From: an uncultured Lachnospiraceae bacterium | GTDB taxonomy: Bacteria; Bacillota; Clostridia; Lachnospirales; Lachnospiraceae | Reading direction: 5' to 3' | DNA length: 64,000 bases | NCBI GenBank assembly: GCA_902765725.1 | Contig: CACXAT010000004.1 | Coordinates: 1 to 64,000, forward strand | Shown: piece after piece, positions 1-64,000 of the stretch | Layout of the letters: every line of letters starts with the position of its first letter | Position numbering within the stretch: position 1 is the stretch's first letter | Translations under genes and position numbers: made by a program | The notes under the pieces: generated by a model | Told to the model about the DNA's origin: nothing | The model's database searches: none | The model's input: the letters and a program-made list of their open reading frames with translations, nothing else

Positions 1-1
1 A

Positions 2-766
2 ACGCTCGGCAGAGATAAAACAGAGGTGCTATGCACAATCGGTTCGTCCGATTATTATCTTTGCGTCAGCGCAAAACAGCCGCAGCTTTTAAAGGAGCTC
101 AATACAGCCCAAACAATGCTTGCCGCGGAGGAGCCGAATTACCTCAGTGCGTTGAATTCCAAATACTACTCCGTAAGTGTGATGAGCAGGGCTTTTTCTG
201 CTGCGGAAAAGAATTGGCTTGAAACCCACAACAAGGTTGAGGTGGGATACCTGCTCGACTACCTGCCCTACTGCGACCGTACAAAAGACGGACAGGTGAC
301 GGGTATCGTCAAAGATATACTGCCGAAGATGTTTGAAAGCCTCGGGATAACCGGGGTTGAAATAAGCTATAAGGGCTATGAAAACTACGATGATATGGTT
401 TTAGCCGTCAATAACGGAGATGTCGATATAGCGTTTCCGGTGGGCGGCGATTTGTACTATTCCGAGGCGAGCGGAATTTACCAGACAAACACCGTAGCCT
501 CGTCTCCCACAGAGCTTGTCTACAAGGGAACTCTTAACGAAAACAGCGACGCTGTATTTGCCGTTAACGAAAACAACAGCATGCAGCGGTATTTTGTCAA
601 GGCGGTTCTTCGCGGAGAGGCGGATTTGACTACGCTTAACGGACTTCGCGCGTATGAAATCCTGAAAAACCGAAAGTACAGCGACCTGAGTATGTATCCG
701 CTCGGAATTGACGACGCGCGTTACTTCGGTATAAAAATCGGCAACGAGGGGCTGCTGAAGCTTCTG
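2..766 (+). CDS. Tandem periplasmic solute-binding (SBP_bac_3-like) sensor fragment, 5' truncated and joined to ClpX
   Basis: The reading frame is open from the window edge, so the first methionine or GTG is not a real start. About 75 residues look like the end of one bacterial extracellular solute-binding family 3 domain (QPQLLKELNTAQ, then LSALNSKYYS). A second such domain follows after a linker: VEVGYLLDYLPYCD, GQVTGIVKDILPKM, NNGDVDIAFPVGGD and ARYFGIKIGNEGLL. Tandem domains of this kind usually form the extracytoplasmic part of hybrid histidine kinases or GGDEF proteins. At 752-772 the protein changes in mid-domain into ClpX through the shared string LLKLLEG. Base composition is visibly more AT-rich than downstream. 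The natural continuation (transmembrane and output domains) is absent. I read it as a fragment from another locus or another organism. Confidence 0.75.
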
Positions 767-1405
767 GAAGGATCCGAGATCGAGGTTCCGGTCGGTGCTA
801 CCAGCAAGAACGCGATGGTGCCGATGACCACACTGAATACGAAGAATATACTGTTCATCTGCGGCGGAGCATTTCCGGGACTGGAAGAGATCATCAAAGA
901 GCGGCTTACCAGGTCGTCCCTGATGGGGTTCGGATCTTCCCTGAAGGATGAGTATGACGATGATCCGGACATCCTGACAAGGGTCAAGACGGAGGATCTT
1001 CGAAAGTATGGGATGATCCCCGAATTTGTGGGCAGACTTCCCATGATCTTTGCGCTGAGGAAGCTGGACCGGGATATGCTGGTCCGGATCCTGAAGGAGC
1101 CGAAGAACGCGATCCTCAAACAGTACCAGAAGCTGCTGGAGCTGGATGAGGTGAAGCTTGATTTTGATGACAGTGCGCTGGAAGCGATCGCGGAGCAGGC
1201 ACTGGAGAGAGATACCGGAGCCAGGGCGCTTCGGTCCGTCATCGAGGAGTTCATGCTGGACATCATGTATGAGATCCCCAAGGACGATAACATCGGCCAG
1301 GTTCTGATAACCAGGGCGTACATAGAAAAAACAGGCGGACCGGTGATCACCCTGAGGGGCGCGCAGACTCCTCTGCTGGCAGATCACGGCCGGTCGGAAG
1401 AATAA
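749..1405 (+). CDS. clpX: ATP-dependent Clp protease ATP-binding subunit ClpX, C-terminal half only
   Basis: ClpX is the AAA+ unfoldase that feeds substrates to ClpP. What is present starts late in the large AAA+ domain: LLKLLEG, then NTKNILFICGGAFPGLE, then IPEFVGRLPMIFALRKLD with the sensor/arginine-finger region. The whole C-terminal small domain follows (EPKNAILKQYQKLLELD, and sensor 2 GARALRSVIEEFMLDIMYE). The zinc-binding N domain, Walker A and Walker B are missing, roughly half of the normal ~420-residue protein. The stretch between LLEG and NTKNILF (EVPVGATSKNAMVPMTTL) differs from the usual GGRKHP-type segment, so this may be a divergent clostridial ClpX. It lies 53 bp upstream of rpoD. 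The frame has no start of its own and is continuous with the preceding sensor fragment, which suggests misassembly rather than a natural fusion. Confidence 0.85.
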   Translation, partial: GLLKLLEGSEIEVPVGATSKNAMVPMTTLNTKNILFICGGAFPGLEEIIKERLTRSSLMGFGSSLKDEYDDDPDILTRVKTEDLRKYGMIPEFVGRLPMIFALRKLDRDMLVRILKEPKNAILKQYQKLLELDEVKLDFDDSALEAIAEQALERDTGARALRSVIEEFMLDIMYEIPKDDNIGQVLITRAYIEKTGGPVITLRGAQTPLLADHGRSEE

Positions 1406-1458
1406 CACAGTAGATACAGATCTGGGCGGCAAGGCCCGGGAGGGAGCGGTAGCTGTAT

Positions 1459-2649
1459 ATGAGTGAAAACGCACAGGCGCAGTTTGTGCAGGCTCTGCAT
1501 GATATTGTTAACAAGGCAAGGCGCAACAAAGACACCATTGGGATGGATGAGATCTCCAGAGCATTTGAAGGAATGGACCTTCCGGTCGAGCAGATGGAGG
1601 AGATCTATGAGCATATCCGCAGTCAGAACATCATCGTCACCCAGGGCAAGGGGCCCGATGAGGGCTTTGACGGTGAAGATGTCCCGGAGGAGACCGACGA
1701 TATCCTGATCGATGTCGATACGGATGATGACGACCTTCTGGATGATGATGAAGACCTGGAGAATCTCGATGATGTGGAAGAGGTCCGCATCGAGGAGACC
1801 TCGGAGGTCCTGGAGGGTGTATCCACCGAAGACCCGGTCCGCATGTATCTGAAGGAGATCGGCAACGTCCCGCTGCTGACCTCTGAGCAGGAGGTAGATC
1901 TTGCCAGACGTGTGGAGGAGGGCGATCCGGAGGCCAAGAAGGCGCTGACAGAGGCGAACCTTCGTCTTGTCGTATCCATCGCCAAGAAATATGTCGGACG
2001 CGGCATGCCGTTCCTGGATCTGATCCAGGAGGGCAACATGGGCCTGATGAAGGCCGTCGACAAGTTCGACTATACCAAAGGATATAAGTTCTCGACCTAC
2101 GCGACCTGGTGGATCCGCCAGGCCATCACCCGCGGCATCGCGGATACCGGAAGAACCATCCGTGTCCCGGTCCATATGGTGGAGACCATCAATAAGACAC
2201 TGCGCATGACCAGGCAGCTGCTCCAGGAACTCGGGCGTGAGCCCACCCCGGAGGAGGTGGCGGAGAAGCTGGGAGTGCCGGCGTCCAGAGTGCGCGAGGT
2301 CCTGAAGATCTCCAGAGATCCGGTATCCCTGGATACCCCCATCGGTGAGGAGGATGATTCCCACCTCGGGGACTTCATCGAGGACGATACCGCACTGTCT
2401 CCGGCGGACAGCGCAACATTCTCCATGCTGAAGGAAGAGCTGTCCAACGCGCTGGAATCCCTCACGGAGAGAGAGCGCCAGGTCGTCAAGCTCAGGTTCG
2501 GCCTGGAGGACGGCAGGGCCAGGACCCTGGAGGAGGTCGGCAAGGAGTTCAACGTTACCAGAGAGCGTATCCGCCAGATCGAGGCGAAGGCTCTGAGGAA
2601 GCTGAGACATCCCAGCCGCTCCAAGCGCCTGAAGGACTTCCTCACGTGA
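1459..2649 (+). CDS. rpoD: RNA polymerase primary sigma factor RpoD/SigA
   Basis: The housekeeping sigma-70 directs RNA polymerase to -35/-10 promoters. The 396 residues contain region 1.1 (~1-55), a very acidic linker (~65-110, many Asp/Glu), region 1.2/2 ([16 protein letters not shown], then [33 protein letters not shown] and the -10 recognition helix), region 3 (~245-310) and region 4 ending in the helix-turn-helix [18 protein letters not shown]. Length and domain order are normal for Firmicutes SigA. The ATG at 1459 has a purine-rich GGGAGGGAG about 10 nt upstream. Its stop overlaps the GTG of folC. The usual upstream neighbour dnaG is not seen; clpX sits there instead. Confidence 0.97.
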
Positions 2650-3971
2650 ATACCTTCAGTTATGAACAGGCGGTGGCCTATATCTCAGATATCCCGCGGT
2701 TCACCAGGAAAAATGAAGCCGGCAACACCATAGAGCTTCTGCGAAGGCTCTCTCACCCGGAGCGGTCCTTCAGGGTGATCCACGTTGCCGGGACCAATGG
2801 AAAAGGGAGCGTCTGCGCGTTCCTGGAATCCATATTCAGAAGGGCCGGATACAGGACGGGGCTGTTCACATCGCCCCATCTTGTGAAGATCAATGAGAGA
2901 TTTCAGACCTGCGCCGGGATGTGCACCGACGAGGAGTTCCTGGATGCCTTCAACCATGTGATGAAGGCAGTGGAAGAGATGGTGGCAGACGGATATGCCC
3001 ATCCCACTTATTTCGAATTCCTGTTCGCTGCGGGCATGTGGTATTTCCGGGAGCAGAAGATCGAGATTCTTCTGTGCGAGACCGGACTTGGCGGGCGCCT
3101 GGACGCGACCAATACCATAGAGAAGCCGCTCCTGTCCGTGATCACATCGATCAGCTTCGATCATATGGAGTACCTCGGCGATACGATCCCGAAGATCGCC
3201 TCTGAGAAGGCAGGGATCATCAAACCGGGGGTTCCGGTGGTTTACGACGCGTCGAATCCGGAAGCAGCCCGGGTGATCCGCGACAGGGCGAAGCTCCTGG
3301 GAAGCGAGGCCATTGCCTGGCATCCGGAGATGAGCACCGTCACAGGGTACACCGGCAGCAGCGTGTCCTTCAGCCTGAAGGCCGGAGGCTATGACGAAGT
3401 GCAGGTGTGTGTTCCCTTCGCGGCCGAGTATCAGGTGGCGAACGCGTCGCTGGCCATGCTTGCGGCAGATGCCGCGGGGCATCTGGAGGATCCTCTGCTG
3501 AAGGCGCGCCCGCTGACCCTTCCCTGCATTCTTGAAGGGATCGAGAAGACACACTGGAGCGGCCGCATGGAAGAGGTCCTGAAGGACGTGATCCTGGACG
3601 GGGCCCACAATGAAGATGGCATCTTCCAGTTTTTAAAGACGGCTGAGAGGATCGCCGCCAGCCGCAGGGTATCGCTTCTGTTCTCTGCAGTCTCGGACAA
3701 GAACTGGAGAGAGATGATCGGCAGGATCTGCGCGGGAGTTCATTTTCAGTCAGTCACCGTAACCTCTGTCGGGGGAAGCCGGCAGATCGGGGTGCAGGAG
3801 CTGGCCGGGGAGTTCAGGCTGCATGCTTCCTGCCCTGTATATGCCCTGGAGGACGCGGGATCTGCCTTCCGGCACGCAAGGAGCGTGCAGGGGGACAGTG
3901 TACTGCTGTGCTGCGGCTCCCTGTATCTTGCGGGGGCTGTGAAGGAGGAGATAGAGAATGCTGAATTATGA
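2646..3971 (+). CDS. folC: Folylpolyglutamate synthase / dihydrofolate synthase (Mur ligase family)
   Basis: Adds glutamate to (dihydro)folate with ATP in the cytosol. The ATP loop [18 protein letters not shown] lies at residues ~45-62, followed by [17 protein letters not shown] and the Mur-ligase motif [12 protein letters not shown] near residue 150. Then come [11 protein letters not shown] and the C-terminal domain with DGAHNEDGI. At 441 residues the length is normal. The GTG start overlaps the rpoD stop (GTGA), implying translational coupling. A small gene starts inside its 3' end. Confidence 0.93.
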
Positions 3972-4110
3972 GGAAGAACTGAAGAAGTTCCATCCGAGCA
4001 TGGATGTAAATGAGGCTGAGGATGCGATCTACAGCCGCGACCTGACAGATGTGACGGATATTCTCAAGGAGATGATGCGCGACGAGAAGGAGCGCAAGGC
4101 GAAGAAGTGA
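3958..4110 (+). CDS. Small hypothetical protein (50 aa), translationally coupled to folC
   Basis: The ORF overlaps the last 14 nt of folC and has a good GAAGGAGGAG site 8 nt before its ATG. The peptide is highly charged: it begins [17 protein letters not shown] and ends RDEKERKAKK. It has no signal peptide, membrane segment or cysteine. The central part (EDAIYSRDLTDVTDILKEMM) looks amphipathic helical. The strong ribosome binding site, the coupling and the tight fit before the next gene (29 nt) support a real gene. No function can be assigned. Confidence 0.7.
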   Translation: MLNYEEELKKFHPSMDVNEAEDAIYSRDLTDVTDILKEMMRDEKERKAKK

Positions 4111-4139
4111 CCGCCGGAGAGTATGAAGGGGACTGACAC

Positions 4140-5837
4140 ATGAAATGTATCTATTGCGGAGCGACAATCGGACCGGAGGAGTACTGCAGGAACTGCGGTG
4201 CTGATCTGACGCTGCCAAGGCGGATCGTCCGTATCTCGAATCTGCTGTATAACAAGGCGCTGGAGAAAGCGCAGGTCAGAGACCTGTCAGGCGCGATCTC
4301 TCTGCTGCAGCGGTCGCTCAAGTTTAATAAGGAGAATACCGACGCGAGGAATCTGCTGGGACTGTGCTATTTCGAGACCGGCGAGGTCGTGAACGCCCTT
4401 GTGGAATGGGTCATCAGCAACAACCTGAACAGCAGGAAGAATCTCGCGGCTGAATATATCAGGAGACTTCAGAGCTCCAAGAACCGGCTGGACCAGTACA
4501 ATACGGCGATCCGCAAGTACAACCAGAGCCTCGCCTACTGCAGACAGGGCAGCGAGGACATGGCTCTGATGCAGCTTCGGAAGGTCGTGAGCCAGAATCC
4601 CAAGTTCGTTCGTGCCTACCAGCTCCTGGCGCTTCTGTACATGCAGAAGGAGCAGTGGGAGAAGGCGAGAGGGCTTCTGAAGAAGTGCTCCAGGATCGAC
4701 AATACGAATACGACCACCCTGCGCTATCTCACCGAGGTGGAAGAGGCGACGGGAAAGATGTCTCTGTTCGGGAGAAAGACCAGGCCGAAGGTGGAGAGGA
4801 GCGGCCCCCTGGAGACAGATACGAAGGAGGAGACCCCGAGAGAGGCGGCGCTTCGGTATGTCAGCGGCAATGACGTGATCATCGCGCCGACCACCTTCCG
4901 CGACAGCTCCACGGTCGCGACCTTTATCAACATCATGCTCGGCATCCTTCTGGGCGCCGCCATCGTATGGTTCCTCACGGTTCCGGCGATCCGGCAGAGC
5001 GCCAATGACAAGGCCAACAAGCAGGTTGCGGATGCCAATACATCTCTTGCGACCGTCACGGCAACGGTGCAGGATCTGCAGGATGAGGTGGATTCCGCCA
5101 ACGCGAATACTGCCACCGCCCAGGCAGAGGCCAAGAGCGCCAATGACAGGGTGGATTCCTACAATGAACTGCTCAATGTCGCGGACCTCTTTGTCAAGGG
5201 AGACCAGACGAAGACCGTCGAGGCCCTCGGACATCTGAACGCGGATGACTTTGACGGAAACGGGAAACAGCTTTTTGATGATCTGACCGCCATGGTAGGC
5301 GACGCGCTGTTCAGCCAGTATTACTCGGCGGGAACCACCGCCTATGTGCAGGGCAATTATCAGGAGGCGGCGACCCAGCTGCAGCTTGCGGTAGACTCGG
5401 ATGAGACCGCGCAGAACAGCCAGTACTACGACGCCCTGTATTATCTGGGCTTTGCGTATCTCAATGCCGGAGATCCGGATAAGGCCAATGAGGTCTTTAC
5501 CACCTTCTCCAACAAGTATCCTGAATCGGCTTCCATCGTGGCGCCCTACATGAACGGCGGCACCGGAGGAGTCGCCCAGGTGGACACCTCAGGCTCCCAG
5601 GGCGCGGCTTCCATGGAGGAAGCGGGCACTACCCAGGGTACGTCGGGAGGCGGAACGGGCAGCAGCTCGACCTATATCGCCTGGACCGATCCCTACACAG
5701 GCCAGGGATATGACATGTACGGCAACCCGGTAGGATCGCCCTCCGGCGGATCTTCCTCCGGCTCTGCGCAGATCGCCTGGACAGACCCGACCACCGGTCA
5801 GGGATACGATATGTACGGCAATCCGGTATATCAGTAA
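4140..5837 (+). CDS. Zinc-ribbon / TPR membrane protein with C-terminal YGN repeats
   Basis: The 565-residue protein begins with a rubredoxin-like zinc ribbon (CIYCGATI, then CRNCGADL). Two or three TPR units follow (~35-200: GAISLLQRSLKFN, LGLCYFETGEVVNALVEW, QLLALLYMQKEQWEKARGLL). One transmembrane helix (~258-283, INIMLGILLGAAIVWFL) leads into a coiled coil of alanine-rich heptads (~290-345). A second TPR pair follows outside the membrane (~390-460: YVQGNYQEAATQLQLA, LGFAYLNAGDPDKA). The tail is Gly/Ser-rich and carries two copies of IAWTD-(P)-TTGQGYDMYGNPV. The topology suggests a cytoplasmic zinc ribbon and TPR tethered to an extracytoplasmic TPR scaffold. The tail resembles those of FtsI and FtsQ in this window, so a role at the envelope or division site is a reasonable guess. 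Function is not established. Confidence 0.75.
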   Translation: MKCIYCGATIGPEEYCRNCGADLTLPRRIVRISNLLYNKALEKAQVRDLSGAISLLQRSLKFNKENTDARNLLGLCYFETGEVVNALVEWVISNNLNSRKNLAAEYIRRLQSSKNRLDQYNTAIRKYNQSLAYCRQGSEDMALMQLRKVVSQNPKFVRAYQLLALLYMQKEQWEKARGLLKKCSRIDNTNTTTLRYLTEVEEATGKMSLFGRKTRPKVERSGPLETDTKEETPREAALRYVSGNDVIIAPTTFRDSSTVATFINIMLGILLGAAIVWFLTVPAIRQSANDKANKQVADANTSLATVTATVQDLQDEVDSANANTATAQAEAKSANDRVDSYNELLNVADLFVKGDQTKTVEALGHLNADDFDGNGKQLFDDLTAMVGDALFSQYYSAGTTAYVQGNYQEAATQLQLAVDSDETAQNSQYYDALYYLGFAYLNAGDPDKANEVFTTFSNKYPESASIVAPYMNGGTGGVAQVDTSGSQGAASMEEAGTTQGTSGGGTGSSSTYIAWTDPYTGQGYDMYGNPVGSPSGGSSSGSAQIAWTDPTTGQGYDMYGNPVYQ

Positions 5838-5869
5838 ATGAGTCAATACAGGTTCCGGTTACAGACGGA

Positions 5870-7846
5870 ATGACAGATATGAACGATTACATGAATGAGA
5901 ATATAGTGACCTTCACGAAGGAAGAGCTCGCTGACGCAGTGAAGGTCCCCCCTGTGGTGGAACAGGATCTTCGCCGCATCATCAGCGACCGGCTGGAGCA
6001 GTGCGGCCTGTACTACAGGTGCTTTTCCAGGATCAAGACGGCCCAGTCCATGGCCCGCAAGTTTGACATGAAGGACCTGAGCGAAGAGCACAAGCTGCAG
6101 GACCTGATCGGCGTCCGCATCAATCTGTATTTTGACGATGATGTGGATATCTGCAGGGACATCATGGCGCAGACCTTCGACGTCATAGAGTGGTCCACCT
6201 CCAAGCGGAGCGAGGATGAATTCAAACCGGCGAAGCTGAACGGAGTGTTCCGCCTGCCCACCTATCTGAAGGAAGAGATCTCTCCCCAGACCTGGAACAT
6301 GTGCATCGACGATACCTTTGAGATCCAGATCAAGACCATGTTCTTCGAGGGCTGGCATGAAGTCGAGCATGACATGAGATACAAGGGAGAGGAGCTGTGG
6401 AGCCATTATCCCGGATTCTCCCGGTATTTCAACTCGATCCTTGCCACGCTGGAGCTGTGCGACAAGTCCATGGTCACGCTGTTTGAGGATCTGGGACACG
6501 CGCTGTATAAGTCCGGCAGATGGAGCGACATGATCAAGAGTCATTTCCGCCTGAAGCTGGGAGAGGCGCAGCTTTATCCCGAGGTGGAACAGATCCTGAA
6601 TGAGGACATGAGCAGATCGGACAATCTGGCGAAACGGATCTTCCGCACGCCCAGACCGATCCTGATCGGCCAGCTGCTCTCCAGGACCCGCCATGTGCCG
6701 ATCAACGTCAATACCATCATCGCCCTTCTCAATGAGAGCATCTTCCATGATGACCGGCTTACTGCGGTGTTCAGGAAGATGGACGTCTTCAATGACGGAA
6801 GAGATGACTCGGAGGCGGAGTCCAGACACTACGAGCTGAGACCCTTCCGCCGGCATACCGTCTTCCAGATGGTGACGCGCATCGACGGAAACCGTATGAA
6901 GACCGATGAGGAGATCACGGAGGATCTTCTGTTCGAGGAGAGCGCGAAGCTGATCTGGCGCTGGCTTCGGATGAAGTACGGAGTTCTCTTCCACAATATG
7001 CCGGAGGAGGTGACGAGCTACCAGGCCTTCCTTCTGGCCTACCATATCGAGGTAAAGTACCGTCCCGAGGATCATGTGATGAAGATGCATGTCCGCCATA
7101 CCGACCCGGAGGCAATCGGACGGATCTGGTATTCGGAGGCGTGCCTTCACGAAGTGAAAGAGGGAGAGGGGACCCGGCAGGAGCAGACCCCGGGGATCTG
7201 GATCCGTATCGTGAACGGATACGCCCAGCCTGACCAGGAGGATTCGGCCACGGTGGAGGAAAAGTCCACGAACTTCTCCTATCCGGGCTTCTATAAGAAT
7301 ATAGTGGATATGATCGGAGTGGTCAGCTCTCTGCCCTGCAGCGGAAGGCGCAGGATCCTGAGGGAAGAGGACGCGGAGAAGGTCGCCCAGGCGATCATGG
7401 ATCCGGAACGCCAGTTCCCGCTGGTCCTTATCATTTCCAAGGATGATGGGAACGGCATGATGGATGAGGACTGGCTGATGCAGTTCCGCGTCTCGGATTT
7501 CACCAGGACCGTGTGGCGCTATGCCCATGTGCTGTGCTGCTATGAGGACGTGGGCCGGCAGATCCTGAAGCTGGCCGGGGACGTACGGTTCTCCAGTGAG
7601 CCGCAGGTTCCGAGATTCTATGTATACTGGCCGGACGGCACCCAGGATGATTACGGTGCGGATGACGTGGAAAACTGCGCATTCGGCAGGCACCTGGAGG
7701 CAAGAGGCGACGCGAGGACCTACGACATCGTATACGGCGGCCAGGCCTTCTATCACAAGATCGTGACAGATCTTCGCGACTGGAATGTGAACGCGAACAT
7801 GTGGAAGGGCTATCAGCTGGATGTGATGACCGGCATTCCTGATTGA
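5870..7846 (+). CDS. RelA/SpoT nucleotidyltransferase-fold protein with large C-terminal extension; substrate motif altered
   Basis: Residues ~40-190 have the alarmone synthetase fold: YYRCFSRIKTAQSMARKF (G-loop region), KLQDLIGVRINLYFDDD (metal-binding Asp) and FEIQIKTMFFEGWHEVEHD (catalytic Glu, then EHDMRYKG). The NGYxSxH element that stacks the acceptor nucleotide in (p)ppGpp synthetases reads NGVFRLP here, so Tyr and His are missing. After a helical region, the C-terminal ~250 residues (FYKNIVDMIGVVSSLP, QFPLVLIISKDDGNG, YAHVLCCYEDVGRQIL, PRFYVYWPDG) form a separate domain that I recognise only vaguely from uncharacterised large proteins. There are no HD, TGS or ACT domains, so this is not a long RSH enzyme. 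The start at 5870 has no convincing Shine-Dalgarno sequence. Candidate roles are a divergent pyrophosphokinase, a toxin/defence enzyme or a pseudoenzyme. Confidence 0.7.
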   Translation: MTDMNDYMNENIVTFTKEELADAVKVPPVVEQDLRRIISDRLEQCGLYYRCFSRIKTAQSMARKFDMKDLSEEHKLQDLIGVRINLYFDDDVDICRDIMAQTFDVIEWSTSKRSEDEFKPAKLNGVFRLPTYLKEEISPQTWNMCIDDTFEIQIKTMFFEGWHEVEHDMRYKGEELWSHYPGFSRYFNSILATLELCDKSMVTLFEDLGHALYKSGRWSDMIKSHFRLKLGEAQLYPEVEQILNEDMSRSDNLAKRIFRTPRPILIGQLLSRTRHVPINVNTIIALLNESIFHDDRLTAVFRKMDVFNDGRDDSEAESRHYELRPFRRHTVFQMVTRIDGNRMKTDEEITEDLLFEESAKLIWRWLRMKYGVLFHNMPEEVTSYQAFLLAYHIEVKYRPEDHVMKMHVRHTDPEAIGRIWYSEACLHEVKEGEGTRQEQTPGIWIRIVNGYAQPDQEDSATVEEKSTNFSYPGFYKNIVDMIGVVSSLPCSGRRRILREEDAEKVAQAIMDPERQFPLVLIISKDDGNGMMDEDWLMQFRVSDFTRTVWRYAHVLCCYEDVGRQILKLAGDVRFSSEPQVPRFYVYWPDGTQDDYGADDVENCAFGRHLEARGDARTYDIVYGGQAFYHKIVTDLRDWNVNANMWKGYQLDVMTGIPD

Positions 7847-7900
7847 TGCAATAAAAATGTAACAAATTGATACAAATTTTTAAAAGTTCGAATCTCAGAG

Positions 7901-7940
7901 TACATCCGGACGCTGTCAGGCGTTCCGGATGTATTTTTTA
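7901..7940 (+). terminator. Rho-independent terminator after the RelA-fold gene
   Basis: The inverted repeat ACATCCGGA / TCCGGATGT is closed by a CG-rich loop region and followed by a T-run (TATTTTTTATT). It separates the upstream operon from the mraZ promoter. Confidence 0.88.
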
Positions 7941-8041
7941 TTGCGCAGATTACAACATCTTGTGCCTGACGCAGACCGGACACTCTATATAAAGCGTTGT
8001 ACAGTTTGCACAAAGAATGAAATCCAAACGGACGTTCTGCC

Positions 8042-8070
8042 TTGCAGATTCCCATGAAATTCGTTAAGAT
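8042..8070 (+). promoter_or_regulatory. Sigma-A type promoter for the dcw cluster
   Basis: TTGCAG at 8042-8047, 17-nt spacer, TAAGAT at 8065-8070. The predicted start (about 8077) is just before the first MraZ box, so repressor bound there would overlap initial transcription. The rest of the 329-nt gap 7847-8175 holds only the terminator, this promoter, the operator and the mraZ ribosome binding site. Confidence 0.65.
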
Positions 8071-8080
8071 AGGCTCATAA

Positions 8081-8125
8081 GTGGCAAAAAGTGGTGAGTT
8101 GTGGGTCATAAGGGAGGAAATGTGG
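8081..8125 (+). promoter_or_regulatory. MraZ operator: 10-bp-phased GTGG boxes
   Basis: GTGG occurs at 8081, 8091 and 8101, exactly one helical turn apart, and again at 8122 about two turns later. Autorepression by MraZ through short direct repeats with ~10-bp phasing upstream of mraZ is established in other bacteria. The position here (after the -10 and ~50 nt before the mraZ start) fits. Confidence 0.82.
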
Positions 8126-8175
8126 TAAATCTCATTTCCTGACGAAGCAACTTCAGAGAGGGAAGTCCGGGCAGA

Positions 8176-8607
8176 ATGTTTTACGGTTCGTATAAAAACA
8201 TATTGGATGCCAAGGGCAGACTGATCGTCCCGAAGCAGTTCCGCGAACAGCTGGGAGCGGAATTCATGATCACAAGGGGACTGGATGGCTGTCTGTTCGC
8301 GTATCCGATGGATGAATGGGCTGACTTCGAGGAAAAGCTGTCAAAACTGCCGCTTACGAATAAGAAAGCCAGGACGGTCGTTCGATTCTTCGCTTCAGGC
8401 GCGACGCTCTGCGAGATGGACAAACAGGGAAGAGTCCTCATCCCGGAGAATTTAAGGGAGTTTGCCGGGATGCAGAAAGAGGTCGTTGTCGAGGGTTCCA
8501 TGAAGAGAGTGGAGCTCTGGAGCAAGGAGAAGTACATCGAGGCGACGTCGGCAGATGACATCGACGAGTCCATAGAAGCTCTCGACGGGCTGGATATCGA
8601 CCTGTAA
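8176..8607 (+). CDS. mraZ: Transcriptional regulator MraZ
   Basis: The 143-residue protein has two tandem SpoVT/AbrB-like MraZ domains: GSYKNILDAKGRLIVPKQFR and, later, CEMDKQGRVLIPENLREFAG. These assemble into a ring that binds direct repeats in front of the dcw operon. GAGAGGGAAG precedes the ATG. It is the first gene of the division cluster and is expected to regulate itself through the GTGG boxes upstream. The protein ends in an acidic tail. Confidence 0.97.
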   Translation: MFYGSYKNILDAKGRLIVPKQFREQLGAEFMITRGLDGCLFAYPMDEWADFEEKLSKLPLTNKKARTVVRFFASGATLCEMDKQGRVLIPENLREFAGMQKEVVVEGSMKRVELWSKEKYIEATSADDIDESIEALDGLDIDL

Positions 8608-8630
8608 GGAGGCCGTAGCCCGAAGAGGCG

Positions 8631-8806
8631 CTGCGAACCGTAGGGAGCGGAGAGCAGCGGAGCCGGAATGCTGTAGGGAGCAGCAGGAAGGAAGGCAGGC
8701 GCCGACAGGCTGTAGGGAGCAGCCTGATGGCAGAATTGCCCAAAAGCCGTAGGGAGCGGCCGGAAGGCAGGAGATGCCGGGAACTGTAGGGAGCGGTTCC
8801 GGGCAT
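8631..8806 (+). repeat. Array of five RNA hairpins sharing the loop TAGGGAG
   Basis: The 9-mer GTAGGGAGC occurs five times between mraZ and rsmH. Each copy is the apex of an inverted repeat with different stem bases. Loops lie at 8641-8647, 8674-8680, 8713-8719, 8750-8756 and 8787-8793. Stems: CCG/CGG plus outer CTGC/GCAG (copy 1); TGCTG/CAGCA (2); CAGGCTG/CAGCCTG (3); GCCG/CGGC plus outer TGCC/GGCA (4); a 13-bp stem with one G-G mismatch and one G-T pair, 8774-8786/8794-8806 (5). The region has no plausible ORF. Constant loops on varying, compensated stems indicate selection at the RNA level. The identity is unknown. Confidence 0.85.
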
Positions 8807-8870
8807 ATGGACAGAGATTCCCCGTGTTTCCAGGGGAGTGGAGACATGCGCGGGAAGAAAGGAGGAGCGT

Positions 8871-9848
8871 GTGGAATTCAGACACACATCAGTCCTCCTC
8901 AGAGAGACCGTTGATGCACTGCATGTCCGGCCGGACGGGATCTACGTCGACGGGACACTTGGCGGTGGCGGACATTCCAGTGTGATCGCAGGGAAGCTTT
9001 CTGAGGGAGGAAGGCTGATCGGGATCGACCAGGACGCCGCGGCGATCGAGGCAGCCGGAAAACGTCTCGGGGAGTTTGGTGACAGGGTCATGATCATCCG
9101 TTCCAATTACGCGGATATGAAGACCCGGCTTATGGAAACAGGTATCACATCAGTAGACGGAATCCTGCTGGATCTGGGAGTTTCTTCCTATCAGCTGGAT
9201 GATGCGGAGAGAGGATTCACGTACCGTGAAGAGGACGCACCTCTGGACATGCGTATGGACCAGAGGCAGGATTACACGGCGAGGGAGGTCGTTAATACCT
9301 GCAGTGTCGAGGAACTGACCCGTATTATAAGGGAATACGGGGAGGAGAAGTTCGCGGGAAAGATCGCCCGCCGCATCGAAGAAGAGCGGAAGAAGGGCCC
9401 GATTGAAACGACCGGTCAGCTGACGCAGATCGTGAAGGACGCCATCCCCGCAAGGGCAAGGGCGACGGGCAGACATCCGGCCAGAAGGACATTCCAGGCA
9501 ATCCGTATCGAGGTGAACGGGGAACTGCGTGTACTCAGGGAATCCCTTGACGACATGATAGATCTCCTGAATCCGGGCGGAAGGATCTGCATCATCACAT
9601 TTCATTCCCTTGAAGACCGCATCGTCAAGGATGCGTTTCGAAGGGCAGAGAATCCGTGCATATGTCCGCCGGAATTTCCGGTATGTGTGTGCGGAAGGAA
9701 ACCGAAGGGCAGGGTAATCACGAAGAAACCCATCCTCCCTTCCGAGGAAGAAATGGAGCAGAATCCACGTTCAAAAAGCGCGAAGCTGCGTGTATTTGAA
9801 AAGAGGGACACAGAGCATAATGGCACAGACAAAGATGGTACAGATTGA
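8871..9848 (+). CDS. rsmH: 16S rRNA (cytosine1402-N4)-methyltransferase RsmH
   Basis: SAM-dependent methylation of C1402 in 16S rRNA. It begins [16 protein letters not shown], with the SAM-binding [14 protein letters not shown] at residues ~22-35. [26 protein letters not shown] and [18 protein letters not shown] follow, all typical. The GTG at 8871 is preferred over the in-frame GTG at 8838 because AAAGGAGGAG lies 5 nt before it and because family members start at this point. Length is 325 residues. It overlaps ftsL by 29 nt. Confidence 0.95.
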
Positions 9849-10299
9849 AAGTAAGCGCCAGGTGCGCTATACTACGGAAGTGGTTGACGGCAACACCGTC
9901 CGGGTTGAGACAGCATCGCCTCAGGTCCTGGAGAGGGAACTTCGCCGCACACAGGTTGAGCAGAACCGGCAGCGGGCTCTTTCCATGAACCTGCGCTACG
10001 TCCTGTTTATGACCATTGCTGCTGTTGCTGTCGTTGCAATCTGTATTTTTTATTTAAGACTTCAGGCAACCTCTACGAAGCTTCAGAAAAGAACAGTCAA
10101 TCTTCAGACACAGCTTAAGAACCTCCAGATCGAGAACGATATTGTATACAATGAGATCATATCGGGGGTGGACCTTGAGCACGTGCGGAAGGTGGCGACT
10201 GAAGAACTGGGCATGTCCTATCCGGCGCAGAGCCAGATTGTCACATACAGCGCTGTATCCAGCGACTATGTCAAGCAGTACGAGGAAATCCCTGAATAA
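9820..10299 (+). CDS. ftsL: Cell division protein FtsL
   Basis: A bitopic divisome protein that partners with FtsB/DivIC and FtsQ. The 159 residues comprise a basic cytoplasmic N-terminus of ~60, one transmembrane helix ([18 protein letters not shown]) and an extracytoplasmic leucine-zipper-like coiled coil ([20 protein letters not shown]), ending in a YPAQSQIV-type segment. Assignment rests on topology plus position between rsmH and the transpeptidase. The ATG at 9820 lies inside the end of rsmH, so translation is likely coupled. Confidence 0.85.
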
Positions 10300-10313
10300 G
10301 AGGGTAAAGTATC

Positions 10314-12593
10314 TTGGCCCATATCAGCAGAAAGAATAAAGAAAAAAAAGAAAGAAGATTTACCAAGACGATGCAAAAAAAGCTTCTGGTTTTTTTTGCA
10401 TTTGTTTTGTTATTGCTTTCCATTCTTCTGATCCGCATCGCTACGATCTCTGCGACCAAGGGCAACCGATATGCCCAGAAGGTTCTGTCGCAGCAGTCCT
10501 ATGATTCGCGTTCCATCCCCGCGCGCCGGGGCGAGATCCAGGATAAGAACGGCATCGTGCTCGCAAAGAGTGACCGTTTTTACAATGTGGTCCTTGACTG
10601 CTACGCGATCAATGAGAAGCCGGATTATATAGAGCCCACGGTCAGTGCGGTCGCCGATATCTTCGGGATCGAGCCGTCCACGGTCCGGGACGTCATCGTG
10701 GATGACAGGACCTCATCCTCCCGCTATCAGGTTATCAAGAAGAATATTACCTCTGATCTGAAGGAGAAGTTTGAGGACTTCAGGAGCGGCACGGATCTGG
10801 ACAAGGACGAGCTGGGAAATGAAACCTACTACAAGCTCATGTCTGAGAGAGCGGATGTGCAGGGCGTGTGGTTTGAGGAGCGTTATCTCAGATCCTACCC
10901 CTACAACAATCTCGCCAGCAAGGTAGTGGGCTTCTCCAATGCGGTGGATGTCGGGACTACGGGCGTCGAGAATTACTACAATACCCTGCTGAACGGAACG
11001 AACGGAAGGACGTTTGGATATCTCAATGAGAATTCCGAGTTCGAACGCACGACCATCGCTCCGGAGCATGGCAAGACGCTCCGGCTGACCCTGGATATGA
11101 ACGTCCAGGAGATCCTGCAGGCGAAGATCGATGAATTCGACAAGACCTACGGCGATGAGCAGCACAATGGCAAGGGCGCCAAAAATGTAGGCGTCGTGGT
11201 CATGAACCCCAACACGGGAGAGATCCTGGGCATGGCCACGAACCGGGAATACGATCTCAATGATCCGACGGATCTGACCACGGAGGGCTTCTCCGGAGCG
11301 CAGATCAAGTCGATGGACGATAAGACCTACGTCGACGAGCTGAATACGAAATGGGAGAACTTCTGCGTGTCGGAAGGCTATGAGCCCGGCTCCGTGTTCA
11401 AACCCATCACCGTCGCCTCGGCACTGGAGACAGGATCTGTGCATGACGGGGACAACTTCGTCTGCAACGGCTCCCTGTTCATCACCGATACGACCATCAA
11501 GTGCGACAATATCTACGGACACGGCGGAGAGACACTGGAGTACGGTATCGTCAATTCCTGCAACGTCGTTCTGATGACGGTCGGCATGGAGATGGGGATC
11601 ACTAACTTCGTCAATTACCAGCAGGCCTTCGGCTTCGGAAGTCCGACCGGCATCGACCTGCCCAATGAGAACGCGGGCGTTGTATACAACCGTGACACCA
11701 TGCATGAGGTCGAGCTTGCCACCTGTACCTTCGGACAGGGCTTCACCATCAACATGATCCAGGAAGCGTCGGCATTCTCCGCTGTCGTAAACGGCGGCTA
11801 TTACTACCAGCCCCACGTGGTCGGCCAGATCCTGAGCGCGGACGGAACGTCCGTGGAGACGATTGAACCGCTGCTGCTCAGACAGCCGGTCTCCAGCTCC
11901 GTTTCAAAGCTCCTCAGAAGGTACCTGAAGACCGCGGTAAAGGAAGGTACCGGCCGGAAATCACAGGTCCCCGGCTACGAGACCGGCGGCAAGACGGGAA
12001 CCGCTGAGAAGATCGATCCTTCGGACGGAACCCGCTGGAAGGGACACTATGTAGTATCCTTCATCGGCGCCGCTCCGATCGACGACCCGCAGGTCGTCAT
12101 GTATGTCGTCATCGATGAGCCGAATGTCGCCCAGCAGGCTGACTCCAGCTATCCGCAGGTGCTGTTCAGGCAGATCGCGACGGAGCTGTTCCCCTATCTG
12201 GGACTGTATCCGACCGAGCCGGTCACGGACGAGCTTCTGCAGTTCCTGGGAATCTCCAGGGACGAGACCGTTGAGAACAGCGTCAAGAGCGCTTATTTCC
12301 AGTGCTTCGATTCCTCGGGCAATCTGTACAACGATGCCTATATCCAGAAGGACGGAACCGTTATGGATTCCTCGGGCAACCCGATCCCGGGCTGCACGGC
12401 GGATCTGGAGAAGGGGATCGTCACAGACGGGTACGGCAACCAGATCGAGGTCGACACGTCGGTATTCTTTGACACGACCACACAGGTGGCCGAGAACCCG
12501 GACATCGCATCGCCTCCCCGCGAAGTGGAGGGAGATGAGGACGATACCGTCTGGGATGGCGCAGCTGTTGAAAATGAAGAGGACGAAGAGTAA
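10314..12593 (+). CDS. ftsI: Division peptidoglycan transpeptidase (FtsI/PBP2B/SpoVD family)
   Basis: Class B penicillin-binding protein that crosslinks septal peptidoglycan. A lysine-rich N-terminus leads to a transmembrane helix (~20-42). The dimerisation domain includes RSIPARRGEIQDKNG. The transpeptidase domain has SVFK (nucleophile Ser ~360), SCN (~415) and KTG (~560). The TTG at 10314 is chosen because AGAGGG lies ~10 nt upstream and it keeps the basic pre-membrane segment; ATG 10371 would start within it. There are no PASTA domains. Instead, residues ~660-759 form a tail with FDSSGNLYNDAYI, DSSGNPIPGC and DGYGNQIEVD, ending in an acidic stretch. The same module ends FtsQ downstream. 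Confidence 0.92.
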   Translation: MAHISRKNKEKKERRFTKTMQKKLLVFFAFVLLLLSILLIRIATISATKGNRYAQKVLSQQSYDSRSIPARRGEIQDKNGIVLAKSDRFYNVVLDCYAINEKPDYIEPTVSAVADIFGIEPSTVRDVIVDDRTSSSRYQVIKKNITSDLKEKFEDFRSGTDLDKDELGNETYYKLMSERADVQGVWFEERYLRSYPYNNLASKVVGFSNAVDVGTTGVENYYNTLLNGTNGRTFGYLNENSEFERTTIAPEHGKTLRLTLDMNVQEILQAKIDEFDKTYGDEQHNGKGAKNVGVVVMNPNTGEILGMATNREYDLNDPTDLTTEGFSGAQIKSMDDKTYVDELNTKWENFCVSEGYEPGSVFKPITVASALETGSVHDGDNFVCNGSLFITDTTIKCDNIYGHGGETLEYGIVNSCNVVLMTVGMEMGITNFVNYQQAFGFGSPTGIDLPNENAGVVYNRDTMHEVELATCTFGQGFTINMIQEASAFSAVVNGGYYYQPHVVGQILSADGTSVETIEPLLLRQPVSSSVSKLLRRYLKTAVKEGTGRKSQVPGYETGGKTGTAEKIDPSDGTRWKGHYVVSFIGAAPIDDPQVVMYVVIDEPNVAQQADSSYPQVLFRQIATELFPYLGLYPTEPVTDELLQFLGISRDETVENSVKSAYFQCFDSSGNLYNDAYIQKDGTVMDSSGNPIPGCTADLEKGIVTDGYGNQIEVDTSVFFDTTTQVAENPDIASPPREVEGDEDDTVWDGAAVENEEDEE

Positions 12594-12625
12594 CAGACCG
12601 TCCGGCAACCAGTATGGAGGCTTCC

Positions 12626-13600
12626 ATGTTTATTTCACTTGATACGATCCTTGCGGTGCTGATCGCATTCGCGCTCACTGCAGTTATATGTCCGATCCTG
12701 ATCCCGTTCCTGATCCGCCTGAAGGTGGGCCAGACGGAGAGGAAGGAGGGCGTCCAGTCCCATCTCAAGAAGGCGGGCACGCCGACGATGGGCGGTATCG
12801 CGATCCTGATCTCGGTGCTGGTGACGGCACTGATCTTCGCGCCGCGCTATCCGAGGATCCTGCCGATCCTGTTCCTGACTCTGGGATTCGGGATCATCGG
12901 CTTTGTGGACGATTATCTGAAGGTGGTCCTGCGCAGGTCAGACGGCCTGATGCCGAAGCAGAAGATGGCGGGACAGATCGTTGTGACGGCCATCTTCCTG
13001 GTCTATGTATGGCTCAGGGATCCGGCCTGCCTTGACTGGAGGATCCCGTTCACGGGCGGCATGGTGATCGGCGGACTTGGATTCAGGATCTTTGCGACGG
13101 CTGCGGCTTTTGTCGTGATCATCGGGACCGTCAACGGCGTGAACTTCACGGACGGCCTGGACGGCCTGGCCTCCTCCGTCACGTCGGCGGTGGCAGTGTT
13201 CTTCTGCCTTGCCTCCATGGCGCTGGCCGGACAGATCGAACCGATCTGCGCCGCAGTGTTCGGAGCTCTCCTGGGATTTCTTCTGTTCAATGTGCATCCC
13301 GCGAAGGTATTCATGGGAGATACCGGATCCCTGGCTCTTGGCGGGTTTGTGGCCGGCGCGGCCTATGCGCTGCAGATGCCGGTCTTTATCGTGATCGTTG
13401 GCCTGATCTATCTGGTGGAGGTTCTCTCCGTCATGATCCAGGTTACCTATTTTAAGAAAACCGGCGGAAAGAGAATCTTCCGCATGGCCCCCATCCACCA
13501 TCATTTTGAACTGGGCGGATGGTCCGAGACCCGCGTGGTCGCGGTGTTTACGATCGTAACGATACTGCTGTGCATGGCAGCCTTTATCCGGATTAACTGA
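12626..13600 (+). CDS. mraY: Phospho-N-acetylmuramoyl-pentapeptide transferase MraY
   Basis: Makes lipid I from UDP-MurNAc-pentapeptide and undecaprenyl phosphate. A polytopic membrane enzyme with about ten hydrophobic helices. Diagnostic motifs are AGTPTMGGIAIL, FVDDYLKV, NGVNFTDGLDGLASS, HPAKVFMGDTGSLALGG and MAPIHHHFELGGWSE. The ATG at 12626 is preferred over 12614 because GGAGG (12616-12620) then sits 5 nt upstream. The length of 324 residues is normal. Confidence 0.96.
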   Translation: MFISLDTILAVLIAFALTAVICPILIPFLIRLKVGQTERKEGVQSHLKKAGTPTMGGIAILISVLVTALIFAPRYPRILPILFLTLGFGIIGFVDDYLKVVLRRSDGLMPKQKMAGQIVVTAIFLVYVWLRDPACLDWRIPFTGGMVIGGLGFRIFATAAAFVVIIGTVNGVNFTDGLDGLASSVTSAVAVFFCLASMALAGQIEPICAAVFGALLGFLLFNVHPAKVFMGDTGSLALGGFVAGAAYALQMPVFIVIVGLIYLVEVLSVMIQVTYFKKTGGKRIFRMAPIHHHFELGGWSETRVVAVFTIVTILLCMAAFIRIN

Positions 13601-13620
13601 TGAGGGGAGATATAAGCAAG

Positions 13621-14994
13621 ATGGAATTATCCCGGAAACGTGTATTGGTATTTGGCGCAGGCAGAAGCGGGCAGGGAGCGGCAGCGCTGCTTCTTGAGGC
13701 AGGCAGCGAGCCGGTTCTGTATGATGGAAATGAGAAGCTGACCGAGGAGATGGTGCGGGACAGCCTTCCGGACAATGGAAGGGGAATTCGCGTAGTCATC
13801 GGGGAGCTTACCCAGGAGCTGATCGACAGCTGCGACCTGTGCGTGATCAGTCCCGGAGTCCCGACGGACATCGCCCCGGTAAACCGGATCCGCAATGCCG
13901 GCGTTAAGATCTGGAGTGAGGTCGAGCTTGCCTGGGAGTGCTCCGAAGGGGAGACCCTCGCGGTGACCGGGACCAACGGCAAGACGACCACCGTAACGCT
14001 GCTGGGCGACCTGATGAAGCGCTTCAGGGGTGAGGAGAATACTCACGTGGTCGGAAACATCGGCTATCCATACACGAAGGCAGCCTCCCGGACGGACAGG
14101 AATTCAGTCTGCGTCGCGGAGATCAGCTCCTTCCAGCTGGAGACCATCGACGCGTTCCATCCCCACGTATCCGTGATCACCAACATCACGCCCGATCACC
14201 TGAACCGCCACCATACCATGGAGGAATACATTCGGGTCAAGGAGCGGATCTGTGAGAATCAGACACCGGAGGATATCGTGATCCTCAATTATGAGGACGA
14301 GGTCCTCAGGCAGTTCGGGGAGAGCATCCCCGCTTCCGGGCCGCAGGTGTGGTGGTTCTCGAGTGCCAGACATCTTGAAAAGGGCATGTACCTGGACGGC
14401 GATGTCCTGAAGTACGCGGACGGATCTACGACTGTCGATGTGATTCATATCGATGAGCTTCGGATCCTCGGAAAACACAATTATGAAAATGTCAGCGCGG
14501 CCGCGCTGAGCGCTCTGGCTGTGGGCATGCCCATAGAGCAGATCCGGGAAGTGCTGAGGGCGTTCCCTGGAGTGGAGCACCGGATCGAATATGTCGGAGA
14601 GGTGAATAAGGTCGCCTACTACAACGATTCCAAGGGCACCAATCCGGATGCGGCGATCAAGGCGGTCGAGGCGATGAGAAGACCTACGATCCTGATCGGA
14701 GGCGGCTACGACAAGGACTCTTCTTATGATGAGTGGATCGAGAGCTTCCACGGGAGAGTGAAGGCGCTGGTACTGGTGGGCGCCACAAAAGAGAAGATAG
14801 CTGCGTGTGCGAAGGCACACGGGTTCGGCCCGGTCTGGCTGTGCGACACATTTGAGGAGTGCTTCGCGAAATGTGTGGAGCTGGCGGATGAGGGAGATGC
14901 GGTCCTGCTGTCTCCGGCCTGTGCAAGCTGGGGAATGTTCAAGGATTATGAGGAGAGAGGCAGGATCTTTAAGGAAATGGTGCACGCGCTGTAA
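13621..14994 (+). CDS. murD: UDP-N-acetylmuramoylalanine--D-glutamate ligase MurD
   Basis: Adds D-glutamate to UDP-MurNAc-L-Ala with ATP. The N-terminal Rossmann-like domain starts KRVLVFGAGRSGQGAAAL. The ATP loop is VTGTNGKTTTVTLLGD, followed by ITPDHLNRHHTMEEY. The C-terminal domain contains YNDSKGTNPDAAIKA and LSPACASWGMFKDYEERG. The ATG at 13621 with AGGGGAG ~11 nt upstream matches usual MurD starts; an alternative ATG at 13600 overlaps the mraY stop. murE and murF do not precede mraY, and ftsW/murG do not follow. Confidence 0.95.
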   Translation: MELSRKRVLVFGAGRSGQGAAALLLEAGSEPVLYDGNEKLTEEMVRDSLPDNGRGIRVVIGELTQELIDSCDLCVISPGVPTDIAPVNRIRNAGVKIWSEVELAWECSEGETLAVTGTNGKTTTVTLLGDLMKRFRGEENTHVVGNIGYPYTKAASRTDRNSVCVAEISSFQLETIDAFHPHVSVITNITPDHLNRHHTMEEYIRVKERICENQTPEDIVILNYEDEVLRQFGESIPASGPQVWWFSSARHLEKGMYLDGDVLKYADGSTTVDVIHIDELRILGKHNYENVSAAALSALAVGMPIEQIREVLRAFPGVEHRIEYVGEVNKVAYYNDSKGTNPDAAIKAVEAMRRPTILIGGGYDKDSSYDEWIESFHGRVKALVLVGATKEKIAACAKAHGFGPVWLCDTFEECFAKCVELADEGDAVLLSPACASWGMFKDYEERGRIFKEMVHAL

Positions 14995-15014
14995 AGACTG
15001 ACAGGGGAGTTTTT

Positions 15015-16073
15015 ATGAGCAGGGGTATAAGAGCGGCCGCGATCTTTGCGGCAGTCATAGGAATCGCGGCAGCGGTGCTGCTGGGGGTATTCCGAATCCA
15101 GTCCATCGATATAAAGGGGAATGAACGTTATTCGGCGGAGCAGATCAGGGATGATCTGATCTATGACTTCAAGACGCGCAATACGCTTTATTTTTCCTGG
15201 AAATACCGTTCAAAGGCCCCTGCGGACGATGCCCCTTACCTGTCTTCTGTACAGGCGACCATGCTCAGTCCGACATCGATCCGTCTCGATGTGACAGAGA
15301 ACCAGCTGGTCGGACGGGTGCAGTACCAGGATCAGAACATCTATTATGACAACACCGGCGTGGTGCAGGAAATCACCGATTCCGTCTATGAGGGGATCCC
15401 GCTGGTCACGGGCATCGATATCGAAGAGCCCCAGCTGTACCAAAAGCTGACCATGTCCAACACCTCTACCCTTCGGACCATGCTGAATATCACGCAGCTT
15501 CTGATCCAGAGCGATCTGATCCCTGACAGCGTGAAATTCGACGAGAGCGGAAACATGAAGATGCGTCTGGGCTCCGTAACGGTGAGACTCGGACAGGACG
15601 AATATCTGGAAGAGAAGATCGCGAACCTGGTGACGATCTACCCGCAGATCGCCGGTCAGGACGGTACCCTGAACATGGAAGGCTTCACCGGCAAGAACGA
15701 GGCGATCACATTTAAGGCCAGGGAGCCTGAGACGGATGCGGAGCCTTCAAGCGAGGCGCAGAGTCCGGATTCACTGGCCGGAGAAGGATCCGGTTTCCAG
15801 GAGGCAGGCGGACAGGAAGCAGAGGCCCAGGAGGCTGCGCAGGAGAACACCCAGGAGAACACCCAGGAGAACACCCAGGAGACGTCCTCCGGCACTCCGT
15901 TCATGGTATTTGATTCCAGCGGAACGCTGCGGTATGACGCCCACGTTGTGGACGGACAGGTAGTGGACGGCTACGGTAACCTGATCGACGGCTGCAGAGT
16001 GGATGAGAACGGCAATGTGGTGGATGCCTACTGGAATGTCATCGATCCGAATACCGGACAGCTTGCCCAGTGA
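15015..16073 (+). CDS. ftsQ: Cell division protein FtsQ/DivIB with low-complexity linker and YGN tail
   Basis: Bitopic divisome protein. A short cytoplasmic N-terminus and a transmembrane helix (AAAIFAAVIGIAAAVLLGVF) are followed by the POTRA domain (IQSIDIKGNERYSAEQI) and the FtsQ/DivIB beta domain to ~residue 240. Then come an acidic linker with QENT repeated three times (an exact 12-bp tandem repeat near 15840-15880) and a ~55-residue tail (FDSSGTLRYDAHVVDGQ, DGYGNLIDGC, DENGNVVDAYWN). The tail is clearly similar to the end of FtsI in this window. AGGGGAG precedes the ATG. Position between murD and ftsZ supports the call. Confidence 0.9.
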   Translation: MSRGIRAAAIFAAVIGIAAAVLLGVFRIQSIDIKGNERYSAEQIRDDLIYDFKTRNTLYFSWKYRSKAPADDAPYLSSVQATMLSPTSIRLDVTENQLVGRVQYQDQNIYYDNTGVVQEITDSVYEGIPLVTGIDIEEPQLYQKLTMSNTSTLRTMLNITQLLIQSDLIPDSVKFDESGNMKMRLGSVTVRLGQDEYLEEKIANLVTIYPQIAGQDGTLNMEGFTGKNEAITFKAREPETDAEPSSEAQSPDSLAGEGSGFQEAGGQEAEAQEAAQENTQENTQENTQETSSGTPFMVFDSSGTLRYDAHVVDGQVVDGYGNLIDGCRVDENGNVVDAYWNVIDPNTGQLAQ

Positions 16074-16113
16074 CGCGCCGTGCATGTAAAATGGCGGGCA
16101 GCATAAGAAAGTC

Positions 16114-16142
16114 TTGATTTAATGGGCAAATAAACGTATATT
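16114..16142 (+). promoter_or_regulatory. Promoter upstream of ftsZ
   Basis: TTGATT at 16114-16119, 17-nt spacer, TATATT at 16137-16142. The 130-nt gap after ftsQ is AT-rich compared with the surrounding genes and holds this promoter and the GGAGGT site of ftsZ. ftsZ may thus be transcribed independently of mraZ control. Confidence 0.65.
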
Positions 16143-16203
16143 TAATGATATATGGGCAAAACCTGACTTAGTAAGGTTAAGAGAGAGCAAGGAGGTCACT
16201 CAC

Positions 16204-17388
16204 GTGTTAGAGATTATGTCGAATGAAGCCGAGTCCGGCGCACGGATTATCGTAGTCGGCGTTGGCGGCGCAGGCAATAATGCTGTGAACCGCATGGTGG
16301 AAGATACGATTGCAGGCGTTGAGTTCATCGGCGTCAATACAGATAAACAGGCACTGGCTATGTCCAAGGCTCCCACAGTCATCCAGATCGGTGAGAAGAT
16401 CACCAAGGGTCTTGGCGCTGGGGCAAGGCCGGAGGTTGGCCAGCAGGCTGCGGAAGAGAGCACGGAGGAGATCAAGAACTCCATCCAGGGCGCGGACATG
16501 GTGTTCGTGACCTGCGGTATGGGCGGCGGAACCGGCACCGGTGCTGCTCCCGTCATCGCGGGCGTCGCCAGGGAGCTTGGCATCCTTACGGTCGGCGTTG
16601 TCACCAAGCCCTTCCGTTTCGAAGGCAAGGTCCGCATGAACAATGCCCTCGCCGGCATCAGCAAGCTGAAGGAGAACGTGGACACTCTGATCGTGATCCC
16701 CAACGATAAGCTCCTTGAGGTGGTAGACCGCAGAACGACCATGCCGGAAGCTTTCAAGAAGGCAGATGAGGTCCTGCAGCAGGCAGTGTCCGGCATCACA
16801 GACTTGATCAACCTGCCGGCACTGATCAATCTTGACTTCGCGGATGTCAAGACCGTTATGGCGGACAAGGGTATCGCTCATATCGGTATCGGCCAGGCGA
16901 AGGGCGACGACAAGGCTCTGGAAGCAGTCAAGCAGGCTGTTGCGAGCCCGCTGCTTGAGACGACGATCGAAGGCGCGTCCAATATCATCATCAATATCAG
17001 CGGTGACATCAGCCTTATGGATGCAAGCGACGCTGCGGGCTATGTACAGGAGCTTGCGGGCGACAGCGCGAACATCATCTTTGGCGCGATGTACGACGAT
17101 ACCTATGCGGACGAGGCAAACATCACGGTTATCGCGACCGGACTCGAGGATCCCAATTTGGATCAGCCGCAGTCCATCTTCTCGGGACGCAAGGGCGGTT
17201 CGGATTACCGCTACCCGAAGACCGATTCCAGACCGGCGGGCGGATTCTCATTTTCCAACAGCAGCTCCGCGGGCCAGGTTGAGCTGAAGACCCCGACCCT
17301 CCAGCCAAGGAGCGTTGAGGTGCGGATGCCCCAGAGCAAGGTCACGGAGAGAGATATCCAGATCCCGGATTTCCTGAAGAGGAACTGA
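16204..17388 (+). CDS. ftsZ: Cell division GTPase FtsZ
   Basis: Tubulin homologue forming the Z ring. Motifs are [15 protein letters not shown], the GTP-binding [26 protein letters not shown] and the T7 loop [13 protein letters not shown] variable linker follows, then the conserved C-terminal peptide [11 protein letters not shown] that binds FtsA/SepF. The GTG at 16204 has AAGGAGGT 7 nt upstream. The 394 residues are normal. ftsA is not adjacent. A terminator follows. Confidence 0.98.
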
Positions 17389-17412
17389 GAACAGAGTAAG
17401 CAGTAAGAGCAG

Positions 17413-17450
17413 ACAGCCCCCGGCAGGAATCTTGCCGGAGGCTGTTTTTA
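17413..17450 (+). terminator. Terminator after ftsZ
   Basis: AGCCCCCGGCA / TGCCGGAGGCT (one mismatch) is closed by a short loop and followed by GTTTTTAT. It ends the dcw cluster 20 nt before the aroE start. Confidence 0.9.
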
Positions 17451-17470
17451 TCAGCCGGAGGTACCCCCCC

Positions 17471-18340
17471 ATGGAGTATACGATCAGCGGAACCACGAGG
17501 TTCGGAGGCCTTCTCGGAAGCCCCGTCGCCCACAGCCTGTCGCCTGCGATGCACAACACATCCTTCCGCGAGCTGGGGATCGACTGCGTCTATCTGGCCT
17601 TTGACGTGACAATCGAGCGCCTGCCGGAGACGGTGCGTGTGTTCAGGCAGCTGGATACCTATGGCTTTAACCTGACCATGCCCTGCAAGAAGGCCGTCAT
17701 CGACTCTCTGGACGAGCTCTCCGAGGCAGCCCGCCTGATCGGGGCCGTCAATACGGTCGTGAACCGCGGCGGGAAGCTGATCGGCCACAATACCGACGGC
17801 GTGGGGTACGTGGAATCCGCCCGGGAATACGGCGTACAGATCGGGGGAAGTGAGATCACGGTCCTCGGCGCGGGCGGCGCCGGTATGGCAGCTGCCGTTC
17901 AGATGGCGCTGGAGGGGGCCCGGAAGATCCATATCGCCAACCGCAGGACCCGTTCCTGGCAGGCAGCCCGCGACCTGGTGGACGTGCTCAACAGCCAGAC
18001 CGGGTGCGAGGCGGATCTGACCGATCTGGAGGATACCAGGGTACTGTCTGAGCACATTGCGTCCAGCAGTCTGCTGACCAATGCGACCAGTGTGGGGATG
18101 GCCCCCGACACCGGCTCGACTCCTGTGAAGGACCCCTCTGTGTTCCATGAGGGCCTAACGGTCTCGGATGTGATCTACAATCCCCGGACCACACGGCTTC
18201 TGAATGAGGCGAAGGAGCGCGGCTGCGGGACATTTAACGGCATGTACATGCTCCTGTACCAGGGAGCTGCGGCATTCCGGCTCTGGACAGGGCAGGAGAT
18301 GCCGGTGGAACTTATCAGGAAGAGATACTTTTCGAATTGA
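17471..18340 (+). CDS. aroE: Shikimate dehydrogenase AroE
   Basis: Reduces 3-dehydroshikimate to shikimate with NADPH. Substrate-binding motif GSPVAHSLSPAMHN is near residue 15. NLTMPCKKAVI follows, with Lys and Asp of the active site in the usual region, then GAVNTVV, HNTDGVGY, the Rossmann loop LGAGGAGMAAAVQMAL and NATSVGM. The ATG at 17471 has GGAGGT 7 nt upstream. The 289 residues are normal. It is followed by aroD. Confidence 0.95.
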   Translation: MEYTISGTTRFGGLLGSPVAHSLSPAMHNTSFRELGIDCVYLAFDVTIERLPETVRVFRQLDTYGFNLTMPCKKAVIDSLDELSEAARLIGAVNTVVNRGGKLIGHNTDGVGYVESAREYGVQIGGSEITVLGAGGAGMAAAVQMALEGARKIHIANRRTRSWQAARDLVDVLNSQTGCEADLTDLEDTRVLSEHIASSSLLTNATSVGMAPDTGSTPVKDPSVFHEGLTVSDVIYNPRTTRLLNEAKERGCGTFNGMYMLLYQGAAAFRLWTGQEMPVELIRKRYFSN

Positions 18341-18381
18341 CAGAACCTGTTTCCGCCTGGCGGAAGGGATGGAGGACAAAG

Positions 18382-19134
18382 ATGGAGCCTGTTGTTGTCA
18401 GAGATGTGGTTCTGGGAGACGGTGTGCCGAAGATCTGTGTGCCGATTGTCGCGCACACGGCATCTGAGCTGGAGGAGGCGCTTGGCGCCGTGAATCCGGA
18501 GGACTGCGAACTGGTGGAGTTCAGGGCGGATTTTTATTTTGAGGATGATATCCCCGCGCTGAAAAAGATCCGGGAGAGAATGGGAGACCGTCCCCTGATC
18601 TATACGATCCGGACCATAGAAGAGGGCGGAGAGATCGAGATCTCCGAGGAGGATTACGAGGCGAGGATCCTGGCCGCATCGCCTTATATCGATATGGCCG
18701 ATATCCAGCTGGAGCGGCTTCATATGAAGCTGGAGAATGGGACGGTCCTGGACAGCCGGATCATCCCGAAGCTGCATGAGAGGGGCGTGAAGGTGATCTG
18801 CTCCTGGCATGATTATACGAAGACGCCGGATGCGGGCGACCTGATCCGGAAGATGACCCAGATGCAGGAGGAAGGCTGCGACATCCCGAAGATCGCCGTC
18901 ATGGCCAGGGACAGGGCGGATGTGGCGGAGCTGATCTTTGCCTCCCTGGAGATGCTTGATACGTATGCGGACCGTCCTTTCATCACCATGTCCATGGGAA
19001 CGCTGGGCAAGATCACCAGGGCGGCGGGTTCATTTACGGGAAGCTGCATCACCTTCGGCATGGCAGGCAAGGGTTCCGCGCCGGGACAGATTCCGGCCTC
19101 GCAGCTTCGGCAGATGCTGAAGATCCTCTCGTAA
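18382..19134 (+). CDS. aroD: 3-dehydroquinate dehydratase, type I
   Basis: Schiff-base dehydratase converting 3-dehydroquinate to 3-dehydroshikimate, the step before AroE. Motifs are KICVPIVAHT, VEFRADFY, ICSWHDYTKTP (catalytic His), PKIAVMARD (Schiff-base Lys) and TMSMGTLGKITR near the end with PASQL. The ATG at 18382 has GGAGG 6 nt upstream; the longer frame from a TTG at 18337 has no such site. It lies 41 nt after aroE, probably in one transcript. Confidence 0.95.
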   Translation: MEPVVVRDVVLGDGVPKICVPIVAHTASELEEALGAVNPEDCELVEFRADFYFEDDIPALKKIRERMGDRPLIYTIRTIEEGGEIEISEEDYEARILAASPYIDMADIQLERLHMKLENGTVLDSRIIPKLHERGVKVICSWHDYTKTPDAGDLIRKMTQMQEEGCDIPKIAVMARDRADVAELIFASLEMLDTYADRPFITMSMGTLGKITRAAGSFTGSCITFGMAGKGSAPGQIPASQLRQMLKILS

Positions 19135-19156
19135 GATGCGCTGACATTGGATACCG

Positions 19157-19191
19157 GGGCGACACTTGGAACAAAGTGTCGTCCTTTTTTT
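19157..19191 (+). terminator. Terminator after aroD
   Basis: GGGCGACACTT (19157-19167) pairs with AAGTGTCGTCC (19174-19184), closed by GGAACA and followed by a TTTTTTT run. Confidence 0.9.
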
Positions 19192-19213
19192 GTCACGGGC
19201 TTTGGGTTGTATT

Positions 19214-19242
19214 TTGAATAAAAACAGACATTCCTGTAAACT
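19214..19242 (+). promoter_or_regulatory. Candidate promoter for the MntP-like gene
   Basis: TTGAAT, 17-nt spacer, TAAACT, in an AT-rich patch between the aroD terminator and the next start codon. Confidence 0.5.
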
Positions 19243-19307
19243 TTTATGCATATTTGGGTAATTCCGGTCGTTGTCCGGGATGCAGCGCGGGATTGAGGTG
19301 ACGATTG

Positions 19308-19880
19308 TTGAGTATACTGGAGAGCACGCTGATCGTAGCGGCATTGTTTATAAACATATTTCTGATCGGTCAGTATGAAGGGTCCATGGTGCGGCGGCTG
19401 CAGTGGAAGACCATCGCGGTGGTGTGTCTGATCGTTGGAGTGTTCGAGACCATCTCCATGTGGATCGGATATCTGCTGACAAGGATCTCCTTCTTCTCCG
19501 AGAGCCAGTCCAGGGATCTGCGGCAGTTCTGCTATTTTGTGGCTGCGGTGATGTTCCTGTCGATCGCGGCTTACATGGTCTACAAGGCTATCCGCAGGAC
19601 ACCGATCCAGGAGCGTCTGCGGGAGATCGCCTACAGAAGGATTGCCGGGGAAGTGATCCTGGTCGCGCTGTTCACCTTCATGGCGGGCATCGGCTGGGGC
19701 TTTATCGGACACAATATCTACATGGCGACCGGTGTGGTCGGCTGTGCGACCATGATCGCCGCGGTCTGCGGCATCTATTACGGATACAGTCAGGGATGCA
19801 GGCTCCGCTATGCGATCTTCGGGATCGGGGGCGGTATGCTGGCATTCGTCGGAGCGGATATTCTGGTCCGATATCTGTGA
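19308..19880 (+). CDS. MntP-like integral membrane protein
   Basis: About 190 residues with six hydrophobic segments in two similar halves, the architecture of the MntP/DUF204 manganese exporters. The first half reads NIFLIGQYEGSMVRRLQWK and the second FTFMAGIGWGFIGHN. The acidic residues expected in helices 1 and 4 of MntP (the usual Asp before the glycine motif) appear to be replaced by Asn and Phe/Met, so metal transport is not secure. TTG is the start; GAGGTG lies 7 nt before 19308 (an in-frame TTG at 19305 is possible). Confidence 0.6.
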   Translation: MSILESTLIVAALFINIFLIGQYEGSMVRRLQWKTIAVVCLIVGVFETISMWIGYLLTRISFFSESQSRDLRQFCYFVAAVMFLSIAAYMVYKAIRRTPIQERLREIAYRRIAGEVILVALFTFMAGIGWGFIGHNIYMATGVVGCATMIAAVCGIYYGYSQGCRLRYAIFGIGGGMLAFVGADILVRYL

Positions 19881-19968
19881 GAGGCAGTGAGACTGCCGGA
19901 AGTTCTGATACAGGGTTGTTTTATGCGGTGTCCCGGGCACCGGATATAAGAGAAGAGGAGGTAACACA

Positions 19969-21405
19969 ATGGCTGATTTTACACATAAGATGGCGAGACT
20001 TGCTTTTTCGAAGGCAATCGATGTGATGCTGGGAAGGATCTACAAAGACAGGCAGAAGGGGATGCTCCAGCTGGTTGATATCGTCGAGAAATATGTCGGA
20101 GACATGTTCTCGGAAGAGTCTTATGCAAGAGTCCGCGCCATGATGACGGATCCCAATGAGAAATGGAATCAGTATCTGAACCGCCTGATTGACGAGCTCG
20201 ATCCGAATGTCCTGAAGATGACGCTTCTCAATCTGGGCTTTGAGGCGATGTTCCACGGAACCAAGACGATCCGCGCGAACCGTATAAAATATGACTGCAA
20301 TATCCCGTGGCTGATCCTGATGGATCCGACCAGTGCCTGCAACCTTCACTGTGTGGGCTGCTGGGCCGCGGAGTACGGCAACCGTCTGAACCTGAGCTTT
20401 GAGGATATGGACAAGGTTGTCACGGAAGGCAAGGAGCTGGGTGTTTATTTCTACATGTTCACAGGCGGAGAGCCGCTTGTGCGCAGGAACGATATCCTGA
20501 AGCTGTGCAAGAAGCATCATGACTGCGCGTTCCATGCCTATACCAACGGAACGCTGATCGATGACGACTTCGCGGAGGAGGTCCGCAAGGTTGGAAACCT
20601 CAGCTTCTCCATCTCGCTGGAAGGCTTCTCGGAGGTCAATGACCTGCGCCGCGGCGAGGGCGTATTCGGACGCGTCATGCATGCCATGGATATCCTGAAG
20701 GCCCACGGATGCCTGTTCGGCACCTCGATCGCCTACACGGCAGCCAACCTTGAGACGGTCACCAGCGACGAGTTCTATGACATGGAGATCGAGAAGGGTG
20801 TCCGCTTCAGCTGGTACTTCCATCTGATGCCGGTCGGCATGGATGCCCATCCGGAGCTGATGCCGAACCCCGAGCAGCGTGAGTACATCTACCACAGGAT
20901 CCGTGAGGTCCGTGGCAGGACCGGCGGCAAGCAGATCTATGTGATGGATTTCCAGAACGACGGCGAGTTTGTCGGCGGATGCATCGCCGGCGGCCGGAAT
21001 TATTTCCACATCAATCCGAACGGAGACGCGGAGCCCTGCGTATTCATTCATTACTCAGGCGCCAACATCCACAACAATACGGTCCTGGAGTGCCTGCAGC
21101 AGCCGCTGTTCCAGGAATACCGCAACCGTCAGCCGTTCAACAAGAACATGCTCCGTCCCTGCCCGATGCTGGAGAATCCCGGCATCCTGGTGGACATGGT
21201 CAAGAAGTCCGGAGCGCATTCCACGGACCTGCAGTCTCCGGAGAGCGCAGAGCATCTGTGCGAGAAGTGCGTCCCCTACGCGAAGGCCTGGAAGCCGGTC
21301 GCGGACAAGCTGTGGAACGCGACAGAGCACAAGGAGCACCGCTACGAGAACTACAAGGGCTGGAAACCGAAGGAGCAGCGTGAGGCGGAATCTGTTTCCA
21401 GATAA
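19969..21405 (+). CDS. Radical SAM enzyme with C-terminal cysteine-rich (SPASM-like) region
   Basis: Residues ~115-130 carry the 4Fe-4S motif CNLHCVGCW, followed by MFTGGEPLVRRNDIL, SFSISLEG and a TIM-barrel pattern. About 110 residues precede the motif, largely helical (AFSKAIDVMLGRIYKDRQKG). The C-terminus has further cysteines (GGCIAG, AEPCVFIHYSG, LRPCPMLENP, LCEKCVPY), suggesting an auxiliary cluster. The ATG follows AAGAGGAGGT. The gene lies 46 nt upstream of a lipid kinase. The substrate is unknown; the pairing hints at lipid modification. Confidence 0.8.
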   Translation: MADFTHKMARLAFSKAIDVMLGRIYKDRQKGMLQLVDIVEKYVGDMFSEESYARVRAMMTDPNEKWNQYLNRLIDELDPNVLKMTLLNLGFEAMFHGTKTIRANRIKYDCNIPWLILMDPTSACNLHCVGCWAAEYGNRLNLSFEDMDKVVTEGKELGVYFYMFTGGEPLVRRNDILKLCKKHHDCAFHAYTNGTLIDDDFAEEVRKVGNLSFSISLEGFSEVNDLRRGEGVFGRVMHAMDILKAHGCLFGTSIAYTAANLETVTSDEFYDMEIEKGVRFSWYFHLMPVGMDAHPELMPNPEQREYIYHRIREVRGRTGGKQIYVMDFQNDGEFVGGCIAGGRNYFHINPNGDAEPCVFIHYSGANIHNNTVLECLQQPLFQEYRNRQPFNKNMLRPCPMLENPGILVDMVKKSGAHSTDLQSPESAEHLCEKCVPYAKAWKPVADKLWNATEHKEHRYENYKGWKPKEQREAESVSR

Positions 21406-21451
21406 CGCGCGCTGAGGGATCTTTGTCAGATCGATCGAAGAGGACTGGCTG

Positions 21452-22414
21452 ATGAAAAGACTTCTGTTTATCTATAATCCGATGGCCGGAAAGGGCATGA
21501 TCCGGAGTTCTCTGTCCTATATTCTGGAGGAGTTTTCCGGAAATGGGTATGAGGTAGTCGTTCACCCCACGGTGGGATCCAAGGATGCCACCCGGGTGGT
21601 GCAGGAATGCGGAGACTCCTTTGATATGATTGTCTGCTCGGGCGGGGATGGTACCCTGGACGAAGTCGTGACAGGCATGCAGACCGGACGCCTCAGCGTG
21701 CCGCTGGGGTATATTCCGGCAGGCTCGACGAACGATTATGCCAACAGCCTGGGCATCCCCATGCAGATGCAGCGGGCGGCGCGGGCAGTGATGAACGGGA
21801 CGATCTTCTCCTGCGATATAGGCAGGATGAATGACAGCTATTTCGTGTATGTGGCTGCCTTCGGCGCATTTGTGAATGTATCCTACGATACGCCCCAGGA
21901 CATGAAGAACATGCTCGGCCACATGGCGTACATCGTCCGCGGCATGCAGAGCCTGGCGGGGATCAAATCTTATCACATGCACTACGAGAGCAAGGAGAGC
22001 TCGGGCACCGGCGAATTCATGCTGGGGATGATCACGAACTCCAATTCGGTAGGCGGATTCAAGGGGATCACGGGACATGACGTCACCCTCAATGACGGTG
22101 TATTCGAGGTTACGCTGATCCGGATGCCGCAGATCCCGGCGATGGAGCTGCCGGCGCTGCTGCCTGCGCTGATGGGAGGAAGTGAGAATAAAAACCTCAT
22201 CACCTTCAAGACCTCCAGACTTGAGATCTGGTTTGACGAGGAGGTCGCCTGGACAAGGGACGGCGAATACGGCGGCGACCACAGGCACCTGGTGATAGAG
22301 AACCTTGCCAAGGCGCTCCCGATCATTATCCCTCAGGCGGGGCAGGATGAAGAGATCAGTGCCCAGGAGAGGGAGACGGAGCTGAATGATTCACTCAGGA
22401 ACCTGAGTATCTGA
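21452..22414 (+). CDS. YegS/DgkB-family lipid (diacylglycerol) kinase
   Basis: Soluble lipid kinase of the DAGK catalytic family. KRLLFIYNPMAGKGMIRSSL at the start, VCSGGDGTLDEVVTG (nucleotide-binding GGDGT) at ~65 and YIPAGSTNDYANSLGIP at ~90, with a C-terminal EVAWTRDGEYGG. The family phosphorylates diacylglycerol or related membrane lipids. 320 residues, normal. It directly follows the radical SAM gene and is closed by a strong terminator. Confidence 0.88.
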   Translation: MKRLLFIYNPMAGKGMIRSSLSYILEEFSGNGYEVVVHPTVGSKDATRVVQECGDSFDMIVCSGGDGTLDEVVTGMQTGRLSVPLGYIPAGSTNDYANSLGIPMQMQRAARAVMNGTIFSCDIGRMNDSYFVYVAAFGAFVNVSYDTPQDMKNMLGHMAYIVRGMQSLAGIKSYHMHYESKESSGTGEFMLGMITNSNSVGGFKGITGHDVTLNDGVFEVTLIRMPQIPAMELPALLPALMGGSENKNLITFKTSRLEIWFDEEVAWTRDGEYGGDHRHLVIENLAKALPIIIPQAGQDEEISAQERETELNDSLRNLSI

Positions 22415-22440
22415 GAAGCTCTTTCAATACAGAACGGATA

Positions 22441-22484
22441 TGAAAGGATATCTTCCCGGAGAGGAGATATCCTTTCATTTTTTG
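22441..22484 (+). terminator. Terminator after the lipid kinase
   Basis: Perfect 12-bp stem TGAAAGGATATC (22441-22452) / GATATCCTTTCA (22466-22477) followed by TTTTTTG. Confidence 0.92.
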
Positions 22485-22524
22485 CTGTGGACTATCAAAT
22501 TATTGCTTAGTTAATTCGAATGCA

Positions 22525-22553
22525 TTGAAATGACAGTTTATTTGATTTAAAAT
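22525..22553 (+). promoter_or_regulatory. Promoter of the xylB operon
   Basis: TTGAAA at 22525-22530, 17-nt spacer, TAAAAT at 22548-22553, in a strongly AT-rich intergenic stretch just upstream of the AAAGGAG site of xylB. Confidence 0.7.
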
Positions 22554-22603
22554 TATTCTGATTATTACTGTTTAAACAAATACAGTACAGAAAGGAGCAT
22601 ACA

Positions 22604-24082
22604 ATGCTTTACATCGGAATTGACCTCGGTACTTCGGCGGTCAAGCTGCTGCTGATGGATTCAGAGGGCGAGATCGTTAAGATCGTCTCCAAGGAGTATG
22701 GTCTGTCCTTCCCGCACCCGGGCTGGTCAGAGCAGGAACCGCTTGACTGGTATGAGCAGTCCATCGCAGGACTGAAGGAGCTTCTGGACGGACAGGACAA
22801 GAGCCAGGTCGCCGGAATCTCATTCGGAGGCCAGATGCACGGACTGGTCATCCTGGACAAGGATGATAACGTGATCCGCCCGGCGATCCTGTGGAACGAC
22901 GGAAGGACTACGGAGGAGACCGATTATCTGAACCAGGTGATCGGAAAGGATGTTCTTGAGAAGTACACGGCGAACATCGCCTATGCGGGATTCACTGCCC
23001 CGAAGATTCTCTGGGTGAAGAAGAATGAGCCGGAGAACTTCGCGAAGATCGCAAAGATCATGCTTCCCAAGGATTATCTGGCGTACAGACTGAGCGGAAC
23101 GAACTGCACCGATTACTCCGATGCTTCCGGCATGCTCCTTCTGGACGTTGAGAAGAAGTGCTGGTCGAAGGAAATGTGCGAGATCTGCGGCATCAGTGAG
23201 GACATGCTCCCGAAGCTCTATGAGAGCTACGAGAAGGTAGGAACTCTGAAGAGCGAGATCGCAGCAGAGCTGGGCCTGTCGGACAATGTCGTCATCGCCG
23301 CCGGTGGCGGGGACAATGCCGCGTCCGCGGTAGGAACCGGAACCGTGGGAGAGGGCAAGTGCAATATCTCTCTGGGAACCTCCGGAACGCTGTTCATTTC
23401 CGCGGATCACTTCGTCAGCACGAAGGGACAGACCGCCCTTCACAGCTTTGCCCATTCTGACGGACACTTCCACCTGATGGGCTGCATGCTCTCTGCTGCC
23501 AGCTGCAACAAGTGGTGGAACGAGGAGATCCTTCACACGAAGGATTACGCCGCGGAGCAGGAAGGCATCACAGAGGATAAGCTGGGCGAGAATCATGTAT
23601 TCTACCTCCCCTATCTGATGGGAGAGAGAAGCCCGCTGAATGATCCGCTGGCAAGGGGTACCTTCGTCGGCATGACCATGGATTCCACGAGGACGGATCT
23701 GACCCAGGCGGTTCTGGAAGGCGTTGCCTTTGGTCTGAGGGATTCTCTGGAGGTTGCGAAGTCTCTCGGCATCGATGTCAAAAAGAGCACCATCGTCGGC
23801 GGCGGCGCGAAGAGCCCGCTCTGGAGAAAGATGGTCTGCAATATCCTCGGGATCCGTCTGGAGTTCCCCAAGAGTGAAGAAGGCCCGTCCATGGGCGGCG
23901 CCATGCTCGCGGCTGTAGCGTGCGGAGAGTATCCGGATGTCAAGACTGCCTGCGAGAAGATCGTCAAGGTGACAGGCTATGAGGATCCGGATCCGGTCCT
24001 TGCGGCCAAGTATGAGAAGAGATACCAGCAGTTCAGGAAGATCTATCCGGCGCTGAAGGAAGTCTTCCCGCAGATCCAGTGA
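22604..24082 (+). CDS. xylB: Xylulokinase (FGGY family)
   Basis: ATP-dependent phosphorylation of a ketopentose, classically D-xylulose, feeding the pentose phosphate pathway. It begins YIGIDLGTSAVKLLLMDSEG (phosphate 1 loop). ISFGGQMHGLV, PAILWNDGRTTEE, LPKDYLAYRLSG, GGGDNAASAVGTG and SLGTSGTLFIS (phosphate 2) follow, with TIVGGGAKSPLWRKM and GPSMGGAMLAAVA towards the C-terminus. 492 residues. It precedes a DUF4867 gene and an L-fucose/L-arabinose isomerase-family gene rather than xylA, so the physiological sugar may be another pentose or deoxy-sugar. Confidence 0.92.
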   Translation: MLYIGIDLGTSAVKLLLMDSEGEIVKIVSKEYGLSFPHPGWSEQEPLDWYEQSIAGLKELLDGQDKSQVAGISFGGQMHGLVILDKDDNVIRPAILWNDGRTTEETDYLNQVIGKDVLEKYTANIAYAGFTAPKILWVKKNEPENFAKIAKIMLPKDYLAYRLSGTNCTDYSDASGMLLLDVEKKCWSKEMCEICGISEDMLPKLYESYEKVGTLKSEIAAELGLSDNVVIAAGGGDNAASAVGTGTVGEGKCNISLGTSGTLFISADHFVSTKGQTALHSFAHSDGHFHLMGCMLSAASCNKWWNEEILHTKDYAAEQEGITEDKLGENHVFYLPYLMGERSPLNDPLARGTFVGMTMDSTRTDLTQAVLEGVAFGLRDSLEVAKSLGIDVKKSTIVGGGAKSPLWRKMVCNILGIRLEFPKSEEGPSMGGAMLAAVACGEYPDVKTACEKIVKVTGYEDPDPVLAAKYEKRYQQFRKIYPALKEVFPQIQ

Positions 24083-24122
24083 AACAGACGGACCTGTTGT
24101 GCAGAAGAATGGAGGAACAGTT

Positions 24123-24740
24123 ATGCAGATCTATCAGGTAACAGATCCCGAATTCAGAGAGTACGGAAGAATCGTGAAGGGGATCGATTTCAGTGAGCTT
24201 CTGGAAGGGCTCGAAAAGACGCCCTGCCCGGACGATGTCATCTATGTCGCCAGCGACCCGGAGCTTGAGAAGCTTCCGGTCTATGCCGACCTCCAGAGAG
24301 TGGTCTACGGCGAGCTTCCGGTCCAGATCGGCTACTGCAACGGACACAACAACAAGCTCAATGCCCTGGAGTATCACAGAAGCTCTGAGGTCAATGTCGG
24401 TTCGACGGACTTCTATCTGATCCTGGGCCGCCAGGCGGATGTGACGGATGAGTACACGCTGGATACATCGACCTGCAAGGTCTTCTATGTGCCGAAGGGC
24501 GTATGCGTCGAAGTGTTCGCGACTTCCCTTCACTACGCGCCGTGCAACATCGGCGGCAAGGGCTTCCGGGTGATCGTAGTCCTTCCGAGAGGAACCAACT
24601 TCGATCTGGACGAGAAGCACGCAGGCGGCGAGGACGCGCATCTGACCGCCAAGAACAAATGGCTGCTCGGCCATCCGGAGGGAGGCCTTCCCGAGGGCAG
24701 CCCGATGGGTCTGATCGGAGAGAATATCACACTTGAGTAA
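24123..24740 (+). CDS. DUF4867 family protein (cupin-like, sugar-operon associated)
   Basis: A 205-residue soluble protein. Features include YGRIVKGIDFSELLEGLEKT, the central PVQIGYCNGHNNKLNALEYH with His/Asn residues, and KVFYVPKGVCVEVFATSLHYAPC, suggestive of a metal-binding beta barrel. I recognise it as the DUF4867 family commonly found with fucose-isomerase-like and xylulokinase genes; its reaction is not known to me. The ATG at 24123 has GGAGG 7 nt upstream. It sits between xylB and the isomerase in one operon, so a role as sugar epimerase/isomerase or lyase is possible. Confidence 0.75.
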   Translation: MQIYQVTDPEFREYGRIVKGIDFSELLEGLEKTPCPDDVIYVASDPELEKLPVYADLQRVVYGELPVQIGYCNGHNNKLNALEYHRSSEVNVGSTDFYLILGRQADVTDEYTLDTSTCKVFYVPKGVCVEVFATSLHYAPCNIGGKGFRVIVVLPRGTNFDLDEKHAGGEDAHLTAKNKWLLGHPEGGLPEGSPMGLIGENITLE

Positions 24741-24755
24741 ATCAATGGGAATGTG

Positions 24756-24796
24756 ACGCCGGGGCGGACCGTTATGGAGAAGGATCTGCCCGGCGT
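24756..24796 (+). other. Intercistronic hairpin
   Basis: ACGCCGGG (24756-24763) pairs with CCCGGCGT (24789-24796) between the DUF4867 and isomerase genes, without a T-run. Probably an mRNA processing or stability element rather than a terminator. Confidence 0.5.
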
Positions 24797-24841
24797 ATAC
24801 ATAGAGAAACGAAGAGACAAGTAGTACAGGAGGTATGAAAC

Positions 24842-26329
24842 ATGTTTAACAACATCCCGAAAGCAAAGGTTGGTATCGTTGCCGTAAGCCGTGACTGCTT
24901 CCCGGCATCACTCGCGATCAACAGAAGAAAAGCCCTCGTAGAGGCGTATACCGCGAAGTATGACAAGGATGACATCTATGAGTGTCCGGTATGTATCATC
25001 GAGAGTGAGATCCACATGGTCGAGGCTCTGGAGGATGTGAAGAAGGCTGGCTGCAACGCGCTGGTCGTATATCTTGGTAACTTCGGACCGGAGATCTCCG
25101 AGACTCTGCTCGCAAAGCACTTCGACGGACCGAAGATGTTCTGCGCGGCTGCTGAGGAATCCCAGGAAGATCTGCAGGATGGCCGCGGCGACGCTTACTG
25201 CGGTATGCTGAACGCAAGCTACAACCTGAGACTTCGCAGCGTAAAAGCTTATATTCCGGAGTATCCGGTAGGCACCGCTGCTGAGTGCGCAGACATGATC
25301 CATGAGTTCCTTCCGATCGCCCGCGCTGTCTATGGCCTGTCCAGGCTGAAGCTGATCACCTTCGGACCGAGACCGAACAATTTCCTTGCATGCAACGCTC
25401 CGATCCAGCAGCTCTACAACCTTGGAGTAGAGGTGGAAGAGAATTCCGAGCTCGATCTGTTCGAATCCTTCAACAACCATGCCGGCGATCCGAGGATTCC
25501 GGAAGTGGTCGCGGATATGGAGAAGGAACTTGGCGCAGGCAACAAGAAGCCGGAAGTCCTGGGGAAACTTGCGCAGTATGAGCTGACCCTTCTTGACTGG
25601 GTCGAGAAGCACAAGGGATACAGAGATTATGTCTGCATCGCAGGAAAGTGCTGGCCGGCATTCCAGACACAGTTCAAGTTTGTTCCCTGCTATGTCAACA
25701 GCCGCCTGACGGGACGCGGAATCCCGGTATCCTGCGAGGTTGACGTATACGGTGCTCTGTCCGAGTTCATCGGCACCTGCATCACCGGCGAAGAGGTCAC
25801 CCTGCTTGACATCAACAACTCCGTACCGGCAGATATGTACGAAGAGTCCATCAAGGGCAAGTTCGATTACAAGCATACCGACACCTTCATGGGCTTCCAC
25901 TGCGGCAATACCTGCTCCAGCAGACTGTGCAACGCAGAGATGAAGTATCAGAAGATCATGGCCAGGAACCTTCCGGTGGAAGTTACCAACGGAACCCTCG
26001 AAGGCGATCTCCAGCCCGGAAACATCACCTTCTACCGTCTGCAGAGCACCTCGGACAACATCCTCCGCGCATATGTCGCACAGGGTGAGATCCTTCCGGT
26101 CGCTACCAGATCCTTCGGAGGCATCGGCATCTTCGCGATCAAGGAGATGGGCCGCTTCTATCGTCACGTACTGATCGAGAAGGGCTATCCGCATCACGGA
26201 GCAGTGGCCTTCGGACACTACGGCAAGTCCCTGTTCGAAGTCTTCAAGTACATCGGTGTCGCACAGGACGAGATCGGCTGGAACCAGCCGGCATCCCTGC
26301 CCTACAAGAGTGAGAATCCGTTTGCATGA
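24842..26329 (+). CDS. L-fucose/L-arabinose isomerase family protein
   Basis: Aldose-ketose isomerase fold, 495 residues. N-terminal Rossmann-like region AKVGIVAVSRDCFPASLA and NALVVYLGNFGPEIS. Middle part FGPRPNNFLACNAPIQQLY. C-terminal part with CIAGKCWPAFQTQFKFVPCY, ISCEVDVYGALSEFIGT-like sequence and FMGFHCGNTCSSRLC containing candidate metal ligands (Glu, Asp, His). It ends KYIGVAQDEIGWNQP. It is more divergent than typical FucI or AraA. With xylB and galM it should interconvert an aldose to the ketose that the kinase takes. GGAGGT precedes the ATG by 8 nt. Confidence 0.85.
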   Translation: MFNNIPKAKVGIVAVSRDCFPASLAINRRKALVEAYTAKYDKDDIYECPVCIIESEIHMVEALEDVKKAGCNALVVYLGNFGPEISETLLAKHFDGPKMFCAAAEESQEDLQDGRGDAYCGMLNASYNLRLRSVKAYIPEYPVGTAAECADMIHEFLPIARAVYGLSRLKLITFGPRPNNFLACNAPIQQLYNLGVEVEENSELDLFESFNNHAGDPRIPEVVADMEKELGAGNKKPEVLGKLAQYELTLLDWVEKHKGYRDYVCIAGKCWPAFQTQFKFVPCYVNSRLTGRGIPVSCEVDVYGALSEFIGTCITGEEVTLLDINNSVPADMYEESIKGKFDYKHTDTFMGFHCGNTCSSRLCNAEMKYQKIMARNLPVEVTNGTLEGDLQPGNITFYRLQSTSDNILRAYVAQGEILPVATRSFGGIGIFAIKEMGRFYRHVLIEKGYPHHGAVAFGHYGKSLFEVFKYIGVAQDEIGWNQPASLPYKSENPFA

Positions 26330-26385
26330 TTCACACTGTTCTGACGGCCGGTTCTGTGGTAATATAACATAAGCCGTACAACAGG

Positions 26386-26418
26386 CGCCTGCCCGTGAGT
26401 ATCACGGACAGGCGTTTT
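26386..26418 (+). terminator. Terminator after the isomerase
   Basis: CGCCTGCCCGTGA pairs with TCACGGACAGGCG (one mismatch), then TTTT. The T-run is short, so some read-through into galM is plausible. Confidence 0.72.
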
Positions 26419-26481
26419 GGTACAGGATACGGCGGCCTGAACAGACAGGCCGGATCAAAGTGAAACAGGAGGAGGACAGAC

Positions 26482-27516
26482 ATGGCAATCACAAAGGAAC
26501 CTTTCGGAAGTGAGTATACGTTATACACGATTACAAACTCTAAGGGAACACAGTTGAAGGTGACAGATCTGGGAGGTACGATCGTCTCTCTCCTGTTCGA
26601 GGATAAGAACGAAGTGAAGAGGGATATCGTGCTTGGCTACGATACTCCGGAAGAATATCTGAAGAACGGCGGATTTCTCGGAGCGTGGGTCGGAAGGTCC
26701 GGAAACCGGATCGGCCTTGCAAAGTTTGAACTGAACGGCAAGACCTACCAGCTTCCGGTCAACGACAACGACAACAACCTTCACAGCGGCCCGGATATCT
26801 TCAGCAGCCGCAAGGCAAGAACCACGATCGTCGGCGAGGATACCATCATCTTCTCGATGAAGGACTATGACCTCCGGCAGGGCTATCCCGGAAACTTTAT
26901 CGGCACCTGCGGCTACACGCTGACGAATGACAACGCGCTGCGTATCAGATATACGGGAGAGTGTGATGCCGATACGGTCTGCAACATGACGAACCACTCC
27001 TATTTCAATCTTGGAGGTCATGACTGCGGTTCCATGGAGGACACCATCCTGTGGCTGAGCTGCGAGGAGTACACGCCGGTAGTCGACGGACAGGCGATCC
27101 CGACCGGAGAATACCGTCCGGTTAAGGGAACGGCGTTTGATTTCACGACGGAGAAGCAGATCGGCCGTGACATCGCTGCCGATGACGAACAGCTGAAGTT
27201 TGTCGGCGGCTATGACCACAACTTCGTGATCCAGAAGGACAAGGGCATGATGGTGCGTTTCGCGGAGGCATACCAGCCCAGGACCGGTATCTGCATGGAA
27301 TGCTATACGGATCTTCCGGGCGTGCAGTTCTACGCAGGCAATTTCATTCCCGAAGTGCCCGGCAAGGGCGGCGCGTCCTACAAGCCCAGAGACGGCTTCT
27401 GCCTGGAGACCCAGTTCTATCCGAACTCCATCAACCAGGAGGGCTTCTCGAAGCCGATTCTGCGGGCCGGAGAAGTGGTGGAGTCTGTGACCACATACCG
27501 CTTTACCGTGAGATAA
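26482..27516 (+). CDS. galM: Aldose 1-epimerase (galactose mutarotase)
   Basis: Interconverts alpha and beta anomers of aldoses. The fold motifs are VTDLGGTIVSLL, VGRSGNRIGLAKFELNGKTY and NDNDNNLHSGP. The catalytic His motif NHSYFNLGGHDCGS lies near residue 173, and the catalytic Glu region GFCLETQFYPNS near 305. The 344 residues are normal. ACAGGAGGAGG precedes the ATG. It supplies the right anomer to the isomerase/kinase pathway. Confidence 0.93.
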   Translation: MAITKEPFGSEYTLYTITNSKGTQLKVTDLGGTIVSLLFEDKNEVKRDIVLGYDTPEEYLKNGGFLGAWVGRSGNRIGLAKFELNGKTYQLPVNDNDNNLHSGPDIFSSRKARTTIVGEDTIIFSMKDYDLRQGYPGNFIGTCGYTLTNDNALRIRYTGECDADTVCNMTNHSYFNLGGHDCGSMEDTILWLSCEEYTPVVDGQAIPTGEYRPVKGTAFDFTTEKQIGRDIAADDEQLKFVGGYDHNFVIQKDKGMMVRFAEAYQPRTGICMECYTDLPGVQFYAGNFIPEVPGKGGASYKPRDGFCLETQFYPNSINQEGFSKPILRAGEVVESVTTYRFTVR

Positions 27517-27591
27517 ATCCATCCGCTCTCAGCGGCTTCGCAGCCCCTGCGGAGGATGGAGCGGCAGCCTGCCGCGTATAGCATGATGTCA

Positions 27592-27638
27592 ATAGCACAT
27601 ATTTGGCAAGATACTGGTTTTTGTCAAATATGTGCTAT
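27592..27638 (+). terminator. Long hairpin after galM (terminator-like)
   Basis: Perfect 14-bp inverted repeat ATAGCACATATTTG (27592-27605) / CAAATATGTGCTAT (27625-27638) with a 19-nt loop that itself holds five T's. Only CTTTATG follows, so termination may be weak; an operator or a 3'-end stabiliser is also possible. Confidence 0.6.
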
Positions 27639-27671
27639 CTTTATGCCCAGACGGTGTACGCCACCGTCAAA

Positions 27672-27729
27672 AATAGACTAAAATGTCTTAATTCTGTCTA
27701 TTTCTTCGTCAATTTGACTGTGCTACAAT
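27672..27729 (+). promoter_or_regulatory. Candidate control region of the sugar ABC operon
   Basis: An extended -10, TGCTACAAT, lies at 27721-27729 with a poor -35 (TTTCTT at 27701). Upstream are TGTCTTAATTC and TGTCTATTTCT as 11-nt-phased direct repeats (27684, 27695), and AATAGAC/GTCTATT as an inverted repeat (27672-27678/27696-27702). A weak -35 with direct repeats just upstream fits activation by an AraC-type regulator such as the YesN-like protein encoded downstream. Confidence 0.5.
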
Positions 27730-27784
27730 ATGTATCGTAGCGGGGAACCGCAAGATCATTATATTTCCTAAGGAGGAATGAAGA

Positions 27785-28864
27785 ATGAAGAAGTTACTTA
27801 GCATCACACTCGCAGCTGCTCTTACTCTTGGCAGCATGAGCACAGTAGCATTCGCAGCAGAGACCGAGGCTGAGATCCTTCCGGGCAACGGCCAGAAGAT
27901 CGGTGTCTCCATGCCGACCAAGGATCTTCAGAGATGGAATCAGGACGGCGACAACATGAAGAAGATGCTGGAAGATGCCGGCTATGAAGTCGACCTTCAG
28001 TATGCGTCCAACGATGTTCAGACCCAGCTGTCTCAGGTTCAGAACATGATCTCCTCCGGAGCAGAAGTTCTGGTCATCGCTGCAATCGAAGGATCTTCCC
28101 TTGGCGAAGCTCTGACGATGGCAAAAGAGAATGACATCCCGGTCTTCGCTTATGACCGTCTTCTGATGGACTCTGACGCTGTTTCCTACTATGCGACCTT
28201 CGACAACTACATGGTCGGTACCGTTCAGGGACAGTACATCATCGACACCCTGGATCTTGAGAATGCAGATGGCCCGTTCAACATGGAAATCACCGCAGGT
28301 GACCCGGGTGACAACAACGCCGGATACTTCTATGCAGGCGCTATGGATCTGCTGCAGCCGTACATCGACGAGGGCAAGCTCGTAGTTCAGTCCGGCCAGA
28401 CCTCTTTCGAAGAAGTTGCTACCGCTCAGTGGAAGACCGAGACCGCTCAGTCCAGAGCAGAGAACATCCTGTCCTCCAACTACACCGATAAGGATGTTGA
28501 TGTATGGCTGTGCTCCAACGACTCCACCGCTCTTGGCGTAGAGAACGCTCTGGCAGCAAACTACAACGGCAAGTACCCGATCGTCACCGGTCAGGACTGC
28601 GACAAAGAGAACACCAAGAACATGATCGCCGGCAAGCAGAGCATGTCCGTATTCAAGGATACCCGTACTCTGGCTAAGCAGGTCGTCAAGATGATCGGCC
28701 AGCTGCTGAACGGTCAGGAAGTTGATGTCAACGATACCGAGACCTACAACAACAACGTTATCACCGTTCCGTCCTATCTGTGCGAGCCGGTCTTCGCAGA
28801 TGCGAACAACTACAAGGAACTGCTGATCGATTCCGGTTACTACACCGAGGAGGATCTTGCCTGA
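27785..28864 (+). CDS. chvE: Sugar ABC transporter substrate-binding protein (ChvE/MmsE-like)
   Basis: Periplasmic-binding-protein type I fold (Peripla_BP_4) for monosaccharides. A Sec signal peptide (MKKLLSITLAAALTLGSMS) ends AFA-AETEAE with no lipobox cysteine. The mature part starts KIGVSMPTKDLQRWNQDGDN, the ChvE/multiple-monosaccharide pattern. Then come LVIAAIEGSSLGEAL, PVFAYDRLLMDSDAVSYYATFDN-type ligand residues, and VTGQDCDKENTKNMIAGKQS. 359 residues. It is first of the set with ATPase and two permeases, and a stable hairpin follows it. Why a Gram-positive binding protein lacks lipidation is unclear. Confidence 0.88.
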   Translation: MKKLLSITLAAALTLGSMSTVAFAAETEAEILPGNGQKIGVSMPTKDLQRWNQDGDNMKKMLEDAGYEVDLQYASNDVQTQLSQVQNMISSGAEVLVIAAIEGSSLGEALTMAKENDIPVFAYDRLLMDSDAVSYYATFDNYMVGTVQGQYIIDTLDLENADGPFNMEITAGDPGDNNAGYFYAGAMDLLQPYIDEGKLVVQSGQTSFEEVATAQWKTETAQSRAENILSSNYTDKDVDVWLCSNDSTALGVENALAANYNGKYPIVTGQDCDKENTKNMIAGKQSMSVFKDTRTLAKQVVKMIGQLLNGQEVDVNDTETYNNNVITVPSYLCEPVFADANNYKELLIDSGYYTEEDLA

Positions 28865-28909
28865 TCGAACAGGGCACGATTCCTGAGCACTTCTAATTGA
28901 AGAACAATC

Positions 28910-28945
28910 AGGTATATAGGCGGGTGCAGGCCCGCCTATATATCT
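28910..28945 (+). other. Stable intercistronic hairpin after the binding-protein gene
   Basis: A 15-bp stem (28910-28924 with 28931-28945, one G-T pair, 6-nt loop) and no T-run. Such 3' hairpins commonly protect the binding-protein segment of ABC operon mRNA and allow partial read-through, giving more binding protein than membrane parts. Confidence 0.65.
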
Positions 28946-28992
28946 GAAAAGAGAAAGTTTTCATTCTGACCGGAAAGCTGGAGGGGGATACA

Positions 28993-30537
28993 TTGGCTAA
29001 GATATTACTGGAAATGAAGAATATTACGAAGACCTTCCCAGGTGTCAAAGCCTTAGACAATGTCAATTTAAAGGTTGAAGAGGGCGAGATCCACGCCCTT
29101 GTCGGAGAGAACGGCGCAGGCAAATCTACACTGATGAATGTACTGAGCGGCATCTATCCGTACGGGACCTACGAAGGCGACATCGTCTACGACGGAGAGG
29201 TCTGTAAGTTTAATAAGATCAAAGATTCTGAGAGTAAGGGGATCGTTATCATTCATCAGGAGCTGGCACTGGTTCCCGAGATGACGATCGGCGAGAATAT
29301 GTACCTTGGCAATGAGGTGGGACGCAAGAGTGCCATCGACTGGGACAAGACCTATTCTGAAGCAGACAAATACCTGAAGATGGCAGGTCTTACCGAGTCC
29401 TCCAAGATCAAGGTCAAGGAGATCGGTACCGGTAAGCAGCAGCTGGTCGAGATCGCGAAGGCGCTCTCCAAGCATGCAAGACTGCTGATCCTCGATGAGC
29501 CGACCTCTTCTCTGAACGAAGAAGATTCCAAGGCCCTTCTGGACCTGATGCTGAGCTTTAAGAAGCAGGGGATGACGATGATCATCATCACCCACAAGCT
29601 CAACGAAGTTGCATATGTCTCTGACAAGATCACGGTCATTCGTGATGGTTCCACCATCGAGACGCTGGACTGCCACGGCCCGGAGAAGATCTCTGAGGAC
29701 CGCATCATCAAGGGCATGGTCGGCCGTGAGATGACGAACCGTTTCCCGAAGAGGGAGAATGTTCCGATCGGCGACGTCATGATGGAAGTTTCCAACTGGA
29801 CGGTGCAGCATCCCAAGTACACAGAGAGAAATGTTGTCAATAATGTCTCCATGAATGTGCGCAAGGGCGAGGTCGTCGGAATCTACGGCCTGATGGGAGC
29901 CGGACGTACCGAGCTTGCCATGAGTATCTTCGGCCAGTCCTACGGAACGCTGCTCAGCGGTACGCTGAAGATCAACGGCCAGGAAGTGAAGCTGAAGAAG
30001 AGCCCCTCGGATGCGATTAAGCATAAAATCGCCTATGTGACAGAAGACAGAAAGGGCAACGGCCTGGTACTGTCTCAGTCGATCAAGGTCAACACGACGC
30101 TGGCCAATCTGGCAGCGGTGTCTAAGAACACGGTTCTCGACAAGGATGCAGAGTATGCTGCTGCGGAGGATTACAGGCAGAAGCTCAAGACGAAGACTCC
30201 GTCTGTCGAGCAGCTGGTCGGCAACCTGTCCGGCGGCAACCAGCAGAAGGTCCTGCTTGCGAAATGGATGTTCGCAGAGCCTGATATCCTCATCCTCGAC
30301 GAACCGACCAGAGGTATCGACGTCGGCGCGAAGTATGAGATCTACTGCATCATCAACGACCTTGCCGCGGCCGGCAAGTCTGTCATCATGATCTCTTCCG
30401 AGCTTCCGGAGGTCATCGGCATGAGTGACAGGATCTATATCATGAACGCGTCCAGGATCGTCGGCGAGATGCCGGCATCGGAAGCGACGCAGGAGAACAT
30501 CATGAGTATGATCCTTGCATCAGGAAGGGGGGACTGA
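28993..30537 (+). CDS. mmsA: Multiple-sugar ABC transporter ATP-binding protein (MmsA/GguA-like)
   Basis: Duplicated ABC ATPase of the monosaccharide (CUT2) class, 514 residues. The N-terminal domain has Walker [11 protein letters not shown] and [26 protein letters not shown]. The C-terminal domain has the degenerate Walker [12 protein letters not shown], signature [15 protein letters not shown] and [15 protein letters not shown], the usual asymmetry of this class. TTG start at 28993 with GGAGGGGG 5 nt upstream. It lies between the binding protein and two permeases. Confidence 0.93.
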
Positions 30538-30539
30538 TC

Positions 30540-31706
30540 ATGAATTCAAGATCATTTAAGGCATTCCTGAAAAAGAACACCATGATCATCGCCCTCATCG
30601 CTGTGATCATCTTTTTCTCCGTGACTACAGACGGCAAGATCCTGTACGCGCAGAATATCAATAACCTGTTCTCCCAGAACGCGTATGTATTCATCCTCGC
30701 TACCGGCATGCTGCTCACGATCCTGACCGGAGGCAACATCGACCTGTCGGTCGGTTCTGTAGTCTGCTTTACCGGCGGTATCGGCGCTGTCATGATGGAC
30801 AGAGGGATCAACGGTTTCATCGCCTTTGCAGTGATGCTCCTGGTCGGACTTGCCATCGGCATGTTCCAGGGCTTCTGGATCGCTTATGTGTCGGTTCCTC
30901 CCTTCATCGTCACCCTGGCAGGCATGTACGCTTTCCGCGGACTGTCCAATGTCGTCCTGAACGGATATTCCATCGGCGTGCGTGATGAGATGTTCCTGAA
31001 GGTCTTCGGCGGCGGCGCTGACTGCTATATCCCGAACTTCCTGGGCGGCGGCAAGATCAATATGACCTGCATGATCGCAGGTATCGTGATCGCGGCTGTC
31101 ATGGTCGTCCTGAACATCAAGACCTGGATCGCCCGCAAGGTGAAGGGATATTCCAATGAATCCATGACCGTGGAGGTCGCGAAGCTGGCAATCTTCGCTG
31201 CGCTGATTCTCTGGATCGCCTGGAAGCTTGCGAACTACAAGGGCATCCCGACTGTCCTGATCTGGATCTGCGTGGTCCTTCTGATCTACCACTACATCAC
31301 CCAGAGAACTGCCATCGGCCGTTATCTGTATGCAGTGGGCGGCAACCGCAAGGCAACGGAGCTGTCCGGTGTCAACACGAAGAATGTATTCTTCCTGGCA
31401 TACTCCAATATGGGCCTCATGGCAGGACTTGCAGGTGTCCTTACGCTGGCAAGAATGGCGCAGGGCAACCCGACCTTCGGACAGGCCTATGAGATGGACG
31501 CCATCGCGGCCTGCTTCATCGGCGGCGCTTCCGCGTACGGCGGCATCGGTTCTGTTCCCGGCATGGTAGTCGGCGCGATCCTTCTGGGCGTTATCAACCA
31601 GGGTATGAGTATCATGGGCATGTCCTCAAACTACCAGAGTGTTGTCAAGGGCCTGGTCCTTCTGGTAGCAGTCATGTTCGACGTCGTATCCAAGAAGAAA
31701 GAGTAA
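30540..31706 (+). CDS. mmsB: Multiple-sugar ABC transporter permease (MmsB/GguB-like), copy 1
   Basis: A 388-residue polytopic membrane protein of the CUT2 permease family. Near the N-terminus it has NAYVFILATGMLLTILTGGN followed by IDLSVGSVVCF, the family hallmark. VPPFIVTLAGMYAFRGL and the late EAA-like loop YEMDAIAACFIGGASAYGG and GIGSVPGMVVGA follow. ATG two bases after the mmsA stop. It is clearly paralogous to the next gene. Confidence 0.92.
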   Translation: MNSRSFKAFLKKNTMIIALIAVIIFFSVTTDGKILYAQNINNLFSQNAYVFILATGMLLTILTGGNIDLSVGSVVCFTGGIGAVMMDRGINGFIAFAVMLLVGLAIGMFQGFWIAYVSVPPFIVTLAGMYAFRGLSNVVLNGYSIGVRDEMFLKVFGGGADCYIPNFLGGGKINMTCMIAGIVIAAVMVVLNIKTWIARKVKGYSNESMTVEVAKLAIFAALILWIAWKLANYKGIPTVLIWICVVLLIYHYITQRTAIGRYLYAVGGNRKATELSGVNTKNVFFLAYSNMGLMAGLAGVLTLARMAQGNPTFGQAYEMDAIAACFIGGASAYGGIGSVPGMVVGAILLGVINQGMSIMGMSSNYQSVVKGLVLLVAVMFDVVSKKKE

Positions 31707-31722
31707 GAGAGGAGGAAGAAAG

Positions 31723-32889
31723 ATGAAAAAAGATGCTAAAACCGTATTAAAAGACAATACGATGATCATCGTTCTGGTCCTCGTCTATGTATTCTTCATG
31801 GTCACGACCAAGGGAGCGATCTTCATGCCGATGAACTTCAACGCGCTGATCACTCAGAACGCATATGTATTCATCCTGGCATGCGGCATGCTGATGTGCA
31901 TCCTGACCGGAGGCAACATCGATCTGAGCTGCGGATCCTTTGTCTGCCTGCTGGGCGCGCTCGGAGCCTACTTCATGGTCACCCGCAGCATGGGCACGGG
32001 CATCTCGATCGTCCTGATGCTTCTGGTGGGTATCCTCTATGGATGCGTGCTCGGATTCCTGATCGCCTACGTGGAGATCCCGCCGTGGATCGCAACCCTG
32101 GCAGGATATCTGGCATTCAGAGGCCTCGGAACCCAGATCCTGAGCTCCAACAGCTCCACCGGTTCCATCGCTCCGATCCCGGAGAACTTCCTGAAGCTGT
32201 TCGCCGGCAAGATCTTCTCCACCAAGCTGAACGTCCTGAACGTTCCCTGCCTGGTTGTGGGTGTTGTCGCCGTTCTGCTGGTCGCATTCCTCAACTTCCG
32301 TGACCGCGCGAACCGCGTGAAGAAGGGGTATGAGGCGGATTCCATGGCAGCCGTCGCAGGCAAGACCGTCCTGCTGGGCGCTGTGATCATGCTGTTCGCA
32401 TACAAGCTGGCCATGGCCGGCGGTATCCCCACCGTCCTGATCTGGGTTGCAGCGATCGTTCTTCTGTACTTCTTTGTCACAGGCAAGACCACGATCGGCC
32501 GTCACTTCTATGTGGTCGGCGGCAACAAAGAGGCGGCCCGCCTGTCCGGTATCGACACCAGACGCATCATGTTCGTGGCATACCTGAACATGGCAGTCAT
32601 CACAGCGATCACGACCTTCGTGGTCCTGGCGAGATTCCAGGCGGCGAACTCCACAGCCGGAACCAACTATGAGATGGATGCCATCTCCGCCTGCTTTGTC
32701 GGCGGCGCTTCCGCATACGGCGGAGCCGGAACTGTTCCTGGCATGATGGTCGGCGCACTTCTGATCGGTGTCATCAACTTGGGCATGAGCCTGATGGGAA
32801 TCGATGCCAACCTGCAGAAGGTCGTCAAGGGCGTTGTCCTTCTGGGCGCAGTCGCATTCGATATCATTTCCAAGAAGAATGCGAAATAA
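31723..32889 (+). CDS. mmsB: Multiple-sugar ABC transporter permease (MmsB/GguB-like), copy 2
   Basis: Also 388 residues and collinear with copy 1: NAYVFILACGMLMCILTGGN then IDLSCGSFVCL, IPPWIATLAGYLAFRGL, YEMDAISACFVGGASAYGG, GAGTVPGMMVGALLIGVINL. The two proteins are similar but not near-identical, so the duplication is old. They probably form a heterodimeric channel with one duplicated ATPase. GAGGAGG precedes the ATG. Confidence 0.92.
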   Translation: MKKDAKTVLKDNTMIIVLVLVYVFFMVTTKGAIFMPMNFNALITQNAYVFILACGMLMCILTGGNIDLSCGSFVCLLGALGAYFMVTRSMGTGISIVLMLLVGILYGCVLGFLIAYVEIPPWIATLAGYLAFRGLGTQILSSNSSTGSIAPIPENFLKLFAGKIFSTKLNVLNVPCLVVGVVAVLLVAFLNFRDRANRVKKGYEADSMAAVAGKTVLLGAVIMLFAYKLAMAGGIPTVLIWVAAIVLLYFFVTGKTTIGRHFYVVGGNKEAARLSGIDTRRIMFVAYLNMAVITAITTFVVLARFQAANSTAGTNYEMDAISACFVGGASAYGGAGTVPGMMVGALLIGVINLGMSLMGIDANLQKVVKGVVLLGAVAFDIISKKNAK

Positions 32890-32913
32890 GACCTGGTAGT
32901 TGTGTTACAATAC

Positions 32914-32944
32914 AGGAGATCTGCTCAAGGCGGATCTCCTTTTC
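32914..32944 (+). terminator. Terminator after the sugar ABC operon
   Basis: AGGAGATC (32914-32921) pairs with GATCTCCT (32933-32940), with an inner GC pair, followed by TTTTCC. It separates transport from signalling genes. Confidence 0.8.
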
Positions 32945-32978
32945 CATATCATACACATGACAGGGGGCATGGCATCCT

Positions 32979-34004
32979 GTGAGACGGTTATTATATCTGA
33001 TGGCAGCAGTGCTGTCCGCCGCCGGCATGTTCCTGGCGGGCATATACATCTATTATCAGAACAGAGCCCAGGAACTTGGGTTTGATAATACTGCCGCCAT
33101 GGAGTACGGACGGCATTATGTATTCATTTCCTCTGACACCTCCCTGATGATGCAGGATATCTATGATGACATCTATGAGGCCTGCAGCAGGACCGGCGCT
33201 TATCTGGAATGGTGCGGCGCAGGGACTTCGCAGAGGTATACAGCGGCCGAATGCATCGACATCGCCATCGCGATGGGGGCGGACGGGATCATCCTCTATC
33301 CGGACGGCAGCAGCGGTCTGGAGGCGTCCATCGGGAAAGCACGTGATGAAGGCACTCCGGTGGTCACCATCCTCCGGGACCTGTCCGATTCCGCAAGGAT
33401 CAGCTATGTGGGCGTGTCCAATTATCAGATGGGAGAACTCTATGGAGGATGGCTTCTGAGCCTGATGAAGGATGGAACGAACCGGGTATGCCTGCTTCAG
33501 GATTCCGGTGACTATGAAAATGAGATACAGCTTCTGTTCACACAGACGGTGCAGGCGGTCCACAACGGCTCCTCCAGCGATGAGAAGATGGATCTGGTCA
33601 CAAGGACCGTGGACAGTATGGTGGATTTTGACGCGGAGGAGGTCATCCGGGATATTCTCCTGGGACAGGAGCGGCCGGATATCCTGATCTGCCGGAACAG
33701 TGCCCAGACGGAATGCGCGATCCAGTCCCTGATCGATTACAATCTGGTCGGTGAGGTGCAGGTGATCGGGTATTATGTGACGGATACGATCCTGTCCGCG
33801 CTCAGGCAGGACCTGATCCCGGTCACGGTCATGATCGACCGGAAGGCGCTGGGAGAGGACTGCGCCCAGGCGCTGGACGAATACCTGGATTCGGAGAGGA
33901 CCAGCAGCTACTACAACATTACGCTGGACAGCATCACGCCGGTCACGATGGACCGCTTTATCGAAACGGACCGGCCGGAGGACACCGGGGAGGAGGCAGC
34001 ATGA
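32979..34004 (+). CDS. Membrane-anchored sugar-binding sensor protein (Peripla_BP_4)
   Basis: A 341-residue protein with an N-terminal signal-anchor (RRLLYLMAAVLSAAGMFLAG), no cleavage or lipobox motif, then a type I sugar-binding domain: HYVFISSDTSLMMQDIYDDI, AMGADGIILYPDGSSGLEA, GTPVVTILRDL and ISYVGVSNYQMGELYGGWLL. It starts at a GTG ~10 nt after an AGGGGG stretch. It overlaps the kinase gene by 4 nt (ATGA). The order fits an accessory sensor that captures sugar and passes the signal to the kinase, as in XylFII-LytS systems of clostridia. The ligand is unknown. Confidence 0.8.
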   Translation: MRRLLYLMAAVLSAAGMFLAGIYIYYQNRAQELGFDNTAAMEYGRHYVFISSDTSLMMQDIYDDIYEACSRTGAYLEWCGAGTSQRYTAAECIDIAIAMGADGIILYPDGSSGLEASIGKARDEGTPVVTILRDLSDSARISYVGVSNYQMGELYGGWLLSLMKDGTNRVCLLQDSGDYENEIQLLFTQTVQAVHNGSSSDEKMDLVTRTVDSMVDFDAEEVIRDILLGQERPDILICRNSAQTECAIQSLIDYNLVGEVQVIGYYVTDTILSALRQDLIPVTVMIDRKALGEDCAQALDEYLDSERTSSYYNITLDSITPVTMDRFIETDRPEDTGEEAA

Positions 34005-35614
34005 GCAGAGGCAGACGTCCCGGAATCATGAAGAGCGTGCAGTCCCGCATCACCGCCGTGCTGACCGTCGTACTGCTGATGGTCCTGATCGTGAATGTGT
34101 TCATATTCCGTGAGAGCAGGGCCATGGTGCAGAGGATCAATGATGTCTTCGCGTCCAACGCCACCATCATACAGCTGTCGGATACCCTTGCGATGGCGCA
34201 GGAGAGTCTGCGCGGCTATCTGAACACCAAGAGCTCTGCGTCTCTGGAAGATTTCTACCGCTATGAGCAGGAGCTGGGGGCAAGGACCGAAACACTGAAT
34301 GACCGGACAGTGGACAATGACATCCTGATGCTGGAGAAGAATATCCGGGTGATGACAGAGAGCTACCTGAGGATCTCGGAGCGGGCCATCCAGGCCAGAA
34401 GAGGAAGGGATGTCGAAGAATATAAGAAAGACTATGCCCAGTCCAGTGCCATGTTCGGATATATCAACAGCTATATCTATGCGCTGAACAGCAGCCGGTT
34501 CCGCCAGAATTCAGAGAATTACCAGGAGCTTCTGGAGGTCGTGGAGACACTGGAGCAGACCTGCATGATCCTGATCTTCGCAGTCTCCGCGCTGGCCCTG
34601 TTCTTTGCCTCGCTTCTGGTGCGGGCCATGATCAGCCCCCTCGGCGCTCTGGCCGGAGCCGCCTGGCGGGTGGCGGACGGAGACTTCAGCGTGGAAGTGG
34701 CGCCGTCTGACAGAGAGGACGAGGTCGGAGTCGTCACCAACGCCTTCCGCAGGATGCTGGACAGCATCCGCGCCTACATCAGCAGCCAGCGCTCCTCCAT
34801 GGAAAAAGAGGCTCAGATGAAGGAAAATGAACTCGCCATGGAAGCGCATCTGAAGGAGGCTCAGCTGAAGTATCTGCAGGCGCAGATCAATCCGCACTTT
34901 CTGTTCAACAGCCTCAATGCCGGCTCCCAGCTGGCGATGATGGAGGGCGCGGACCGGACGGAGGTGTTTCTGTCCAGAATGGCGGACTTCTTCCGCTACA
35001 ATGTCAAGAAAACCGGAGGCGACGCTTCTCTGCAGGAGGAGCTGGATTCGGTCGATAACTATATCTACATCCTCAATGTCCGTTTCTCGGGAGATATCCA
35101 TTATGAGAAGCTTGTGGATGAGGAGATAGACATCGGCAGCATCCGGATGCCCAGCATGATCCTTCAGCCGATCGTGGAGAACGCGATCCAGCATGGGATC
35201 CATGATGATCATGAGAACGGCAGGATCACGATGTCCGCGGAGCTGGTCGGACCGGATGAGAATGACGCGGGGATCCCCTGCGTCAGGGTCACGGTATCCG
35301 ACAATGGGACAGGCATGACGGGCGACCAGATCAGGGCCGTCCTGCGAAGACAGGAAGAAGATAAGACATCCGCTCCTCAGGAACAGGAGGAAGGCGGAGA
35401 GAACGGATCAAAGGACAGCAATTCGACCGGAGTTGCCATCGCCAATGTCATCTCCAGACTGGAGCTGTACTACGGAAGAGAGAACCTGTTCAGCATCTGG
35501 AGCGACGGACCGATGTGCGGGACGGAGGTAAGCGTCCTGCTTCCCCTGGAGGGGCCTGTCCGGGATGGCACAAGAGAAACAGTACTGTATGACGAGAGCC
35601 GGGAGGATCTGTAG
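34001..35614 (+). CDS. Sensor histidine kinase, YesM/LytS-like
   Basis: 537 residues: transmembrane helix 1 (~14-32), an extracytoplasmic helical domain (~35-185), transmembrane helix 2 (LIFAVSALALFFASLLV), HAMP (ISPLGALAGAAWRVADGDF), a coiled coil, then the His_kinase domain with AQINPHFLFNSLNA (phospho-acceptor His) and a HATPase_c domain with LQPIVENAIQHGI and VSDNGTGMTGDQI. The extracytoplasmic part is short and coiled-coil-like, so direct sugar binding is unlikely; the neighbouring binding proteins probably sense. It is coupled to the sensor gene and is 9 nt before the regulator. Confidence 0.93.
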   Translation: MSRGRRPGIMKSVQSRITAVLTVVLLMVLIVNVFIFRESRAMVQRINDVFASNATIIQLSDTLAMAQESLRGYLNTKSSASLEDFYRYEQELGARTETLNDRTVDNDILMLEKNIRVMTESYLRISERAIQARRGRDVEEYKKDYAQSSAMFGYINSYIYALNSSRFRQNSENYQELLEVVETLEQTCMILIFAVSALALFFASLLVRAMISPLGALAGAAWRVADGDFSVEVAPSDREDEVGVVTNAFRRMLDSIRAYISSQRSSMEKEAQMKENELAMEAHLKEAQLKYLQAQINPHFLFNSLNAGSQLAMMEGADRTEVFLSRMADFFRYNVKKTGGDASLQEELDSVDNYIYILNVRFSGDIHYEKLVDEEIDIGSIRMPSMILQPIVENAIQHGIHDDHENGRITMSAELVGPDENDAGIPCVRVTVSDNGTGMTGDQIRAVLRRQEEDKTSAPQEQEEGGENGSKDSNSTGVAIANVISRLELYYGRENLFSIWSDGPMCGTEVSVLLPLEGPVRDGTRETVLYDESREDL

Positions 35615-35623
35615 GAGGAAAAT

Positions 35624-37216
35624 ATGTATCGGATACTTCTTGCGGATGATGAGGGGATCATGCTGGATTCCCTGAAGAATGTCATTCTGAGAGAATACGG
35701 AGAGAATGTGGAGATCGAGACCGCCAAGACCGGCAGGACCGCGATCGAGAAGGCGGAAAACTTCCATCCGGATATCGCATTTATGGATATCCAGATGCCC
35801 GGGATCAACGGGATCGCGGCGATACGCGAGATCCGTTCCTTCAATGCATCCTGTCTGTTTTATGTAATCTCGGCCTACGACAAGTTCGACTATGCCCAGG
35901 ATGCCATCGCCCTTGGCGTGGAGAAATATCTCATGAAGCCGGTCTCGAGGAAGGTGATCCTGGAGACGGTCAGCGAAGCCATGCGCAAGGTAGACGAGAT
36001 CCGCGGGAGAAGGTCGGATCAGCTGAAGATCCAGGAGAAGCTGGAGACCATCGTTCCGGTGGTCGAGAATGGCTTTGTCACCGGCATGCTGCTGTCTGAC
36101 GACGTGCATGACCTGGATTATTACCGCCAGCTTCTGGACGTGCAGGAGACCTACGCCTACTGCGAGATGATCCGGTTTGGCTTCGAGCAGGAGAACGGGA
36201 GCCTGGCAAGCTCTGTGGATACCAGGGTGCGGGCGCAGGAGGGATATGAGCAGATCCGGGCCATCATCAAATCCTTCCAGAGGTGTATCATCGGGCCTGT
36301 CATGAGTGACCGTATCGTTGTGGTCGTTCCCCATGAGAAGGAGACGGTCAGCTACGAGGAGAGAATCGATACCATCGACCGGATGCGTTCGATCCTGGAC
36401 CGTCTGTCCGGCAAGCTGAAGATGAAGTTCCGCGCCGGGATCGGCAAGATCTACCGTTTTGCGGACCTGCGCATGAGCTATCAGGAGGCAGCAGGAGCGC
36501 TCAGGAACTCTGCAGCAAGAGTCGTGCACACAGAGGATATTACCTCCCACGGTGTATTTGAAGATGACTATCCGGTGGAAGTGGAGAGGGATGGATTCGC
36601 TGCGCTGACCAGAGGAGACGTAGCGGTGACAAGAGACCGCTTCGCGGAGCTTTTTGCCTGGATGGTGGCAAAGGATCCGGATGACCTGAACAGCATGAAG
36701 CTGAAGGTGCTGGAGCTGGTCCTGCGGGCGGAGTACGATGCCTTCCATTCCGGATCTCTCAATTATGCCTATGATTACAGGAAGAACTATCTGGAACAGG
36801 TGAATGCGCTGACAGCCCAGGATCAGATACAGACATGGTTCCTGGACCGCATGACGGCGATCTGCAGCATGATCCGCGACCAGAATGAGGAGCAGTCGGA
36901 GAGCACTGTCTCCAGGGCCTGCAAGTACATTCAGGAGAATTTCCGGAAGGACATCTCCCTGGACGATGTCTCCAAAGAGGTCAATGTCAGCCCTTATTAT
37001 TTCAGCAAGCTATTTAAGGAAGAGGTCGGAGAGAACTTTATCGAGTATCTTACCAGACTCCGGATCGAGTGCTCCAAGGAGCTGCTCAGAAGAGCCGCGC
37101 TGACCATCCGGGAGGCAGGCCTTCAGTCCGGCTATTCTGATCCGAATTATTTCAGCAGGATCTTCAAGAAGCAGACAGGCATGACCCCCAGAGAATACAG
37201 GGAGCAGAACACATGA
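35624..37216 (+). CDS. Response regulator, YesN-like (REC + AraC-type HTH)
   Basis: 530 residues. The receiver domain (1-120) has YRILLADDEGIMLDSL (acidic pocket), FMDIQMPGINGI (phospho-Asp) and FYVISAYDKFDYAQ, EKYLMKPV. A middle domain of ~270 residues is of the YesN type. The C-terminal AraC HTH has KYIQENFRKDISLDDVSKEV, SPYYFSKLFKEEVGENF and SGYSDPNYFSRIFKKQTGMT. It is probably the activator of the adjacent sugar transporter and of the catabolic genes. AGGAGGAAA precedes the ATG. Confidence 0.94.
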   Translation: MYRILLADDEGIMLDSLKNVILREYGENVEIETAKTGRTAIEKAENFHPDIAFMDIQMPGINGIAAIREIRSFNASCLFYVISAYDKFDYAQDAIALGVEKYLMKPVSRKVILETVSEAMRKVDEIRGRRSDQLKIQEKLETIVPVVENGFVTGMLLSDDVHDLDYYRQLLDVQETYAYCEMIRFGFEQENGSLASSVDTRVRAQEGYEQIRAIIKSFQRCIIGPVMSDRIVVVVPHEKETVSYEERIDTIDRMRSILDRLSGKLKMKFRAGIGKIYRFADLRMSYQEAAGALRNSAARVVHTEDITSHGVFEDDYPVEVERDGFAALTRGDVAVTRDRFAELFAWMVAKDPDDLNSMKLKVLELVLRAEYDAFHSGSLNYAYDYRKNYLEQVNALTAQDQIQTWFLDRMTAICSMIRDQNEEQSESTVSRACKYIQENFRKDISLDDVSKEVNVSPYYFSKLFKEEVGENFIEYLTRLRIECSKELLRRAALTIREAGLQSGYSDPNYFSRIFKKQTGMTPREYREQNT

Positions 37217-37260
37217 CACAGGTCTGCAGGAACAGCCCGGAAAGGCTGCGTGGAGGGCGT

Positions 37261-38340
37261 ATGAACAGTTGGAAGAGAATACTGGCAGTTGTGATGACTG
37301 CCTTGCTGGCTTCAGTCCTGCTGTGGGGCTGCGGAGAAGATACACGCAGAACCGTCAGTAAAACTGCCGCGGAGAGTGAGGCAGAGGAGAACGGAGTCAG
37401 GATCGGCATCTCTTTTGATTCCTTTGTCATTGAGAGATGGCTCAGGGACCGTGACGTGTTTACTGCCACCGCTCAGAATCTCGGCGCGCAGGTCAATGTC
37501 CAGAACGCCAACGGAGAAGTGAAGGAGCAGATCGAGCAGATTGAGTATCTGATCGATAAGGGGATGGATGTGATCGCGATTATCGCCATCGATGGAGATG
37601 CCCTGTGCAGCGTTGTGAAAAAGGCAAAGGACAGAGGAATCCGCGTGATCTGTTATGACCGTCTGATCCGCGGCGCGGGCACCGACCTGTATATCTCCTT
37701 TGACAATACAAGGGTCGGCGAACTGATGGGAGAGGCCCTGGTGAAGGCACTGCCTCAGGGCGGAAGGATCTTCGAGATCCAGGGATCCTCCAGTGACAAC
37801 AATGTCAGCATGGTACGGGAAGGCTTCGAGTCTGCGCTCAGCGGCACCGGGATCGAGATCGTCTATTCAACCTTCTGTGACAACTGGCTGGCGGAGCTTG
37901 CCTTTGACGCGGTCAATGAGGGCCTGGAATCAAACGGCGGGAGCATAGACGGCGTCATGTGCGGCAATGATGACCTGGCAGGCCAGGCGATCCGCGCGCT
38001 GACAGAGCATAAGCTTGCGGGAGAGATCCCGGTGGTGGCCCAGGACGCGGAGCTGTCCGCGTGCCAGCGGATCATGGAAGGCACCCAGACCATGACCGTC
38101 TACAAGTCGGTTGACCGGGAAGCCCAGATGGCAGCCAGGTTTGCGGTGGCTCTGGCAAATGGAGAGGATATCACAGATCCTGAGACCGATCTGCACACAG
38201 AGGAGACCATCAGCGACGGTCAGTATGAGATCCCGTACTATCCGCTGGAGCCGGAGGCAGTCACCCGGGACAACATGGACGAGGTGATCATAGAGGGCGG
38301 CTTCCACCAGCGGGAGGACGTCTATCTGAATGTGGACTAA
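37261..38340 (+). CDS. XylF-like sugar-binding lipoprotein
   Basis: 359 residues. A lipoprotein signal peptide ends LLWG-C, the only typical lipobox among the sugar-binding proteins here. The domain follows the D-xylose-binding XylF pattern: RIGISFDSFVIERWLRDRDV, IAIDGDALCSVVKKAKDRGI, CYDRLIRGA, DLYISFDNTRVGELMGEAL, GSSSDNNVSMVREGFE and GTQTMTVYKSVD. The ATG at 37261 (GGAGGG just upstream) gives a proper signal sequence; a longer frame from 37213 would not. It is last in the signalling operon after the regulator, so it may be a second sensor input or the binding subunit of a transporter. Confidence 0.85.
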   Translation: MNSWKRILAVVMTALLASVLLWGCGEDTRRTVSKTAAESEAEENGVRIGISFDSFVIERWLRDRDVFTATAQNLGAQVNVQNANGEVKEQIEQIEYLIDKGMDVIAIIAIDGDALCSVVKKAKDRGIRVICYDRLIRGAGTDLYISFDNTRVGELMGEALVKALPQGGRIFEIQGSSSDNNVSMVREGFESALSGTGIEIVYSTFCDNWLAELAFDAVNEGLESNGGSIDGVMCGNDDLAGQAIRALTEHKLAGEIPVVAQDAELSACQRIMEGTQTMTVYKSVDREAQMAARFAVALANGEDITDPETDLHTEETISDGQYEIPYYPLEPEAVTRDNMDEVIIEGGFHQREDVYLNVD

Positions 38341-38374
38341 TACTATCTGTAAGACAGGCAGACGGAAAAACAGC

Positions 38375-38403
38375 TTGCAATCAGGACGGTCTTGGTGTAA
38401 AGT
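38375..38403 (+). promoter_or_regulatory. Candidate promoter for glnN
   Basis: TTGCAA at 38375-38380, 17-nt spacer, TAAAGT at 38398-38403, about 85 nt upstream of the glnN start. No terminator is evident between the XylF-like gene and this promoter. Confidence 0.6.
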
Positions 38404-38487
38404 AGCCGCGATTTTACTGTGATAAAAGTCCATATCCCGGCAGGGGCGAAGCCCCGGCAGATGAAACAGAGCCAGGAGGAGTCAAGG

Positions 38488-40608
38488 ATGAATGAGATGG
38501 ATGAGAAGTTTATGATCGCGGACATCTTCGGGGAGGATGTATTCTCTGACAGAGTCATGAGGGCACGCCTTCCGAAGAACGTATACAAAGAACTGCACCG
38601 GACGATGGACGAGGGGAGTGAGCTCAACCCCCTGGTCGCCGATGAGATCGCGGAAGCCATGAAGCAGTGGGCTCTGGAAAAGGGCGCGACCCATTACACG
38701 CACTGGTTCCAGCCGCTGACGGGCAACACGGCAGAGAAGCATGATTCCTTCATCTCAGCTCCAAGAGAAGACGGCAGTGTCCTGATGGAGCTCTCCGGCA
38801 GGAACCTGGTCAAGGGAGAGTCAGACGCGTCTTCATTTCCCTCAGGAGGCCTCAGGGCGACCTTCGAGGCAAGAGGCTACACGGCCTGGGATATGTCTTC
38901 CCCGGCCTTTGTACGCAGAGACGCGGCGGGAGCCATCCTCTGCATCCCGACGGCATTCTGTTCCTACAATGGAGAGGCGCTGGACTTCAAGACGCCGCTC
39001 CTTCGTTCCGTGGACGCGGTCAATGAGCAGTCCCTGAGGCTCCTTCGTCTGTTCGGCAATACGACCTCGAAGAGGGTGACGCCCTGCGTCGGCCCTGAGC
39101 AGGAGTATTTCCTGGTGGACAAGCAGACCTTCAGCAAGAGGAAGGACCTGGTGTATACCGGCCGGACGCTGTTCGGCGCCATGCCGCCCAAGGGCCAGGA
39201 GCTGGATGATCATTACTACGGTTCCCTGCGTACCAGAGTCGGTTCCTTCATGAAGGATGTCAACAAAGAGCTCTGGAAGCTGGGCGTTCCGGCAAAGACA
39301 CAGCACAATGAGGTCGCTCCAGCGCAGCATGAGCTTGCGGTGATCTATGAGAATGCCTCTCTTGCCGTTGACAACAACCATATCGTGATGCAGACCCTCA
39401 AGAGGGTCGCGTCCTGGCACAACATGCGCTGCATTCTCCATGAGAAGCCCTTTGCGGGCGTAAATGGGTCCGGCAAGCATAATAACTGGTCCCTGCAGAC
39501 TGATGACGGCATCAATCTGCTGGATCCGGGCAAGACGCCTCACCAGAACATTCAGTTCCTGCTGGTGCTGTCCTGTATCCTGAGGGCCGTGGACAAGCAT
39601 GCGGATCTGCTGCGTGAATCGGCTGCCGATCCGGGCAATGACCATCGTCTCGGGGCGGATGAGGCGCCGCCGGCGATCATCTCCGTCTTCCTCGGCGACC
39701 AGCTGGAGGATGTGGTTGCTCAGCTGATCGAGACCGGTACCGCAACCTCTTCGATCCGCGGCGGGAGGATGTCCACCGGCGTCAGCATGCTGCCGGACTT
39801 CTCCAAGGATGCCACAGACCGGAACCGTACCAGCCCCTTCGCCTTTACCGGCAACAAATTCGAGTTCCGCATGGTCGGTTCGAGAGACTCCATCGCCGGA
39901 CCGAATATCATTCTGGACACGATCGTCGCGGAGGCATTCTCTGACGCGTGCGATGTCCTCGAGAAGGCCGAAGACTTCGACAAAGAGGTCCGTGAGCTGA
40001 TCAAGAAATATCTGACGGATCATCAGAAGATCATATTCAACGGCAACGGCTATTCGGAAGAGTGGGTGGCCGAGGCAGCCAGAAGAGGCCTTCCGAACCT
40101 GGTCTCCATGGTGGACGCGATCCCGGCGCTGCTGACAGAATCCTCCGTGGAGATGTTCAAAAAGTTCGGCGTATTCTCAGAGTCCGAGCTCAGGAGCCGT
40201 GTTGAGATCAAGTATGAGAACTATGCCAAGACGATCCATATCGAGGCATTGACGATGATCGATATGGCGTCCAAGTCCATCATCCCGGCGATCATCAAAT
40301 GGACCGGCAGCCTTGCCGCGACCATCGGTTCGCTGGAACACATCCAGGTGGGCGCCAAAGTCCAGAGAGAGCTGCTGGAGGAGTCCTCCGGCCTGCTTGA
40401 GAAGACCCGGGAGGCTCTGAAGGAGCTGATCGAGATCACTGCCGCCGCGGAAGAGACGCCGGAGGGCAGGGAGAGAGCGGAGTTCTATCACGAAAAGGTG
40501 ATGCCTGCCATGCAGGCTCTGAGAGCCCCGGTAGACCGTCTGGAGATGATCGTGGACAAGGATATGTGGCCGATGCCGTCCTACGGTGATCTGCTGTTTG
40601 AGGTATAA
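38488..40608 (+). CDS. glnN: Glutamine synthetase type III
   Basis: ATP-dependent synthesis of glutamine from glutamate and ammonium by the large (~700-residue) dodecameric GSIII. Motifs are THYTHWFQPLTGNTAEKHDS, FPSGGLRATFEARGYTAWD, VGPEQEYFLVDK (metal-binding Glu), GVPAKTQHNEVAPAQHELA, HEKPFAGVNGSGKHNNWSL and NRTSPFAFTGNKFEFRMVGS. The ATG at 38488 has GGAGG 8 nt upstream; the longer frame from 38419 lacks one. 706 residues. Followed by a strong terminator. Confidence 0.96.
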   Translation: MNEMDEKFMIADIFGEDVFSDRVMRARLPKNVYKELHRTMDEGSELNPLVADEIAEAMKQWALEKGATHYTHWFQPLTGNTAEKHDSFISAPREDGSVLMELSGRNLVKGESDASSFPSGGLRATFEARGYTAWDMSSPAFVRRDAAGAILCIPTAFCSYNGEALDFKTPLLRSVDAVNEQSLRLLRLFGNTTSKRVTPCVGPEQEYFLVDKQTFSKRKDLVYTGRTLFGAMPPKGQELDDHYYGSLRTRVGSFMKDVNKELWKLGVPAKTQHNEVAPAQHELAVIYENASLAVDNNHIVMQTLKRVASWHNMRCILHEKPFAGVNGSGKHNNWSLQTDDGINLLDPGKTPHQNIQFLLVLSCILRAVDKHADLLRESAADPGNDHRLGADEAPPAIISVFLGDQLEDVVAQLIETGTATSSIRGGRMSTGVSMLPDFSKDATDRNRTSPFAFTGNKFEFRMVGSRDSIAGPNIILDTIVAEAFSDACDVLEKAEDFDKEVRELIKKYLTDHQKIIFNGNGYSEEWVAEAARRGLPNLVSMVDAIPALLTESSVEMFKKFGVFSESELRSRVEIKYENYAKTIHIEALTMIDMASKSIIPAIIKWTGSLAATIGSLEHIQVGAKVQRELLEESSGLLEKTREALKELIEITAAAEETPEGRERAEFYHEKVMPAMQALRAPVDRLEMIVDKDMWPMPSYGDLLFEV

Positions 40609-40618
40609 TGACAGGAAG

Positions 40619-40653
40619 AAACCCTGCTGCCAGAGAATGGAAGCAGGGTTTTT
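40619..40653 (+). terminator. Terminator after glnN
   Basis: AAACCCTGCT (40619-40628) pairs with AGCAGGGTTT (40642-40651) and runs into TTTTT. Confidence 0.92.
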
Positions 40654-40686
40654 ACTATTTGTTCGTGCATATTACACAAAAACCGG

Positions 40687-40715
40687 TTGCCTTTTTCGTA
40701 AAAAAAGATTACACT
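40687..40715 (+). promoter_or_regulatory. Promoter of the CdaR-like gene
   Basis: TTGCCT, 17-nt spacer, TACACT. Downstream the leader holds a palindrome AGGAGTACTCCT (40820-40831) that contains the ribosome binding site and could self-pair or bind a dimeric protein. Confidence 0.6.
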
Positions 40716-40831
40716 TAAGTTCAGATATGGTAAAAATCTACATGTTTGCGCTTGTTTTTAACTTGTTCATCATGCATGAAGACGATTAAACAAGAACGTC
40801 TGATCTTTTTTGGCCGGAAAGGAGTACTCCT

Positions 40832-41920
40832 ATGATTTCAAATCAGGTACTGCAGTCTACACTGGAAGGTCTCAAAACTATCAGCAGGGTAGATATGTGT
40901 GTTATGGACACGGAAGGGATCGTACTGGCGACCACCTTCGAACACACGGAGAACTTTCGTGATTCTATCATAAGCTTCAGCAGCTCGCCGGCAGAGAGCC
41001 AGGTGATCTCCGGATATCAGTTTTTCAAGATACTGGATGATTCCCAGCTGGAGTATATTCTGATCGCGAGCGGCAGTTCCGACGATGTATACATGGTCGG
41101 CAAGATGGCTGCGTTCCAGGTGCAGACTTTGATCACCGCCTACAAAGAACGGTTTGACAAGGACAACTTCATCAAGAATCTGCTTCTTGACAACCTTCTT
41201 CTGGTTGACATCTATAACCGGGCGAAGAAGCTGCACATTGAGTCGGAAGCGAGAAGGGTTGTCTTTATACTGGAGCTTGCCGGGGAGAGAGAGAACAGCT
41301 CGCTGGAGCTGGTCCGCGGACTGATCACCTCAAGGTCGGGAGACTTCATCACTGCCATTGACGAAAAGAGTGTTATCATCGTACGGGAGCTGCTCCCGGG
41401 CGAAGGCAGCCAGGAGATGGAAGAGACCGCCTCCTCGATCCTCAATGCCCTGCCTCTTGACCGCAGGGGAGAGGCGATCGTGGCCTACGGGACCGTTGTC
41501 GCGGAGCTGAAGGAAGTATCCCGCTCCTATAAGGAGGCGCGCATGGCCCTCAACGTCGGCAAGATCTTCTTCGCCGGCAGCCAGGTGATCGCATACAGCT
41601 CACTGGGAATCGGAAGACTGATCTATCAGCTGCCGATTCCGCTGTGCAAGATGTTCATCCGCGAGGTCTTCGAAGGAAAGAGCCCGGATGACTTCGACGA
41701 GGAGACGCTTACGACGATCAACAAGTTCTTCGAGAACAGTCTGAATGTGTCGGAGACCAGCCGCCAGCTGTATATCCACAGGAATACGCTGGTATACCGG
41801 CTTGACAAGCTGCAGAAGCAGACCGGTCTGGACCTTCGGGTGTTTGAGGACGCGATCACGCTGAAGATCGCTCTTATGGTCGTGAAGTACATGAATTACA
41901 TGGAGAGCCAGGATTACTGA
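40832..41920 (+). CDS. CdaR/PucR-type transcriptional regulator
   Basis: 362 residues. The N-terminal sensory domain (ISNQVLQSTLEGLKTIS, VCVMDTEGIVLATTFE-like) resembles the diacid-recognition region of CdaR. A middle GGDEF-like segment (VAYGTVVAELKEVSRSYKEA) and the C-terminal PucR-type HTH (FFENSLNVSETSRQLYIHRN, LVYRLDKLQKQTGLDLR) complete it. The family responds to sugar acids or other small metabolites; no target gene is obvious here. Its own start lies in a palindromic ribosome binding site. It ends 14 nt before the sigma-like gene. Confidence 0.88.
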   Translation: MISNQVLQSTLEGLKTISRVDMCVMDTEGIVLATTFEHTENFRDSIISFSSSPAESQVISGYQFFKILDDSQLEYILIASGSSDDVYMVGKMAAFQVQTLITAYKERFDKDNFIKNLLLDNLLLVDIYNRAKKLHIESEARRVVFILELAGERENSSLELVRGLITSRSGDFITAIDEKSVIIVRELLPGEGSQEMEETASSILNALPLDRRGEAIVAYGTVVAELKEVSRSYKEARMALNVGKIFFAGSQVIAYSSLGIGRLIYQLPIPLCKMFIREVFEGKSPDDFDEETLTTINKFFENSLNVSETSRQLYIHRNTLVYRLDKLQKQTGLDLRVFEDAITLKIALMVVKYMNYMESQDY

Positions 41921-41934
41921 CATTCGGGAGACGG

Positions 41935-42681
41935 ATGGTGACAGACGAGACTAAAGTATTCAGGGAAAAACTGCAGGAACTGACACAGTACGCCGCGGAA
42001 AACGGCGACAGGGTATCGGTGGGAAAGATCCGGGATGCCTTCAAAGGACTGTCTCTGAACGAGGAGAAGCTCCAGATGGTCTATGCCTATCTGGACCAGA
42101 CAGGCATCCAGGTCTATGATCCTCTGGTGGAGGATGTGAGCCATGACGGCAGTCACAGACCGGCTCTGGAGGCATACTTGGAGGAGCTGGACGCGATCGC
42201 AGGACTGCCGGCAGACCTGGAACTGAAGATGTTCCATATGGCCGCGGAGGGAGACAAAGAAGCCAGGGATACACTGATCGCCAGATATCTCGCGGCGGCG
42301 TGTGACCTTGCGGGCGAGTTTGAAGGAAAAGCTGGCAGGGCAGAGGCAGAGGATCTGATCCAGGAGGCAAATGTCGGACTGCTGACGGCCATGAGTGAGC
42401 TGGAGAAGGAAGAGTCTCTGGCGGCATACCGGGTGAAGCTTCTGAACCGTGTCACGACCTATCTTGAGGATCGTGTCAGGGAGATGGAAGAGGAGTACCG
42501 GGGAGAATCCAAGGTGGTCAGCCGCATGAACCGCCTCGCGCAGTCGGTCCACGATCTGGAGGAGCAGCTGGAGCATAAGCCCTCCATTGAAGAACTGTCG
42601 GCCTATCTGGATCTCACGACACAGGAGATCCGCGATATGCTCAGGGTCGGCGGAGAGAAGCTTACGATCGGAGATATCTGA
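41935..42681 (+). CDS. Sigma-70-like protein lacking region 4
   Basis: 248 residues. The N-terminus resembles region 1.1 of the RpoD in this window (VSVGKIRDAFKGLSLNEEKL; compare [20 protein letters not shown]). A region 2-like stretch follows (LEAYLEELDAIAGLPADLEL, EAEDLIQEANVGLLTAMSEL), but the promoter-melting and -10-reading residues ([10 protein letters not shown] in RpoD) are not recognisable. A region 3-like helix pair (LEHKPSIEELSAYLDLTTQE) then ends the protein; region 4 is absent. It could be an RNA polymerase-binding modulator or a remnant. It follows the CdaR gene closely. Confidence 0.7.
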   Translation: MVTDETKVFREKLQELTQYAAENGDRVSVGKIRDAFKGLSLNEEKLQMVYAYLDQTGIQVYDPLVEDVSHDGSHRPALEAYLEELDAIAGLPADLELKMFHMAAEGDKEARDTLIARYLAAACDLAGEFEGKAGRAEAEDLIQEANVGLLTAMSELEKEESLAAYRVKLLNRVTTYLEDRVREMEEEYRGESKVVSRMNRLAQSVHDLEEQLEHKPSIEELSAYLDLTTQEIRDMLRVGGEKLTIGDI

Positions 42682-42715
42682 TCTGTCTGATAACAGAATC
42701 AATTGGAAATACAAA

Positions 42716-42760
42716 CCGGGCGTTTGCTCTGCAGAGGCAGAACAAACGCCCGGTCTGTTT
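42716..42760. terminator. Bidirectional terminator between converging genes
   Basis: CCGGGCGTTTG (42716-42726) pairs with CAAACGCCCGG (42743-42753). T-rich sequence lies on the right (TCTGTTTTAC) and A-rich sequence on the left (GGAAATACAAA), so it can serve the sigma-like gene and the minus-strand CBS gene. Confidence 0.8.
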
Positions 42761-42771
42761 TACGGTATATT

Positions 42772-44064
42772 TCAGTCAGTGTCGTGATCGGAGATCTCTT
42801 CAGATGGTTTTTTCTCGGGAAGTACGATCCGCACCTTCTCGATCCGGTTCTGATTGACCTTGTCTGCGATCAGGATCAGACCGTTTTCATCGGTGATGCG
42901 CTCCCCTTTCTTGGCCAGATGCTCCAGATGTTCGATCAGATAGCCTCCGATCGAATCGTAGTCCTCTGAATCCAGCTCAAGGCCGGTGGCGTCATTGAGA
43001 TCATCCAGCTTGACACTTCCGGCAACCAGGTACTGACGGTCGGAAAGCTTGCGGATCAGGTCTTTCTCGTCCTCGTCATACTCGTCGCGTATCTCGCCCA
43101 CCAGCTCCTCTATAAGGTCCTCGAAGGTCAGCATGCCGGCGGCGGACCCGTACTCATCGAGAACGATGGTCACGGTGGAAGCGTGGTCACGCATCTCCAC
43201 CATCAGTTCGGAGATCTTCTTGGTCTCGAAGGTGTAATATGGGGGATACATCAGATCCCTGGGAGAGAAATGTTCCCGGTCTTCCACGAAGCAGAAATCC
43301 TTGATATTCAGGATGCCCACAATGTGGTCGCGGTCATTTTCATAGACAGGGAGCCTGGTGAAATGCTCATTGCGGTAGATCTGAGCAACGGTATCATAGC
43401 TCTCATCGACACTGATGGATATGATGTCTGCCCGGGGAACACAGATATCCTTCGCCCTCTGGTCTCCGAAATCATAGACGTTGTTGATCATCTCCCGCTC
43501 TACACCGGTCGTCTCCCCGTCTTCGTGGCTGACATCGACCATGGTGCGGATCTCATCCTCCGTGATCGTGGAGTCGCCTCCGTTTTTGTCGATGTGAAGA
43601 AGCTTCATGACCGCATTGGCCAGCAGGTTGACCAGGAAGATCAGCGGCGTCATGAGCACCATCAGAAGATGGATGATCCCCGCATAGCGCAGGGACAGCT
43701 TCTCGGACTGTACATTGGCCGCGTTCTTGGGGGCGATCTCTCCGAAGATCAGGACCAGGAGGGTCAGAAGGCCGGTGGTATATCCGACGGCCGTCGATCC
43801 GAACAGCCGGATCGCAAGGGTCGTAGCCAGCGAGGACGCCGAGATATTGACGATATTGTTGCCGATCAGGATGCAGCTGAGCATCTTGTCCTGCTCATCC
43901 AGGATCGAGAGGACCATCCGGGCCTGTTTGCTCCCGTCCTCCGCCAGGTTGCGGATCCGTATGCGGTTTACGGTGGTCAGCGCTGTCTCTGCCGAAGAGA
44001 AGAAGGCAGACAGCAGAAGAAGGACCACCAGACAGATTATCTGAATTACTGTGCCTGAAGACAC
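42772..44064 (-). CDS. HlyC/CorC (CNNM/CBS) family membrane protein
   Basis: 430 residues: a CNNM (DUF21) membrane domain with AFFSSAETALTTVNRIRIRN and GEIAPKNAANVQSEKLS, then two CBS domains (VPRADIISISVDESYDTVAQ, VGILNIKDFCF; ASTVTIVLDEYGSAAGMLT), then a CorC_HlyC C-terminal domain (SDRQYLVAGSVKLDDLNDAT, DSIGGYLIEHLEHLAKKGER). Proposed roles in the family are Mg2+/divalent cation transport; the haemolysin name is historical. The start is the GTG at 44064 with GGAGTGAGGTG upstream; the longer frame to 44199 has no such site. It is divergent from rho and is the only confident minus-strand gene. Confidence 0.92.
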   Translation of the reverse strand: MSSGTVIQIICLVVLLLLSAFFSSAETALTTVNRIRIRNLAEDGSKQARMVLSILDEQDKMLSCILIGNNIVNISASSLATTLAIRLFGSTAVGYTTGLLTLLVLIFGEIAPKNAANVQSEKLSLRYAGIIHLLMVLMTPLIFLVNLLANAVMKLLHIDKNGGDSTITEDEIRTMVDVSHEDGETTGVEREMINNVYDFGDQRAKDICVPRADIISISVDESYDTVAQIYRNEHFTRLPVYENDRDHIVGILNIKDFCFVEDREHFSPRDLMYPPYYTFETKKISELMVEMRDHASTVTIVLDEYGSAAGMLTFEDLIEELVGEIRDEYDEDEKDLIRKLSDRQYLVAGSVKLDDLNDATGLELDSEDYDSIGGYLIEHLEHLAKKGERITDENGLILIADKVNQNRIEKVRIVLPEKKPSEEISDHDTD

Positions 44065-44125
44065 GTAACACCTCACTCCTTTCAAAGATGATGCCATCGG
44101 AATTTTCATCAAAGATACAGTATTT

Positions 44126-44155
44126 TTGCATCTTTTGCAATATTTGTGATATACT
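44126..44155 (+). promoter_or_regulatory. Promoter of rho
   Basis: TTGCAT at 44126-44131, 18-nt spacer, TATACT at 44150-44155 with a TGA just before it (extended -10). It lies in the AT-rich divergent region between the CBS gene and rho. Confidence 0.7.
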
Positions 44156-44159
44156 GACA

Positions 44160-44185
44160 CCGGAAGCAGTAAAAATCGCTTCCGG
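44160..44185 (+). other. 5'-end hairpin in the rho leader
   Basis: CCGGAAGC (44160-44167) pairs with GCTTCCGG (44178-44185) around AGTAAAAATC, at or next to the predicted transcription start. The remaining ~135-nt leader to the rho ATG lacks a clear Shine-Dalgarno sequence. Leader control (Rho is often autoregulated) is possible. Confidence 0.6.
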
Positions 44186-44319
44186 GTCTGATTATTCACA
44201 GCTGTTCGTTATGGATATAACGGATATCTCTGGCAGAATCTGCAGCAGAAACCCTCTTTATTATCAATTGAAGAACGAAGAACCATAGACAATCAACAAT
44301 ATTTATACGGGTATACTAT

Positions 44320-46287
44320 ATGACACGAGAAGAATATGAAGGCATGTCTGCCGCCGCGCTCAAGGAACTGGCCAAGAAGAGAGGAATCAAGGGCGTTTCC
44401 GCGATGCGAAAGGCAGATGTGATCAATGCACTAGCGGGGTATGATTCTGCTTCGTCTGCCGGGGAAGCGAAAGCTCCGAAGGCACCGGCAGTGAAAGCCC
44501 CGAAGACGCAGGAGGAGAAGGCTCCGAAGGAGAAGAAAGAGCGGGCTCAGAAGGCACAGGAAGAGAATGCTCCGAAGGCGCAGGAAGAGAAGACTCCGAA
44601 GGCGCAGGAAGCGAATGCTTCCAGGGCGCAGGAGATGAGGCGCCCCACCGCGGGGAATCCCAGGAGAACTCTGCGCAGCGGTGCCAAGAATACAGACAGA
44701 ACGAAGGCAGCGCCGCGGGATTCCGCGCGCGGGCAGGCGCAGCAGGATTCCACCGGGCAGATGCAGCAGCGCAGGAGAAACCCTGCGGAACATAGAATGC
44801 AGCCTCAGGGCATGACGCGGTCTGAGGGAATGAGCAGACCGGAGGGCATGAACAGGCCGGAAGGCATGACCAGGCCTGAGGGAATGAACAGATCGGAAGG
44901 CATGACCAGGCCTGAGGGAATGAGCAGACCGGAGGGTATGTCCCGGCCGGAAGGAATGAGCCGACAGGAAGACATGGCCAGACCGGAAGGAATGAGCAGA
45001 CCGGAGAGCATGGTCAGGACGGAAAACGTCTCCAGAGCGGCCGGCCCCATGACCCGCGGGGAGCTTCGCCAGTCCAACCCGCAGCCCAGAGGTGAGAGAG
45101 GGGAGAGCCTGCAGGATCGCACGGAAGGAGACCGTCCCCCGATGGAGCTCAAGCAGCTTGACTCCGGCAATACGGTCAGCGGCGTACTTGAAGTAATGGC
45201 TGACGGGTACGGGTTCATCCGCTCCAACAACTATCTCCCCGGAGAGGACGATATCTATGTATCCCCGTCCCAGATCAGGCGCTTCAACCTGAAGACAGGC
45301 GACATTATCTGCGGCAATACCAGGGTGCATGCGCAGCAGGAGAAGTTTTCGGCATTGCTGTTTGTGAAGACGATCAATGGCTATCTGCCCAGCGAGGCTG
45401 CGAAGCGCTATAACTTTGATGAGATGACTCCGGTATTCCCGAATGAGAGACTCAGGATGGAGCGGACCGGACGCGAGGTCGCGATGCGCATCGTAGACAT
45501 CCTGTCTCCCATCGGAAAGGGACAGCGAGGCCTGATCGTATCTCCGCCAAAAGCTGGAAAAACAACGCTTCTGAAGGATATCGCCAGATCGATCCAGAGA
45601 AATAACCCGGAGATGCACATCATCATCATGCTCATCGACGAGAGACCTGAGGAAGTCACAGACATCCGCGAGGCGATCGTAGGAGAGAATGTGGAGGTGC
45701 TGGATTCCACCTTCGACGAGACACCGGAGCATCACAAAAGAGTCGCCGAGATGGGCATCGAGAGAGCGAGAAGACTGGTCGAGCACAAGAGAGACGTAGT
45801 GATCCTGCTTGATTCCATCACCAGACTTGCCCGGGCCTACAACCTGATCGTGCCGCCGTCCGGAAGGACACTGTCCGGTGGTCTCGATCCGGCAGCCCTC
45901 CATCCGCCGAAGAGATTCTTCGGTGCCGCCAGGAACATGAGAGAGGGCGGAAGCCTGACGATCCTGGCGACCGCACTGGTCGACACCGGCTCCAAGATGG
46001 ACGACGTGGTCTATGAGGAATTCAAGGGAACCGGCAACATGGAACTGATCCTGGACCGCAAGCTCTCCGAGCGCCGTGTGTTCCCTGCGATCGACATCAT
46101 GAAGTCCGGAACCAGAAGAGAAGACCTGCTGCTGACCACGGATGAGGGCGAAGCCTCCTACGTCATGCGCCGCGCGATGAACGGAATGAAGGGAGAGGAC
46201 GCAGTGGAGCGCATCCTGGATATGTTCGCACGCACCCGCAGTAATGAAGAACTGGTACAGCGGATTAAGCACTCACATATAATCTGA
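44320..46287 (+). CDS. rho: Transcription termination factor Rho with long disordered repeat insert
   Basis: Hexameric RNA helicase that terminates transcription. Residues 1-45 form the Rho_N helical domain ([20 protein letters not shown]). About 230 residues of low complexity follow: Lys/Glu-rich KAQEEKAPK-type repeats, then RPEGM hexapeptides (~160-238). The RNA-binding cold-shock-like domain has [20 protein letters not shown]. The ATPase has Walker [15 protein letters not shown], Walker [19 protein letters not shown] and [20 protein letters not shown]. Total 655 residues against ~420 in E. coli. No clear ribosome binding site precedes ATG 44320. It heads the conserved clostridial order leading to prfA. 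Confidence 0.96.
44797..45036 (+). repeat. 18-bp tandem repeats encoding RPEGM(S/T/N) in rho
   Basis: Around a dozen 18-bp units encode hexapeptides such as [30 protein letters not shown] and RTENVS. Later units diverge, showing decay away from a core array. The reading frame is preserved throughout. Slippage or recombination length variation between strains is expected. Confidence 0.9.
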
Positions 46288-46325
46288 TTATACGAGCTTC
46301 TAGAGTCTCTGTTCCTCGAGGTTTA

Positions 46326-46393
46326 GCCCCGTTGATGGGCTTAGTCTGCGGTGAGACGCATCCATCAGAAGGGGCAAGGCAGTCGGAAACTGC
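46326..46393 (+). ncRNA. Structured RNA candidate downstream of rho
   Basis: Three nested helices: GCCCC/GGGGC (46326-46330/46371-46375), TGATGG/CCATCA (46333-46338/46362-46367) and GTCT/AGAC (46344-46347/46354-46357, loop GCGGTG). Two asymmetric internal loops separate them. A second hairpin, GCAGT/ACTGC with loop CGGAA (46379-46393), follows. There is no T-run, and the element ends just before the rpmE promoter. It is probably the rho 3' UTR or a small RNA. I do not recognise a known riboswitch or RNA family. Confidence 0.6.
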
Positions 46394-46405
46394 AGAATTT
46401 ATATC

Positions 46406-46434
46406 TTGCACTGCTATCAGTGCCGTGCTATAAT
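46406..46434 (+). promoter_or_regulatory. Strong promoter of rpmE
   Basis: TTGCAC at 46406-46411, 17-nt spacer, TATAAT at 46429-46434, preceded by TGC (extended -10). Close to consensus, as expected for a ribosomal protein gene. Confidence 0.85.
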
Positions 46435-46440
46435 GCACAT

Positions 46441-46607
46441 GCTATGCCCGAAGCAGATGTGCAGTTCCGCTTAAGCTGGCGGGATCGGGATACGGCAAAC
46501 CGTATGGACTTGCGGGGATCGCCCGGGCAGTCCGGGAACAGACACTCCGGCGCAGTGTCGGAGAACGTAAGCAGTTCACACACATCAAAGCAGAGAGGTG
46601 ATATACC
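46441..46607 (+). promoter_or_regulatory. Structured rpmE (L31) leader
   Basis: The ~165-nt untranslated leader contains ATACGG/CCGTAT with loop CAAA (46490-46505), a nested stem GGACT..CGGG/CCCG..AGTCC (46506-46533) and GACACT/AGTGTC (46541-46559), which competes with CTCCG/CGGAG (46545-46549/46559-46563). The AGAGGTG site follows. Leaders binding L31 to regulate rpmE are known in several bacterial groups, so autoregulation is likely, though I cannot match it to a specific family. Confidence 0.6.
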
Positions 46608-46814
46608 ATGAGAGAAGGAATCCATCCGAAATACTACCAGGCAACTGTTACATGCAACTGTGGAAACACTTTCGTTACCGGTTCTACCAAGCCGGAGATC
46701 CACGTTGAAGTCTGCTCCAAGTGCCATTCATTCTACACTGGCCAGCAGAAGGCAGCTCAGGCTCGCGGACGTATCGATAAGTTCAACAGAAAGTACGGTC
46801 TGAGCCAGCAGTAA
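46608..46814 (+). CDS. rpmE: Large ribosomal subunit protein bL31 (zinc-binding type)
   Basis: 68 residues beginning [19 protein letters not shown], with the Cys-X-Cys and C-X-X-C (VCSKCHSFY) ligands of the zinc-containing (C+) paralogue, and ending NRKYGL. GAGAGGTG precedes the ATG. It lies between rho and the DUF1385 gene, the standard Firmicutes order. Confidence 0.97.
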
Positions 46815-46829
46815 TCTGGAGATGACATG

Positions 46830-46863
46830 GAAGGTTGGGGCTGCAGGCCTCAACCTTCTTTTT
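46830..46863 (+). terminator. Terminator after rpmE
   Basis: GAAGGTTGGGG (46830-46840) pairs with CCTCAACCTTC (46848-46858, one G-T pair), then TTTTT. The downstream operon is close, so partial read-through is likely. Confidence 0.88.
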
Positions 46864-46881
46864 ACACAGAGAGAAAGTATT

Positions 46882-48009
46882 ATGAAGTATTCCAATATCG
46901 GCGGTCAGGCTGTAATGGAAGGCGTGATGATGCGCAACGGCGAGAAATGGGCAGTTGCGGTCAGAACAGCGGATCATCAGATCACAGTCAAGACCGGAGT
47001 TTACCATGGAGTGATCAGGAATAAGACCCTGCAGAAGCTTCCGATCATCCGCGGAGTCTGCAGCTTTGTGGACTCCATGTACCTGGGCATGAAGTCTCTC
47101 ATGTTCTCAGCCGATCTCTTTGCGGAAGAATCGGAGAAGGAACTGGAGGAGAGACTGCAGGACGAGAAGAAGAAGGCCGAGAAGAAAGCTTCAAAGCTCA
47201 GAGCGTCCGGCAGGACCAGTGAGGCCGACGCTCTTCTGGAGAAGACTGTCAGAAACGCGGAGGAAGAGCGCAGAAAGCTGAAGGAGAGAGAGCAGGAGGG
47301 CAACGGGAAGTCGAAGGATGCGGATAATTCCATCCTGCTGACAGTGACCCTGATCTTCTCCCTTGCGTTCTCCATCGCCCTGTTCATGATGCTGCCCTAT
47401 TTCCTGTCCAGAGCCCTGAGAACGGTGACGACCAATGAGTCGCTGATCTCCGTCTGCGAAGCCCTTCTTCGCATGGCCATATTCTTCGGATATCTGCTGA
47501 TCATTTCAAGGATGAAGGATATCCAGAGGACCTTCATGTACCACGGGGCAGAGCACAAGTGCATCAACTGCATCGAGCACGGCCTTGAACTGAACGTGGA
47601 AAATGTCAGAAAGAGCTCCCGTCAGCATAAGAGATGCGGGACCAGCTTTCTTCTGATCGTAATGGTAGTCAGTGTGATCTTCTTCCTGTTTATCCGTACC
47701 CCCAACCCGGTATGGAGAATCGTGATCAGGATCCTGCTGATCCCGGTGATCGCAGGCGTCTCCTTTGAGTTCATCAGGCTGGCGGGCAGGTATGACAATA
47801 AATGCGTCAATATCCTCAGTAAGCCCGGCCTCCTGCTCCAGAGACTGACGACCAATGAGCCGGATGATGACCAGATCGAGGTTGGCATCGCGTCTGTGGA
47901 GGCGGTGTTCAACTGGAAAAAGTATCTGAATGAGAACTTCAATGCCAATTATGGGCTGACGCAGGCGGATGAGCCGCGCGGCTGTGACGAGCTCTACACC
48001 ATAAAGTGA
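46882..48009 (+). CDS. DUF1385 (YqhQ-like) membrane protein
   Basis: 375 residues beginning KYSNIGGQAVMEGVMMRNG, the family signature. A charged coiled-coil insert (~75-140, rich in Glu/Lys) is followed by hydrophobic helices (LLTVTLIFSLAFSIALFMML; LLRMAIFFGYLLIISRMK) and the conserved MYHGAEHKCINCIEHG and SRQHKRCGTSFL. The function is unknown; it is a very common neighbour of rpmE, prmC and prfA in clostridia. The ATG at 46882 is chosen because the longer frame runs back through the terminator. Confidence 0.9.
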   Translation: MKYSNIGGQAVMEGVMMRNGEKWAVAVRTADHQITVKTGVYHGVIRNKTLQKLPIIRGVCSFVDSMYLGMKSLMFSADLFAEESEKELEERLQDEKKKAEKKASKLRASGRTSEADALLEKTVRNAEEERRKLKEREQEGNGKSKDADNSILLTVTLIFSLAFSIALFMMLPYFLSRALRTVTTNESLISVCEALLRMAIFFGYLLIISRMKDIQRTFMYHGAEHKCINCIEHGLELNVENVRKSSRQHKRCGTSFLLIVMVVSVIFFLFIRTPNPVWRIVIRILLIPVIAGVSFEFIRLAGRYDNKCVNILSKPGLLLQRLTTNEPDDDQIEVGIASVEAVFNWKKYLNENFNANYGLTQADEPRGCDELYTIK

Positions 48010-48016
48010 TAATCAT

Positions 48017-48853
48017 ATGAATTATTCTGAAGCAGTACATAAAGCGCAGACCAGTCTGGAACAGCATCAGGTTCCGGATCCAGGTGTCGACGCCTTGTTG
48101 CTGCTTCAGTTTGTATGCGGCTTTAACCGGGCAAGGTACTATGCCATCCGGGAGGAGGAGATCCCTCCGGAGCAGCTGAAACGGTACCGGGAGCTGATAG
48201 AGAAGCGCTCGGACAGGATCCCGCTGCAGCATCTGACGAAGGAGCAGGAGTTTATGGGACTGCCCTTCCATGTGTCAGAGGACGTGCTGATCCCCAGACA
48301 GGATACGGAGATCCTGGTCCAGGAGGCCTTGAAGAGGGTCCCGCCCTCGGGCCGGGTCCTGGATCTGTGCACCGGATCGGGCTGCATCCTGATCAGCCTT
48401 CTGAAGCTTGGAAATGACCTCGGGGGGACCGGAAGCGACCTGTCAGAGAAGGCACTTGAGGTCGCTGCCATGAACGCTAAGTTGAATGGCGTGAAGGCTT
48501 CATTTGTCAGAAGCGACCTGTTTTCACAGATTCACGGGACCTATGACATGGTGGTCTCCAATCCGCCCTATATCGAGTCATCGGTCATCGGCAGCCTGAT
48601 GGAGGAGGTCCGGGACCATGAGCCGCTGATGGCACTGGACGGCGGCAGGGACGGACTTGAATTCTACCGGAGGATCGTGCCGCAGAGCCTGCAGCATCTG
48701 AATCCGGGCGGATGGCTGATCCTTGAGATCGGATACAACCAGGCAGAGGCTGTCCGGTCCATGTTTGTCAGTCAGCAGTATGAAGACGTTACTGTAATCA
48801 GGGACTTTGGCGGCAACGACCGCGTGGTCCTGGGGAGGAAAGCGATTGTTTGA
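48017..48853 (+). CDS. prmC: Peptide chain release factor N5-glutamine methyltransferase PrmC
   Basis: Methylates the glutamine of the GGQ motif of release factors using SAM. N-terminal helical domain, then LDLCTGSGCILISLL (SAM loop) and MVVSNPPYIESS (the NPPY motif that holds the glutamine). 278 residues. Its 3' end overlaps the start of prfA, its substrate gene. Confidence 0.96.
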   Translation: MNYSEAVHKAQTSLEQHQVPDPGVDALLLLQFVCGFNRARYYAIREEEIPPEQLKRYRELIEKRSDRIPLQHLTKEQEFMGLPFHVSEDVLIPRQDTEILVQEALKRVPPSGRVLDLCTGSGCILISLLKLGNDLGGTGSDLSEKALEVAAMNAKLNGVKASFVRSDLFSQIHGTYDMVVSNPPYIESSVIGSLMEEVRDHEPLMALDGGRDGLEFYRRIVPQSLQHLNPGGWLILEIGYNQAEAVRSMFVSQQYEDVTVIRDFGGNDRVVLGRKAIV

Positions 48854-49916
48854 GCAGTTAAGTGAAGTGGCCGGCAGGCTGGAGGAGATTACCCTGCAGC
48901 TGTCAGATTCCGAGACGGTCAGAGATCCTGCAAGGCTTCAGAGCCTGATGAAGGAGAGGGCCTCGCTGACTCCGGTCGCGGAGGCATACAGCGCATACCG
49001 CAGCGCGCAGCAGACGATCCTGGACTGTGAGGAGATGCTGGAGGCGGAGCGCGATGAAGAGATGCGCTCGATGCTGAAGGAAGAGCTGGCGGCCGCGCGG
49101 GAAGAGGAGACAGAGCTTCGGGAGAAGCTGCGGATCATGCTCCTTCCGAAGGATCCAAACGATGAGAAGAATGTTGTCGTGGAGATCCGTGCCGGCGTCG
49201 GCGGCGACGAGGCGGCCCTGTTCGCGGCCCAGGTATTTCGGATGTACAGCAGGTATGCGGACCGCCACGGCTGGAAGGTGGAGCTTACCTCCGTCAGTGA
49301 GAACGGGCTGGGCGGCTTCAAGGAGTGCGTATTCCTGGTCAATGGGCAGGGTGCCTATTCCAGACTGAAATATGAATCCGGCGTACACCGGGTTCAGAGA
49401 GTCCCGGAGACGGAGAGCGGCGGACGCATCCATACCTCCGCCTGCACGGTGGCGATCATGCCGCAGGCGGAAGAGATCGACTTCCAGCTGGACCTGAACG
49501 AATGTCATTTCGATGTATTCAGGGCATCCGGCAACGGAGGACAGTGCGTCAATACGACAGACTCTGCCGTCCGCCTGGTCCATGAGCCCACGGGGATCGT
49601 GGTTTCCTGCCAGGATGAGAAGAGCCAGCTGAAAAATAAAGACAAAGCGATCAGGATCCTGCGTTCGATCCTCTATCAGAAGGAGGTCATGGAACGCCAT
49701 GACGCCGAGGCGCAGGAGCGGCGCAGCCAGATCGGCTCCGGAGACCGGAGCGAGAAGATCCGCACCTACAACTTCCCCCAGGGAAGAGTCACGGATCACC
49801 GGATCAAGCTGACGCTGTACCGGATCGATCAGATCATGGACGGAGACCTGGATGAGATCATAGACAGTCTCAGTGCGGCTGACCAGGCGGCAAAACTGGC
49901 AAAATCAGGAGAGTAA
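48846..49916 (+). CDS. prfA: Peptide chain release factor 1
   Basis: Recognises UAA/UAG and triggers peptide release. 356 residues. Codon-recognition domain region near VHRVQRVPETESGGRIHTSA, and catalytic GGQ in ASGNGGQCVNTTDSAVRL. The start is the TTG at 48846 (FEQLSEVAGRLEEI), with GGAGG 7 nt upstream and overlap with prmC; the longer frame from 48807 reads through prmC. Confidence 0.96.
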   Translation: MFEQLSEVAGRLEEITLQLSDSETVRDPARLQSLMKERASLTPVAEAYSAYRSAQQTILDCEEMLEAERDEEMRSMLKEELAAAREEETELREKLRIMLLPKDPNDEKNVVVEIRAGVGGDEAALFAAQVFRMYSRYADRHGWKVELTSVSENGLGGFKECVFLVNGQGAYSRLKYESGVHRVQRVPETESGGRIHTSACTVAIMPQAEEIDFQLDLNECHFDVFRASGNGGQCVNTTDSAVRLVHEPTGIVVSCQDEKSQLKNKDKAIRILRSILYQKEVMERHDAEAQERRSQIGSGDRSEKIRTYNFPQGRVTDHRIKLTLYRIDQIMDGDLDEIIDSLSAADQAAKLAKSGE

Positions 49917-49942
49917 CAGCCTTTCGGCGAAGGAGGAAAGTT

Positions 49943-51025
49943 ATGCCAAGCTGGGAAAATAATGTGAGAAAGGTCGTTCCCTATACACCGGGCGAGCAGC
50001 CCAGGATCAGGGACATCATAAAGCTCAACACCAACGAGAATCCGTATCCGCCCTCGCCGGCGGTACAGGCTGCGCTCGCTCAGACCGACAGTGAGCTTCT
50101 TCGCAAGTATCCGGATCCGGCGGCATCGCTGCTGGTGGACGCCATCGCTAAGCAGTACGGGGTATCCTCTGACCGGGTATTCGTCGGAGTCGGCTCGGAC
50201 GATGTCCTGGCCATGAGCTTCCTGACCTTTTTTGCTTCCGGAAGACCGATCCTGTTCCCGGACATCACGTACTCATTTTACGACGTATGGGCGGATCTGT
50301 TCCGGATCCCCTACGAGACCAGGGCGCTTGACGAGAATTTCCGGATCACCAGCAGAGATTATTTCGCCGAGAACGGAGGGATCATATTCCCCAATCCCAA
50401 TGCGCCCACGGGTGTGCTGAAGCCCCTTGGCGAGGTGGAGGAGATCGTCAGCCGCAACCGGGACGTCGTTGTGATCGTCGATGAGGCATATATCGATTTT
50501 GAGGATGGGGAGGACGGCGCCATCCCCGCGGACAGCGCGCTGAATCTGATCGACCGGTATGAAAATCTGCTGGTGGTGCAGACCTTCTCCAAGTCCAGGT
50601 CCCTTGCCGGGATGCGCATCGGATATGCCATCGGCTCGAAGAAGCTGATCCGCTATCTGAATGACGCCAAGTATTCATTTAACTCATACACCATGAACCA
50701 GACCGCCATTGCCGCGGGTGTGGCTGCCGTGGAGGACCAGGCCTACTTTGCCCGGTGCCTGGGCAGGATCAAGGCGACGAGAAGATGGACGGAAGATGCG
50801 CTGAGAGAGCTTGGATTCTCTTTCCAGGATTCCCAGTCCAACTTCCTGTTCGTGACCCATGAGAGGGTTCCGGCAAGAGAACTGTTCGCGGCCCTGAGAG
50901 AGGCGAAGATCATCGTCCGGTATTTCGACAAGCCCCGCATCGATAATTATCTGCGGATCACCATCGGAACCGACGAGGAGATGGAGAAACTGATCGCGTT
51001 TCTGAAGGACTATCTGGGACAATAA
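49943..51025 (+). CDS. hisC: Histidinol-phosphate aminotransferase
   Basis: PLP-dependent transamination in histidine synthesis. 360 residues. KLNTNENPYPPSPAVQAAL, VGSDDVLAM, NPNAPTGVL (Asn binding PLP), VIVDEAYIDF (PLP-binding Asp), QTFSKSRSLAGMRIGY (Schiff-base Lys) and DNYLRITIGT. The ATG has AAGGAGG upstream. No other his gene lies nearby. Confidence 0.92.
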   Translation: MPSWENNVRKVVPYTPGEQPRIRDIIKLNTNENPYPPSPAVQAALAQTDSELLRKYPDPAASLLVDAIAKQYGVSSDRVFVGVGSDDVLAMSFLTFFASGRPILFPDITYSFYDVWADLFRIPYETRALDENFRITSRDYFAENGGIIFPNPNAPTGVLKPLGEVEEIVSRNRDVVVIVDEAYIDFEDGEDGAIPADSALNLIDRYENLLVVQTFSKSRSLAGMRIGYAIGSKKLIRYLNDAKYSFNSYTMNQTAIAAGVAAVEDQAYFARCLGRIKATRRWTEDALRELGFSFQDSQSNFLFVTHERVPARELFAALREAKIIVRYFDKPRIDNYLRITIGTDEEMEKLIAFLKDYLGQ

Positions 51026-51040
51026 GAGGAGTGATCATTC

Positions 51041-51541
51041 ATGACAAATGCACTGGCAACCTGGTTTGCGAATAACCTCGGGCATGTCATGCCCGCCGAG
51101 CTTGTAATCTTTATCGTATCGCTGCTTCCGATCCTGGAGTGCAGGGGCGGCCTGATCGTCGCAGCCCTGCTGGGCGTGCGGATGGAGGTGGCCGTTCCGA
51201 TCTGCGTGATCGGCAATGTGCTCCCGGTCCCGTTCATCCTGATCCTTCTGAAGAAGGTGCTCCAGTGGATGAAGAAGACACCGCTGCACAGACTTGCGGA
51301 GAAGATCGAGGAGAGGGGACAGAGGAAGAGCTCCGCCATGAAGCACGGAGAGTTTCTGGGACTGCTGCTCTTTGTCGGAGTCCCGCTTCCGGGAACCGGC
51401 GCCTGGACCGGCTCGCTGGTCGCTGCGATCCTGGATATGGACTGGAAGAAGGCGATCATACCGATCCTTCTGGGCGTACTGATGGCAACCGTCATCATGA
51501 CCGTGTTCTCTTATGCGTTCCTGGCGAATGTGGTCGGATGA
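51041..51541 (+). CDS. Small multi-drug export protein family (COG2426-like) membrane protein
   Basis: 166 residues with about four hydrophobic segments. Family-type motifs are LLPILECRGGLIVAALLGV and GLLLFVGVPLPGTGAWTGSL. A basic loop (KIEERGQRKSSAMKHGEF) lies between the halves. Annotated as putative multidrug export in the family, but substrates are unproven. It follows hisC by 15 nt. Confidence 0.8.
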   Translation: MTNALATWFANNLGHVMPAELVIFIVSLLPILECRGGLIVAALLGVRMEVAVPICVIGNVLPVPFILILLKKVLQWMKKTPLHRLAEKIEERGQRKSSAMKHGEFLGLLLFVGVPLPGTGAWTGSLVAAILDMDWKKAIIPILLGVLMATVIMTVFSYAFLANVVG

Positions 51542-51561
51542 TTCCGGTGAGGTGACCTGAT

Positions 51562-52374
51562 ATGTATGAGAGCTTTGCGCAGGTCTATGATACATTCATG
51601 GACAATGTGCCCTATGACGAGTGGGCGGACTTTCTTGTCAGAAGGCTTAAGGAAGACGGGGCTGAGGATGGCCTGGTGCTGGATCTCGGATGCGGGACCG
51701 GCCAGATGACAAGTCGCCTGGCGGATGCGGGCTATGACATGATCGGAGTGGACAGCTCCGTGGACATGCTTCAGATCGCCCGGGAGAGAGAAAGTTCCCG
51801 GCCGGGGCCTTCCGGAAATGAATCTTCCGGCAATGAGCCTTCGCAGGATGCGCCGCAGCGGCATGACATCCTGTATCTGCTTCAGGATATCCGTGCCTTT
51901 GAACTGTACGGAACGGTCCGGGCTGTCATTTCCACCTGCGACACGCTGAACTATATCACGGACAGGGAGGATCTTCTCACTGTCTTTCGGCTGGTGAACA
52001 ATTATCTGGATCCGGGCGGACTGTTTCTGTTTGACATGAATACGGTCACCCATTACAGGGAACTGTGCGCGGACAACACATTTGCGGAGTCCAGAGATGA
52101 CTGCAGCTTTATCTGGGAAAATGAATTTGACCCGGATACCGGGATCAATGAGTATGACCTGACTCTGTTTCTCAGAAGAGAGAACGGCCTCTACGAGCGC
52201 TTTTTCGAGACGCACAGGGAGAAGGCGTGGGAGATGGAGGAGGTCAGGGCACTGCTGGAAGAGGCCGGCATGGAGTTTATCGGAGCGCAGGAAGCGTACA
52301 CAGGCAGAGCGGTATCCTCTGACACCTGCCGCGTGCTGATCTGCGCCAGAGAGCATGGGAAACAGAAAGGATAA
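51562..52374 (+). CDS. Class I SAM-dependent methyltransferase
   Basis: 270 residues. Motif I VLDLGCGTGQMTSRLADAGY, then GVDSSVDMLQIARE (acidic loop). After a Ser/Gly/Pro-rich insertion (~75-95) come ILYLLQDIRAFELYG and DPGGLFLFDMNTVTHYRE. The substrate cannot be named; small-molecule or tRNA-like targets are both possible. It is located between the export protein and dapF with short gaps. Confidence 0.85.
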   Translation: MYESFAQVYDTFMDNVPYDEWADFLVRRLKEDGAEDGLVLDLGCGTGQMTSRLADAGYDMIGVDSSVDMLQIARERESSRPGPSGNESSGNEPSQDAPQRHDILYLLQDIRAFELYGTVRAVISTCDTLNYITDREDLLTVFRLVNNYLDPGGLFLFDMNTVTHYRELCADNTFAESRDDCSFIWENEFDPDTGINEYDLTLFLRRENGLYERFFETHREKAWEMEEVRALLEEAGMEFIGAQEAYTGRAVSSDTCRVLICAREHGKQKG

Positions 52375-52388
52375 GCGGCAGGGATCAT

Positions 52389-53273
52389 ATGCGTTTTGCT
52401 TTTACGAAGATGCACGGCATCGGCAATGACTATGTATATGTCAACGGTTTTACAGAGACGGTGGAGGATCCCGTTAAGGCGGCAGTGCTGGTATCGGACC
52501 GTCATTTCGGGATCGGCTCGGACGGACTGATCATCATCCGCCCCTCCGACAGGGCAGACTGTGAGATGGAGATGTACAATGCGGACGGCTCGCGGGGGAA
52601 GATGTGCGGCAACGGGATCCGCTGCGTCGGAAAGTTTGTCTATGACAACAGGATCGTGGACCGGGAGGTGATCACGGTCGATACCCTTGCGGGGATCAAG
52701 ACCCTCCGGCTGAATGTGAAGGACGGACTGGTGGATACGGTCCGCGTGGACATGGGAGCGCCCATACTGGAGCCCTCTCAGATCCCGGTGGATCTGTCTT
52801 CGGCAGGCGGAGCGCCTGAGTGCGTGCATGTGGAGCCCTTCGGAGAGATCCTTCTGAACACTGAGATCCCGGTCACAGAGAGCCTGACCATGAGGGGAAC
52901 CTGCGTTTCCATGGGCAATCCTCACTGCGTGGTCCCGGTGGAGGACGTGGCATCCTTTGACGTGGAGGGGATCGGAAAGCTGTTTGAGAACCATCCCATC
53001 TTCCCGGAGCGCGTCAACACGGAATTCATCCATGTGGAGGACAGGAAGAATGTCCGGATGCGCGTGTGGGAGAGAGGCAGCGGAGAGACCTGGGCCTGCG
53101 GGACAGGAGCCTGCGCAGTGGCGGCAGCCTGCATCCTGAATGGATGGACAGAGCCTTCTGTCACGGTCCATCTGCTGGGCGGAGACCTTCAGATCGAGTG
53201 GGACAGACAGAAGGATACGATCTATATGACGGGTCCTGCCGTGCGTGTGTTTGACGGCGTTATCGATCTGTAA
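52389..53273 (+). CDS. dapF: Diaminopimelate epimerase
   Basis: Converts LL- to meso-diaminopimelate for lysine and peptidoglycan. 294 residues. KMHGIGNDYVYVNGF, NADGSRGKMCGNGIRCVGKF (first catalytic Cys), MGNPHCVVPV, ERGSGETWACGTGACAVAAA (second catalytic Cys). The dimer-like two-domain repeat is complete. Confidence 0.96.
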   Translation: MRFAFTKMHGIGNDYVYVNGFTETVEDPVKAAVLVSDRHFGIGSDGLIIIRPSDRADCEMEMYNADGSRGKMCGNGIRCVGKFVYDNRIVDREVITVDTLAGIKTLRLNVKDGLVDTVRVDMGAPILEPSQIPVDLSSAGGAPECVHVEPFGEILLNTEIPVTESLTMRGTCVSMGNPHCVVPVEDVASFDVEGIGKLFENHPIFPERVNTEFIHVEDRKNVRMRVWERGSGETWACGTGACAVAAACILNGWTEPSVTVHLLGGDLQIEWDRQKDTIYMTGPAVRVFDGVIDL

Positions 53274-53281
53274 GGAAACGG

Positions 53282-53310
53282 TGGATATTATCAGATAATT
53301 CATCTATAAT
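53282..53310 (+). promoter_or_regulatory. Candidate promoter of the deacetylase-like gene
   Basis: A perfect TATAAT at 53305-53310 with a poor -35 (TGGATA) 17 nt upstream, in an AT-rich gap after dapF. Confidence 0.5.
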
Positions 53311-53401
53311 AAAGCATTATATATACTTCAGGAACACTGATTCGGCAGGACCGGACGAAGGACGTCCGGCCGCCGGGAATACAGACAGAGGATACGGTCC
53401 C

Positions 53402-54823
53402 ATGAAGAGAGCAGGATTGAGCGCGGTGCTGGCAGGTGTCTGTGCGGCCGCACTGCTTGCGTCCGGCTGCAGCCGCAGCCAGATGAACTACCAGATCGCC
53501 GAGGCGATCGGTACATTAGGAATGTATGAGAACAATGAACCTGTGGAGACTCCGCAGATGGTCATACGGCGTCAGATGCAGGAAGAGTCGGAGTCCGAGG
53601 AAGAAGCCCTCATGACGGTGCTGGCCAGGGCGGAGGCGCTTGCTGCCGGTTATAATTTCGAGGAAGCGATCTCGGTCCTGAACACGATCACCGGCATGCA
53701 GTCCAGAGACGAGCGTGTCAGCGAGGCGAGGGAGCGGTATGAAAAGGGAGATACCGACCTGGTGAACTGGGTGGACGGAGACATCCCCCATCTGTGCTTC
53801 CCGACGCTGATCTACGACACCACCATGGCCTTTGACGGAGACGGGAAGGCCTCCGGCTATGCGACCACCATGGTGACCTGCAAGGAGTTCAGTTCGATCC
53901 TGCAGAGTCTGTATGACAACAATTATATCCTGATCGATATCCATACCATCGCGGGTAATACCACCGATGAACGCGGAACGACCTCCATGGAGGCACTCCA
54001 GCTCAAGCTCCCCGCCGGGAAGAAACCGATTGTCCTGTCTCAGGATAACCTGAACTATTCCGGCGTGACCAACGGAGACGGGATCGCGACGAAGCTGGTG
54101 CTGGACGAGGAAGGCAAGGTCAAGGCGCAGTACACGGACAGCGGCGGACATGACATGGTCGGCGATTACGATTTCATCCCGATCCTGGATTCATTTATCG
54201 AGGAGCATCCGGATTTCTCCTTCCGCGGTGCGAGAGGCATTGTATCCGTTTCCGGATCAGAGGGCGTGTTTGGCTACGACCTTCCCTCAGAAGAGAGTGC
54301 CGGCGCTGCGCAGAATACGCCCCAGACAGATGCTCAGGCTTCGGAAGGCTCCGGAACCCTGGCCGGCGTGGCAAATACCGCTTCCGCAGAAAACTCGTCG
54401 ATGGCAGGCCTTACGGAAGATCAGCAGCAGATCGCGAAGATCAGCAAGGCACTGACCCAGGAGGGATGGAGCATCGCCTGCGCCGGATGGAGTCACAGCT
54501 ACATGAACGACCAGACCTATGACCAGTTCATGTCCCAGATGGACGACTGGCTGGACCAGGTGGGATCACTCACCGGAGATGCGGACATCCTGTTCTATCC
54601 CTACGGAGCGGAAGTGGAGTATCCCGGACAGAAGCTGGATTATCTGCTCACCCACGGGTTTAAGTACCTGTGCGGACTTTGGGGGGATACGGACTTCAGA
54701 GAGCTTGGTGAAGGGTATATGCGCATGACACGCCGTTTTGTGGATGGCTATACGCTGGTCAACGCCCCGTCCTACTTCACAGACTTCTTTGCGGCAGGAG
54801 ATGTGCTTGACTCAGACCGCTGA
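53402..54823 (+). CDS. Polysaccharide deacetylase-like lipoprotein with degenerate active site
   Basis: 473 residues. A lipoprotein signal peptide ends LLASG-C (residue ~23). An acidic segment and a helical ~70-residue region precede a NodB-like domain: HLCFPTLIYDTTMAF, EFSSILQSLYDNNYILIDIH, then KPIVLSQDNLNYSG where active members read KPxxLTFDDG. The second half follows a Ser/Ala/Glu-rich insert (~300-345): GWSIACAGWSHSYM and DADILFYPYGAEVEYPGQ. The metal-binding Asp-Asp pair is not intact and the His-X3-His motif is incomplete. It may bind rather than deacetylate glycans. Confidence 0.78.
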   Translation: MKRAGLSAVLAGVCAAALLASGCSRSQMNYQIAEAIGTLGMYENNEPVETPQMVIRRQMQEESESEEEALMTVLARAEALAAGYNFEEAISVLNTITGMQSRDERVSEARERYEKGDTDLVNWVDGDIPHLCFPTLIYDTTMAFDGDGKASGYATTMVTCKEFSSILQSLYDNNYILIDIHTIAGNTTDERGTTSMEALQLKLPAGKKPIVLSQDNLNYSGVTNGDGIATKLVLDEEGKVKAQYTDSGGHDMVGDYDFIPILDSFIEEHPDFSFRGARGIVSVSGSEGVFGYDLPSEESAGAAQNTPQTDAQASEGSGTLAGVANTASAENSSMAGLTEDQQQIAKISKALTQEGWSIACAGWSHSYMNDQTYDQFMSQMDDWLDQVGSLTGDADILFYPYGAEVEYPGQKLDYLLTHGFKYLCGLWGDTDFRELGEGYMRMTRRFVDGYTLVNAPSYFTDFFAAGDVLDSDR

Positions 54824-54856
54824 TCTCGGACATACAACTATACGACTGTATTTCAT

Positions 54857-54886
54857 GCTTCCCGGCAATGCCGGGAAGCTTTTTTG
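54857..54886 (+). terminator. Terminator after the deacetylase-like gene
   Basis: 10-bp stem GCTTCCCGGC/GCCGGGAAGC with AAT loop followed by TTTTTTT. Confidence 0.95.
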
Positions 54887-54912
54887 CACCGGCGCAATAC
54901 TGCTTTAGCAGA

Positions 54913-54941
54913 TTGACGCATCACCGCCCGCAAGGTATAAT
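54913..54941 (+). promoter_or_regulatory. Strong promoter of the opp operon
   Basis: TTGACG at 54913-54918, 17-nt spacer, TATAAT at 54936-54941, near consensus. The ~85-nt leader before oppB contains TGCATATATGC-type palindromic sequence but no recognised riboswitch. Confidence 0.88.
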
Positions 54942-55035
54942 AGCGCTTGTGGAATCTGCCCGCAGGTATATGCATATATGCCAACGGCAGGTTTCTGTAT
55001 GCAAATAAAACTAACAGTAAGGAGCAGAACAGGGT

Positions 55036-55947
55036 ATGGCAAAGTACATATTCAAAAGAGTTCTTCTCGCGATCGTGACCATCTTCATAGTTTGCATGAT
55101 CACCTTTTTCACGATGAACGCGATCCCCGGCGGACCGTTCGCGGGCGAGAAGGCCAAGTCTCCGGAGGTACAGGCGGCGCTGGAGAAGCGCTTCAACCTG
55201 GACAAACCGGTAGGACAGCAGTTTGTAATCTACATGGGCAATATGCTTCAGGGAGATTTCGGTATCTCCGCCAAGACGGGACGTGAGATCTCCCAGACCA
55301 TCGGGTCCAAGTTCTCCGTCTCAGCGAAGCTGGGCATCTTCGCGGTACTGACCGCCGTCGTGATCGGCGTTGTGCTGGGCAGTATCGCGGCGCTGATGAG
55401 GAACCGGGTCCCCGACAGAGTGATCATATTCATGTCAACCCTGTTTACGTCGCTGCCAAGCTTTGTTCTTGGCTCATTCCTGCTGGTCATCTTCTCGGTG
55501 AAGCTGGGATGGGTCAAGGCCTGGAGCCCGACCGAGCAGAACCTGGTGCTTCCGGTCCTGGCGCTGGCTGCGTATCCGGCCTCCTATATCACCAGACTGA
55601 CGAAGACATCCATGCTTGATGTCCTGGGACAGGATTATGTCAGAACCGCGAGAGCCAAGGGCGTTGCCTCCTGGAAGGTGCTGTTTATACACACTCTGCG
55701 CAATGCGCTGATCCCGGTCGTCACCTATCTCGGCCCGATGATCGCTTCGGTCCTGACCGGTTCTCTGGTCGTGGAACAGATCTTTACGATCGGCGGGCTT
55801 GGCGCTGAATTCGTCCAGAGCATTACGAACAGAGACTATCCCATGATCATGGGGGTTACCATATTCCTCGCGGTATTTATGGTAACCATGAACCTGCTGA
55901 CTGATATCGTTTATAAGCTGATCGATCCGCGGATCACGCTTGACTGA
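55036..55947 (+). CDS. oppB: Oligopeptide ABC transporter permease OppB-type
   Basis: 303 residues, six transmembrane helices. N-terminal KYIFKRVLLAIVTIFIVCMI, then AIPGGPF and RFNLDKPVGQQF typical of the family. The EAA loop is DYVRTARAKGVASWKVLFIH, and VLTGSLVVEQIFTIGGLG follows. AAGGAG lies before the ATG. First of the opp operon. Confidence 0.95.
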   Translation: MAKYIFKRVLLAIVTIFIVCMITFFTMNAIPGGPFAGEKAKSPEVQAALEKRFNLDKPVGQQFVIYMGNMLQGDFGISAKTGREISQTIGSKFSVSAKLGIFAVLTAVVIGVVLGSIAALMRNRVPDRVIIFMSTLFTSLPSFVLGSFLLVIFSVKLGWVKAWSPTEQNLVLPVLALAAYPASYITRLTKTSMLDVLGQDYVRTARAKGVASWKVLFIHTLRNALIPVVTYLGPMIASVLTGSLVVEQIFTIGGLGAEFVQSITNRDYPMIMGVTIFLAVFMVTMNLLTDIVYKLIDPRITLD

Positions 55948-55960
55948 GGAGGGCACGAAG

Positions 55961-57040
55961 ATGGATAAGACCTATGATATAGATCAGATGCCTAAGAAGA
56001 ATCCGCTCTCCATGCAGATCGATCTTAGCAAATTCGAGAAAGCGACAGATGAAGAGAAGAAGCAGGCGGATGTTATGAGTGAGTCCACCTCCTTCTTCAA
56101 GGACGGTATGAGGAAGCTGAGGAAGAACCCGCTGGCGATGTTCAGCATCGTGGTCCTGGTCCTGATCATCCTGATGATCACGATCGTTCCGGTTGTCGTT
56201 CCCTACAGCTATTCGGACATTATCACCATCAACGGGAAGCGTGACAAGAGCGCGACCAACATGGCTCCGTTCCAGTATTCAAAGCTGGAGCAGCAGTACA
56301 TCGACGAGGGCGGCAAGGTGTTTCCGCATATCATGGGCACGGATGAACTGGGAAGAGACTATTTCGTCCGCGTTGCCTACGGGACCCGCATCTCTCTGCT
56401 GGTTGGCGTATTTGCCAGCGTGATCGTCCTGATCATAGGAGTGCTGTACGGATCGATCGCGGGGTATTTCGGAGGCAAGGTCGACCTGATCATGATGAGA
56501 ATCGTCGACGTCATATACTCGCTGCCGGACCTTCTGATGATCATCCTGCTGTCCGTCGTTCTGAACGAGGTTCTGAAGTTCGACGGTCAGGGCATCCTGG
56601 CAAGGCTCGGCACCAACATGATCTCACTGTTCATTGTATTCGGACTTCTGTACTGGGTCGGAATGGCAAGGCTTGTCCGCGGCCAGATCCTGACCATCAA
56701 GCAGAATGAGTACGTTCTGGCGGCGCAGGTCTCCGGGGCGAAGAGCAGCCGTATCATCCGCAGGCACATCCTGCCGAACTGCATCAGTGTCATCATTATA
56801 TCGGCTGCCCTGCAGATTCCGTCCGCGATCTTCACGGAATCCTTCCTGAGCTTTATTTCGCTGGGCGTCAAGGCTCCCATGCCTTCGCTGGGCTCCCTGG
56901 CAAGCGCGGCGCGCAGCGGCATCACTACATATACCTATAAACTGATATTCCCGGCCCTGATGATCGGTCTGATCACGCTGGCATTCAACCTGCTCGGCGA
57001 CGGCCTGAGGGACGCATTTGATCCGAAGCTGAGGAGGTAA
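55961..57040 (+). CDS. oppC: Oligopeptide ABC transporter permease OppC-type
   Basis: 359 residues. A cytoplasmic N-terminus and KKNPLAMFSIVVLVLIILMI (helix 1), the substrate-gate region HIMGTDELGRDYFVRVAYGT, and the EAA loop EYVLAAQVSGAKSSRIIRRH. It ends LGDGLRDAFDPKLRR. The ATG at 55961 has GAGGAGGG upstream; the frame start at 55940 overlaps oppB and lacks a site. Confidence 0.95.
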   Translation: MDKTYDIDQMPKKNPLSMQIDLSKFEKATDEEKKQADVMSESTSFFKDGMRKLRKNPLAMFSIVVLVLIILMITIVPVVVPYSYSDIITINGKRDKSATNMAPFQYSKLEQQYIDEGGKVFPHIMGTDELGRDYFVRVAYGTRISLLVGVFASVIVLIIGVLYGSIAGYFGGKVDLIMMRIVDVIYSLPDLLMIILLSVVLNEVLKFDGQGILARLGTNMISLFIVFGLLYWVGMARLVRGQILTIKQNEYVLAAQVSGAKSSRIIRRHILPNCISVIIISAALQIPSAIFTESFLSFISLGVKAPMPSLGSLASAARSGITTYTYKLIFPALMIGLITLAFNLLGDGLRDAFDPKLRR

Positions 57041-57045
57041 TGAGA

Positions 57046-58059
57046 ATGGCTGAAGAAACGATTCTGTCCGTAATCGACCTCCATACGTCGTTTACAACGG
57101 ATAAAGGTGAAGTGAAAGCGGTCAACGGAGTCTCCTTCAATCTGACCGCGGGCAAGATCCTGGGCATCGTAGGCGAGTCCGGATCCGGCAAGTCGGTCTC
57201 TGCATATTCCATCATGCAGATCCTGGAGAAGAACGGCTCCATCAAGTCCGGTCAGATCCTGTATAAGGGTGAGGACATCACAAAATGGCCGGAGAGCAAG
57301 ATGCGTGACTTCCGCGGCAAGCGGTGTTCCATCATATTCCAGGACCCCATGACCAGCCTGAACCCGGTCTTCACGATCGGATACCAGCTGGAGGAGGCTA
57401 TTAAGCTGCATACCGACAGACGCGGCAAGGAAGCGCGCGACCGTGCGATCGAGATGTTGGAGCTGGTCGGGGTAAATGAACCCCAGAAGCGTATCAAGCA
57501 GTATCCCTTCGAGTTCTCAGGCGGTATGAGACAGAGAGTCATGATCGCGATGGCGCTGGCCTGCGAGCCGGACATTCTGATCGCGGATGAACCGACCACC
57601 GCGCTGGACGTGACGATCCAGGCACAGATCCTGGAGCTGATGAAGGATCTGCAGGCCAAGCTCGGGATGGCGATCATCATGGTTACCCATGACCTGGGAG
57701 TCATCGCCCAGATGGCAGACGAGATTATCGTCATGTACGGCGGAAGAGTATGTGAACGCGGGACCGCGGAAGATATCTTCTACCGTCCGGCTCACGAATA
57801 CACCAAGGGACTTCTGCGTTCGATCCCGAGCGTGGATACCATGGGACAGCGCCTGGAACCGATCTCAGGTACGCCGATCAATCTTCTGAATATGCCGAAG
57901 GGCTGCGCCTTCTGTCCGCGCTGCGACGCGGCGATGAAGATCTGCCTGGAAGAGCAGCCGCCCGAGACACGGACCGTCGACGGACATCTGGCTGCCTGCT
58001 GGCAGGCGATACGCGCTGAGATAGACGCGGGTATGATCCGCGCTGAGCAGAAGGCCTGA
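57046..58059 (+). CDS. oppD: Oligopeptide ABC transporter ATPase OppD-type
   Basis: 337 residues. Walker [20 protein letters not shown]-loop [12 protein letters not shown], signature [17 protein letters not shown], Walker [14 protein letters not shown]. The C-terminal oligopeptide-type domain has four cysteines ([19 protein letters not shown]). The ATG at 57046 lies 8 nt after GAGGAGG; 57040 overlaps the oppC stop. Confidence 0.95.
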
Positions 58060-58075
58060 CGGGAGGAAGAAGCGA

Positions 58076-59056
58076 ATGGATATGAATTATAAACCCAATC
58101 CGGAATATCTGGTTGAGGTGAACAACCTGAAGATGTATTTCCCTGTCAAGACAGGCTTCTTCGGGACAACGCCACTGAAGGCGGCGGACGGCGTCTCATT
58201 TGCCATCCGTCCCGGTGAGACGCTGGGCCTCGTGGGAGAGTCCGGCTGCGGAAAGACAACGGTGGGCAGAGCCCTGATCCGGCTGTACAAGCCTACAGAC
58301 GGAGATATATTTTTTGAAGGAAAGAGAGTGGATGACAAGTCCATCGGAGGACTGCGCAAGGATATGCAGATGGTCTTCCAGGATCCCTACTCCTCTCTGA
58401 ATCCCCGCATGACAGTCGAGGACATCATCGGTGAGCCGCTGGATGTTCATAAGATGTATACCAGCCGCGCGGACAGAAGAGACCAGATCCTCAGTCTGAT
58501 GGAGATGGTAGGACTGAACGCAGAGCACGCGACCCGTTACGCCCATGAGTTCTCCGGCGGACAGCGCCAGAGGATTGGTATCGCCCGCGCCCTCGCGACA
58601 AAGCCGAAGTTCATCGTCTGCGACGAGGCGGTCTCGGCGCTGGACGTGTCGATCCAGGCTCAGGTCATCAACATGTTCGAGGATCTGCAGAGGCAGCTGG
58701 GCGTCGCGTACCTGTTCATCGCCCATGACCTTCTGGTCGTACACCACATCTCCCACAGGATCGCAGTCATGTACCTGGGGAAGCTGGTGGAGACTGCGGA
58801 TTCGGATGAGCTGAATGCCAATCCGGTGCATCCTTATACACAGTCACTGCTCTCCGCGGTGCCGCTCCCGGATCCCAGGACCGCCAAGTCCAGCAAGCGC
58901 ATCATCCTGGAAGGGGATGTCCCCAGTCCGCTGAAGATGCCGAGCGGCTGCCCGTTCCGTACCCGCTGCCGGTTTGCCACGGAGCAGTGCGCGAAAGAGA
59001 TGCCGCAGCTGACGGACCGCGGCAACGGTCATATGGTTGCATGTTGGAACAAGTGA
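58076..59056 (+). CDS. oppF: Oligopeptide ABC transporter ATPase OppF-type
   Basis: 326 residues. It begins [19 protein letters not shown], the OppF-style start. Walker [36 protein letters not shown], signature [16 protein letters not shown], Walker [17 protein letters not shown], and a C-terminal Cys motif ([15 protein letters not shown]). It pairs with OppD as the ATPase heterodimer. Confidence 0.95.
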
Positions 59057-59082
59057 CTCTTTTAATTTGCTAAAGTGTGTTG

Positions 59083-59088
59083 TATAAT
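59083..59088 (+). promoter_or_regulatory. Candidate -10 element for the oppA-like gene
   Basis: TATAAT at 59083-59088 in the AT-rich oppF-oppA gap, with no good -35 at 17 nt. A separate promoter would explain extra expression of the binding protein. Confidence 0.45.
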
Positions 59089-59131
59089 TGTGTTGATTTT
59101 TCATTATTTATCACTAAGGAGGAGGAATTAT

Positions 59132-60874
59132 ATGATGAAAAAGGTATTGTCTGTACTTCTTGCAGGCGCTATGGTCATCTCCGCTTTCGGTATGAGCACC
59201 GTGGCAGGTGAGACTGAGGCAGAAGCTTCCGGCAAGTCCAGCGCAGCAGCTCCGGACTGGGAAGACTATGACGCTAAGATCAACGAGATCTATCAGGAGA
59301 CAGATCTTGCAAAGCGTGAAGCTCTGATGCATGAGGCAGAGGACGAGCTGATGGCTACCAACGCTGTCATCCCGATCTACTACTACAATGACATCTACAT
59401 GATGAACACCGACTGCTCCGGCATGTACGCTAACCTGTTCGGATATAAGTATTTCGCTTATATGAGCACTCCGGACAACACCCTGAACGCAAACCTTGCT
59501 TCCGAACCGGATCATCTGGATCCCGCTCTGAACAGCTCGGTCGACGGCGCATGCCTGGCGATCCTGGCATTCTCCGGACTGTATGCGTACGATGAGAACG
59601 GCGCGCTCGTTCCGGAACTGGCAGCTGAAGAGGCTGAGGTCTCCGAGGACGGCCTGACCTATACCTTCAAGATCAGAGAAGGCATGACCTGGTCTGACGG
59701 CGAAGTTCTGGATGCTCAGGACATCGTATACAGCTGGAACCGTCTTGCGAATCCGGATACCGCTGCTGACTACAGCTATCTGTGCGATTCCATGAATCTT
59801 GAGAGAAATGAAGACGGAACTCTTGCGATCGAGGCTTCCGAGGACGGACTTACCTTTACAGCTCATCTGAGCAAGCCCTGCGCATACTTCCTTGATCTGT
59901 GCGCATTCCCGGCATTCTTCCCGGTTCCGGAGCAGGCTGTCACCGCAGCTGACCCGAACGGCGAGAACCCCGGCGCATGGGCGCTTGAGTCCGGATTCGT
60001 TACCTCCGGTCCGATGACCTGCACAGCATGGAAGCACAACGAGTCCATGACTTATGAGAAGAACCCGAACTACTGGAATGCTGAGAACGTTACTCTTGAT
60101 TCCATCAACTTTATGCTGAGCGCGGATGACACCGCAATCTACAACGCATACAACGATGGTTCCCTTCAGTTTATCGACACTATTCCGAACGATGAGATCA
60201 AGAACGTGATCGATAACGATGACTTCTTCATCATCCCGAACCTTGGAACCTACTATGTAGCATTCAACGTTAACAGCCCGCTGTTCGACGGCAAGACTCC
60301 GGAGCAGGCAGCTGCTATGAGAGAAGCATTCTCGATCCTGATCGACCGTCAGTACATCGTTGATACCGTTGGTCAGACCGGCCAGCAGCCGGCAGGCACC
60401 TTCATCCCGGCAGGCATGGCAGACGGCCAGGGCGGCGTCTTCGCAGTCAATGATGATGCTTACACCTATCCGGTAACCTGGGACTTCAACGGCGAAGAGG
60501 CAGTTGGATACTATGATCCGACCGCTACCGGCGCAGGCAACATCGAGCAGGCAGTCGAGCTTCTGAAGGAAGCAGGATATGAGTTCGATGAGAACAACAT
60601 GCTCTCCGCAGATACCCCGATCACTGTTGAGTATCTGACCAACGACGGCACCGGTCATGTAGCGATCGCACAGTCGATCCAGCAGGACCTTGCAGCAGTC
60701 GGCATCACCATGGACATCAAGTCTGAGGAGTGGAACGTATTCCTGAATGACCGTAAGAACGGCCAGTTCGACTTCGCCCGTGAGGGATGGCTTGCAGACT
60801 ACAACGATCCGATCAACATGCTTGAGATGTGGCTGACCGATTCCGGAAACAACGACGCTCAGTTCGGACGCTGA
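59132..60874 (+). CDS. Peptide-binding protein (OppA/SBP_bac_5) with apparent circular permutation
   Basis: 580 residues. The signal peptide (KKVLSVLLAGAMVISAFGMS) has no lipobox. Residues ~42-112 (YDAKINEIYQETDLAKREAL, NAVIPIYYYNDIYMMN, GYKYFAYMS) are the segment normally found at the C-terminus of OppA-type proteins. The normal beginning follows (NLASEPDHLDPALNSSVDGA, FKIREGMTWSDGEVLDAQDI). The protein stops after MLEMWLTDSGNNDAQFGR, exactly where that segment should begin. In the second binding protein of this window the equivalent segment is C-terminal. GGAGGAGG lies 6 nt before ATG 59132. Located directly after oppF. The termini of the mature domain are therefore moved, but the fold may be complete. 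Confidence 0.85.
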   Translation: MMKKVLSVLLAGAMVISAFGMSTVAGETEAEASGKSSAAAPDWEDYDAKINEIYQETDLAKREALMHEAEDELMATNAVIPIYYYNDIYMMNTDCSGMYANLFGYKYFAYMSTPDNTLNANLASEPDHLDPALNSSVDGACLAILAFSGLYAYDENGALVPELAAEEAEVSEDGLTYTFKIREGMTWSDGEVLDAQDIVYSWNRLANPDTAADYSYLCDSMNLERNEDGTLAIEASEDGLTFTAHLSKPCAYFLDLCAFPAFFPVPEQAVTAADPNGENPGAWALESGFVTSGPMTCTAWKHNESMTYEKNPNYWNAENVTLDSINFMLSADDTAIYNAYNDGSLQFIDTIPNDEIKNVIDNDDFFIIPNLGTYYVAFNVNSPLFDGKTPEQAAAMREAFSILIDRQYIVDTVGQTGQQPAGTFIPAGMADGQGGVFAVNDDAYTYPVTWDFNGEEAVGYYDPTATGAGNIEQAVELLKEAGYEFDENNMLSADTPITVEYLTNDGTGHVAIAQSIQQDLAAVGITMDIKSEEWNVFLNDRKNGQFDFAREGWLADYNDPINMLEMWLTDSGNNDAQFGR

Positions 60875-60923
60875 TCAGCAGAATAGTACGGAGCAGTCAG
60901 TGGATCTGACGGCTCATTGAGAA

Positions 60924-60955
60924 AGGCTGCCGCATGCAGATGCGGCAGCCTCTTC
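60924..60955 (+). terminator. Terminator-like hairpin after the oppA-like gene
   Basis: Perfect 12-bp stem AGGCTGCCGCAT/ATGCGGCAGCCT with GCAG loop, followed by CTTCC, a poor T-run. It may terminate weakly or protect the 3' end. Confidence 0.7.
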
Positions 60956-60990
60956 CATATCATTCATTATGAAACAGAGGGAGACTGTGT

Positions 60991-61590
60991 ATGAGAAGTT
61001 ATATTCAGTTCCAGAAGAACCAGGCGCAGGTCAGGGCCAGAAAAAAGACAGAGCATCTGCAGGATATCCGGCAGGACACCTCCGGAAGATGGGCCTATGA
61101 AGGTGAATGGATGGAATGTACGCTGGATGCGGGAGAGCGAAGGCGTGTGCTGGCCCTGGTGTGGGGGCTTCTTGCAGCTGCAGCTGCGAGCTGCCTTGTC
61201 TGCGGATGCATCCGCGGGACGGGAATGGAAGGATGCTGGTATGTCCTGATCCCCTATGCCAGTTCGGTATTTGCCGTCTGTTTCTGCGCCCGGCACCTGT
61301 ATGCAGTGACCGCGGGAAGAGGACGGATGTGGAAGCATCGTCATACGAAGCATATGCTGGGACTTGAACCCTGTCTGATCTGGGGATTCATTTCCAGCCT
61401 CCTGTGCGTGATCGGCAGACTTGCACTGGCTGTGTTCTCGGGTGGTTTTGCAGGCGCGGCAGCGACAGGATCCACAGGGGGAAGCATCTGGTTTCTGGTC
61501 CTTCAGATCATCTCCTGCGCGGCATTTCTTGCGGCCCGGAGCCTGCAGAAGAAGCTGGTGTGGAGAGTGGCTGCGAAGAGCGGAGAGTAA
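60991..61590 (+). CDS. Hypothetical membrane protein (199 aa)
   Basis: A basic, charged N-terminus of ~55 residues (QFQKNQAQVRARKKTEHLQ) is followed by about four transmembrane helices (ALVWGLLAAAAASCLVCGCI; YVLIPYASSVFAVCFCA; IWGFISSLLCVIGRLALAVF; GSIWFLVLQIISCAAFLA). GAGGGAG precedes the ATG. No family recognised. It lies between two peptide-binding protein genes. Confidence 0.65.
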   Translation: MRSYIQFQKNQAQVRARKKTEHLQDIRQDTSGRWAYEGEWMECTLDAGERRRVLALVWGLLAAAAASCLVCGCIRGTGMEGCWYVLIPYASSVFAVCFCARHLYAVTAGRGRMWKHRHTKHMLGLEPCLIWGFISSLLCVIGRLALAVFSGGFAGAAATGSTGGSIWFLVLQIISCAAFLAARSLQKKLVWRVAAKSGE

Positions 61591-61618
61591 TCCTGTGTGA
61601 AAATCGGATACAATTAAA

Positions 61619-61648
61619 TTGACGCTTTGTTAACAGCTATAGTACAAT
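61619..61648 (+). promoter_or_regulatory. Promoter of the second binding-protein gene
   Basis: TTGACG at 61619-61624, 18-nt spacer, TACAAT at 61643-61648, in an AT-rich gap before a GAAAGGAGAGAGG ribosome binding site. Confidence 0.75.
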
Positions 61649-61700
61649 AAGCACAATATTATATGTAACTCTGAAGTTTGCAATATGAAAGGAGAGAGGT

Positions 61701-63995
61701 ATGGTAAACAGAAGATGGAGAATCCTGGCTGCAGCCATGGCTGCCGTACTGGCATGTTCGTCAGCGGCGTTCGCGGCTGAGACCGAGGCAGACGCAGCCG
61801 AGGCAGTGAGAGAGGGAGGAGATGATGTGCTGGTCGTCGGATACAGCAACTTCTCCAGCAAGTTCTCACCGTTCTTTGCGGAGACAGCATATGATCAGGA
61901 CGCACAGGCGATGACTCAGATCGGACTGATCACCACAGACCGTGTAGGCCAGGTTATCTACAAGGGAATCGAGGGAGAGACCAATAACTACAACGGTACG
62001 GACTATACGTATCATGGACCGGCGGATATCGAGGTGACGGAGAATGAAGACGGAACGGTCTTCTATGATTTCACCCTTCGCGATGACATCGTGTTCTCTG
62101 ACGGCGAGCCGCTGACCATCGATGATGTTATTTTCAATCTGTATGTACTCTGCGATCCGACCTATGACGGATCCTCCACACTGTTCTCGATGCCGATCGA
62201 AGGCCTTGAGGAATACCGCAGCGGCATGGACACCCTGTTCAACCTGCTGATCGCGGCAGGTCCGGAGAACACGGACTTCAGCCTGTGGGATGAGGCGACC
62301 CAGACAGCGTTCTGGGAGGATTACAACCAGGCATCCGTCGCGTTCGCCCAGGCGATCGTGGATCTGTGCAAGGCGGCCGGCTACAATGCCGAGGATGACT
62401 CCGTTGCTGCCTGCGCGGCGAACTGGGGTTATGAGCTTGAGGAAGACGCGACCGTCGAGGATTTCTGGAGTGCCATGGTCGAGGCATATGGCGGCGACAT
62501 CGTTACGCTGTCCTCCACAGAGAAGGCGGATGACGATCACAGCCTCGCGGCTCTGATGAGCGATTATGACGCATACTCCGTCGGTGTTGAGACCGGAGAT
62601 GCAGCCGCAAACATCAGCGGTATCCAGAAGACCGGCGACAACTCCCTGCGCGTTGTTGCGACCCAGGTCGATGCAACCCTGATCTATCAGCTTGCAATCT
62701 CGATCGCTCCGATGCACTATTACGGCGACGCTTCCATGTATGACTATGACGCGAACAAGTTCGGGTTCCCGAAGGGCGATCTGAGCATGATCCGCGCGAA
62801 GACCACTCAGCCGATGGGCGCCGGCCCGTACAAGTTCCTGCAGTACAAGGACGGCACGATCAACTATGAGGCCAACGATTCCTACTATCTTGGCGCTCCG
62901 AAGATCAAGTACATGAACTTCAGAGAGTCTCTTGATACCGATAAGATGAACGGTGTTGTCACCGGTACTCTGGATATCACGGATCCGTCCTTCAGCAAGG
63001 ATACCGCGCAGGCAATCGCGGACGCGAACAGCAACGGCGAGGTGACAGGCGATGTCATCACCACCAGCACGGTTGACAATCTTGGCTACGGTTATATCGG
63101 AATCAATACCCACAACGTGAAGGTCGGCGATGATCCGGGTTCCGACGAATCCAAGGCGCTCCGCCATGCGATCGCAACCGTTCTGGCTGTCTATCGTGAT
63201 GTTGCTATCGATTCCTACTACGGAGATGCTGCTGAAGTCATCAACTATCCGATCTCCAGCACCTCCTGGGCAGCTCCGCAGCCGGCAGATGAAGGTTATG
63301 AAGTCGCGTTCTCCGTGGATGCGGACGGCAATCCGATCTACACCTCCGAGATGAGCGCGGAAGACAAGTATGCGGCAGCGCTTGCGGCAGCCCTGACCTG
63401 GTTCGAGAAGGCCGGCTACACCGTAGAGGACGGCAAGCTGACGGCAGCACCGGAAGGCGCGGCCCTTGAGTATGAGGCAATGATCCCGGCAGACGGCTCG
63501 GGCGATCACCCGGCATTCATGGTGCTGGATCTTGCTCATGACGCACTGGAGTCCATCGGCTTCAATCTGATTATCACAGACCTTTCCAACAGCGCAGACC
63601 TGTGGACCGCACTGGAAGCCGGAGACGGCGAGATCTGGTGCGCGGCATGGGGCGCTACGATCGATCCGGATATGTACCAGGTTTACTATTCGGATATTGC
63701 AAACGGCGGCAAGGAGCCGGGCGGATCCAACTACATGTACCAGATCGAGGATCCGGACCTGGATGAGCTGATCATGGCAGCAAGAATGAGCCTTGACCAG
63801 ACCTACCGCAAGACCATCTACAAGCAGTGCCTGGATACCATCATCAGCTGGGCCTGCGAAGTTCCGACCTATCAGCGTCAGAACGCGATCATCTTCAGCA
63901 CACAGCGTATCAACATCGACACTGTGACGCCGGATATCACCACGTTCTATAATTGGTACGCAGAGATCCAGAACTTAGAAATGGCTGCACAGTAA
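61701..63995 (+). CDS. Peptide-binding protein (SBP_bac_5), enlarged, conventional topology
   Basis: 764 residues. The Sec signal peptide (RILAAAMAAVLACSSAAFA) is followed by AETEAD and no mature-end cysteine. Motifs: VVGYSNFSSKFSPFFAETAY, FTLRDDIVFSDGEPLTIDDV, GAGPYKFLQYKDGTINYEAN and GYIGINTHNV. It is larger than the usual ~550-600 residues because of an insertion around 165-280 (aromatic and acidic, FEDYNQA-like). The usual C-terminus is present: DPDLDELIMAARMSLDQTYR and WACEVPTYQRQNAIIFST. Probably a second substrate receptor for the oppBCDF transporter. The stop is 5 nt before the window end. Confidence 0.9.
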   Translation: MVNRRWRILAAAMAAVLACSSAAFAAETEADAAEAVREGGDDVLVVGYSNFSSKFSPFFAETAYDQDAQAMTQIGLITTDRVGQVIYKGIEGETNNYNGTDYTYHGPADIEVTENEDGTVFYDFTLRDDIVFSDGEPLTIDDVIFNLYVLCDPTYDGSSTLFSMPIEGLEEYRSGMDTLFNLLIAAGPENTDFSLWDEATQTAFWEDYNQASVAFAQAIVDLCKAAGYNAEDDSVAACAANWGYELEEDATVEDFWSAMVEAYGGDIVTLSSTEKADDDHSLAALMSDYDAYSVGVETGDAAANISGIQKTGDNSLRVVATQVDATLIYQLAISIAPMHYYGDASMYDYDANKFGFPKGDLSMIRAKTTQPMGAGPYKFLQYKDGTINYEANDSYYLGAPKIKYMNFRESLDTDKMNGVVTGTLDITDPSFSKDTAQAIADANSNGEVTGDVITTSTVDNLGYGYIGINTHNVKVGDDPGSDESKALRHAIATVLAVYRDVAIDSYYGDAAEVINYPISSTSWAAPQPADEGYEVAFSVDADGNPIYTSEMSAEDKYAAALAAALTWFEKAGYTVEDGKLTAAPEGAALEYEAMIPADGSGDHPAFMVLDLAHDALESIGFNLIITDLSNSADLWTALEAGDGEIWCAAWGATIDPDMYQVYYSDIANGGKEPGGSNYMYQIEDPDLDELIMAARMSLDQTYRKTIYKQCLDTIISWACEVPTYQRQNAIIFSTQRINIDTVTPDITTFYNWYAEIQNLEMAAQ

Positions 63996-64000
63996 TCGAG

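Follow-up and report, generated by a model that had tools for sequence, protein, structure and literature searches.

At the head of the dcw cluster of an uncultured Lachnospiraceae bacterium, between mraZ and rsmH (mraW), lies a row of hairpins that share one loop sequence, which raises the question of what this row is and what it might do for the gene behind it. Within the 64,000-nt stretch of DNA that was analysed (the window), and by comparison with related genomes, the row can be recognized as a real and apparently undescribed element, presumably an RNA leader of rsmH, that belongs to a single clade of rumen Lachnospiraceae. On balance, it is probably a clade-specific cis-regulatory element of rsmH, the GGGAG tips of which dock a trans-acting factor other than CsrA. 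With its support from covariation, the array is a strong candidate for a new RNA family, located at the head of an operon that is among the most conserved in bacteria.

The initial annotation reported five exact copies of GTAGGGAGC, each on an inverted repeat of its own and all in non-coding DNA between mraZ and rsmH, and the sequence bears this out (Table 1). The copies are found at 8640, 8673, 8712, 8749 and 8786 of the + strand, i.e., 33, 39, 37 and 37 nt apart, and the window contains no further exact copy. Their stems comprise 3+5 (with an internal loop), 5, 7, 4 and 7+5 bp (with a G-G mismatch); copy 5 therefore has the long arm pair that was described, but with 12 pairs instead of 13. 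Similarly, the 7-nt loop with G-C closure is constant in the window, but relatives also show closure by U-A and loops of 8 nt. In the RNAfold prediction, a U-G pair forms within the array loops and leaves the pentaloop AGGGA. Nearly all hairpins, those of relatives among them, have GGGA(G) in common. Positions 8605-8870 fold at -113.9 kcal/mol, compared to -87.7 ± 4.1 kcal/mol for shuffled sequences (z = -6.4); the 4-bp stem of hairpin 4 is absent from the minimum-energy fold of the region as a whole, yet present in the hairpin listing. The linkers (window 8726-8780 and others) carry GGCA..TGCC pairs, which can pair locally or lengthen the adjoining array hairpin, and given these pairs the array may adopt alternative folds. 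Two antisense open reading frames (8181-8885 and 8438-8887) were considered as a real gene and rejected, because the gap lengths of relatives (263, 226, 214, 194 nt and others) differ by non-multiples of three and the frame is not kept. The extent of the array had been given as 8631-8806, which does hold the five hairpins, but the structured region continues with a sixth, terminal hairpin and a hairpin at the ribosome binding site (RBS). The initial annotation mentions neither of these two, nor the confinement of the array to one clade.

Table 1. Features of the mraZ-rsmH region, in window coordinates; loops are in brackets.
Feature	Position	Strand	Basis
mraZ, upstream gene	8176-8607	+	Pfam MraZ PF02381, E 4e-37
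Array hairpin 1, GCTGC..CCG[TAGGGAG]CGG..GCAGC	8630-8658	+	Sequence, fold; R1 model match in own genome, E 0.001
Array hairpin 2, TGCTG[TAGGGAG]CAGCA	8669-8685	+	Sequence, fold, relatives, model match
Array hairpin 3, CAGGCTG[TAGGGAG]CAGCCTG	8706-8726	+	Sequence, fold, relatives, model match
Array hairpin 4, GCCG[TAGGGAG]CGGC	8746-8760	+	Sequence, model match, hairpin listing
Array hairpin 5, ATGCC-G-GGAACTG[TAGGGAG]CGGTTCC-G-GGCAT	8774-8806	+	Sequence, fold, relatives, model match
Sixth (terminal) hairpin, upper stem CGTGTTTCCA[GGGGAG]TGGAGACATG, lower stem TTCCC/GGGAA	8818-8856	+	Fold, relatives
RBS hairpin	8860-8899	+	Predicted fold, relatives
rsmH (mraW), GTG start at 8871, presumed regulated	8871-9848	+	Pfam Methyltransf_5 PF01795, E 4e-127

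The mraZ-rsmH gap was compared between the window, 17 further genomes of the genus and 156 other Lachnospirales. Among the 18 genus genomes with both genes and a readable gap, 13 carry the array, and these occupy one side of a single branch in the tree of MraZ and RsmH (support 94/94). Their gaps measure 152-294 nt, those of the five array-less members 40-44 nt, and those of the 156 other Lachnospirales have a median of 15.5 nt and a 90th percentile of 53.5 nt. Copy number differs between species, with about two to six hairpins per array. No equivalent with covarying GGGAG loops was found in the gaps of the 156 other Lachnospirales; one gap with two hairpins (L031) was considered and rejected as terminator-like. 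In a genome of another Lachnospiraceae genus (L087; G025:C66:8572-8656, minus strand), the gap holds three tandem GATTGC[GGA]GCAATT hairpins, exactly 37 nt apart, and TTGCGGAGCAA is found nowhere else in that genome; this is possibly a parallel case, or a plain tandem duplication.

Chance is a poor explanation for the repeated tips. In the 13 gaps, 30 stems of at least 4 pairs are tipped by AGGGAG, where 0.34 are expected and 500 dinucleotide shuffles reach a maximum of 3. When strong hairpins are listed without regard to the loop, and in this sense independently of it, 42 of 47 turn out to have GGGA in the loop; 40 shuffles yield on average 18.6 hairpins, 1.9 of them with GGGA (maximum 7). 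GGGA also tips hairpins that are built differently, for example CCTGGGGAGGT (L016) and CAGGGAGAAAA (L013). In the 27 hairpins with a seven-nt loop, 86.8% of the positions in the 7-pair stem are paired, with the caveat that selection by stem length favours pairing, and 34 double-sided changes are seen, compared to 13.2 after shuffling. Stem covariation amounts to 0.619 versus 0.278 in shuffled sets (reached in 0 of 500) and drops to at most 0.20 when the partner is slid by 1-3 columns. Because the hairpins in this test are partly paralogous, the changes are many and not merely inherited copies. Moreover, the stems contain 26 G-U pairs and 4 A-C mismatches, a count that is somewhat biased by the admission of G-U at selection, and the excess of G-U over A-C identifies the + strand (sense) RNA as the selected molecule. 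The proposal of a constant loop on covarying stems, selected as RNA, is thereby supported.

A palindromic repeat scattered over the genome could produce a similar picture at first sight. The reading as an inert mobile or palindromic DNA repeat of the REP type, or as a stem-loop spacer without a ligand, is in keeping with the species-dependent copy number, and such elements do exist in other Clostridia: in L079 (G075:C25), TTGCGGAGCAA is a dispersed, REP-like palindrome with 27 copies, one of which lies within the mraZ-rsmH gap, and it is unlike the window array. However, the array is not dispersed. The 2.5 Mb genome of the window contains 17 exact copies of GTAGGGAGC, compared to 16 for a reversed control; the 12 copies outside the array are thus at background level, and 0 of these 12 score as a hairpin of the array kind. 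When the best first-look candidates of each genome were scored with one 25-nt covariance model, the only matches at E ≤ 1 among the candidates from the window genome (G000) were the five array hairpins. Across the genus, nearly all matches below E 0.01 sit at the mraZ-rsmH locus, with one exception, a single hairpin at G003:C45:28044-28068 (L119; E 0.003), and in 298 other genera matches are single and about as numerous as expected. Together with compensatory stem changes under constant loops, the tolerance of stems for G-U but seldom A-C, and the retention of the array in 13 of 13 genomes, this makes an inert repeat very improbable, in agreement with the initial annotation, which had treated the array as something other than a dispersed element. 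Since the array exists at one locus only, it would act in cis.

The five array hairpins and the terminal hairpin together fill the mraZ-rsmH gap, and the array ends about 5 nt upstream of the rsmH Shine-Dalgarno (SD) sequence. The tip region of the terminal hairpin, CCA[GGGGAG]TGG, is a variant of the array type; GGGGAG precedes the rsmH SD in 13 of 13 array genomes, and the terminal stem covaries in A2 (0.502 versus 0.197 shuffled, reached in 0 of 500). Immediately downstream, the SD AGGAGGA (8860-8866) is predicted to pair with UCCUCCU of rsmH codons 8-10 (8893-8899), and GTGTG (8869-8873), which includes the GTG start, with CACAC of codons 5-6 (8883-8887). The RBS is predicted to be unpaired with a probability of 0.17-0.31 in the 13 genomes with the array and of 0.36-0.74 in the five genus members that lack it, to be read against the high GC content of the clade (0.54), which generally favours folding; values of 0.25 or less occur in just 2 of 156 outgroups. 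Predicted occlusion of the rsmH start site is therefore common to all 13 array genomes and rare elsewhere. Leucine codon 9 of rsmH is CTC or CTT in 13 of 13, though CTG accounts for 164 of the 263 leucine codons in genes of the window. The start-codon stem swaps GUG/CAC for AUG/CAU between clades: GUGUG/CACAC accompanies GTG starts, and GUAUG/CAUAC goes with ATG starts in the closest relatives that have no array. This pairing is partly a consequence of coding (start codon plus His codon), and in A3 only two pairs are changed on both sides. Compared to permutations of synonymous codons, SD occlusion falls between the 2nd and 24th percentile per single genome, which is suggestive, but not decisive taken one genome at a time. 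Since array and closed start co-occur on one branch, they count as one event.

The stop codon of mraZ overlaps a perfect SD-like sequence, TAAGGAGG (window 8604-8612), with no start codon close behind. TAAGGAG is kept at this position in 8 of the 13 array genomes; it may be what is left of a former rsmH start, or a site that holds ribosomes.

From these features we infer that rsmH is regulated and that a trans-acting factor docks on the leader, which would belong to the dcw operon, within its mraZ-rsmH-ftsL-pbp section. In the proposed mechanism, the GGGAG tips would serve as multivalent docking sites for a factor. Loaded there in cis, this factor would control the frequency with which the closed rsmH start opens; alternatively, it could set the stability of the rsmH end of the message. 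The default-closed start site suggests activation as the sign of regulation. The factor would most likely be an RNA-binding protein other than CsrA, more likely than a 30S subunit. Tentatively, and with rather less confidence than in the leader itself, it may be supposed that the GGGAG row loads a loop-binding protein of this kind or a 30S subunit in cis, and thereby opens a start that is sealed by its own coding sequence. If true, the cell-division cluster would have a regulated step at its head, namely rsmH and hence the methylation of the ribosomal P site at m4C1402. Such an array would also imply a GGGAG-loop-binding factor in Clostridia without csrA, and either outcome for the partner would be useful, be it a hitherto unknown protein that binds RNA or an array that loads ribosomes.

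The obvious candidate by form is CsrA, the binding of which to the loops had been suggested along with the question whether such arrays co-occur with csrA. ANGGA in many hairpin loops is the architecture of the CsrA sponges CsrB and RsmZ, the closest known RNAs in form, which likewise combine many hairpins, a GGA-containing loop and differing stems, and GGA in several apical loops, a trait of CsrA/Rsm targets, is present here in the GGGA of 42 of the 47 strong hairpins. However, the csrA family (PF02599) is missing from all 19 genomes of the genus, that of the window included; applied to E. coli, B. subtilis and T. maritima, this search does detect the family. The suggestion fails on this result, and a titration array of the CsrA/RsmA type is scarcely conceivable, unless csrA is too divergent for PF02599. 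Moreover, CsrB and RsmZ are free small RNAs, whereas the array would be a cis leader, and its loop is GGGA(G) throughout and not the general ANGGA.

A more serious alternative is the ribosome itself. SD-like GGGAG loops could keep 30S subunits close to the folded start of rsmH, which would be captured whenever the RBS hairpin breathes, or could act as decoys. Ribosome standby sites likewise combine a closed RBS with ribosome-accessible sites upstream; those known to us are single-stranded or simple, and we know of no described form with a row of identical loops. The loops are complementary to the 16S 3' end (family tail GGATCACCTCCTTT), with about -6.3 to -7.5 kcal/mol, and the cis-only distribution, the predicted start occlusion in 13 of 13 genomes and the SD-like TAAGGAG at the mraZ stop in 8 of 13 agree with such a role. 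Yet about 60 hexamers would pair equally well or better, AGGAGG would gain about 3 kcal/mol, and still the tips stay GGGA(G): neither AAGGA nor AGGAG occurs in any of the 47 hairpins, so that alternative SD-like forms are apparently not tolerated. The decoy role proposed in the initial annotation is therefore possible, though not favoured, as the loop can pair with the anti-SD but equal or better SD forms are missing, and docking of ribosomes as a whole appears unlikely. Near-invariance of GGGA(G) and the lack of AAGGA or AGGAG tips point to recognition that is more specific than SD pairing, most simply by a protein; it is this invariance of the loop sequence that argues for a protein over other partners. 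KhpA and KhpB, which bind RNA and act on division genes elsewhere in the Firmicutes, came into consideration as candidates. Alternatively, RsmH, a candidate as the product of the downstream gene, or another product of the operon could bind the loops as an rRNA mimic and repress its own translation. RsmH produces m4C1402 in 16S helix 44, the element occurs upstream of rsmH only, and the 16S rRNA of the family has CCAUGGGAGU about 12 nt after C1402, resembling the terminal hairpin CCAGGGGAGUGG. However, this GGGAG lies inside helix 44 and not in a loop, and since the terminal CCA/UGG covaries, the resemblance comes down to GGGAG, and any 5-mer would be expected to turn up by chance in 1.5 kb. 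RsmH is also thought to act on the assembled 30S subunit, and a search for a clade-specific domain in the RsmH of the clade found none; autoregulation is accordingly improbable. Little more can be said for the array as a source of a small RNA excised from the message, or as a sponge that captures a small RNA with a CUCCC seed. G-rich loops suit C-rich seeds, but pairing with a conserved CUCCC inside the neighbouring operon was considered and rejected, as none is conserved, and the + strand shows no nearby promoter-like site and no terminator, the mraZ-rsmH gap included. That dcw leaders can release small RNAs is indicated by UpsM in Rhodobacter (PMC5089854), but a role of this kind is doubtful here.

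Among known RNAs, the mraW motif (RF01746) comes closest in position; it is a candidate cis-regulatory RNA upstream of mraW (= rsmH) and is described for Actinomycetales only (PMC2864571). It shares the place in the leader of mraW/rsmH, but comes from a different phylum, and the leader gives no match to it even at E ≤ 10. An Rfam scan of the leader returned no family at gathering score and two weak matches with E about 8, i.e., chance. The extended dcw leader of Rhodobacteraceae, UpsM, is likewise a long structured RNA within the dcw cluster, but it precedes mraZ, has a terminator at its end and yields a small RNA, and its published abstract mentions no GGGAG-loop array (PMC5089854).

A DNA-level MraZ operator was rejected as the identity of the array, as MraZ boxes recur every 10 bp and the array every 33-39 nt. 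Upstream of mraZ, at window 8081-8115, GTGGC-N5-GTGGT-N5-GTGGG has the 10-bp period that we would expect of an MraZ operator; between it and the mraZ start stands a GGAAATG/CATTTCC hairpin. Directly upstream of the dcw cluster, window 5870-7846 encodes a 658-aa protein in which a RelA/SpoT domain (PF04607) is the only domain recognized.
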